From Anaerolineae bacterium (GTDB lineage: Bacteria > Chloroflexota > Anaerolineae > Aggregatilineales > Aggregatilineaceae), in NCBI GenBank assembly GCA_023382715.1, contig JAHDWP010000034.1:1-34388 (forward strand): a stretch of DNA of 34,388 nt, in the 5' to 3' direction. How positions within the stretch are numbered: position 1 is the stretch's first letter; every line of letters starts with the position of its first letter. Positions 1-34,388 of the stretch are shown here, piece after piece. The notes below the pieces were generated by a model. It did no database searches, had not been told where the DNA came from, and saw only the letters and a program-made list of their open reading frames with translations. The position numbers and the translations under genes were made by a program.

Positions 1-72
1 CTTGGCCAGCATGTCAATCCCGTTGCGCAGCCCGTTGCGCGCTTCCTGGTCGAACACAAGTTGCTTAGGCAT
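1..72 (-). CDS. groEL: Chaperonin GroEL, N-terminal 24 residues (cut by window start)
   Basis: Only the first 24 codons lie in the window. Read on the minus strand they give MPKQLVFDQEARNGLRNGID followed by MLAK, which matches the conserved GroEL N terminus (KxLxFdxeAR, then GxdxLA). GroEL is the 60-kDa cytosolic chaperonin that folds proteins inside its double ring with GroES as lid. The ATG at 70-72 is preceded by a GAGGAG ribosome binding site (82-87 on the plus strand). No groES lies between the promoter and groEL, so in this place groEL begins its own transcript. The CIRCE operators upstream support the identification independently, because they control groE and dnaK operons through HrcA. 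The rest of the gene is outside the window. Confidence 0.93.
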   Translation of the reverse strand, partial: MPKQLVFDQEARNGLRNGIDMLAK

Positions 73-175
73 TTTACGTTCTCCTCATTTCAGTTGTTTG
101 TGAATGATTCTGGTCAGCGCGCGACGGGCCGACACGCGCGTTCGAACTCGTTGCTGCGGCGGACCAGCAAGGCGC

Positions 176-202
176 TTAGCACTCACTACAGGTGAGTGCT
201 AA
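176..202. promoter_or_regulatory. CIRCE operator (HrcA binding site), perfect copy
   Basis: A perfect 9-bp inverted repeat, TTAGCACTC at 176-184 and GAGTGCTAA at 194-202, is separated by exactly 9 bp. This is the canonical CIRCE element bound by the heat-shock repressor HrcA. It starts a few bases downstream of the predicted groEL transcription start (about 207, minus strand), so bound HrcA should block initiation, and the hairpin will lie at the 5' end of the mRNA. Confidence 0.96.
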
Positions 203-213
203 TTCCGCGCCCG

Positions 214-242
214 ATCTTACCAATGCCCGATCGCACTGTCAA
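214..242 (-). promoter_or_regulatory. Sigma-70 type promoter of groEL
   Basis: On the minus strand TTGACA (237-242) and TAAGAT (214-219) are separated by 17 bp, a near-consensus housekeeping promoter. The start site should fall near 207. This gives a 5' UTR of about 135 nt that contains the proximal CIRCE. A strong vegetative promoter repressed by HrcA, not a heat-shock sigma factor, is the expected mode of control. Confidence 0.85.
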
Positions 243-249
243 GCACAAT

Positions 250-276
250 TTAGCACTCTGGCCCATTGTGTGCTAA
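250..276. promoter_or_regulatory. Second CIRCE operator, one mismatch
   Basis: TTAGCACTC at 250-258 and GTGTGCTAA at 268-276 flank a 9-bp spacer. Only one base (T269) departs from the consensus right arm. It lies just upstream of the groEL -35 box (237-242), so the promoter is bracketed by two CIRCE boxes 74 bp apart, start to start. The downstream limit of the convergent TPR gene is at 332, so groEL is the only plausible target. Confidence 0.88.
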
Positions 277-331
277 CGCCAGGCATTAGAAATGCGTATG
301 AGATTTCCGCGTCTGCCAGCCGACAGGGCTG

Positions 332-1603
332 CTACTCGGTGTCCGTGTTAGGGGAGGGCGCGGTGCGCACGCCACATGACTGCAGGGCGTTGGTGAAAGA
401 GGCCTGGCGGCGGGCATCGTCGCGCTCCAGCACGATCTGGTAACCTTGCTGGAAGAAGGGTATGGCCAGGTCGCAGCGCCCCAGCGAAGCGTGCGAGTGA
501 CCAAGCTGGTAGTAGTCGTCCGGGTCGGTTGAACCGAGCGAGATGGCCCGCTCCAGGTTGACGGCAGCGGTGACGAAATCGCCATCGCTCCATTGCAGCC
601 CGCCCAGATAGGACAGGCAGGGCACATTCTCCGGGTCAACATCCAGGCAGCGCCGGTAATACTCATAGGCGCGCTCCGCGTTGCCGTTGCGGGTGTGCGC
701 GCTGCCCAACGAGAACAGCACAGACGCATCGCGCGGGTTGCGCTCCAGCGTGGCGGATAACACCTGAATCGCCTGGTCAAGTTCGCCCAGCGCCACGTAG
801 TTGTTCGCCAGCTCGACGGCGATGTAGGGCTGGTTGGGCGCGTTTTGCAGCGCCGCCTGGTAGGGCGGAACGGCGTCTTCCCAGCGTCCCTGGTTCGAAT
901 AGAGCAGCCCCAGGTTGCGGAATGTGTCGGCGACGGCGATGCCGGAAGTGTCCAGCTCGAGCGCCTGATCCAGGTAGCTGCGGGCGACGTCGTACTGGCC
1001 CAGGTCAATATAGATTTCGCCCAGAAAGGCGTAGGTGGGCGCGTAGGTCGCGTCGAGCGCGCGCGCGTGCAGCGCCGAGGCCAGCGCTTCGCCATACGCG
1101 CCCTTCCAGTCCAGCGCCCTGGCGCGAATCGCCCAACCGTGGGGAGCCGCCGGATTGGCGTTGATGGTTTTTTCAGCGAAGGAAAGCGCCTGGCCCAGGC
1201 GGTCGGCATTCCGCCCGAAATTTGAGGTGATGACCAGCGTATGGGCGACCTGGTAGTGCAGGGCCACGTCGTTGGGGTGGGCCTCGGCCAGCACGGTACA
1301 CTGGCGGATGGCCTGCTCCAGATCGCCCTGACGATAGGCGTTGCTGCACTCGATCTCAGCCGTCACCACGTCCGGCGTGGCGGTTGGGGTAGGCGCGGGC
1401 GCGATCTGCGTCTGCACGGCCTCAGCCAGGCTTTCCAGCTCTGGCAGCACGGAGGTGCGCACGCGCTCGCGCTGCTCCCAGATCAGCCAGCCGACCCAGG
1501 CCAGGACGAAGACGAGCAGCAATCGCACCAGAGCGCGCCCGGAAAACAGGCGTAGCTGGCGCTTGCGCCCTGGCCGGTACCGTTTGGGAGTGCGCAAGTA
1601 CAT
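332..1603 (-). CDS. Membrane-anchored TPR protein
   Basis: This 423-residue protein has a basic N terminus, one hydrophobic segment at about residues 25-42, and a Pro/Thr stalk (PAPTPTATP, about 69-77). The rest is tetratricopeptide repeats, recognisable by spaced A-x-x-x-P, G and Y/F positions such as YAPTYAFLGEIYIDLGQYD and NVPCLSYLGGLQWSDGD. The anchor followed by a PT stalk suggests that the TPR domain faces outside the cytoplasmic membrane, where it would scaffold other proteins; no enzyme motif is visible. It is the second gene of a two-gene operon, beginning 10 bp after the stop of a paralogue with the same architecture. The ATG at 1601-1603 has only a weak ribosome site. The specific partner is unknown. 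Confidence 0.85.
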   Translation of the reverse strand: MYLRTPKRYRPGRKRQLRLFSGRALVRLLLVFVLAWVGWLIWEQRERVRTSVLPELESLAEAVQTQIAPAPTPTATPDVVTAEIECSNAYRQGDLEQAIRQCTVLAEAHPNDVALHYQVAHTLVITSNFGRNADRLGQALSFAEKTINANPAAPHGWAIRARALDWKGAYGEALASALHARALDATYAPTYAFLGEIYIDLGQYDVARSYLDQALELDTSGIAVADTFRNLGLLYSNQGRWEDAVPPYQAALQNAPNQPYIAVELANNYVALGELDQAIQVLSATLERNPRDASVLFSLGSAHTRNGNAERAYEYYRRCLDVDPENVPCLSYLGGLQWSDGDFVTAAVNLERAISLGSTDPDDYYQLGHSHASLGRCDLAIPFFQQGYQIVLERDDARRQASFTNALQSCGVRTAPSPNTDTE

Positions 1604-1613
1604 GGGAGCTGTC

Positions 1614-2894
1614 CTAGAACACGCCGATTGGCTCTGGCGGCGGGACCGCCGTCGGCACTGGCGTGGGAATCTCGCTGATATCGTAATCGTCGTCGTAGTT
1701 CACGCAGAGCATCAGCCCCTCGTTGATGAACCCTTTGATGTTATCGGCGGGGTTCATTTGCAGGGCGTCCTGGAGAATTGGCCACGCCTGATCGCAGCGT
1801 GCCAGCAGCGCCCAGGCCAGGCCACGCAGATAGTAGCAGGCCTGCTCACGCTCCGGCAGGAGGATGCCCTGTTCTTCCTGGAGCTGCGCGCAGGTTTCGA
1901 AGGACTCGATAGACCCTTCGTAGTTACGGCTGGTGTAGCGCACCATGCCAAGCTGCCGGTGCGCTTCGGGGTAGGTTGGGTCAAGCTGAATAGCCTGCTC
2001 GCACGCTTCCTGGGCCAGCGCATCTTCGCGCATTCCAAAATAGGTCTCGCACTTGCGCGTATACGCCTTGACGTTGTCCGGCTCCATCGCCAGCACCTGG
2101 TCGTAGGCGGCGATGGCCGCCTCGTAGTTGTCCTGGGCCTTGTAATATACTGCCAGCTCGAAATAGAGCGCGTCGAAGCGCGGGTGAATCTGGATGGCGC
2201 GCTCGTATTGCTGGATGGCCGCATCGAACTGGCCCACGAAGGCCAGACCCAGGGCCAGCGCACGGCGGGCATCCAGGCTGTTCCCGTCCAACTGAACGGC
2301 TTCATCCGCCTTCTGGAACGCCTGGTTGGGGCGACCCGCGCCGCGATAGGCCATGGACAAGTAAGCGCGCGCCTCGGCGTAGTCCGGGGCAAGCTGTTCG
2401 GCGCGCAGCCCGGCGGCGATCGCTTCTTCCGGGCGTCCATTTTCCAGCAGGGCCAGGCAGAACAGCGCCTGGGCACGCGCGTTGTTGGGGTCTATCTCGA
2501 TCGCTCGGGTGGCCACCCCCAACGCCTGTTCTGCGCGGAAACGATAGCTGCGTCCGGCGTAGCTGCGATAGATGAGCATCCGGCCATACTCAAAGAGGAT
2601 ATCCATATCATGGGGCATCAGGCGCACAGCTTCGCCGTAATGGACGATGGCGCGCTCGATGTCGCCGACCAGGTAGGCCCGCTCGCCCAACTGCGCCTGG
2701 GTGATGGCATCGAGCGTCGGCGTGGGCTGTGCCCCGACGCCGCTCAGCACCCACTCCTGGACGGTATTGAAGCGCCAGATGACGCCGATCACCAGCAGCA
2801 TGGCTATCGCCCAAAAGGCCAGCAGCATCCGGCTGCCGCGCCGCCGTGCCGGGCGACCGAAATGGAGATTGGACCGATCCCGACGGATATACAT
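1614..2894 (-). CDS. Membrane-anchored TPR protein (paralogue, first gene of pair)
   Basis: This 426-residue protein has an Arg-rich cytoplasmic N terminus, a hydrophobic anchor at about residues 23-41, a short QPTPT stalk at about 56-60, then TPR repeats to near the C terminus. Clear units include NARAQALFCLALLENGRPEE, YAEARAYLSMAYRGAGRPN and YPEAHRQLGMVRYTSRN. A proline-rich tail (TPVPTAVPPPEP) ends the chain. The layout is the same as in the gene 10 bp downstream, so the two probably arose by tandem duplication and are co-transcribed. TPR proteins mediate protein-protein contacts; the partner cannot be read from the sequence. The ATG at 2892-2894 has no strong Shine-Dalgarno (GGAG lies about 14 nt upstream). 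Confidence 0.85.
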   Translation of the reverse strand: MYIRRDRSNLHFGRPARRRGSRMLLAFWAIAMLLVIGVIWRFNTVQEWVLSGVGAQPTPTLDAITQAQLGERAYLVGDIERAIVHYGEAVRLMPHDMDILFEYGRMLIYRSYAGRSYRFRAEQALGVATRAIEIDPNNARAQALFCLALLENGRPEEAIAAGLRAEQLAPDYAEARAYLSMAYRGAGRPNQAFQKADEAVQLDGNSLDARRALALGLAFVGQFDAAIQQYERAIQIHPRFDALYFELAVYYKAQDNYEAAIAAYDQVLAMEPDNVKAYTRKCETYFGMREDALAQEACEQAIQLDPTYPEAHRQLGMVRYTSRNYEGSIESFETCAQLQEEQGILLPEREQACYYLRGLAWALLARCDQAWPILQDALQMNPADNIKGFINEGLMLCVNYDDDYDISEIPTPVPTAVPPPEPIGVF

Positions 2895-3315
2895 AACCTA
2901 AGGCTCCGGGGCGCGGCACATGCTGGGCGTCTGCCCGCTACCGACGCTAGTTGCACTGCCACCAAAAAAAGACCGGCGAGTGCGTGTACCCCCCGGTAGC
3001 AAGCATGATGTCCCATTGCGCGCGCCGTGACGATCCTAGCATCGCGCCCGTGACCTGTCAAAGTGCGGCGCGGGGGCGGATCTCACGATAGGGGCGAGAT
3101 TCCTGAACCGCAGAGACGCAAAGGGCGCACAGGAGAATAGCGGGGATAGCGGGGATAGCCCTTTGTTTTTTCTTCACGCTCTTGGCGTCTCTGCGGTGAC
3201 GCTTTACGCCGAATACGCGAAGTTGCCCAGTCGCGGCGTCGTGGTGGAATCATTCGCCAGCGGTGGGGAGTCGTGCTATAGTCTTGGCGTGTTTCGCCAG
3301 CCGATGGGGACTCTC
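2895..3315. other. Intergenic region between divergent genes
   Basis: About 420 bp separate the TPR operon from the phosphoesterase. No credible coding frame was found. It contains a short imperfect palindrome around 3078-3102 (GGATCTC ... GAGATTC), the long inverted repeat at 3102-3197, and a TATAGT box at 3277-3282 that could be the -10 element of the downstream plus-strand gene. Confidence 0.6.
3102..3197. repeat. Palindromic dispersed repeat, family 1, copy 1
   Basis: The outer arms are a perfect 13-bp inverted repeat: ACCGCAGAGACGC at 3107-3119 and GCGTCTCTGCGGT at 3185-3197. An inner pair, CAAAGGG (3119-3125) and CCCTTTG (3159-3165), extends the pairing. The loop holds a short direct repeat (ATAGCGGGG, twice, about 3137-3155). 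The left 36 bp (3102-3137) match 21673-21708 at 30 of 36 positions, five of the six differences being transitions. This marks a dispersed element and not a simple terminator. Confidence 0.8.
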
Positions 3316-4047
3316 ATGCGCGTTCTGATCATCTCCGACATTCACGCCAATCTCGCCGCTTTTGAGGCGGTGCTGCAAGATGCCCAGGGGGACTGGGATT
3401 TTGTCTGGTGCCTGGGCGATGTGGTGGGGTATGGCCCCGATCCCAATGAGTGCTGCGATCTCCTGCGCAGTATGCCGCACCTGTGCCTGGCGGGGAACCA
3501 CGACTGGGCGGCGCTGGCTCGCCTGGACATTCGCACGTTCAATGCGGACGCGCGCCGCGCGGTCACGTGGACGCGCGACACGCTCACGCCCGATAACCTG
3601 GCCTATCTGGCGGCGCTGCCCACCACGTTCGTGCTCGGCGAGTACACCCTGGCACATGGCAGCCCGCGCGAGCCGGTGTGGGAGTACATCCTCGACCCGC
3701 TCATCGCCGCCCTGAACTTCCCGCATTTCGAGACGCCCTACTGCTTCGTGGGGCACACACATACGCCCGTGATCTACCAACTGACCGACGACCGGGGCGA
3801 CACGGAAGCCGTGCTGCCCGCCTACCGCCAGCCGAAACATCTCAACGGGTATCGCCTGATCATCAACCCCGGCAGCGTGGGCCAGCCGCGCGACTCGATC
3901 AAAGACGCATCCTACGGCATTCTGCACGTTCAGGATGCGGTCTTCGAGCACCGGCGCGTCCCGTACCCGATCGGCGTCACGCAGGACAAGATGCGCCGCC
4001 TGGATATGCCGGAGCGCCTGATCGCGCGCCTGGAGCACGGCTGGTAG
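3316..4047 (+). CDS. Calcineurin-like metallophosphoesterase
   Basis: The 243-residue protein carries all motifs of a binuclear metallophosphoesterase: SDIHAN (Asp8, His10), CLGDVVGYGPDP, GNHDW, AHGSP and GHTHTP. It resembles the YfcE/MJ0936-type soluble phosphodiesterases, about 165-250 residues long, whose physiological substrate is usually unknown. The start at 3316 is chosen because GGGGA (3306-3310) lies 5 nt upstream and MRVLIISDIHAN matches the usual family start. An in-frame ATG at 3304 would add four residues. A TATAGT box at 3277-3282 may be its -10. It is transcribed alone and converges on the gene ending at 4126 across a shared hairpin. Confidence 0.9.
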   Translation: MRVLIISDIHANLAAFEAVLQDAQGDWDFVWCLGDVVGYGPDPNECCDLLRSMPHLCLAGNHDWAALARLDIRTFNADARRAVTWTRDTLTPDNLAYLAALPTTFVLGEYTLAHGSPREPVWEYILDPLIAALNFPHFETPYCFVGHTHTPVIYQLTDDRGDTEAVLPAYRQPKHLNGYRLIINPGSVGQPRDSIKDASYGILHVQDAVFEHRRVPYPIGVTQDKMRRLDMPERLIARLEHGW

Positions 4048-4080
4048 GCTCTGGCCGGGCGCGTTGTGCCAGAAAATGAA

Positions 4081-4105
4081 ACAGCCGGACGAAAAGCCCG
4101 GCTGT
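4081..4105. terminator. Hairpin terminator between convergent genes
   Basis: ACAGCCGG (4081-4088) and CCGGCTGT (4098-4105) form a perfect 8-bp stem with a 9-nt loop. On the minus strand it is followed by TTTCATTTTC, a reasonable T-rich tract, so it best serves the minus-strand gene ending at 4126. The same hairpin can act for the phosphoesterase gene. Confidence 0.7.
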
Positions 4106-4125
4106 GTTGATTCTAAGGGATAGGT

Positions 4126-4722
4126 TCAGCTACCGAGTTCGGGGACGTAGGCGTACAGCCACCAGAATATCTCCGGGGGATAGGCGGGCCTGAGCACTTT
4201 GTCGGTGATGAACTCGCCCTCGCGCAGCAGCGCGCGCAGCTTCTGATCCACGTGCCGGATACGGGCGCGCAGGTCGTCTTCCAGGATTCCGAGTTCGCTG
4301 GCTTCTTCAGCCAGGTGGTAGATGATGGTCCGCTTTTCGGCCTGAGTCGGATAGTGCGCCGTGCAGGGCTGCGCGTCTTCGTCGCATTCGCGCATAAAGA
4401 GTTCCAGCGCTTCCAGCCGCGCTCGCAACTCGCGCCTGATCTTGTTCTCAAAGTGAACAGACCAGTTGGCGCGCTCTGCTTCCAGGTTGATGCGCGCATC
4501 GTGGAGCAGCGTCTGCTGCTCGGCGCTGAGCGAGTCTTCCAGACAGGTCAGCCGGTACAGCCGCAACAACAGCCCACCCAGGGTCAGTTTGGGCAGGTCG
4601 CCCGCCAGGTACCCGTATAGCTCATCTTCGTAGAGATAAGGGGTCAGGCTGGAGGCCATTGCTGCCACAACGCGTATATCGCGCTCCAGGTCGAACGCGA
4701 GCTTGGGGGGAGGGGCGTTCAT
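4126..4722 (-). CDS. Hypothetical protein, 198 aa
   Basis: I do not recognise this protein. It is soluble, has no signal peptide or membrane segment, and appears mostly alpha-helical with many charged residues (for example LRARLEALELFMRECDED). Trp/Tyr-rich ends frame it: YLYEDELYGYLAGDL near the N terminus and PPEIFWWLYAYVPELGS at the C terminus. The start at 4720-4722 (MNAPPPK) avoids overlap with the upstream gene and is preceded by GTGAGG about 11 nt away; a longer frame to 4854 would overlap the neighbour by about 100 bp. It follows the 133-residue gene by 34 bp on the same strand, which suggests co-transcription. Confidence 0.7.
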   Translation of the reverse strand: MNAPPPKLAFDLERDIRVVAAMASSLTPYLYEDELYGYLAGDLPKLTLGGLLLRLYRLTCLEDSLSAEQQTLLHDARINLEAERANWSVHFENKIRRELRARLEALELFMRECDEDAQPCTAHYPTQAEKRTIIYHLAEEASELGILEDDLRARIRHVDQKLRALLREGEFITDKVLRPAYPPEIFWWLYAYVPELGS

Positions 4723-4756
4723 GTGATTGCGCCTCACAACTCCCTGTATAGGGCGA

Positions 4757-5158
4757 TCATTTGTAGCGCTTGATCTGACGAAAGTTCGGGTTGCCCTGGA
4801 TGCTCTGAATGCGCCCCTCGATATCGGTGGCGTACCACTGAGTGACCATGGCACCTTCCGGGTCTACATAGGAGATCGTCGGCGCGAAGCCGAGAATCTC
4901 CTTGATGCCCAGCAGCAGCGGCGTGACGTCTTCGGCAGAGCGCGTGGTGAGCGCCAGATAGTCGCCGGGCACCCACTCAATGGCCAGCGGGACGGAGCGC
5001 CATTCGCCTTCCATCTGGAACGGCGGCTCGCTGTGCGTGCACGCCAGGTGCAAGGACGTGATGCGGTTGCTCCAGAAGGTGTGGTTGACCCGCTCCTCGA
5101 TCAAATACGCGTTGTGCTCCGGCTCGCGATAAAACCAGGTGCTCGCGTTGGTCGCCAT
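4757..5158 (-). CDS. Hypothetical protein, 133 aa
   Basis: No family is recognised. The protein is soluble, rich in Trp, Tyr and acidic residues, and probably an alpha/beta fold (EWRSVPLAIEWVPGDYLAL, then TPLLLGIKEILGFAPTISYV). The ATG at 5156-5158 has an AGGAGG Shine-Dalgarno, although the 12-nt spacing is long. It lies between the tail-tube-like gene at 5343-5762 and the 198-residue gene at 4126-4722, all on the minus strand. A shared function with the tail-tube protein is possible but not shown. Confidence 0.72.
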   Translation of the reverse strand: MATNASTWFYREPEHNAYLIEERVNHTFWSNRITSLHLACTHSEPPFQMEGEWRSVPLAIEWVPGDYLALTTRSAEDVTPLLLGIKEILGFAPTISYVDPEGAMVTQWYATDIEGRIQSIQGNPNFRQIKRYK

Positions 5159-5208
5159 GAACTGTATTCGCCTCCTGCAAGCCTACGAGATCCGGCAGTA
5201 TGATACCA

Positions 5209-5236
5209 CTGAATCTCGCACGAGGGCGAGATTCAG
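5209..5236. repeat. Strong intergenic hairpin
   Basis: CTGAATCTCGC (5209-5219) and GCGAGATTCAG (5226-5236) form a perfect 11-bp stem with a 6-nt loop. There is no T-tract on either side, so it is not a classical intrinsic terminator. The right arm shares GGCGAGATTC with 3093-3102, where a weaker version of the same palindrome occurs. It sits in the 184-bp gap between the tail-tube-like gene and the 133-residue gene. Confidence 0.65.
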
Positions 5237-5342
5237 CGAATTGCAGTGCAAAGCCCTCTGCCTGGTTCAGCCACGCGGGCCACAGCGCCCAGTCGCGCCG
5301 CCGAGCGCGCGGGCTGATTCCGGCATTTCGTGACAGCGCGGT

Positions 5343-5762
5343 CTACCAGACTACTTCGATGCCGCCGTGCTGCACGGTGATCCGCTCCTCGATCAACTGA
5401 TCGCTGCCGGAGTCGAAGTCTGAATAGCCGACCGCGCTGATCCAGGCATCGCGCAGCACCCAGCGGCGTGTCTCGACGCCTTCGTCCATCGCCACAACCG
5501 CTATCTGGCGGACGATCCTGGCTGTCGGGTTGGCCAGCGTTTCGCGAAGCCAGGCGTTGAAGGGCAGGTCCGGATCGCGCTGCACCATCTTGGTGATGAG
5601 CACGGGCGGGTTGACCAGCTTCCCGGCCTCCAGATCAACCCGGCGGCTATACAGGCCGCTCACGCCGAAAACGCCGCTGACGGCCATTCCGTTGATCTCG
5701 ACATGAAACTCGTTGGCCGACAGGCTGTCTACGGCCTGAATGCTCGTGGATGTCTCAGCCAT
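5343..5762 (-). CDS. T4 gp19-like phage tail tube protein
   Basis: The 139-residue protein matches the pattern of the Phage_T4_gp19 / conserved phage tail tube family. An N-terminal strand FHVEINGMAVSGVFGVSGL is followed by a region ending in WLRETL, then VVAMDEG, RRWVLRDAWISAVGYSDFD and EERITVQHGGIEVVW. These correspond to the family's F-x-V-x-I-x-G, W...W-x-L-x-x-AW and E-x-I-x-x-x-H-x-G positions. Members form the inner tube of contractile tails and contractile injection systems. No sheath, baseplate, spike or ATPase gene is within 5 kb, so this is an orphan copy here. The ATG at 5760-5762 has a strong AAAGGAGG site. Assignment to the family is from remembered pattern, not a search. Confidence 0.75.
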   Translation of the reverse strand: MAETSTSIQAVDSLSANEFHVEINGMAVSGVFGVSGLYSRRVDLEAGKLVNPPVLITKMVQRDPDLPFNAWLRETLANPTARIVRQIAVVAMDEGVETRRWVLRDAWISAVGYSDFDSGSDQLIEERITVQHGGIEVVW

Positions 5763-5824
5763 GCCCTGTCCTCCTTTGTCAGAAATCTCTCGCCCAGTAT
5801 ACCTGATGACAGGAAGGGCGCGAA

Positions 5825-5840
5825 ACCGGCCCTGCGCCGG

Positions 5841-5841
<1 letters not shown>
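5825..5841 (-). terminator. Weak hairpin after aspS
   Basis: ACCGGC (5825-5830) and GCCGGT (5836-5841) form a 6-bp stem that begins at the aspS stop codon; on the minus strand it is followed by only TTTC. Termination is probably partial, so some read-through into the tail-tube-like gene 78 bp downstream is possible. Confidence 0.35.
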
Positions 5842-7619
<1,778 letters not shown>

Positions 7620-7717
7620 ACCGGTTATCCCCCGTTCGGACAGCAAACAAGCGGCCTGCGCCGCGCCTGTGCCCTCAGTGTGATCGAGAAAGCCAGTGAA
7701 GTGGAAAGTGCGGCCAA

Positions 7718-7747
7718 AGATTAGCACAGAGCCGCGCAAAGAGGCAA
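7718..7747 (-). promoter_or_regulatory. Possible aspS promoter
   Basis: On the minus strand TTGCCT (7742-7747) and TAATCT (7718-7723) are 18 bp apart. The leader would be about 92 nt. No T-box specifier stem or T-box sequence was found in that leader. Confidence 0.4.
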
Positions 7748-7807
7748 CACTGGGTGAGGAGGGGGATGCGTGCAAAGGTTGACAGCGACTCGCCGGGCGC
7801 AGGACAG

Positions 7808-8090
7808 TGACCTCACCCCCAGCCGCGCTACGCTTGGCTTGCCCCCTCTCCGCGTCGGAGAGGGGCGGCGAGGCGCGTCAGCGCCGAGTGGGGGTGAGGT
7901 CAACCAGGGCGCAGCGGAGCAGCGCCCCCGCCTGACAGGTTTTGCATGCACCCGAGGAGAGAGGTCCACGAACGAGTTGTCAGGCAGTTGTGGAAGGCCC
8001 CCATCACCCCCGCACAGCGCTGCGCAACCGGTGAGAACCGGCTGAGCGCAGTGAAGCCAGGAGGTGAGGTCAAGCTCGGTGCAGCAGGAT
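7808..8090. repeat. Palindromic dispersed repeats, family 2, copy A and fragments
   Basis: The 359-bp gap between aspS and the DUF4870 gene is filled with repeats and shows no credible gene. TGACCTCACCCCC (7808-7820) and GGGGGTGAGGTCA (7890-7902) are perfect 13-bp inverted arms. They enclose a second hairpin, CCCCTCTCCG/CGGAGAGGGG (around 7843-7866). The right side GCGCCGAGTGGGGGTGAGGT (from 7881) continues to 7915 and matches 18856-18890 at 32 of 35 positions. A further partial copy (GGAGGTGAGGTCAAGC) lies near 8060. This is a mobile or expanding intergenic repeat family; no protein or target-site duplication was seen. Confidence 0.8.
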
Positions 8091-8134
8091 GCGAGGCGCT
8101 TGCCCGGCTGGGCGTGGACGCTGCCTGCTGCCCG

Positions 8135-8896
8135 CTATCCGCCCCAGCTTTCGCCGTGCATCTGGCTGTCTACCCAGCGCGCAATATAGGGGTAGCGGTA
8201 GTTGTGACCGTTCCAGGTCTCTACGGCGGCGATCACCGCGTAGATGACCATGCCAAGCGGCAGCAGGAGAGACACCAGCACGAACAGGATGTAGGCCAGG
8301 ACGATGATCGGAGCCAGGACGAAACCGACCAGCACGATCATCAGGATGACCGAGACGAACAGCAGCGCCACGCCGACAATCGTGCCGATCACGATCAGCG
8401 CCAACCAGCCGATGGTGCCGATAAGCTGGATGGTGAACGCCTGCAGCGCGTGAAAGGCCACGAACTCCGAGCGCTTGCGGAACGAGAAGTAGATGGCCAG
8501 CGGGACGAACATGGTCAGCAGCACCCCCAGGCCGCCGCTGGCCAGGGCGACCAGCGCCGTGAGCAGGGTGCTGGCGTGAGCCAGCGCCGCCCATTTGCGC
8601 TCGTTCTCGCTGACAGTGCTCGCCGCATTCGCCCGCTTGACTTTGACCGGAGGGCGCACCCCCTCGATCGGGGCGTCCGGCGTTGCCAGTCGGCTGCGCG
8701 CGGCGCCGTGATAGCGCTCCTCGTACTCACGGACGATCTCATCACTCCCGCGCTCTCCCTCACTGGCGCGCTGGGCCAGGTCTGCGACTGCTGCGCGCAG
8801 CCGCGCCGGGATTGGCTCGCCTTCGCCCTCCGTGATGTGCTCAGAAGGCGAGGAATCGGGCGTCTCCTCGTGAGTGTTGCGCTCCTCGTCACCCAT
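8135..8896 (-). CDS. DUF4870-type integral membrane protein
   Basis: The 253-residue protein has a long hydrophilic, acidic N-terminal region (about residues 1-95). It is followed by closely spaced hydrophobic segments and the signature FRKRSEFVAFHALQAFTIQ, typical of DUF4870/Tic20-like small membrane proteins. The biochemical role of this family is not known. The start at 8894-8896 (MGDEERN) is set by AGGAG 7 nt upstream; a longer frame to 8941 lacks a ribosome site. It stands alone, bounded by the repeat region on one side and a divergent plus-strand operon on the other. Confidence 0.82.
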   Translation of the reverse strand: MGDEERNTHEETPDSSPSEHITEGEGEPIPARLRAAVADLAQRASEGERGSDEIVREYEERYHGAARSRLATPDAPIEGVRPPVKVKRANAASTVSENERKWAALAHASTLLTALVALASGGLGVLLTMFVPLAIYFSFRKRSEFVAFHALQAFTIQLIGTIGWLALIVIGTIVGVALLFVSVILMIVLVGFVLAPIIVLAYILFVLVSLLLPLGMVIYAVIAAVETWNGHNYRYPYIARWVDSQMHGESWGG

Positions 8897-9072
8897 GATC
8901 TTTCTCCTGGAATGGAACCCACCACACCTGCCGCCAGCCACGCACTAATCAGCCAGCTTTCATCCAACTATACGCAGCGTTCTGGCGGATGGTTGCGCGG
9001 CCAATCATACGCAATCCCGGCGGGCATCTCAAGACGCGGTATACTGGGAGGCGCTGCAAGGGAGAGGTCACC

Positions 9073-9282
9073 ATGCGACGGGTCTTCAGCGAGGATTTCA
9101 CGGTCAGTAAGCGCCAGTTGGGGGCAGGGCTGATCGTCCTGGGCGCGGCGCTGCTGCTGGTGGCGGGCGCGCTGACCGCCCTGGACGGGGTGCGCCTGAC
9201 GGCGATCTTCAGCGCGGCAGCAGGCGGAGCCGGGGTGCTGGTCGGGCTGACTCTGCTGCCGCTGGGCGACAGGCCCGCGTAG
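9073..9282 (+). CDS. Small membrane protein, 69 aa
   Basis: MRRVFSEDFTVSKRQ precedes two hydrophobic segments at about residues 17-39 and 43-63, with a short polar tail. It has a GGAGAGG ribosome site (9061-9067) 5 nt before the ATG at 9073, and a TATACT box at 9040-9045 that may be the -10 of the operon; no clear -35 is present. The next gene starts 9 bp after its stop, so it is probably the first gene of the glycosyltransferase operon. No family is recognised; a small helper of the downstream membrane glycosyltransferases is conceivable but unproven. Confidence 0.7.
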   Translation: MRRVFSEDFTVSKRQLGAGLIVLGAALLLVAGALTALDGVRLTAIFSAAAGGAGVLVGLTLLPLGDRPA

Positions 9283-9291
9283 GGGGTGCGC

Positions 9292-11145
9292 ATGGCGATG
9301 GGGGAGACTGCGAGCGCCCGGCACCGTTCGCCCTGGGCGGTGGCCGGCTGGCTGCTGACCGGGCTGGCCTTTGCGCTGCTGGCCGGCCACCTGCTGATCT
9401 ACGTGCACTACGCGGTCGGGCTGATGCGCTTCCCGTTCGACTACGACCAGGGCGAGGGGTTCGAGCTGGTTGACACGATCCTGTTCAGCCAGGGCGAATG
9501 GCCCTACCGCAGCAGCGAGACCTATCCTTTCTACGCCAGTAACTACCCACCGCTGTTCCACGTGATCCTGGTACCCTTCGCCTGGGCGTTCGGCCCGGCG
9601 TACTGGTATGGGCGGTTGGTCAGCTTCGTGGGGACGCTGCTCACGGCGGGGACAATTGGGCTGATCGTCTGGCGCGAGGGGCGTCACCGGGGGGTGGCGG
9701 TGCTGGCCGGGCTGGCTTTCCTGGCGTCCAACTACGTCTATCACGTCGGCCCGCTGTTCCGCCAGCACATGACGATGGTCCTGTTCGAGACGCTGGCCGT
9801 CGCTGTGCTCGCCCAGGCTCCGTCCATCCGCGACACAGCGCGGCGACGCCGGGCGTTGGCTGGAGGCATGGCGCTGCTGCTGGCGGCGGGCTATACCAAG
9901 CAGCACGCGGTAGCGACCTGCGCCGCCGTGTTCGTCTTCCTCTTTCTGCGCAATCCGCGCCGCGCGGCGATCTGGGGGGCCGGGTTCGCGCTGGTGGCGG
10001 GCGGGCTGTTTTTGTGGATTGACTGGGCGACGGGCGGCGCGTGGTGGACGAACATCATCGCCGCCAACGTCAACGACTATTATCTGGCGCAGTTCACCGG
10101 GCTGCTGCGGCAATGGCTGCGGCTGCACGGCGCGCTGATCGCGGTGGCGGCGCTGTTTGCGCTCTACGAGCTGTATGCGGCGCGGCTGTCGCTGTACACG
10201 ATCTGGTGGGTGATGGCGGTGGCCAGCACCGTCCTCGCCGGCAAGTGGGGGGCGGGTGACAGCTACTTCGCCACAGCGATTGCGGCGACGTGCGTGCTGT
10301 CCGGCCTGGCGGCGGCGCGGGCGCTGCGCGGCGGCGCACCGGCGGCGCTCAAGAGGGCGGCGGGGATCGTCGTGCCGCTCGTCTATGTCGTGTACGCCCT
10401 GAGCGTGGTCAAAATGCCCACAGAGGGCCGCTTCTTCGGCTGGCTGAGCGATGCGCTCGGCCTGGAATCCACGCATGGCAGCCGCTACGCCTTCTACGAT
10501 GCGGCGGGCTGGACGCAGGGCTACGCCACCATCGGTCACGTGCCGACGCAGACCGATGTGAACAACGGCTGGCGCATCGTGGACCGCGTGCGCACGGCAG
10601 GCGGCCCGGTGATGAGCGAGGAAGCGGCCTTCAGCCTGCTCGCGGACAAGGACGTGATCACTAACCCGACGCAGCTCAAGAACCTGTACGAGAATGGGCT
10701 GTACGATCCGTCTGCTCTTGTGGAGGCGCTGCGCGCGCACGATTTCGCGGCGGTGATCTTCCGCGCCCAGTTCTATCCGCCGCCCGTGCTGGACGCTGTG
10801 TACGAGGCGTACTACCCGGCGGAGGCGATTCCCATGAACGGCTTCAGCTACGAAATCTGGCGACCCGGCCCGCCGGCGGAGCAGCGCGGGGCATTCGCGG
10901 CGAGCCTGGCCGCATTGCTGCCGGGCGAAACGCGGACGGTGGCCCTGGCCCTGCCCTTTGACAGCGCCCTGGCCTGGCGGAGGCACGCGATGAGGCTGTG
11001 GGAGGCGGCGGGCGGCAAGCCCCGGCCTGCGGGCGAGGGAAACGAGTGCCTAGCCTCCGACTTCAGCCAGGGTGAGCGGGCGATCAGCATCGAAGTCTGC
11101 CCGGCGGGGGCTGAGACCCTGCTGGCTCTGAGCCGGACCCGGTGA
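9292..11145 (+). CDS. GT-C family membrane glycosyltransferase (GT39/GT87-like)
   Basis: The 617-residue polytopic protein has many predicted membrane helices in its first 400 residues and a soluble C-terminal part. The first extracytoplasmic loop carries FDYDQGEGFELVDTILFSQG (about residues 49-68) and later NYPPLFH, matching the acidic catalytic loop and the YPP motif of GT-C enzymes that use polyprenyl-phosphate sugars. A role in transferring a sugar to lipid, glycan or protein on the outer face of the membrane is inferred; donor and acceptor are unknown. The ATG at 9292 is preceded by AGGGGG (9281-9286); GTG 9286 and ATG 9298 are alternatives. It lies in an operon with the similar gene 4 bp downstream. 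Confidence 0.82.
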   Translation: MAMGETASARHRSPWAVAGWLLTGLAFALLAGHLLIYVHYAVGLMRFPFDYDQGEGFELVDTILFSQGEWPYRSSETYPFYASNYPPLFHVILVPFAWAFGPAYWYGRLVSFVGTLLTAGTIGLIVWREGRHRGVAVLAGLAFLASNYVYHVGPLFRQHMTMVLFETLAVAVLAQAPSIRDTARRRRALAGGMALLLAAGYTKQHAVATCAAVFVFLFLRNPRRAAIWGAGFALVAGGLFLWIDWATGGAWWTNIIAANVNDYYLAQFTGLLRQWLRLHGALIAVAALFALYELYAARLSLYTIWWVMAVASTVLAGKWGAGDSYFATAIAATCVLSGLAAARALRGGAPAALKRAAGIVVPLVYVVYALSVVKMPTEGRFFGWLSDALGLESTHGSRYAFYDAAGWTQGYATIGHVPTQTDVNNGWRIVDRVRTAGGPVMSEEAAFSLLADKDVITNPTQLKNLYENGLYDPSALVEALRAHDFAAVIFRAQFYPPPVLDAVYEAYYPAEAIPMNGFSYEIWRPGPPAEQRGAFAASLAALLPGETRTVALALPFDSALAWRRHAMRLWEAAGGKPRPAGEGNECLASDFSQGERAISIEVCPAGAETLLALSRTR

Positions 11146-11149
11146 GGCG

Positions 11150-13087
11150 ATGCGCGCGCTTTCTGCTGGCGGACGGCGACGGCTGTGGGCGGCGGGGCTG
11201 ATCCTGCTGGCCATCGCGGGGGGGCTGGCGGCTCAGTGGCCGGGGCGCGGCCTGTGGTACGACGAGACGGTCAACGCCTATTTCGCCGGGCAGCCCTGGT
11301 CGGCCCTGTGGGAGTGGTGCGCGCGCATTGACAACCAGGTGCCGCTGCACTTCGCCCTGCTCAAGCTGTGGACGGGCGCGGGCGGGACGAGCGAATTCGC
11401 CCTGCGCGCGGTCTCTTTCTGGAGCGCGCTGCTGGCCGCCGCCGGGCTGCTGGCGCTGGGTCGGCGCCTGGGCGGGGCGACGGCGGGCGCGTTGGCGGCG
11501 GGGGCTTTCGCCGTCACGCAGAGCTTCGCCTACGCCGCGTTCGAGGTGCGGCCCTACGGCCTGGCGCTGGCGCTGGCGGCGTGGTCGAGCGTCGTCCTGT
11601 GGGAGCTGTGGCGGCGCTGCGGCGAAGCGCCCTGCCGCGAGCGGCGCTGCTCTGGCCTGCTCCTCGCCTACTGGCTGCTGGCCCTGGGGCTGCTCTATAC
11701 GCATTACACCGGCGCGCTGGTGCTGGCTGTGCACGGTGTGGCGGTCGGCTGGCGCGCTCTGCGTGTCCGCTCGCGACGTGGGTGGACGGTGGCGGCGGCG
11801 CTTGCGGCGGGCCTTGTGGTGGGATACCTGCCCTGGGCGGTGGCCCTGGCCGGGCGCGACGTGCGGGCGGGCACGGCCTTCGCCGAGCGCATCACGCCGG
11901 GCGAGGCGCTGGACGCTTACCTCACCTTCTACGCGCACGGGCAGCGCGCCGTGCCGCCAGACGCGCCCCCTTATGGCCCGGCGATGGTCGCGGTCATCGC
12001 CGGGTCCGGCGCGTTGTGGCTGGCGCTGCGCCGCAGATGCCGCTGCGCCACGCGCGAGCTGGTGCTGCCTCTGCTGGCGACTCTTCTCCCGCTGGCCGGG
12101 CTGATCGTCATGGTCTACGGCGTGCAGGGCAAGCTCTCCGGGCGGCATGGCTGGGTCGCCTGGCTGGGCGCGGCGCTGATCGCGGGGGTGGGGCTGGCGG
12201 CGCTGCGCCGGGTGCGCTGGCTGCGCTGGCCGGTCTGGGCGGGGGCGCTGTTTGTGCTGTGGCTCCCTGTCACAGCCAACTACCCGCCGGCTTACAACAG
12301 CTATCTGCGCGAGGCTTTCGCGTACCTTCGTCAGCACGCCGAACCCGGCGATGTGCTCGTGCTGCGCGATGGCACGCTGTTCACCGCCGCCGGCTACTAT
12401 GAGGCCGCCGTCCCCTGGATTGGCCTGCCGCCGGACAAGCTGACCGATGTCAATCGTTTCCTGTTCTTCGACGAGGCGATCGCGGCGCTCGGCGCGCTGA
12501 TTGATACGCACAGCGCACAGCGGGTGTGGGTGCTGGCCTGGCAGGGCGACATCATGGACCCGCAGAATCTCGTCGGCGGGATGCTGGAGTACCTGGGCGA
12601 GGCGGAGCCGCTGTCGGGCGCGCTCGGCTTCGGCGATGTGGCGCTGGCCCGCTGGCGGCTGCTGCGCGATCCCGCTGATCTGCGTGCGCGGGTGGACGCC
12701 CTGCGGACGGTCATCCAGGCTCCGCCCGATGGCCCGCGCTTCCTGGGCGGCTACGTGCTCGGCGCGGACACAGCGCCGCGCGGGGGCCTGGTGCGCCTGC
12801 ACACCTGGTGGCAGCGCGGCGAGTCGATCATGCCGGACGCGCGCGTCAGCGTGCGTCTCTACGCGGGCGATGGGCAATTCCACGCGCAGGTGGATCAGCC
12901 GCCCGCCGGACCGTCCTTTGGTCAGGAGAACTGGACAGCAGATCAGCCGGTGCTGGGCCGCTATGCGCTGACCGTCCCGCCTGAAATGCCTCTCGGAGAG
13001 GCGGAAGTGCGCCTGATTCTCTACGATATGCGGGGCGCGTTCGCGCCGATAGAGGTGGTGGTGGATCGCCTGACCGTCGGCGAATGA
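11150..13087 (+). CDS. GT-C family membrane glycosyltransferase (GT39/ArnT-like) with C-terminal beta domain
   Basis: The 645-residue polytopic protein has LWYDETVNAYF at about residues 35-45, the acidic DE motif of dolichyl-phosphate-mannose mannosyltransferase/ArnT-type enzymes in the first outer loop. SFAYAAFEVRPYGLALAL and TRELVLPLLATLLPL-type helices follow. Residues from about 530 form a soluble beta-rich domain (FLGGYVLGADTAPRGG, LVRLHTWWQRGES, then a DQPPAGPSFGQENW loop) that I associate with Chloroflexota GT39-like proteins. It starts 4 bp after the preceding glycosyltransferase, with GTGAGG overlapping that gene's stop, so translation is probably coupled. Substrate is not predictable. 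Confidence 0.82.
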   Translation: MRALSAGGRRRLWAAGLILLAIAGGLAAQWPGRGLWYDETVNAYFAGQPWSALWEWCARIDNQVPLHFALLKLWTGAGGTSEFALRAVSFWSALLAAAGLLALGRRLGGATAGALAAGAFAVTQSFAYAAFEVRPYGLALALAAWSSVVLWELWRRCGEAPCRERRCSGLLLAYWLLALGLLYTHYTGALVLAVHGVAVGWRALRVRSRRGWTVAAALAAGLVVGYLPWAVALAGRDVRAGTAFAERITPGEALDAYLTFYAHGQRAVPPDAPPYGPAMVAVIAGSGALWLALRRRCRCATRELVLPLLATLLPLAGLIVMVYGVQGKLSGRHGWVAWLGAALIAGVGLAALRRVRWLRWPVWAGALFVLWLPVTANYPPAYNSYLREAFAYLRQHAEPGDVLVLRDGTLFTAAGYYEAAVPWIGLPPDKLTDVNRFLFFDEAIAALGALIDTHSAQRVWVLAWQGDIMDPQNLVGGMLEYLGEAEPLSGALGFGDVALARWRLLRDPADLRARVDALRTVIQAPPDGPRFLGGYVLGADTAPRGGLVRLHTWWQRGESIMPDARVSVRLYAGDGQFHAQVDQPPAGPSFGQENWTADQPVLGRYALTVPPEMPLGEAEVRLILYDMRGAFAPIEVVVDRLTVGE

Positions 13088-13110
13088 GGGCGATTTCGCC
13101 GAACAAAAAG

Positions 13111-13138
13111 GCAGGTCTGGCCGCCGGGCCAGACCTGC
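13111..13138. terminator. Bidirectional intrinsic terminator
   Basis: GCAGGTCTGGCC (13111-13122) and GGCCAGACCTGC (13127-13138) form a perfect 12-bp stem with a 4-nt loop. On the minus strand it is followed by CTTTTTG, so it is a strong terminator for the DUF3068 gene ending at 13173; it can also stop the convergent glycosyltransferase operon. Confidence 0.88.
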
Positions 13139-13172
13139 GCGTTGTGACGATGACGTTCTCTGCGCGGGCGCG

Positions 13173-14237
13173 CTACCTGCGCAGCGCCAGGGCGAGGCCC
13201 AGCAGCGCCAGGACTGCGCCTGCCGCAATAGCCACGTAGGGGATCGTGGTGCCGAAGAGCGCGATCCGGTCTTTGGCGTCCAGCGCGTCCTGCTTGGCAT
13301 CCTGGACGGACTGATCGGTGGCGCGGTAGTCCAGGTGGAAGACGGTCACTGGCAGAAGCCGCTCAACATCTTCCGGCGTGCGGCCCAGCGCGCTGATCTT
13401 CTCGATCAGTGAAGCCATCAGCTCATCCGAAAAGCCGGCGCTGCGAATCTCGACCTTATGCGTGTCAATCAGCACGCCGGTGACCGGCTCGACCCAGTAT
13501 TCAGCCTCGTAGCCATAGCCGTAGGTCAGCGGCACCGGATCGGGCCAGTTGGCCTGCTTGATCAGCGTGGGCAACGCCGCTGCGACCAGCGGACTGATGT
13601 CCAGCCCGCTGATCATCTGCCCAAGCTGCGCGTGCGAAAGCTCGGTGGGCAGGCCCATCGCGGCGACGGCGTCTGGGTGAATGGGCTGCGGCTCGGACGA
13701 GGATGTGTAGCGATACGTTTTGATCTTGGCGCGGTCGTGCTCTTCTTCGCCAGCGAAAGCCAGCGGCACGGTCGCCTGGTAATCGTCGCTCCAGCCGACA
13801 TAGTCTCTCTTCTCGGCGTCCAGCGGCCAGCCCAGGACCAGGCCGCTGCGCTCGGTCAGGCCCTCTTTGTCGGCCCACTTGGCGGGGTAGTCGTTGACGA
13901 ACTCCATCGTCTTGCGGTCAATGACGTGGTGTTTGACCATGTCCAGCAAGGGCGCGCCCTGGCTGGCGAGCGTTTGCTCTTCGAGCACCAGCGCCAGATC
14001 GCCATCGGTCGCTTCTGTCTTGAAGTGACGGGTCAGCTCGACGGGGATGTCGGTCAGGAATTGCAGCGCTTCGGCGTTGAGCAGGACGGGCATGGTGCCC
14101 TCGTAATTGCGCGTCGTATCTACGTCGGCGGGGAACTGCTTCATGCCGGGCACGATGACGAGCATCAGCACCAGGCCGGCAGCAATGATGACCAATCCAA
14201 TGAGGAATATCAGGAATCCAGTGGCTCGACGGTTCAT
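13173..14237 (-). CDS. DUF3068 (PorA-family-like) membrane protein
   Basis: The 354-residue protein has an N-terminal hydrophobic segment (about residues 6-28), a large extracytoplasmic domain, and a C-terminal hydrophobic segment (about 330-351) ending in LALRR. FPADVDTTRNYEGTMPV just after the first segment, DRKTMEFV, LGWPLDAEKRDYVGW and KTYRYTSS match the layout of DUF3068, a family best known from Actinobacteria and annotated there as PorA-like. The function here is unknown and a pore role should not be assumed. The start at 14235-14237 (MNRRATG) has GGGAGG about 8 nt upstream; a longer in-frame extension lacks homology. It is monocistronic with a strong terminator downstream. Confidence 0.78.
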   Translation of the reverse strand: MNRRATGFLIFLIGLVIIAAGLVLMLVIVPGMKQFPADVDTTRNYEGTMPVLLNAEALQFLTDIPVELTRHFKTEATDGDLALVLEEQTLASQGAPLLDMVKHHVIDRKTMEFVNDYPAKWADKEGLTERSGLVLGWPLDAEKRDYVGWSDDYQATVPLAFAGEEEHDRAKIKTYRYTSSSEPQPIHPDAVAAMGLPTELSHAQLGQMISGLDISPLVAAALPTLIKQANWPDPVPLTYGYGYEAEYWVEPVTGVLIDTHKVEIRSAGFSDELMASLIEKISALGRTPEDVERLLPVTVFHLDYRATDQSVQDAKQDALDAKDRIALFGTTIPYVAIAAGAVLALLGLALALRR

Positions 14238-14610
14238 AGGTGTTCCTCCCTGTGCAGACCTGGCTGAGACGCGGACATTAAAGGTAACTATACCGTCCCT
14301 GCCAGCAACGGAAAAAAACTGCTCCAATAGGGGGTGACCGAAGTCCCCGTGCTGCCTTCGGCGGGCGCGCGCGGAATCTGTCAGGGTGGGGCCGAGGGTG
14401 AGGTCAATGCCCGGCGTCAAGCGAGGTGCAGACAACCTGCGTGTACTCTTCTTTCGCCCCTCGACACCTCGGCACGCCGGCCTATACAACATGGCGGAAT
14501 GTGGTACAATGCCCTGCGGGCTGCCCAGCCGGGCAGCCCTTTCTCTGACAGAGACTGCGCGCCCGCCGGCGGGCTGCGGCGCGGAATATAGCGAAGGACG
14601 GCGAACGATC
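14238..14610. other. Intergenic region between divergent DUF3068 and cysC genes
   Basis: No gene is visible in these 373 bp. A TATAGT box on the minus strand (14287-14292) may serve the DUF3068 gene. GCCGAGGGTGAGGTCAA (14391-14407) is a fragment of the family 2 repeat. TACAAT at 14505-14510 (plus strand) is a candidate -10 for cysC, followed by the hairpin at 14518-14539. Confidence 0.5.
14518..14542 (+). promoter_or_regulatory. Terminator-like hairpin in the cysC leader
   Basis: GGGCTGCCC (14518-14526) and GGGCAGCCC (14531-14539) form a perfect 9-bp stem with a 4-nt loop, followed by TTTCTCT. It lies about 70 nt before the cysC start and just downstream of a TACAAT box. A GC-rich palindrome (GCCCGCCGGCGGGC) follows near 14553. 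This could be an attenuator, but no known riboswitch aptamer was recognised. Confidence 0.5.
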
Positions 14611-15159
14611 ATGACCGATCAGCAAGGCTTCACGCTCTGGTTCACGGGGCTTTCCGGGGCGGGCAAGACGACAGTGGCCCTGGCTGTGGAGAAGGAACTG
14701 CGCGCGCGGGGGGTGAAGGTCGAGCGGCTGGACGGCGACACGGTGCGCAAGAGCCTGACGCGCGACCTGGGCTTCTCCAAAGAAGACCGCGACAAGAACA
14801 TCGAGCGCGTGACCTTCGTGGCCAAGCTGCTATCGCGCAACGGGGTGGCCGTGCTGGCCTCGTTCATCTCGCCCTACCGCGAGACGCGGGCGATGGTGCG
14901 CGCCGAGACAACCCATTTCATCGAGGTCTTCGTGCACGCGCCGCTCGAAGTCTGCGCGCAGCGCGACGTGAAGGGCATGTACGCCAAGGCGTTCGCCGGC
15001 GAAATCCCCGAATTCACCGGGGTCAGCGACCCGTATGAGGAGCCGCTCGACCCGGAGATCACGCTGCACACACACCAGGAGACGGTGGAAGAGAGCGCCG
15101 CCAAGTGCCTGGCCTACCTGGAGGAGCACGGTTACATCCCCGTCGCGGAGAGCGCCTGA
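14611..15159 (+). CDS. cysC: Adenylyl-sulfate (APS) kinase
   Basis: The 182-residue protein phosphorylates adenosine 5'-phosphosulfate to PAPS with ATP, a cytosolic step of sulfate activation. It has the Walker A loop GLSGAGKT (residues 13-20), LDGDTVR (40-46), the FISPYRETR motif that binds APS, and DVKGMYAKAFAGEIPEFTGV in the lid region. Length is typical for a stand-alone CysC (about 180-210). The ATG at 14611 gives the normal family start; AAGGA lies about 12 nt upstream. No ATP sulfurylase or PAPS reductase is adjacent, so PAPS may feed sulfotransfer or assimilation genes elsewhere. A terminator-like hairpin lies in its leader and a strong terminator follows. Confidence 0.94.
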   Translation: MTDQQGFTLWFTGLSGAGKTTVALAVEKELRARGVKVERLDGDTVRKSLTRDLGFSKEDRDKNIERVTFVAKLLSRNGVAVLASFISPYRETRAMVRAETTHFIEVFVHAPLEVCAQRDVKGMYAKAFAGEIPEFTGVSDPYEEPLDPEITLHTHQETVEESAAKCLAYLEEHGYIPVAESA

Positions 15160-15196
15160 TCGCCCTGGCTGATCAGCGCGCATTCTGGCGAAGCGA

Positions 15197-15220
15197 AGCC
15201 CCCTGCACAGGGGGCTTTTT
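15197..15220 (+). terminator. Intrinsic terminator of cysC
   Basis: AGCCCCCTG (15197-15205) pairs with CAGGGGGCT (15208-15216), followed by TTTTT through 15220. It is a strong plus-strand terminator and also lies just beyond the convergent cyclase gene ending at 15235. Confidence 0.9.
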
Positions 15221-15234
15221 GCTGCGGGCGCCAG

Positions 15235-16986
15235 TCAGGGATGACGGCGCTGGATGCCGGTCACGCGGTATATCTCGCTATAGACCGGGGCGGCGCTGGT
15301 CTTGCGCGGGGCTAGCGCCTCGACGGTGACCACCTCGGCGACGAGGCGATACGTATGCGGGCTGAGGAGAATCTCGCCGGATAGCGCGTTCTCCTGCAGA
15401 TATTTGGCGTGATTGAACGGCGCGCCGATGGCTGTGAACTCCTTGCGGCTGGGGCTGCCGACGTTGCCGAGCACAGCCAGACCCGTGTCCACGCCGATGC
15501 CGTAGAACAGGCGTTGTTCCGGCGGCAGGATTTCGTGCAGGGCGCGCACGTCGTAGGCCATGGACAGCGCGGCGCGCACGGCGCGCACGGCATGATCTGG
15601 CTGCGGGTTCAACTGCGTGTTGAACAGCCCCACCACAGCGTCGCCCAGGTACTTGTCAATGATGCCGTCGTGCAGTTGGATGGCGTCCGTGCACACGGTC
15701 AGATACTGGCTGATGATCGTCATCAGGCGTTCGGGATCAAGCTGCTCGCTGAAAGCGGTGAAGCCGCGCACGTCGGCGAAGATGACCGAGATCTCGCGCT
15801 CGTCGCCGCTCAGCCCCAGCCGGTCAATGCTCTGGATGTTGCGCACCAGCGAGGGGGGCAGGTAGGTGCGCACGACTTTGAGCGTGGCATCGCGCTGGCG
15901 AATCTCGGTCAGGTCGTCCACGACGATGGCCGTGCCGACCGTGAAGCCCTGCGCGTCCTTCAGCGGCGTCAGCTTGAGGCTCAGCGTCACCGCGCCGCGC
16001 CCCGGCAAGACCGGCTCGATCTCGAAGGCTTGCTGCCGGTTCTCCAACTGGACGGTCTGGGCCGCCTGCCTGAAGCCGGTTGAGAGGTCGGGCAGCACCG
16101 ACTCGACGGGCTGGCCCAATGCACGCTCGGCGGGCACGCCCAGAATCTGCTCGGCGGCGCGGTTGAAGATGACAATCTGGCTGTGCCGGTCGGTGGTGAT
16201 CACGCCGCTGGCGATAGAGGTCAGCACATTGTCGAGAAGCTGCTTAAGCTCGGTGATCTCGGCCAGGGCGCGCCGCGCGCGGGCGAAAAGACGCGCGTTC
16301 TCGATCGCGATGGCGGCCTGGTTGGCGAAGGCGACCAGCAGCGCCACCTCGCGCTCGCCAAACAGGTCGGCCACCTGCCGGTTGTCGGCGTAGAGCACGC
16401 CGGTCACCGTCCCCTTATGGATCAGCGGGACGCAGATGACTGAGCGCGGGCCGTGCGCCATGATGCTGCGCTGGATGCCATAGCGCGGGTCGAGCAGCGC
16501 ATCGCCGGCGAGCACCGGCTGGCCGGTCTCGGCGGCCTGGCGCATCACCGTCTCGCTGACGGCGAAGCGGCTGGCGTCCAGCGGCTGGCGGTGCAGATCG
16601 CGCCCGATGCGGAACTCGAGCTGGTCTGTGTCGGACGAGCGCAGCACAATGTAGGCGCGCTCGGCGCCGATCATGGCGATGGCCGTGTCCACCACCTCGG
16701 CCAGCACCGCTTCCGGCTCCAGCGAGGAGCCGAGCAGCCCGGTCGTCTTGGCCAGGGCGCGCAGTTGGTCCAGCTCCGTGTTTTCCTCAACCGACTGGTG
16801 CATCAACCCGTGCAACTGGGCGCGCACCTCCAGCAGGCTCTGCAGCGTGCCCGGCGGCGTGGTCATGCCGCGCTGGCGCAGGGAGTCCTGCTCGGTGCTC
16901 AGCATAGCGGCAAGCTCGCCTATCTGCTGACGGAGGCGTCCGATCTTGGCCTGGGCTTCGTGGTTGATGTTCGCCGTTTCGAGCAT
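15235..16986 (-). CDS. GAF-PAS-class III nucleotidyl cyclase, metal-binding (C1-like) partner
   Basis: This 583-residue soluble protein has a coiled N terminus, a GAF domain (about 90-245), a PAS domain (about 250-370), a YLPP linker (375-378) and a class III cyclase domain (about 398-555). Visible catalytic positions are Asp405 (FADVRGFT) and Asp449 (KYLGDAVVG) for the two metals, and Lys445 and Thr518 (EFTAIG) for the base. Asn525 is present, but the arginine expected four residues later is Tyr529 (FNHAKYLQ), and IGDAVN reads IGAPFN. A homodimer would therefore lack the transition-state arginine. The upstream gene, 31 bp away, encodes the complementary protein. Threonine at the base-specifying position is more typical of adenylyl than guanylyl cyclases; the product is inferred to be cAMP. 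GAF and PAS domains imply control by a small ligand, redox or similar input. Confidence 0.9.
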   Translation of the reverse strand: MLETANINHEAQAKIGRLRQQIGELAAMLSTEQDSLRQRGMTTPPGTLQSLLEVRAQLHGLMHQSVEENTELDQLRALAKTTGLLGSSLEPEAVLAEVVDTAIAMIGAERAYIVLRSSDTDQLEFRIGRDLHRQPLDASRFAVSETVMRQAAETGQPVLAGDALLDPRYGIQRSIMAHGPRSVICVPLIHKGTVTGVLYADNRQVADLFGEREVALLVAFANQAAIAIENARLFARARRALAEITELKQLLDNVLTSIASGVITTDRHSQIVIFNRAAEQILGVPAERALGQPVESVLPDLSTGFRQAAQTVQLENRQQAFEIEPVLPGRGAVTLSLKLTPLKDAQGFTVGTAIVVDDLTEIRQRDATLKVVRTYLPPSLVRNIQSIDRLGLSGDEREISVIFADVRGFTAFSEQLDPERLMTIISQYLTVCTDAIQLHDGIIDKYLGDAVVGLFNTQLNPQPDHAVRAVRAALSMAYDVRALHEILPPEQRLFYGIGVDTGLAVLGNVGSPSRKEFTAIGAPFNHAKYLQENALSGEILLSPHTYRLVAEVVTVEALAPRKTSAAPVYSEIYRVTGIQRRHP

Positions 16987-17017
16987 CGTGGCTGTGTATC
17001 CCTGGCGCGATGGCCGA

Positions 17018-18775
17018 TCAAACGTGCTCGCGCTGTATCTCGTAGATGGCGGTGGCCCGGCTGCGGCCCCTCACCTGTGCGCTGCCCCGCGCGATGACCA
17101 GCAGGCCGTTGGCCGGGTCCGCCAGTTGATCGGCGCAGGCCTGGTAGCAATCTTCGCTGATGATGATCTGGCCGGGCGCGGCATGTTCTTGCAGGCGCTT
17201 GGCCAGGTTCACCGTGTCGCCGAGGGCGGTGAAATCGCGGCGCGAAGGACTGCCTACGTTGCCCACCGTCGCTACGCCGGTGTGCACGCCAATGCGAAAG
17301 CAAGGGACCGGCTCTTCGCCGAGAGTGAGGGCCAGGGCCAGGAAGTCGTCGGCGATCTTCAGGGCGGCGAGGACGGCCTGCCAGGCGTGGTCGGGGGCCG
17401 GGTTGAGCTGCGTATTGAACAGGCCCATGATCTCGCTGCCCATGAACTTGTCAATGACGCCGTTCCGGGCGTGGATCGCCTCGGCGCCGACGGTCAGGTA
17501 AAGGTTGAGCCGCTCCATCAGCTCCTGGGCGCGCAATGCTTCCGGGAAAGACGACAGCGGGCGCGACTCGACGAAGAGGATGGTGGTCTCGCGCCGTTCG
17601 CCGCCCAGCCCCAGCCCGTCGAGGCTCTGGATGTTGTCCAGCACCGCCGGAGGGAGGTAGCGGCGCACCGCTTCGAGCGTGGCTTCGCGCCGCCTGATCT
17701 CGGTGAGGTCGTCCACGACGATGGCCGCGCCCTCGATGGCCTGCTGGTTGACCAGCGGGGACAGCTTGAAGGTCAGGCTCACCTCGCCCCGTTCTGGCAG
17801 CACCGGCGCGATCTCGATCCAGTCCTGCGCTCCGCTGGTGATCACGTCCGCCAGCGAATCGGCCAGATGCTCGTAAATGGGCGGCAGCGCCTGGGCGAGC
17901 GCGCGGCCCACCACGCCCTGGCTGGCGACGGTGAGGATGCGCTCTGCCGCATGGTTGCAGGTGGTGACGACGGTCGCCGTGTCGGTCGTGAGCACACCGC
18001 TGGCGATGGAGGCGAAGACGTTGTCCATTAGCTCGGTCATGGCGGTGACTTCGCTGAGGGCGGCCTGCACGCGGGCGAAGAGCCGGGCGTTTTCGATGGC
18101 GATGGCGGCCTGGTTGGCGAAGACAGACAGCAGCGACAGCTCCTTTTCGCCGAAAACGCCATCCTTGACGCGGTTATCCACATAGACTACCCCGGTCAGG
18201 CGATCCCGCAGGACCAGCGGCACACAGAGGATCGAGCGCAGAGCGTGGATGACCACGCTCTCCTGCGTGCTGAAGGCGGGGTCGGACAGGGCGTTGGTGG
18301 TCAGCACAGGGCGGCCCGTCTCGGCTACCTGGCCGACGACTGTGCGGCTGACGATGAACTCGCTCCGCTCCAGCGTCTCGCGGTCGAGGTTGCGGGCGAT
18401 GCGGAACTCCAGGTCGCTGGTCTGCTCGTCGCGCAGTACGATGTAGCCGCGCTCGGCCCCGGTCAGGGCGATGACCGTATCCATCACTTCGTTGAGCACC
18501 TGGTGGATATCCAGCGAGGAGTTGATCAGGGCGGTGGTGTGGGCCAGGGCGCGCAGTTGTTCCAGCTCGACGGCGGCGGCGCTCAGAAACGCGGAGACGG
18601 CGCGCAGGTCCGTGGTGACCTGCGCCAAGCCGCCCAGCAGATCGGGCGGGAGGCCCAGCGCGCGCTGGCGCAGCAGGCTATGCTGGGCGTGCAGCGCGTC
18701 GGTGACATCCTGGACGACCTGGCTCAACTGGGCGAGTCGTGCGGCAACCGGCAGGTTCTTCCCGGAGCCAACCAT
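17018..18775 (-). CDS. GAF-PAS-class III cyclase-like protein, arginine-donating (C2-like) partner
   Basis: The 585-residue protein has the same order of domains as its downstream paralogue: coiled N terminus, GAF (about 90-245), PAS (about 250-370), YLPP linker, cyclase domain (about 396-555). Both metal positions are lost: FADVR reads FVESR (Glu403) and GDAV reads GSEIM (Ser447). The base and transition-state residues are intact: Lys443, Thr516 (DFTALG), Asn523 and Arg527 (VNLAKRLQ). On its own it should be inactive. The spacings between equivalent residues (44 and 120) are identical in the two proteins, so the alignment is secure. It is the first gene of the pair, with a TATAAT promoter 37 nt or so upstream. 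Alone it could be misread as a degenerate cyclase; together with the neighbour it completes one active site. Confidence 0.9.
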   Translation of the reverse strand: MVGSGKNLPVAARLAQLSQVVQDVTDALHAQHSLLRQRALGLPPDLLGGLAQVTTDLRAVSAFLSAAAVELEQLRALAHTTALINSSLDIHQVLNEVMDTVIALTGAERGYIVLRDEQTSDLEFRIARNLDRETLERSEFIVSRTVVGQVAETGRPVLTTNALSDPAFSTQESVVIHALRSILCVPLVLRDRLTGVVYVDNRVKDGVFGEKELSLLSVFANQAAIAIENARLFARVQAALSEVTAMTELMDNVFASIASGVLTTDTATVVTTCNHAAERILTVASQGVVGRALAQALPPIYEHLADSLADVITSGAQDWIEIAPVLPERGEVSLTFKLSPLVNQQAIEGAAIVVDDLTEIRRREATLEAVRRYLPPAVLDNIQSLDGLGLGGERRETTILFVESRPLSSFPEALRAQELMERLNLYLTVGAEAIHARNGVIDKFMGSEIMGLFNTQLNPAPDHAWQAVLAALKIADDFLALALTLGEEPVPCFRIGVHTGVATVGNVGSPSRRDFTALGDTVNLAKRLQEHAAPGQIIISEDCYQACADQLADPANGLLVIARGSAQVRGRSRATAIYEIQREHV

Positions 18776-18818
18776 GACAAGGGGTCTCCGCTGACGAGAT
18801 ACAGGGACGCTGGGGTTG

Positions 18819-18846
18819 ATTATACCCGTGCGCGGAAGGTCAGCAA
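18819..18846 (-). promoter_or_regulatory. Promoter of the tandem cyclase operon
   Basis: On the minus strand a perfect TATAAT (18819-18824) lies 16 bp after TTGCTG (18841-18846, three of six matches to the -35 consensus). The leader would be about 37 nt. This single promoter would serve both cyclase genes. Confidence 0.55.
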
Positions 18847-18855
18847 TGCGCGCCG

Positions 18856-18935
18856 GCGCCGAGCGGGGGTGAGGTAACCCAGGGCGCAGCCGGGCCGTGA
18901 CCTCACCCAGGCAGGTTTTTGCGCGCGCCCGGATG
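18856..18935. repeat. Palindromic dispersed repeat, family 2, copy B
   Basis: The stretch 18856-18890 matches 7881-7915 at 32 of 35 bases. GGGTGAGGT (18867-18875) and ACCTCACCC (18900-18908) are inverted arms. CAGGTTTTTGCGCGCGCCCG after 18910 resembles CAGGTTTTGCATGCACCCGA at copy A. The element fills the gap between the cyclase operon promoter and the topA terminus. Confidence 0.75.
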
Positions 18936-18965
18936 TGGGTGCCGCGCTGAACGCCCGGCGGGTAG

Positions 18966-21530
18966 TTACCTGGCGTTAGCGGACTTCTTGCGGCGGGGTT
19001 TAGCTGTCGCTTTTTTCGCCAGCAGCGCCAGCGCCGACTCCAGCGTGACCTGGTCGGCGGCCATCCCCTTCGGCAGGCTGGCGTTCAGCTTGCCGTGCTT
19101 GACGAAGGGGCCATAGCGCCCGTCGTAGAGGCCAACCGGCCCGCCATCGTCGGGGTGCGCGCCCAGCTCGCGCAGCAGCTCTGTGCGCTGGCGGCCCTTT
19201 GCCTGGGCCAGCAGCGCCAGCGCGCGCTCCAGGGTGATGGTCAGCACATCGTCGCCGGGTGCCAGCGAGCGGTACTCACCGCTGTGGCGCACATATGGCC
19301 CGAAGCGCCCGATGCCCGCCTCGACCGGCTCACCGGAGTCGGGGTGCGCGCCCAGCGTGCGCGGCAGGTTGAGCAGGGCGATGGCCTGTTCCAGCGTCAC
19401 CGACTCAGGGGAGACGCCTTTAGGCAGGGAGACGCGCTGCGGCTTGGGCCTGGATTTGCCCTCGCCGTTGCCGTTTTCGCCACGCTGAGCGTATGGCCCA
19501 TAGGGGCCTTGCAGCACGAAGATCGGCTCGCCGCTGGCCGGGTCATGGCCGAGCGGGGCGGGGCCGGACTGTTTTTCGGACAGCAGGCGCGTGATCTCGC
19601 TCTCCACCAGGTCGGCGGGCGGCATGTTATCCGGCAGGGAGACGCGCACTACTTCGCCGTCGCGCTCCTGCTCCAGGTACGCGCCATAGCGCCCGACGCG
19701 CACGCGCGCGCCCGCCTCGTCCAGCGTCAGCGCATGGATGGTGCGCGGATCGATCTCTTTTTCCTTGACCTTGACCTGCTGCTCCAACCCGTTTTCGCCG
19801 AGAAAGAACGTGTGCAGGTAAGGCTTGCCGGCCTGCCCGCCCTCGGCGATCTCGTCGAGCACCTGTTCCATCTGCGCGGTGAAATCCATGTCCACCAGGT
19901 TCTGGAAATGGTTCTCCAGCAGGCAGTTGACGGCGAAGGCGGTGAAGGTGGGGATCAACTGTTTGCCGGCTTTGTGCAGGTAGCCGCGCTCCTCGATGGT
20001 GCTGATGATGGTGGCATAGGTGCTGGGCCGCCCGATGCCCTCGCTTTCGAGGGCCTTGACCAGCGTTGCATCGGTGTAGCGCGCCGGCGGCTTGGTGTCG
20101 TGGCGGACCGGTTCCAGCGCCTTGCAGCGTACCTGCTCGCCCGCCTTCAGCGGCGGCAGCAGCGTCTCCTGATCGTCGAGCGCGGCGGAGGGGTCGTCGG
20201 CCCCTTCCACGTAAGCGCGGAAGAAGCCGGGGAACAGCACGTGCCTGCCCGTCGCGCGGAACTCGGCGTTGTCCACCGTGATCTGCACGGTCGTCAGCCG
20301 CAGCCGGGCATCGGCCATCTGCGTGGCGATGGTGCGCTTCCAGATCAGGTTATACAGCCCGTACTCCTGCCCGCTGAGGCCCAGCTCTTCGGCGGTGGGC
20401 ATCTGCGCCCCGGCGGGGCGGATCGCTTCGTGGGCTTCCTGCGCGCCTTTGGCCTGTGTGCGATACTGGCGCGGCGTCCGGCTGAGGAACTCCACGCCGT
20501 ACTGATCGGTCACGCGTTGGCGGATGGTGTGCAGTGCCTGCTCGGACAGGTGCACAGAGTCCGTGCGCATGTAGGTGATCAGGCCGCGCTCATAAAGGCG
20601 CTGAGCGGTGCGCATCGTCTGCTGGGCAGAGAGGCCGAGCTTGCGGTTGGCTTCCTGCTGGAGCGTCGAAGTGGTGAAGGGCGGGGCAGGGCTGCGCGTC
20701 TGGTCGCGCTCGCTCACATCCGTCACCAGCCAGTCGCCCGCTTTCAGCCGGCGCGCCAGGTCTGTGGCCTGCTCCTCGTTGAGCAGAAGGACCTTCTTGC
20801 CCTTCGGAATCCGGCCCGTCGTCTCGTCGAAGTCTTTGCCGGTCGCCAGGCGCATGCCATTGAGCGTCACAAGCTGCGCGGTGAAGGTGCCGCCGTGCGC
20901 GACCAGGGTCGCCTTGAGGTCCCAGTACGCGCCAGAGCGAAAACGGCGCCGCTCCTCTTCGCGCTGGACGAGCAGATGCACCGCCGCCGACTGGACGCGG
21001 CCTGCCGACAGGCCGGGCGCGATCTTCTTCCACAGCAGCGGCGAGATGGTGTAGCCGACCAGCCGATCGAGGACGCGGCGCGTCTCCTGGGCCTCGACCA
21101 GCTTGTCGTCAACGGTGCGGCAGTGCTTGATGGCGTTCTGGATGGCCTCTTTGGTGATCTCGTGGAAGACCATGCGCTTGACCGGCACCTTCGGCTTGAG
21201 GACTTCGGTGAGGTGCCAGGCGATGCTCTCGCCTTCGCGGTCTTCGTCGGTCGCCAGGATCAGCTCATCGGCTTTGGCCAGCGCCTCGCCGAGCGCCTTG
21301 ACGACCTTTTTCTTGTTCCTGGGGATCACGTAGAGCGGCTCGAAGTCCGCCCCAATATTGACGCCCAGCCGCGCCCAGTCCTCATTCTTCACTTTGGCCG
21401 GAATCTCCGCTGCCGAAGCGGGCAGGTCGCGGATGTGCCCCATGCTCGCCTCGACACGGTAGTCGGCGGGCAGGAAGCCGCGGATGGTGCGCGCTTTGGT
21501 CGGTGATTCGACGATGACGAGTTTGCTCAC
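18966..21530 (-). CDS. topA: DNA topoisomerase I
   Basis: This 854-residue type IA topoisomerase relaxes negative supercoils through a 5'-phosphotyrosine intermediate. It has the TOPRIM domain ([12 protein letters not shown] at 5-16 with Glu8, and ATDEDREGE), the [12 protein letters not shown] motif, and the active-site Tyr320 in LITYMRTDS. The C terminus lacks CxxC zinc fingers. Instead it has about four topoisomerase C-terminal repeats of the form [10 protein letters not shown] ... SLPKG ... TLExALALL, and ends in a Lys/Arg-rich tail ([12 protein letters not shown]). This arrangement is known from other phyla, including Actinobacteria. The start codon is GTG at 21528-21530; the usual [13 protein letters not shown] start supports it, although the ribosome site (GGGG) is weak. 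The gene is monocistronic. Confidence 0.97.
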
Positions 21531-21869
21531 GATGACCCCAGGTGGCTAAGTTGATCGGTGTGGGCGTCCGGCGGCTATTGGGCGTCGGGCCGGGCGAAAC
21601 GCAGCGAAGGGTACCATTATGTCGGGCGGCTGGCAAGAGCCAGTCAGGTGCGCCAGCCTGGGGGTGAGGGGGCCTGAATCGCGGAGGCACGAAGGGCGCA
21701 GAGGAGAAAACCGAGAAGAATCAAACCCTCTGCGCTTTTCTGCGCGCTCTCTGCAATTTCGCGGTCGAGGTTCCTGGCGGTTGGTTGTTAGTGACTGGTG
21801 CGGCCAGGAGCGCGCGACGCGGCCATCGCCACTCACCGACCACCGCTCACCAATCACCCTATCCGCCGC
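21531..21869. other. Intergenic region upstream of topA
   Basis: These 339 bp hold no credible gene. They contain the topA leader, a GGGGGTGAGG fragment (about 21660) resembling the core of the family 2 repeats, and family 1 repeat copy 2 at 21673-21770. No convincing topA promoter was found; CATAAT on the minus strand at 21616-21621 has no good -35. Confidence 0.5.
21673..21770. repeat. Palindromic dispersed repeat, family 1, copy 2
   Basis: The left 36 bp match 3102-3137 at 30 positions. Inner arms GCGCAGAG (21696-21703) and CTCTGCGC (21728-21735) pair perfectly, and the ends (CCTGAATCGCG and CGCGGTCGAGG) pair imperfectly. Size and layout are the same as in copy 1. It is more degraded than copy 1 in the outer arms. 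Confidence 0.7.
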
Positions 21870-22385
21870 TTACCCCGCGCCTGGCGACGCGCTGTCCGCT
21901 GGCGCGAAAACCTGCGCCACCGACAGCTCGGTCAGGCCGTCCAGGCTGAGGAAGGAGGCATCACCGGGCGTCAGGTGCAGGGCCAGGTGCGCGTCGGGCG
22001 GGACGGTCAGCGCCAGTTCCAGGCGCGCCGCCGCGCCCACCACCGGCTTGCGCCGGGCGACGATGTAGATGCCCGCTTCGTCCTGCTCGGCAGTCAGCTC
22101 GACGCCGAACGCCCGCGCCAGGTTTGCTTCCAGCTCGACGCGCGGCGCGTCGTGCCGGCGCACGGACACGGCGCAGTGCGACCCGCGCACGTAGACAGTC
22201 ACCGGGCAGGTGACGGCGAAGATCTGGGTGAACGAGCGCTGCCCGCCCCGGGGTGCCGCTTCGACGGCGGCGCCGACTGCCGACTCGACGACCGAGCGCC
22301 CACCGTGACGCATCAGCGCGCTGAGGGCTGCGTGCCCGCTGGCGCGCATCAGCCAGCCTGTTGATCGCCTGAGCAAGCTCACCAT
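21870..22385 (-). CDS. Hypothetical protein, possibly beta-rich adhesin-like (DUF4097-like)
   Basis: The 171-residue protein has a basic N terminus (MVSLLRRSTGWLMRAS) and then alternating short hydrophobic strands such as PVTVYVRGSHCAVSVRRHD, VELEANLAR, IYIVARRKPV and LELALTVPPDAHLALHL. This pattern resembles the beta-helical or beta-prism repeats of DUF4097 putative adhesins, but the match is weak. The ATG at 22383-22385 overlaps the end of the hydrolase gene by 7 bp and has AGGGG and GGAGG upstream, so the two are translationally coupled. No signal peptide is clear. Function unknown. Confidence 0.6.
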   Translation of the reverse strand: MVSLLRRSTGWLMRASGHAALSALMRHGGRSVVESAVGAAVEAAPRGGQRSFTQIFAVTCPVTVYVRGSHCAVSVRRHDAPRVELEANLARAFGVELTAEQDEAGIYIVARRKPVVGAAARLELALTVPPDAHLALHLTPGDASFLSLDGLTELSVAQVFAPADSASPGAG

Positions 22386-23155
22386 ACCCCTGCCTCCAAC
22401 CACTCGGTGATGGCGCGCACGACTTCGGCAGTGCGCTCCAGGGGCACCATATGCCCGGCTCCCTGGATGACGGCCAGCGCTGCGCGCGGGATGCGCTCGG
22501 CCAGCGTCGCGCTGAATGAGAGGGGCACCATGCGGTCATCCGCCGCACCAATGACCAATGTCGGTGCCGTGATCTGGTGCAGCCGGTCGCGCACGTCGAA
22601 GGACTGGCAGGCCAGGTAGTCATCGCGCAGCACGGTAGGCGGCGTCTGGGCCATGCGCTGGCGGGCCTGTGCTCGCAGACCATCCGCCACCGGATGTCCC
22701 CAGGCGTTGGTGATGATCCAGTCCAGTGTCGCGCCGGTCTCTGCGAGAATGCGCTGGGGCAGGGCGGGATCAACGGGCAGCTTGCTGCCGGTGGCGATCA
22801 GCACCAGCCCGGCGACGCGATCGGGATCGCTCAGCGCGATCTGCTGGGCGACTGCGCCGCCCATGCTGTGCCCGATCAGGATCACTTGTCCCAGGCCCAG
22901 GCGGTCGAGGAACAGGCGCACGTCCTGGGCGTAGCCCTCAATGGTGCCGCGCCCCGGCCCGGTCGAGCGCCCGTGACCGGGCAGATCGAGGGTGAGCACG
23001 TGCGCGCCCGGCAGCCGGCGCAGCGCGGCGGGCCAGTCCAGCCGCGAGCCGCCCGCGCCATGCACCAGCAGCAGCGGCGGCCAGCGCACGCTCTGAGCCT
23101 GGCCGGAGAAGTCTGAGTAGTGGATCACGCCGTGTCCGGCTGCGACTGATGGCAT
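22379..23155 (-). CDS. Alpha/beta hydrolase
   Basis: The 258-residue protein is a typical alpha/beta hydrolase: oxyanion-hole motif LVHGAGGSRLDW (30-41), DLPGHGRS, nucleophile Ser97 in GHSMGG, acid Asp206/Asp207 in GAADDRMVP, and His235 in GAGHMVPLE. The cap region is short. Esterases, MenH-like enzymes and many others share this pattern, so the substrate is open. The start at 23153-23155 (MPSVAAGHG) is chosen because GGGAG lies just upstream and gives the usual family length; an in-frame ATG at 23189-23191 and longer versions lack a ribosome site. It is followed, with 7 bp overlap, by the hypothetical gene at 21870. Confidence 0.88.
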   Translation of the reverse strand: MPSVAAGHGVIHYSDFSGQAQSVRWPPLLLVHGAGGSRLDWPAALRRLPGAHVLTLDLPGHGRSTGPGRGTIEGYAQDVRLFLDRLGLGQVILIGHSMGGAVAQQIALSDPDRVAGLVLIATGSKLPVDPALPQRILAETGATLDWIITNAWGHPVADGLRAQARQRMAQTPPTVLRDDYLACQSFDVRDRLHQITAPTLVIGAADDRMVPLSFSATLAERIPRAALAVIQGAGHMVPLERTAEVVRAITEWLEAGVW

Positions 23156-23233
23156 TGGCTCCCTGCCGCCAGAAGCCTGTGAAGCATTCATCTGGTGCCA
23201 GTGTAGCGCGGAGTGGGGCGCGTGCGCCAGCGC

Positions 23234-23263
23234 TTGACGGCAGCCGGGCAGCAGGGCTATACT
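23234..23263 (+). promoter_or_regulatory. Promoter of the Trm112-like gene
   Basis: TTGACG (23234-23239) and TATACT (23258-23263) are 18 bp apart, about 37 bp upstream of the ATG at 23300. The match to the sigma-70 consensus is good. Confidence 0.6.
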
Positions 23264-23299
23264 GGCGGCGTACAACCTAAGCTGAATCCGGAGGAACCG

Positions 23300-23563
23300 A
23301 TGCCCGACATGACTTCGCCCGGCGCTGCGATCAGCCCGGATTTGTTCGAAATTCTGCGCTGCCCCGAAGCGGTGCATTACACAGATAAGGGCGATGACCC
23401 AGGCCGCCTGGAACTGGCACATGGCTGCTGGCTGGTCTGCGCGGATTCGGGCTACAAGTACCCGATCCGTGAGGGGATCCCGGTTATGCTCATCGAGGTC
23501 GGCAAGAAGTACAAGGACGTGCCGGTGGCCGATCTGCCGGTGCCCCCACCTGACGAGGACTGA
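23300..23563 (+). CDS. Trm112 / UPF0434 family small protein
   Basis: The 87-residue protein has the family pattern FEILRCP ... LVCADSGYKYPIREGIPVML. Trm112-like proteins are small zinc-ribbon folds that activate methyltransferases in eukaryotes and archaea; in bacteria (for example YcaR) the role is uncertain. Of the four possible zinc cysteines only Cys21 and Cys47 remain; the partner positions are Ala24 and Ser50, so zinc binding is doubtful. The start at 23300 is supported by GGAGGA 4-5 nt upstream. It has its own promoter and terminator and is therefore a single-gene unit. Confidence 0.85.
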   Translation: MPDMTSPGAAISPDLFEILRCPEAVHYTDKGDDPGRLELAHGCWLVCADSGYKYPIREGIPVMLIEVGKKYKDVPVADLPVPPPDED

Positions 23564-23613
23564 GCGCTGCTCTTCCGCGATCTGCTCCTCGCTCGATGAG
23601 AGGTGTATAGCTC

Positions 23614-23650
23614 ATGCCGCCCGGCTAGTGCCAGCGGGCGGCATTTGTTA
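23614..23650 (+). terminator. Intrinsic terminator after the Trm112-like gene
   Basis: ATGCCGCCCG (23614-23623) and CGGGCGGCAT (23635-23644) form a perfect 10-bp stem with an 11-nt loop, followed by TTGTTA. A TATACT box (23649-23654) immediately after it may be the -10 of the next gene. Confidence 0.75.
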
Positions 23651-23709
23651 TACTGCTGGCAGGACTTACGTCCCAGACCGGGCTTCGCGTGAGTTGACGG
23701 GTGGTATTC

Positions 23710-26217
23710 ATGAACGGACAACTTCCTTTTCGTGATGGTGCGCCGCTCCACAGCAGCCGCTATCTGCCGGGCCGTCCACTGCAAGGGTTGGTGGGGCGCC
23801 AAGCCGACCTGGACGCGCTGCACGCGGCGCTGAAGACGAACGCCGCCGTCCTGCTGCACGGTCAGCCTGGTGTGGGTCGCACCGCTCTGGCGAACGCCCT
23901 GGCTGCCAGCCATATCGAGCATCCAGGGGGTGTGCTGTGGCTGGACGGGCGTGATGAGACGTCCCTCGCCCTGGCGAACCGCGTGGCGCGCGCTTACGGC
24001 GCGGCGCCCGCATCGCCTGGCCCAGACCGGGCGGGGGGCTTCGCCCAGGCGCGGTCGCTGCTCGAAGCGCAGCGACCGTTGATCGTGCTCGATGGGCAGG
24101 TGCGGCTGGACGCGGCGCGCGAATTTGTTGACGTGTGCGCGCCTGGGCTTCCGCTGGTGATCGCGGCCCGCCACCCGCTTGCTGGCCCCTGGGCGCCGTT
24201 CGAAGTGGCCGGGCTGGAACGCGAAGCGGGCCGGGCGCTTTTGCTGCGCTTGGCGGCGGGGGCGTGGGATGCTGGCGATGACGCAGCAGAGCACCTGGCC
24301 GATGCGCTCGATGGCAACGCGCTGTCGCTGACGGTGGCCGGCTTGCAGCTTGCCGCCGGAATCGGCCTGGAGGCCCTGCTGACGCAGATGCCCGATCTGC
24401 CGCCGGGGCCGGCCAACCGCGTCATGGCGATGCTGATGGCGGCTTACCGGCTGCTGCCGCAGGATTTGCAGGGCATGGTCATGCTCATCGGCACGGCGTT
24501 CGCGGGGGAGGCGAGCGACGAGCTGCTCTCCGACGTGACCGGCGCGCCCACCGATGGCATCTGCGCGCGGATGCGCCAGCTTGTCGAGCGCGGCTTCGTC
24601 GCCGAGCGCATGGGCGCCGACCGCCCGACTTTCAGCGCGCACGAGATGGTACAGCGCTTCGCCCAGGCCTTTCTGCGCGGCAAGCGCCGCCTGGATACCA
24701 TGCGGGCGCGCCACCTGCACGGGCTGCTCGTCTACGTGCGCCGGCATTCGGACGAGGCCAGCGCCACCCAGCACGAGCGCCTGGCTGCGGAAATGCCCAA
24801 TATCATCGCGGCGGGCCGCCATGCCGCTCTGCACCACAAGGCCGACTTTCTCCAGGAGCTAACGCAAATGCTGGCTCCGGCGGGCGAGGAGAGCTTCGTC
24901 CGGGCGTGCGGCTTCCTGGCGGAGTACGAGTGGCTGCGCCACCTGCAAGGGACTCCTGAAGCGGCGGAGGCGGGCGTCCTGGGCGGCATTGTGCCAGAGC
25001 CTGACTCGCCAGCGCCCGATTCTGAGCCGGGCGACGAGGCGGTGAGCGAAGACGCGCAGGCGACGGTTGAGGCTCCGCTCGCCGAGCCGGACGCCGAAGC
25101 CGGGCCTGTGGCGGAGGCAGGTGCCGCGGAAGCGGTGAGCGAGGCTGCTGACTTGCCCGTGCCGGAGACGATGCCTGAGGAAGCGGCGGTCGCTGCGGAG
25201 CCGGCCGCTGCGATGCCGGACGAAGAGCCTGCGGGCGACCTGGAGCTTCCATCCGATACTGAGACTCTGGAACGGCTGGCCAGAGAGGTCAAGGAGCGCG
25301 GCGATCCTCACGAGACCATCAACCGCTATGCGCAGGCCGCCGACAGCTTCAAGGCGGATGGCAATGTGGACGACGAATTGGCCGCCATCGAGGCGCTGGC
25401 CATGCTCAGCCTGGAAGGCGAGCGTTACGAGGATGTGCTGGCTTATGTGGACCAGGGGGTGAGGCTGGCCCAGGAAGCCGATAACCCGCGACGCGAAGGT
25501 GAGCTGCTGGTGGTGCTCGGCGATCTGCAGGTGACGTTGGAGCGGTGGGAGGGAGCTGAGTCCGCCTACAAAGAGGCGGTCGAAGCCTTCCGGCCCAGCG
25601 AGGCCTGGCTGGACGTTGGCGTGGCGCTCGACAAGCTCGGCTCGGTTTACTGGGAAATGGGGCGCTTGCAGGACGCTGTGATGGTCTGGGAGCAGGCGGT
25701 GGTTCTGTTTGAGCGCGTGGAGCGCGACGATCTGCTGCGCGACACGCTGCACAAGATTGCCGACACGCGCGCTGAATCCCTCGAATGGGACAGCGCCCGC
25801 GCCGGATACGAGCGCCTGCTGGCGCTGGCGCGCGCCAGGGGCGACCAGGCGGCGGAACACGGGCAGTTCATGAGCCTGGGCGCGCTGTTCGAAGCGCAGG
25901 GCGATCCGGCCCACGCGCTGATGAACTACCGTCGCGCGCTGCATGTGGCCTTCGACCTGGCGCAGCGCGAGCCGCTCGGCGCGGCGCTGCTGGCGCTGGC
26001 CCGGCTGCTCACTGACGACACGGTACAGCTCAACCGGACGTTGCAGCTTCTGGAGGCGGCGGAGGCCGTGCTGCCGGATGATTCTGAGATCAAGCGACTG
26101 CTGGGGCGCGCCAAGACGCGCCAGGAACGGCTGATGCGCGGCGGTGTGGCGCTGCCGGTGGTCAGCAACAGCCTGCAAGATTACGCCCGTGAAGCCTACG
26201 AGTCGTCTGCTGGCTGA
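23710..26217 (+). CDS. STAND/NB-ARC-like ATPase with C-terminal TPR domain
   Basis: The 835-residue protein starts with a P-loop ATPase module: LVGRQADLDALHAAL (sensor of the STAND/AAA type), Walker A-like LLHGQPGVGRTAL and Walker B-like PLIVLDGQ, then winged-helix-like sequence. Residue 57, normally the Walker A lysine, is Arg (codon CGC at 23878-23880), so ATP hydrolysis is questionable. An acidic Ala/Glu/Pro-rich linker (about 427-517) is followed by TPR repeats (about 520-800). STAND proteins are signal-dependent scaffolds in regulation or defence. No effector domain such as TIR, nuclease or protease is seen. ATG 23710 has GGGTGG upstream; GTG 23701 is an alternative. It converges with the MoeB gene 19 bp away, without a clear terminator. 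Confidence 0.8.
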   Translation: MNGQLPFRDGAPLHSSRYLPGRPLQGLVGRQADLDALHAALKTNAAVLLHGQPGVGRTALANALAASHIEHPGGVLWLDGRDETSLALANRVARAYGAAPASPGPDRAGGFAQARSLLEAQRPLIVLDGQVRLDAAREFVDVCAPGLPLVIAARHPLAGPWAPFEVAGLEREAGRALLLRLAAGAWDAGDDAAEHLADALDGNALSLTVAGLQLAAGIGLEALLTQMPDLPPGPANRVMAMLMAAYRLLPQDLQGMVMLIGTAFAGEASDELLSDVTGAPTDGICARMRQLVERGFVAERMGADRPTFSAHEMVQRFAQAFLRGKRRLDTMRARHLHGLLVYVRRHSDEASATQHERLAAEMPNIIAAGRHAALHHKADFLQELTQMLAPAGEESFVRACGFLAEYEWLRHLQGTPEAAEAGVLGGIVPEPDSPAPDSEPGDEAVSEDAQATVEAPLAEPDAEAGPVAEAGAAEAVSEAADLPVPETMPEEAAVAAEPAAAMPDEEPAGDLELPSDTETLERLAREVKERGDPHETINRYAQAADSFKADGNVDDELAAIEALAMLSLEGERYEDVLAYVDQGVRLAQEADNPRREGELLVVLGDLQVTLERWEGAESAYKEAVEAFRPSEAWLDVGVALDKLGSVYWEMGRLQDAVMVWEQAVVLFERVERDDLLRDTLHKIADTRAESLEWDSARAGYERLLALARARGDQAAEHGQFMSLGALFEAQGDPAHALMNYRRALHVAFDLAQREPLGAALLALARLLTDDTVQLNRTLQLLEAAEAVLPDDSEIKRLLGRAKTRQERLMRGGVALPVVSNSLQDYAREAYESSAG

Positions 26218-26236
26218 GCACGGGGCAGGTTTTCCC

Positions 26237-27430
26237 TCAATAACGGGGGAGTGACGCATCAATCTGGCGCGACCAGGCGTCAATCCCGCCTTCCAGATTG
26301 ATCAGGTTGGCGCGGCCCTGGGCTTGCAGCCGCCGGATCAGGCGCGCGCTGCGCACCCCGTGATGGCAGAGGACGATGACGGGCCGGTCGCCGGGGATTT
26401 CGTGCCAGCGCGCGTCCATCTCGCTCAGGGGGATATGCAGGGCGTTCTCCAGGCGGCTGAGCAAAAGCTCGTATGGCTCGCGGATGTCGAGCAGGACGAG
26501 CGGCTCGCCGCTGGCCAGGCGCTCCTGTACCTGGCGCGGAGTCAGCGAGCGCACGCTTTGCCGTGCTTTCTGCGCCCCGTGATAGGCGCTGCCGTTGTGC
26601 GCCGGCGCACCGCAGAACTCTTCATAGTCCACCAGCCCGGTGATCGTCGGCGCGTCCCCGCAGAGCGGACACGCGGCGCGCTTGGGCAGGATGATCGTGT
26701 CGAAGGTCATGTCCAGCGCGTCGTAGAGCAGCAGCCGCCCGATCAGCGGCTCGCCAATCCCCAGGATCAGCTTGATGGCTTCGGTGGCTTGCAGCGTGCC
26801 GATGGTGCCCGGCAGGACGCCGAGCACGCCCGCTTCGGCGCAGCTTGGCACGAGATGGGGCGGCGGCGGTTCGGGCAGCATGCAGCGATAGCAAGGGCCG
26901 CCCGGCGCGCCGAAGACGCTGATCTGGCCCTCGAAACGGTAGATGCTGCCGTAGACCAGCGGCTTGCCGAGCAGCACAGCGGCATCGTTCAGCAGGTAGC
27001 GCGTCGGGAAGTTGTCGGTGCCGTCGAGGATGAGGTCGTAGCCGTTCAGAATGTCCAGCGCGTTGTGGCTGGTCAGCGGCGTCTCGAAAGTTTCGATGGT
27101 GACGTGCGGGTTCAGCTCGCGGAGGCGCTCAGCGGCGGAGAGCACCTTAGGCAGGCCCACTGTCGCCTCGCTGTGAGCGATCTGGCGCTGCAGGTTGGTC
27201 ACATCCACCACGTCGAAGTCCACCAGCCCGATGCGCCCCACGCCCGCCGCCGCCAGGTAGAGAGCGGTGGGACTGCCCAGCCCGCCTGTGCCCACGACGA
27301 TCGCGCTGGCTTCCTTCAGGCGGCGCTGCCCGTCCACGCCCACCTGGGGCAGGGCCAGGTGACGGCTGTAGCGCCGGAGTTCGTCTCTGGTCAGTGAGGG
27401 GGCGATCTGAGAAGGCTGGCTGGTGCTCAC
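26237..27430 (-). CDS. moeB: MoeB/ThiF-type adenylyltransferase fused to rhodanese
   Basis: The 397-residue protein combines an E1-like adenylyltransferase (about 12-275) with a C-terminal rhodanese (about 296-397). Visible are the nucleotide loop VGTGGLGSPT (46-55), the Arg-x-x-Ile stretch NLQRQIAH, zinc cysteine pairs Cys180/Cys183 and Cys254/Cys257, and the rhodanese loop CHHGVRS with Cys355. Such MoeBR/MoeZ proteins adenylate and thiocarboxylate small ubiquitin-like sulfur carriers such as MoaD, ThiS or CysO, so they may serve molybdopterin, thiamine or cysteine synthesis; the partner is not in the window. The start is GTG at 27428-27430 (VSTSQPS), because no in-frame ATG near the conserved RDELRRYSRH motif exists; the ribosome site is poor, so the start is uncertain. 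Confidence 0.92.
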   Translation of the reverse strand: MSTSQPSQIAPSLTRDELRRYSRHLALPQVGVDGQRRLKEASAIVVGTGGLGSPTALYLAAAGVGRIGLVDFDVVDVTNLQRQIAHSEATVGLPKVLSAAERLRELNPHVTIETFETPLTSHNALDILNGYDLILDGTDNFPTRYLLNDAAVLLGKPLVYGSIYRFEGQISVFGAPGGPCYRCMLPEPPPPHLVPSCAEAGVLGVLPGTIGTLQATEAIKLILGIGEPLIGRLLLYDALDMTFDTIILPKRAACPLCGDAPTITGLVDYEEFCGAPAHNGSAYHGAQKARQSVRSLTPRQVQERLASGEPLVLLDIREPYELLLSRLENALHIPLSEMDARWHEIPGDRPVIVLCHHGVRSARLIRRLQAQGRANLINLEGGIDAWSRQIDASLPRY

Positions 27431-27628
27431 GTTCGCTCGAATCCATGTGCGCTGGCGTGTATGCGGCGTGGCGGAGGCTGCCTGCCAGAGCTTAACACAA
27501 TGCCCGGCGGCGCGCGAGGGTCGGGCGCGGATTGCCAGGGCAAACGTCTCAAAACTGGTTGCGCCCCTGTGCATGGCTGGTTCGCCGCAATTCTGGGACG
27601 CACCCAAGCGAAAAGCGAAATATTACGA
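27431..27628. other. Intergenic region between divergent moeB and rpoB
   Basis: About 200 bp precede the rpoB promoter. No gene, terminator or known RNA motif was recognised. The moeB promoter must lie here or near here; ATTGTGTTAAGCTC on the minus strand (around 27490-27503) is a weak candidate only. Confidence 0.4.
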
Positions 27629-27656
27629 TTGACAGATTGGCGCGCTGTGGTATACT
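27629..27656 (+). promoter_or_regulatory. Sigma-70 promoter of rpoB
   Basis: Perfect TTGACA (27629-27634) and TATACT (27651-27656) are separated by 16 bp. The start site should be near 27663, which leaves a leader of about 148 nt. The leader holds a 7-bp hairpin, GCGACCA (27754-27760) with TGGTCGC (27769-27775), shortly before the AAGGAG ribosome site (27799-27804). Confidence 0.85.
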
Positions 27657-27810
27657 ACTTATTCTTGTGCCCCGTGACTGTCTAGACAAACCATTGACCT
27701 CGAAAACGGCCTAACCAGTGTTGAGGACACGTTGCAGTCTCCCCGTCCCCTCGGCGACCACGTCTGGCTGGTCGCAACCTTTGGCGACAAGTGACCTCAA
27801 GGAGTGATGC

Positions 27811-31728
<3,918 letters not shown>

Positions 31729-31753
31729 ACGCGGCGCGCAGTGACGCGAGTCC

Positions 31754-31786
31754 AAGCGGGCGAGGCGAAAGCCTGGCCCGCTTTTT
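31754..31786 (+). terminator. Intrinsic terminator of rpoB
   Basis: AAGCGGGC (31754-31761) and GCCCGCTT (31776-31783) pair, with an inner AGGC-GAAA-GCCT stem-loop that makes an almost continuous hairpin, followed by TTTTTG. It ends the rpoB transcript and so confirms that rpoB is monocistronic here. Confidence 0.9.
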
Positions 31787-31878
31787 GTATCAGTTCGCCG
31801 CGCGTCCGGCGCTGTTCAGAACGCCGCTATCACCCGCCCTGGGTGGGGGTCGCGCACGGCGCGCGTGGGGTAGGCGCT

Positions 31879-31907
31879 TTGTACGGGCCAAGCAACAGTT
31901 GTACAAT
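31879..31907 (+). promoter_or_regulatory. Promoter of the repeat lipoprotein gene
   Basis: TTGTAC (31879-31884) and TACAAT (31902-31907) are 17 bp apart, about 80 bp upstream of the ATG at 31986. A further TATATT at about 31949 is an alternative -10. Confidence 0.55.
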
Positions 31908-31985
31908 GAGGCCAATACTAGAGGATAGGCGGGCAAGAATCGCTGTATATTGGGTGAAGTCCGATCTGGATGAAAGGGTGGCGAG

Positions 31986-34388
31986 ATGCTTAAGCGACAT
32001 TCAAAGCTGGCCCAGCTTGGGCTGGTGCTGCTGATCCTTGCCGTCATTGGGACGGGATGCAGCCTGAGCGGGGGCGACGGAGGGGGCAAGAAAGCTGAGA
32101 CACAACCGACCGCGCCGCCGACAATCACGCCGCCCATGACGCGCACGGCGTTTCCGACCTTCACACCCTTTCCGACGCTGACGCCGGGCGGGCCGATCTT
32201 CACTGGGCCGACGGCAACGCGCATCGTGCTGGCCCCGACGTTCACGTTGTACCCGACGCTGTTCCCCACCTGGACACCTCCGGTGCCGGCGTATCCGTAT
32301 GACGTGCGCATCTCCTACCCGGTGAGCGGTAGCCAGGTTGCCGGCTATATCACCATCGTCGGCAGCGCCAGCCATCCGCGCTTCCTGCAATATGCGCTGG
32401 AATGGGGGCCAGACCCCAATCCGGGTAACCTGTGGTACCCGCTGATGTCGCCGCGCAACCAGACGGTGATCAACGGCGGGCTGGGCGCGTGGAACACGAC
32501 CAACGTCAACGATGGCATATACCAGATTCGGCTGCACGTGTGGCTGAACGATGGCACTGAGACCTTTGCGGTGGCCACCGGCGTGCGCGTCTCCAATCGC
32601 CAGCCAACCGCTGTGCCGACCCTGACGCCCACGCCCAAGCCGAACCGTCCCCCCACCATTGACCCTATCGCCAGCCAGGAAGTTGACGCAGGCGCAGCGC
32701 GCGACATCAGCGTGCAGACCAGCGATCCTGATGGCGATGCCGTCAACCTGTTCGTGGCGTCGAGCAATGTGGCGATCGCCACCGTTCAGGTGACTTCCCC
32801 GACACAGATTCGCGTGACGGGCGTGACTGCTGGCACCGCGACGATCACCGTGACCGCCAACGACAATCGCGGCGGCCTGACCAGCACGGCCTTCATCGTC
32901 ACGGTGAAGGGTCTCAACCAGGCCCCGACAATCAGCCCAATCCTGGAGCAGAAGGTGGATGTGGGCGCGTCAAAGGACGTGACGGTATCCGCCTCCGACC
33001 CGGACGGCGACACGCTGACCATCCTGGCGGAGTCCGACAACGTGGGCGTGGCCCTGGCGACTGTGCTGAACACCAGCACGCTGCGGCTGACTGGCGTTGG
33101 TGAGGGGACGGCGAACATCACCGTGACGGCCAGCGATGGTAAGGGCGGGGTGATCAAGACCGCCTTTCTTGTCCGCGCTGGCAAGCCGAACCTGGCCCCC
33201 ATCGTCGGGACGATCCCCGCCCAGACGCTGACCGTCGGCAGCACGCTGGACGTGCCCTACATCGCCAGCGACCCCGATGGCGACGCCATGAACCAGGCTG
33301 CGACTTCGGACACGCCCGCTGTGGTCACCGCCAGTGTGACTGCTCCGGGGATGATCCGGCTGGCGGGCGTGAGCGCGGGCACGGCCACGGTGACGCTCAC
33401 GCTGAACGACGGCGTCAACGCACCGACGATCACCACCTTCGCGGTGACGGTCGTCGCGGGCAATGCCGCGCCGGCGATCAGCCCGCTCGGCCCGCAGACG
33501 ATGGGCGCTGGCGAGTCGCGCGATGTGCCGTATGTCGCCACGGACCCGGATGGCGACGCGCTGAGCGCCGCGGTCTTCTCCGATAACACGAATGTGGTGA
33601 CGGCGGCGCTGGGACAGCCCAGCCTGATCCAACTGAGCGCGGTCGGAGCGGGCACGGCGACCGTGACCCTGACGGTTGATGACGGCAAGAACGCGCCCGT
33701 TACTGCCTCCTTCACGGTCTCTGTGGCGGCGGCCAATCTGCCGCCAGCGGTGGAGACGATCTTCCCGCAGACGCTGGGCGCGGGCGACAGCCTGGACGTG
33801 CCGTATGCGGCAGTTGACCCGGAGAGTGACGCGCTGACGGCGACGGTGAGCGTGGACAATCCGGGGGTGGTCACGGCGGCGATCAACACGCCGGGGACGA
33901 TCAGCCTGGTGGGTGTGAGCGCCGGCTCGGCCACGGTGACGCTCGCGGTGACTGATGGCACCAACCCGGCAGTGACCATGCCGTTCACGGTGACGGTGGT
34001 GGCCAACGCGCCGCCGAGCGTGGCCGCGATCGGGCCGCAGGCGTTGGGGCCGAACGAGGCGCGCGACGTGCCCTACACGGCCAGCGACCCCGAAGGCGAC
34101 CCGCTGACGGCGACGGCCAGCTCGGATAACCCCGGCGTGGTTGTGGCGGCGGTGAATGTGCCGGGCACCATCACGCTGAACGCGGTGGGCGCAGGTGCGG
34201 CGACGGTGACGCTCTCGGTGAGCGACGGCGTGAACGCGGCGGTGACGACCTCGTTCGCGGTGACAGTCAGCGCGCCGAACCAGCCGCCGAGCGTGGCCGC
34301 GATCGGGCCGCAGGCGCTGGGGCCGAGCGAAGTGCGCGACGTGCCCTACACGGCCAGCGACCCCGAAGGCGACCCGCTGACGGCGACG
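31986..34388 (+). CDS. Repeat-containing surface lipoprotein (3' end beyond window)
   Basis: An open frame of 801 codons runs to the window end without a stop. A signal peptide (residues 1-24) ends at a lipobox-like IGTGC with Cys25 as the likely lipidated residue, although Gly at -3 is unusual. A Pro/Thr-rich stalk (about 38-100) follows, then a beta domain at about 104-205 (PYDVRISYPVSGSQVAGYI ... LGAWNTTNVNDGIYQ). From residue 220 come tandem Ig/cadherin-like repeats of 90-91 residues, starting at 220, 311, 402, 493, 584, 674 and 765. Each has NxPP near its start, DPDGD or DPEGD (a possible calcium site), and SAGTATVTLT-like and DG motifs. A role in adhesion or as a cell-surface spacer is inferred. 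ATG 31986 has AAAGGG about 10 nt upstream. Confidence 0.88.
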   Translation, partial: MLKRHSKLAQLGLVLLILAVIGTGCSLSGGDGGGKKAETQPTAPPTITPPMTRTAFPTFTPFPTLTPGGPIFTGPTATRIVLAPTFTLYPTLFPTWTPPVPAYPYDVRISYPVSGSQVAGYITIVGSASHPRFLQYALEWGPDPNPGNLWYPLMSPRNQTVINGGLGAWNTTNVNDGIYQIRLHVWLNDGTETFAVATGVRVSNRQPTAVPTLTPTPKPNRPPTIDPIASQEVDAGAARDISVQTSDPDGDAVNLFVASSNVAIATVQVTSPTQIRVTGVTAGTATITVTANDNRGGLTSTAFIVTVKGLNQAPTISPILEQKVDVGASKDVTVSASDPDGDTLTILAESDNVGVALATVLNTSTLRLTGVGEGTANITVTASDGKGGVIKTAFLVRAGKPNLAPIVGTIPAQTLTVGSTLDVPYIASDPDGDAMNQAATSDTPAVVTASVTAPGMIRLAGVSAGTATVTLTLNDGVNAPTITTFAVTVVAGNAAPAISPLGPQTMGAGESRDVPYVATDPDGDALSAAVFSDNTNVVTAALGQPSLIQLSAVGAGTATVTLTVDDGKNAPVTASFTVSVAAANLPPAVETIFPQTLGAGDSLDVPYAAVDPESDALTATVSVDNPGVVTAAINTPGTISLVGVSAGSATVTLAVTDGTNPAVTMPFTVTVVANAPPSVAAIGPQALGPNEARDVPYTASDPEGDPLTATASSDNPGVVVAAVNVPGTITLNAVGAGAATVTLSVSDGVNAAVTTSFAVTVSAPNQPPSVAAIGPQALGPSEVRDVPYTASDPEGDPLTAT
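32643..34388 (+). repeat. Tandem 273-bp coding repeats
   Basis: Seven in-frame units begin at 32643, 32916, 33189, 33462, 33735, 34005 and 34278, giving a period of 273 bp (270 in one unit). The units diverge toward the 5' end. The last two are almost identical: 34011-34115 and 34284-34388 differ at 4 of 105 bases. This points to a recent duplication and to growth of the array at its 3' side. Confidence 0.85.

What the first reader, a model, noticed from the sequence alone, without database searches (positions are those of the whole stretch)
15235..18775. Tandem class III cyclases with complementary catalytic residues: a predicted obligate heterodimeric (C1/C2-like) bacterial cyclase
Seen directly: the two adjacent co-oriented genes, 31 bp apart, encode GAF-PAS-cyclase proteins whose cyclase domains align without gaps over the key positions (spacings 44 and 120 residues in both). 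The downstream protein keeps metal ligands Asp405 and Asp449 but has Tyr529 in place of the transition-state Arg. The upstream protein has Glu403 and Ser447 at the metal positions but keeps Lys443, Thr516, Asn523 and Arg527. Known: class III cyclases work as dimers in which one subunit gives the two Asp and the other gives Lys, Asp/Thr, Asn and Arg; in animal membrane cyclases C1 and C2 split these roles. Inference: only the heterodimer has a complete site, one per dimer, and the second site is degenerate and could bind a regulator as in mammalian AC. Two different GAF-PAS inputs would then be integrated by forced pairing. I do not recall this described as a bacterial sensor pair, though I cannot search.
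Basis: partly seen in the sequence, partly recalled or inferred. Interest (0 to 1): 0.87.

Follow-up and report, generated by a model that had tools for sequence, protein, structure and literature searches.

The report
Bacterial cyclase built from two half-enzymes
Two neighbouring genes in a Chloroflexota bacterium encode sister sensor proteins that have each lost the opposite half of a cAMP-making active site, so that probably only the mixed pair can work, as in animal adenylyl cyclases but evolved separately.

Summary
U (window 17018-18775, minus strand) and D (15235-16986) are GAF-PAS-class III cyclases 31 bp apart. U keeps Lys443, Thr516, Asn523, Arg527 but lacks the second metal Asp. D keeps both metal Asp but lacks the Arg. 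Of 88 non-redundant tandem pairs, 85 were readable and 85 of 85 show this split. All 9 single-gene loci of one family of the order, 27 of 27 fetched single homologues from other orders and 17 of 17 other cyclases examined are complete. A tree without the catalytic columns gives one U+D clade (100/100) apart from the singles. Best reading: one duplication of a homodimeric cyclase, then complementary loss, giving an obligate heterodimer with one active and one degenerate site, working like mammalian C1/C2 or sGC alpha/beta. Passages that I read describe bacterial class III cyclases as homodimers. 'Two different inputs' is not supported: no paralogue-specific site falls in GAF or PAS. No activity or complex was measured or modelled.

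The parts
17018..18775 (-). U, upstream gene, 585 aa: N-terminal helix, GAF, PAS, class III cyclase; C2-like half (keeps Lys443, Thr516, Asn523, Arg527, lacks the second metal Asp)
15235..16986 (-). D, downstream gene, 583 aa: same architecture; C1-like half (keeps Asp405 and Asp449, Tyr529 in place of Arg)
16987..17017 (-). 31-bp gap between U and D; in 60 related pairs with script-chosen starts the gap has median 2.5 bp, range -8 to 131, and 25 of 60 overlap
18092..18514 (-). GAF domain of U (residues 88-228)
17693..18013 (-). PAS domain of U (residues 255-361)
17054..17587 (-). cyclase domain of U (residues 397-574)
   Evidence: AF2 blocks mostly about 90 pLDDT, two near 70
17567..17569 (-). 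U Glu403 codon, first metal position (Asp in 41 of 85 U)
17435..17437 (-). U Ser447 codon, second metal position (Asp in 0 of 85 U)
17195..17197 (-). U Arg527 codon, transition-state Arg (85 of 85)
16300..16722 (-). GAF domain of D (residues 89-229)
15898..16221 (-). PAS domain of D (residues 256-363)
15337..15798 (-). cyclase domain of D (residues 397-550)
   Evidence: AF2 blocks mostly about 90 pLDDT
15772..15774 (-). D Asp405 codon, first metal Asp (85 of 85)
15640..15642 (-). D Asp449 codon, second metal Asp (85 of 85)
15400..15402 (-). D Tyr529 codon at the Arg position (Arg in 0 of 85 D)
18819..18824 (-). TATAAT seen by eye, 43 bp before the U start and after the end of the topoisomerase gene; its upstream hexamer (TTGCTG) is weak and the scan did not list it
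   Evidence: read by eye; not among the hits
15200..15214 (+). hairpin with T-run on the + strand between the convergent D and APS-kinase-like genes
   Evidence: 1 found, 1.4 expected by chance

Best explanation
U and D form an obligate heterodimer through their cyclase domains (and probably their helices, GAF and PAS domains). One composite active site is made of D's two Mg-binding Asp (405, 449) and U's Lys443/Thr516 (adenine), Asn523 and Arg527 (ribose, transition state). It makes cAMP from ATP. The mirror-image site, made of U's spoiled metal side and D's spoiled Arg side, cannot catalyse. The pair arose by one tandem duplication of a self-sufficient homodimeric GAF-PAS cyclase, followed by complementary loss before most families of the order separated. 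GAF-PAS input drives the relative movement of the two catalytic halves. Shown: residue split, orthology, conservation, linkage, purifying selection, fold. Inferred: complex formation, activity, product, the role of GAF-PAS, and lack of activity of each homodimer.
For: 85 of 85 non-redundant readable pairs: U keeps K, T/S, N, R and never the second Asp; D keeps both Asp and never the Arg. Two further pairs fetched later agree (L248, L249). Complete residues in 9 of 9 family-f3 single-gene loci, 27 of 27 fetched single homologues from other orders and 17 of 17 other cyclases examined. Tree without the six catalytic columns: U+D one clade 100/100 against the singles; U 100/100; D 64/86. 22 paralogue-specific sites, all from U376 on; residues kept by the singles are lost or relaxed in U on the metal side (for example D449, E414) and in D around the Arg side (N525, D522, the Arg of a C-terminal KGR). 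dN/dS 0.13 (U) and 0.19 (D), one comparison. Same strand 88 of 88, 25 of 60 pairs overlapping, while flanking genes matching the window's are found almost only within the window's own family. Cyclase fold in both models. Sequence searches of solved structures: D aligns with the first cyclase domain of soluble adenylyl cyclase and with sGC alpha-3, U with the second domain of soluble adenylyl cyclase and with sGC beta-1 (which domain gives the metals there is recalled). Five cNMP-binding proteins in the genome as possible readers.
Against: No direct evidence of a complex or of activity; no heterodimer model was made. D keeps Lys445 in 82 of 85 and Thr or Ser518 in 60 of 85, more than a purely dead second half would need. 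D's single-clade support is modest (64/86; one group in 68% of 200 bootstrap trees). The C1/C2-like matching is not uniform: D also matches an algal sGC beta chain (3et6), and both U and D match the first-domain region of membrane cyclases AC8 or AC9 (domain by residue range, recalled). Single homologues are complete, but their homodimeric activity is itself unmeasured. The own genome has another complete cyclase (L001), so the pair is not the only possible cAMP source.
Confidence: 0.85

Rival explanations
1. D is an active homodimer that has replaced the transition-state Arg by another residue or mechanism, and U is a regulatory pseudo-cyclase.
For: D keeps both metal Asp in 85 of 85, and Lys in 82 of 85; the Arg position holds Lys in 12 of 85 D. 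Cyclases atypical at the Asn position are reported (passage of PMC4886424 on Rv1900c).
Against: The replacing residue is not fixed (Leu 41, Tyr 13, Lys 12, Ile 6, Phe 5, Trp 3, Gln 2, Ser 2, Thr 1 of 85) and Asn is lost in 70 of 85. U keeps Lys, Asn and Arg in 85 of 85, pointless for a mere regulator.
Confidence: 0.07
2. Both proteins are catalytically dead and the cyclase fold is kept only as a dimerisation or ligand-binding module.
For: Each chain alone is incomplete; I found no measurement of activity.
Against: The composite site is complete in 85 of 85 readable pairs, and dN/dS is well below 1 in both cyclase domains (0.11 and 0.17). Losses are complementary, not random.
Confidence: 0.05
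3. The pair is a heterodimer but makes cGMP or another cyclic nucleotide, or both.
For: Product was not tested; the Thr at the purine position is Ser in 6 of 85 U.
Against: Lys plus Thr is an adenine-type pair in class III cyclases (recalled); guanylyl cyclases have Glu with Cys (passage of PMC4886424).
Confidence: 0.06
4. The single gene of family f3 is not the old state: f3 lost one copy and the other regained its residues or was replaced, so the history is not duplication then loss.
For: The branching of f3 relative to the outgroup singles is weakly resolved, and I made no species tree.
Against: f3 singles fall outside U+D, which is 100/100 in the tree, and share the complete residues with 27 fetched outgroup singles.
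Confidence: 0.05

Closest known systems
Mammalian membrane adenylyl cyclase C1/C2
   Same: One domain gives the metal Asp, the other the substrate and transition-state residues; one active and one pseudo-site (passages of PMC4174876).
   Different: There the two domains are in one membrane chain in the order C1-C2; here two GAF-PAS proteins from two genes, C2-like gene first, from a separate duplication in bacteria.
Soluble guanylyl cyclase alpha/beta
   Same: Two genes, two paralogous sensor-cyclase chains; homodimers of the isolated catalytic domains inactive, heterodimer active (passages of PMC3901396). D matches alpha-3 and U matches beta-1 in sequence searches, though D also matches one algal beta chain.
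   Different: sGC has H-NOX and PAS domains and uses GTP; here GAF and PAS and predicted ATP.
Bacterial homodimeric class III cyclases (CyaB of P. aeruginosa, CyaC of Spirulina, Cya2)
   Same: Same fold; these catalytic domains are the closest natural solved structures.
   Different: Each chain has all residues and the dimer has two sites (passage of PMC4174876); here neither chain is complete.
Chytrid fungus rhodopsin-cyclases RGC/NeoR
   Same: Obligate heterodimer of two sensor-cyclase paralogues (passages of PMC8815786).
   Different: There RGC1 and RGC2 keep all catalytic residues, so the obligation is thought to lie elsewhere (passage of PMC8815786).
Single-gene cyclases of other orders of the class and of family f3
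   Same: Similar length, aligning with U and D over the stretch used for the tree; closest homologues seen outside the pair.
   Different: Complete residue set in one chain; no second such cyclase in the longer stretches fetched (15 outgroup loci; six f3 loci).

Membership tests
Class III nucleotidyl cyclase | Guanylate_cyc (PF00211) domain | tested here: met
   50.8 (D) and 44.5 (U) bits, cut-off 21.9
Class III nucleotidyl cyclase | two metal Asp, Lys + Asp/Thr, Asn, Arg present in the dimer | tested here: met
   met only in trans: D gives both Asp, U the rest, 85 of 85 pairs
Bacterial homodimeric class III cyclase | one chain carries the complete residue set | tested here: not met
   U lacks the second Asp, D lacks Arg, in 85 of 85 pairs
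Class IIIb-type adenylyl cyclase | Thr instead of Asp at the purine-recognition position (recalled definition) | tested here: met
   Thr516 in window U; Thr 79 and Ser 6 of 85 U
Mammalian tmAC (C1/C2) | complementary split of catalytic residues between two cyclase domains | tested here: met
   against the description in passages of PMC4174876
Mammalian tmAC (C1/C2) | both cyclase domains in one membrane protein with two 6-TM cassettes | tested here: not met
   two separate genes with GAF and PAS domains
Soluble guanylyl cyclase | H-NOX domain | tested here: not met
   Pfam lists GAF and PAS, no H-NOX, at E 0.001
Heterodimeric cyclase | physical U-D complex and activity only of the mixture | not testable with these tools
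   needs protein work; only single chains were folded

The most novel reading that the evidence does not exclude
The degenerate second site has become a regulatory pocket. U has gained Glu448 next to the lost Asp and Arg494 in a later strand (each 59 of 64 U; of 36 singles 36 have Ala and 35 have Gly there), while D still offers Lys445 (82 of 85) from the other side. Either Arg494 seals the empty metal site by a salt bridge with Asp/Glu403, or it binds the phosphate of a regulator: a bacterial counterpart of the forskolin site, evolved independently.
Probability: 0.35. Interest if true: 0.85.

Novelty: new variant of a known kind. Interest (0 to 1): 0.76.

Why it matters
Passages that I read describe bacterial class III cyclases as homodimers with all residues in one chain (PMC4174876; PMC4886424) and speak of heterodimeric class III complexes in higher eukaryotes and chytrid fungi (PMC8815786). 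Here the C1/C2-type split appears to have evolved separately, in bacteria, with living relatives that still carry a complete single gene. That makes a long-standing question testable: how a homodimeric enzyme becomes an obligate heterodimer with a spare, non-catalytic site, and whether that spare site is then put to regulatory use. It may also give a two-gene cyclase whose halves could serve as a split-enzyme reporter.

Tried and rejected
Rejected: that the split is a quirk of this genome (85 of 85 pairs), and that degenerate cyclases are common in these bacteria (17 of 17 other cyclases examined are complete; those were the best matches in seven genomes plus the own one, not a census). Rejected: that lone U or D genes are frequent. 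In the order-wide search (154 genomes) 145 have a match, 129 exactly two, 15 one (9 of them family f3), one three (G028, a locus broken into several frames) and 9 none. Of the six other one-match genomes, G001, G039, G357, G379 and G428 lie at contig ends and G367 was not resolved. I did not check adjacency in all 129, only in the fetched loci.

Not supported: different sensing by the two GAF-PAS halves. No tandem pair outside the order was seen among the listed matches (298 genomes, 157 of the 176 with a match lying outside the order; the list was cut and at most 9 candidates a genome were scored). The promoter scan's single hit lies inside U. Intergenic distances rest on starts chosen by a script, nearest Met to the aligned start, and are approximate. 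The agreement of U and D distances between genomes (r 0.86, 0 of 1000 permutations as high) is expected from shared descent and is no proof of contact. Foldseek ranks of sGC chains (8hbf_A rank 4 for D, 8hbe_B rank 11 for U) rest on whole-model alignments with rmsd near 30 and TM about 0.3, and the subunit of each chain letter is assumed, so I give them no weight.

Rows dropped before counts. One search started from 124 two-gene loci, reduced to 88 by near-identity; 3 (L062, L069, L114) had unreadable positions. L059 (broken into frames), L052 and L090 (one genome, halves on two contig ends; L106 is the same as L052) and L089 (contig end) were not counted as pairs; L052, L089 and L090 fit the pattern. 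In the outgroup count, four genomes fetched twice were counted once; the 27 are those fetched, out of 157 out-of-order genomes with a match. One search left out L225-L227 and L239, which belong to pairs. Tree rows (27 pairs, 8 of 9 f3 singles, 13 of 27 outgroup singles) were picked by hand for spread.

Papers: passages of five were seen (PMC9433096, PMC8815786, PMC4174876, PMC3901396, PMC4886424). PMC2447327 was searched by terms, and the held text gave one passage, from the reference list. All others were seen as search listings only. No natural bacterial heterodimeric class III cyclase appeared in those listings; the library is open-licence PMC only. That engineered Rv1625c mutants complement each other (Guo et al. 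2001) is recalled, not read.
Full report
What is there. The window lies in contig C34 of a 3.88 Mb genome. The named relatives are Chloroflexota, nearly all MAGs, many labelled Anaerolineae. Two minus-strand genes, U (17018-18775, 585 aa) and D (15235-16986, 583 aa), are 31 bp apart. Both have a long N-terminal helix, GAF, PAS and a class III cyclase domain and are 46% identical. U: E403, K443, S447, T516, N523, R527. D: D405, K445, D449, T518, N525, Y529.

Conservation of the split. In 61 genomes of the order, and in the 79 best named loci from a scan of species genomes (485 relatives found, 80 kept), the pair recurs. I collected 124 two-gene loci, 88 of them non-redundant, 85 readable at all twelve positions. 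In 85 of 85, U keeps Lys, Thr or Ser, Asn and Arg and has no Asp at the second metal position (Asn 38, Thr 26, Ser 19, Gly 1, His 1), and D keeps both Asp and has no Arg (Leu 41, Tyr 13, Lys 12, Ile 6, Phe 5, Trp 3, Gln 2, Ser 2, Thr 1). U's first metal position is Asp in 41. D's Asn is kept in 15, D's Lys in 82 (Gln in 3). Both genes are on one strand in 88 of 88. Two more pairs (L248, L249) fit. A whole-order search finds exactly two matches in 129 of 154 genomes, one in 15, three in one and none in 9; adjacency was checked only in the fetched loci.

Natural controls. Family f3 of the same order has one gene instead of two in all 9 sampled genomes, and all 9 carry the complete set DKDTNR. 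In six of them (L050, L057, L068, L072, L076, L087) the contig runs on for more than 2 kb past the gene with no partner found; in the other three the contig ends too soon to say. Single homologues from other orders of the class, of similar length, are complete in 27 of 27 distinct genomes fetched, out of 157 out-of-order genomes with a match. Other cyclases, 16 from seven genomes of the order plus the third cyclase of the window's own genome, are complete in 17 of 17. So far as sampled, degeneracy belongs to the pair and goes with having a partner.

History. A maximum-likelihood tree of 75 proteins, with the six catalytic columns removed, puts all U and D in one clade against the singles (100/100), U in one clade (100/100) and D in one clade with modest support (64/86). 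U and D distances between genomes correlate (r 0.86), as expected from shared descent. The simplest history is one tandem duplication after f3 split off, then complementary loss before the other families radiated. Flanking genes resembling the window's are found almost only within the window's own family, yet the pair stays together, and 25 of 60 pairs have overlapping ends by script-chosen starts.

Where the paralogues differ. By fixed thresholds, 22 positions are conserved in one paralogue and not in the other, or fixed differently in both. All lie from U376 onward, in the last linker and the cyclase domain, and none in GAF or PAS. Compared with 36 singles, U has lost or relaxed residues near the metal side (D449, E414 and L493 in D numbering; F409 is still Phe in 26 of 64 U), and D those near the Arg side (N525, D522, the Arg of a C-terminal KGR, still Arg in 17 D). 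Two changes look like new functions in U: Glu448 (Ala in 36 of 36 singles) and Arg494 (Gly in 35 of 36 singles), each in 59 of 64 U. By position Arg494 seems to match Rv1625c Arg344, which is reported to form a salt bridge with that enzyme's metal Asp256 (passage of PMC4174876); this matching is mine, from recalled motifs, and was not tested by alignment. D396 is Glu in 62 of 65 D where 60 of 64 U and 32 of 36 singles have Arg, possibly an interface charge change. dN/dS against a 90% identical relative is 0.13 for U and 0.19 for D (one comparison).

Structure. AlphaFold models of the single chains have mean pLDDT 82.3 and 83.5 but pTM of only 0.43 and 0.45, so domain arrangement is not reliable; cyclase blocks are mostly about 90. 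Foldseek's nearest natural catalytic domains are CyaC, Cya2 and CyaB; the top hit 6fht is an artificial fusion. In sequence searches of solved structures D matches the first cyclase domain of soluble adenylyl cyclase (residues 42-207) and sGC alpha-3, and U the second domain of soluble adenylyl cyclase (residues 264-426) and sGC beta-1; against this, D also matches the algal sGC beta chain 3et6, and both match the first-domain region of AC8 (U also AC9) (domain roles recalled). A heterodimer was not modelled.

Mechanism. Known for mammalian cyclases: C1 gives the metal Asp, C2 the substrate and transition-state residues, leaving one active and one pseudo-site (passages of PMC4174876). Known for sGC: homodimers of the isolated catalytic domains are inactive and the mixture is active (passages of PMC3901396). 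By the same logic D plus U gives one complete site. Lys with Thr predicts ATP as substrate (recalled rule). The genome has five cNMP-binding proteins that could read cAMP. What GAF and PAS sense is unknown, and the two chains show no sign of sensing different things.

What is new. In the passages read, bacterial class III cyclases are described as homodimers (PMC4174876; PMC4886424) and heterodimeric ones are described in higher eukaryotes and chytrid fungi (PMC8815786). Searches listed no natural bacterial case; only open-licence PMC papers were searchable. I file this as a new variant of a known kind: the same working principle as C1/C2, in a new lineage with separate origin and different sensor domains. 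Biochemistry remains to be done.

Noticed in passing
U residues Glu448 and Arg494 (window codons 17432-17434 and 17294-17296): Derived, strongly conserved residues (59 of 64 U each) beside the lost metal site, absent in nearly all 36 singles: a sealed or repurposed second site.
   Followed up: partly
U Arg394 / D Glu396: Opposite charges fixed at the same alignment position, Arg in 32 of 36 singles; possible heterodimer-specific contact.
   Followed up: no
L079, L202, L203, L248 (genus g35 of family f2): D has Gln in place of the conserved Lys445 in 4 of 5 fetched pairs of this genus (L201 keeps Lys); the only pairs seen with this change.
   Followed up: no
L059 (genome G028): Both genes of the pair are broken into several frames, either assembly errors or a decaying pair; left as found.
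   Followed up: no
G046, G058, G345, G385, G386: Genomes of the order with neither the pair nor any cyclase match at E 1e-30: apparent absence of the whole system.
   Followed up: partly
window 13173-15159: APS-kinase-like gene on the + strand convergent with D, then a membrane protein gene on the minus strand; matches to these were found only in close relatives. Names are from reading the sequence, not from a family search.
   Followed up: no
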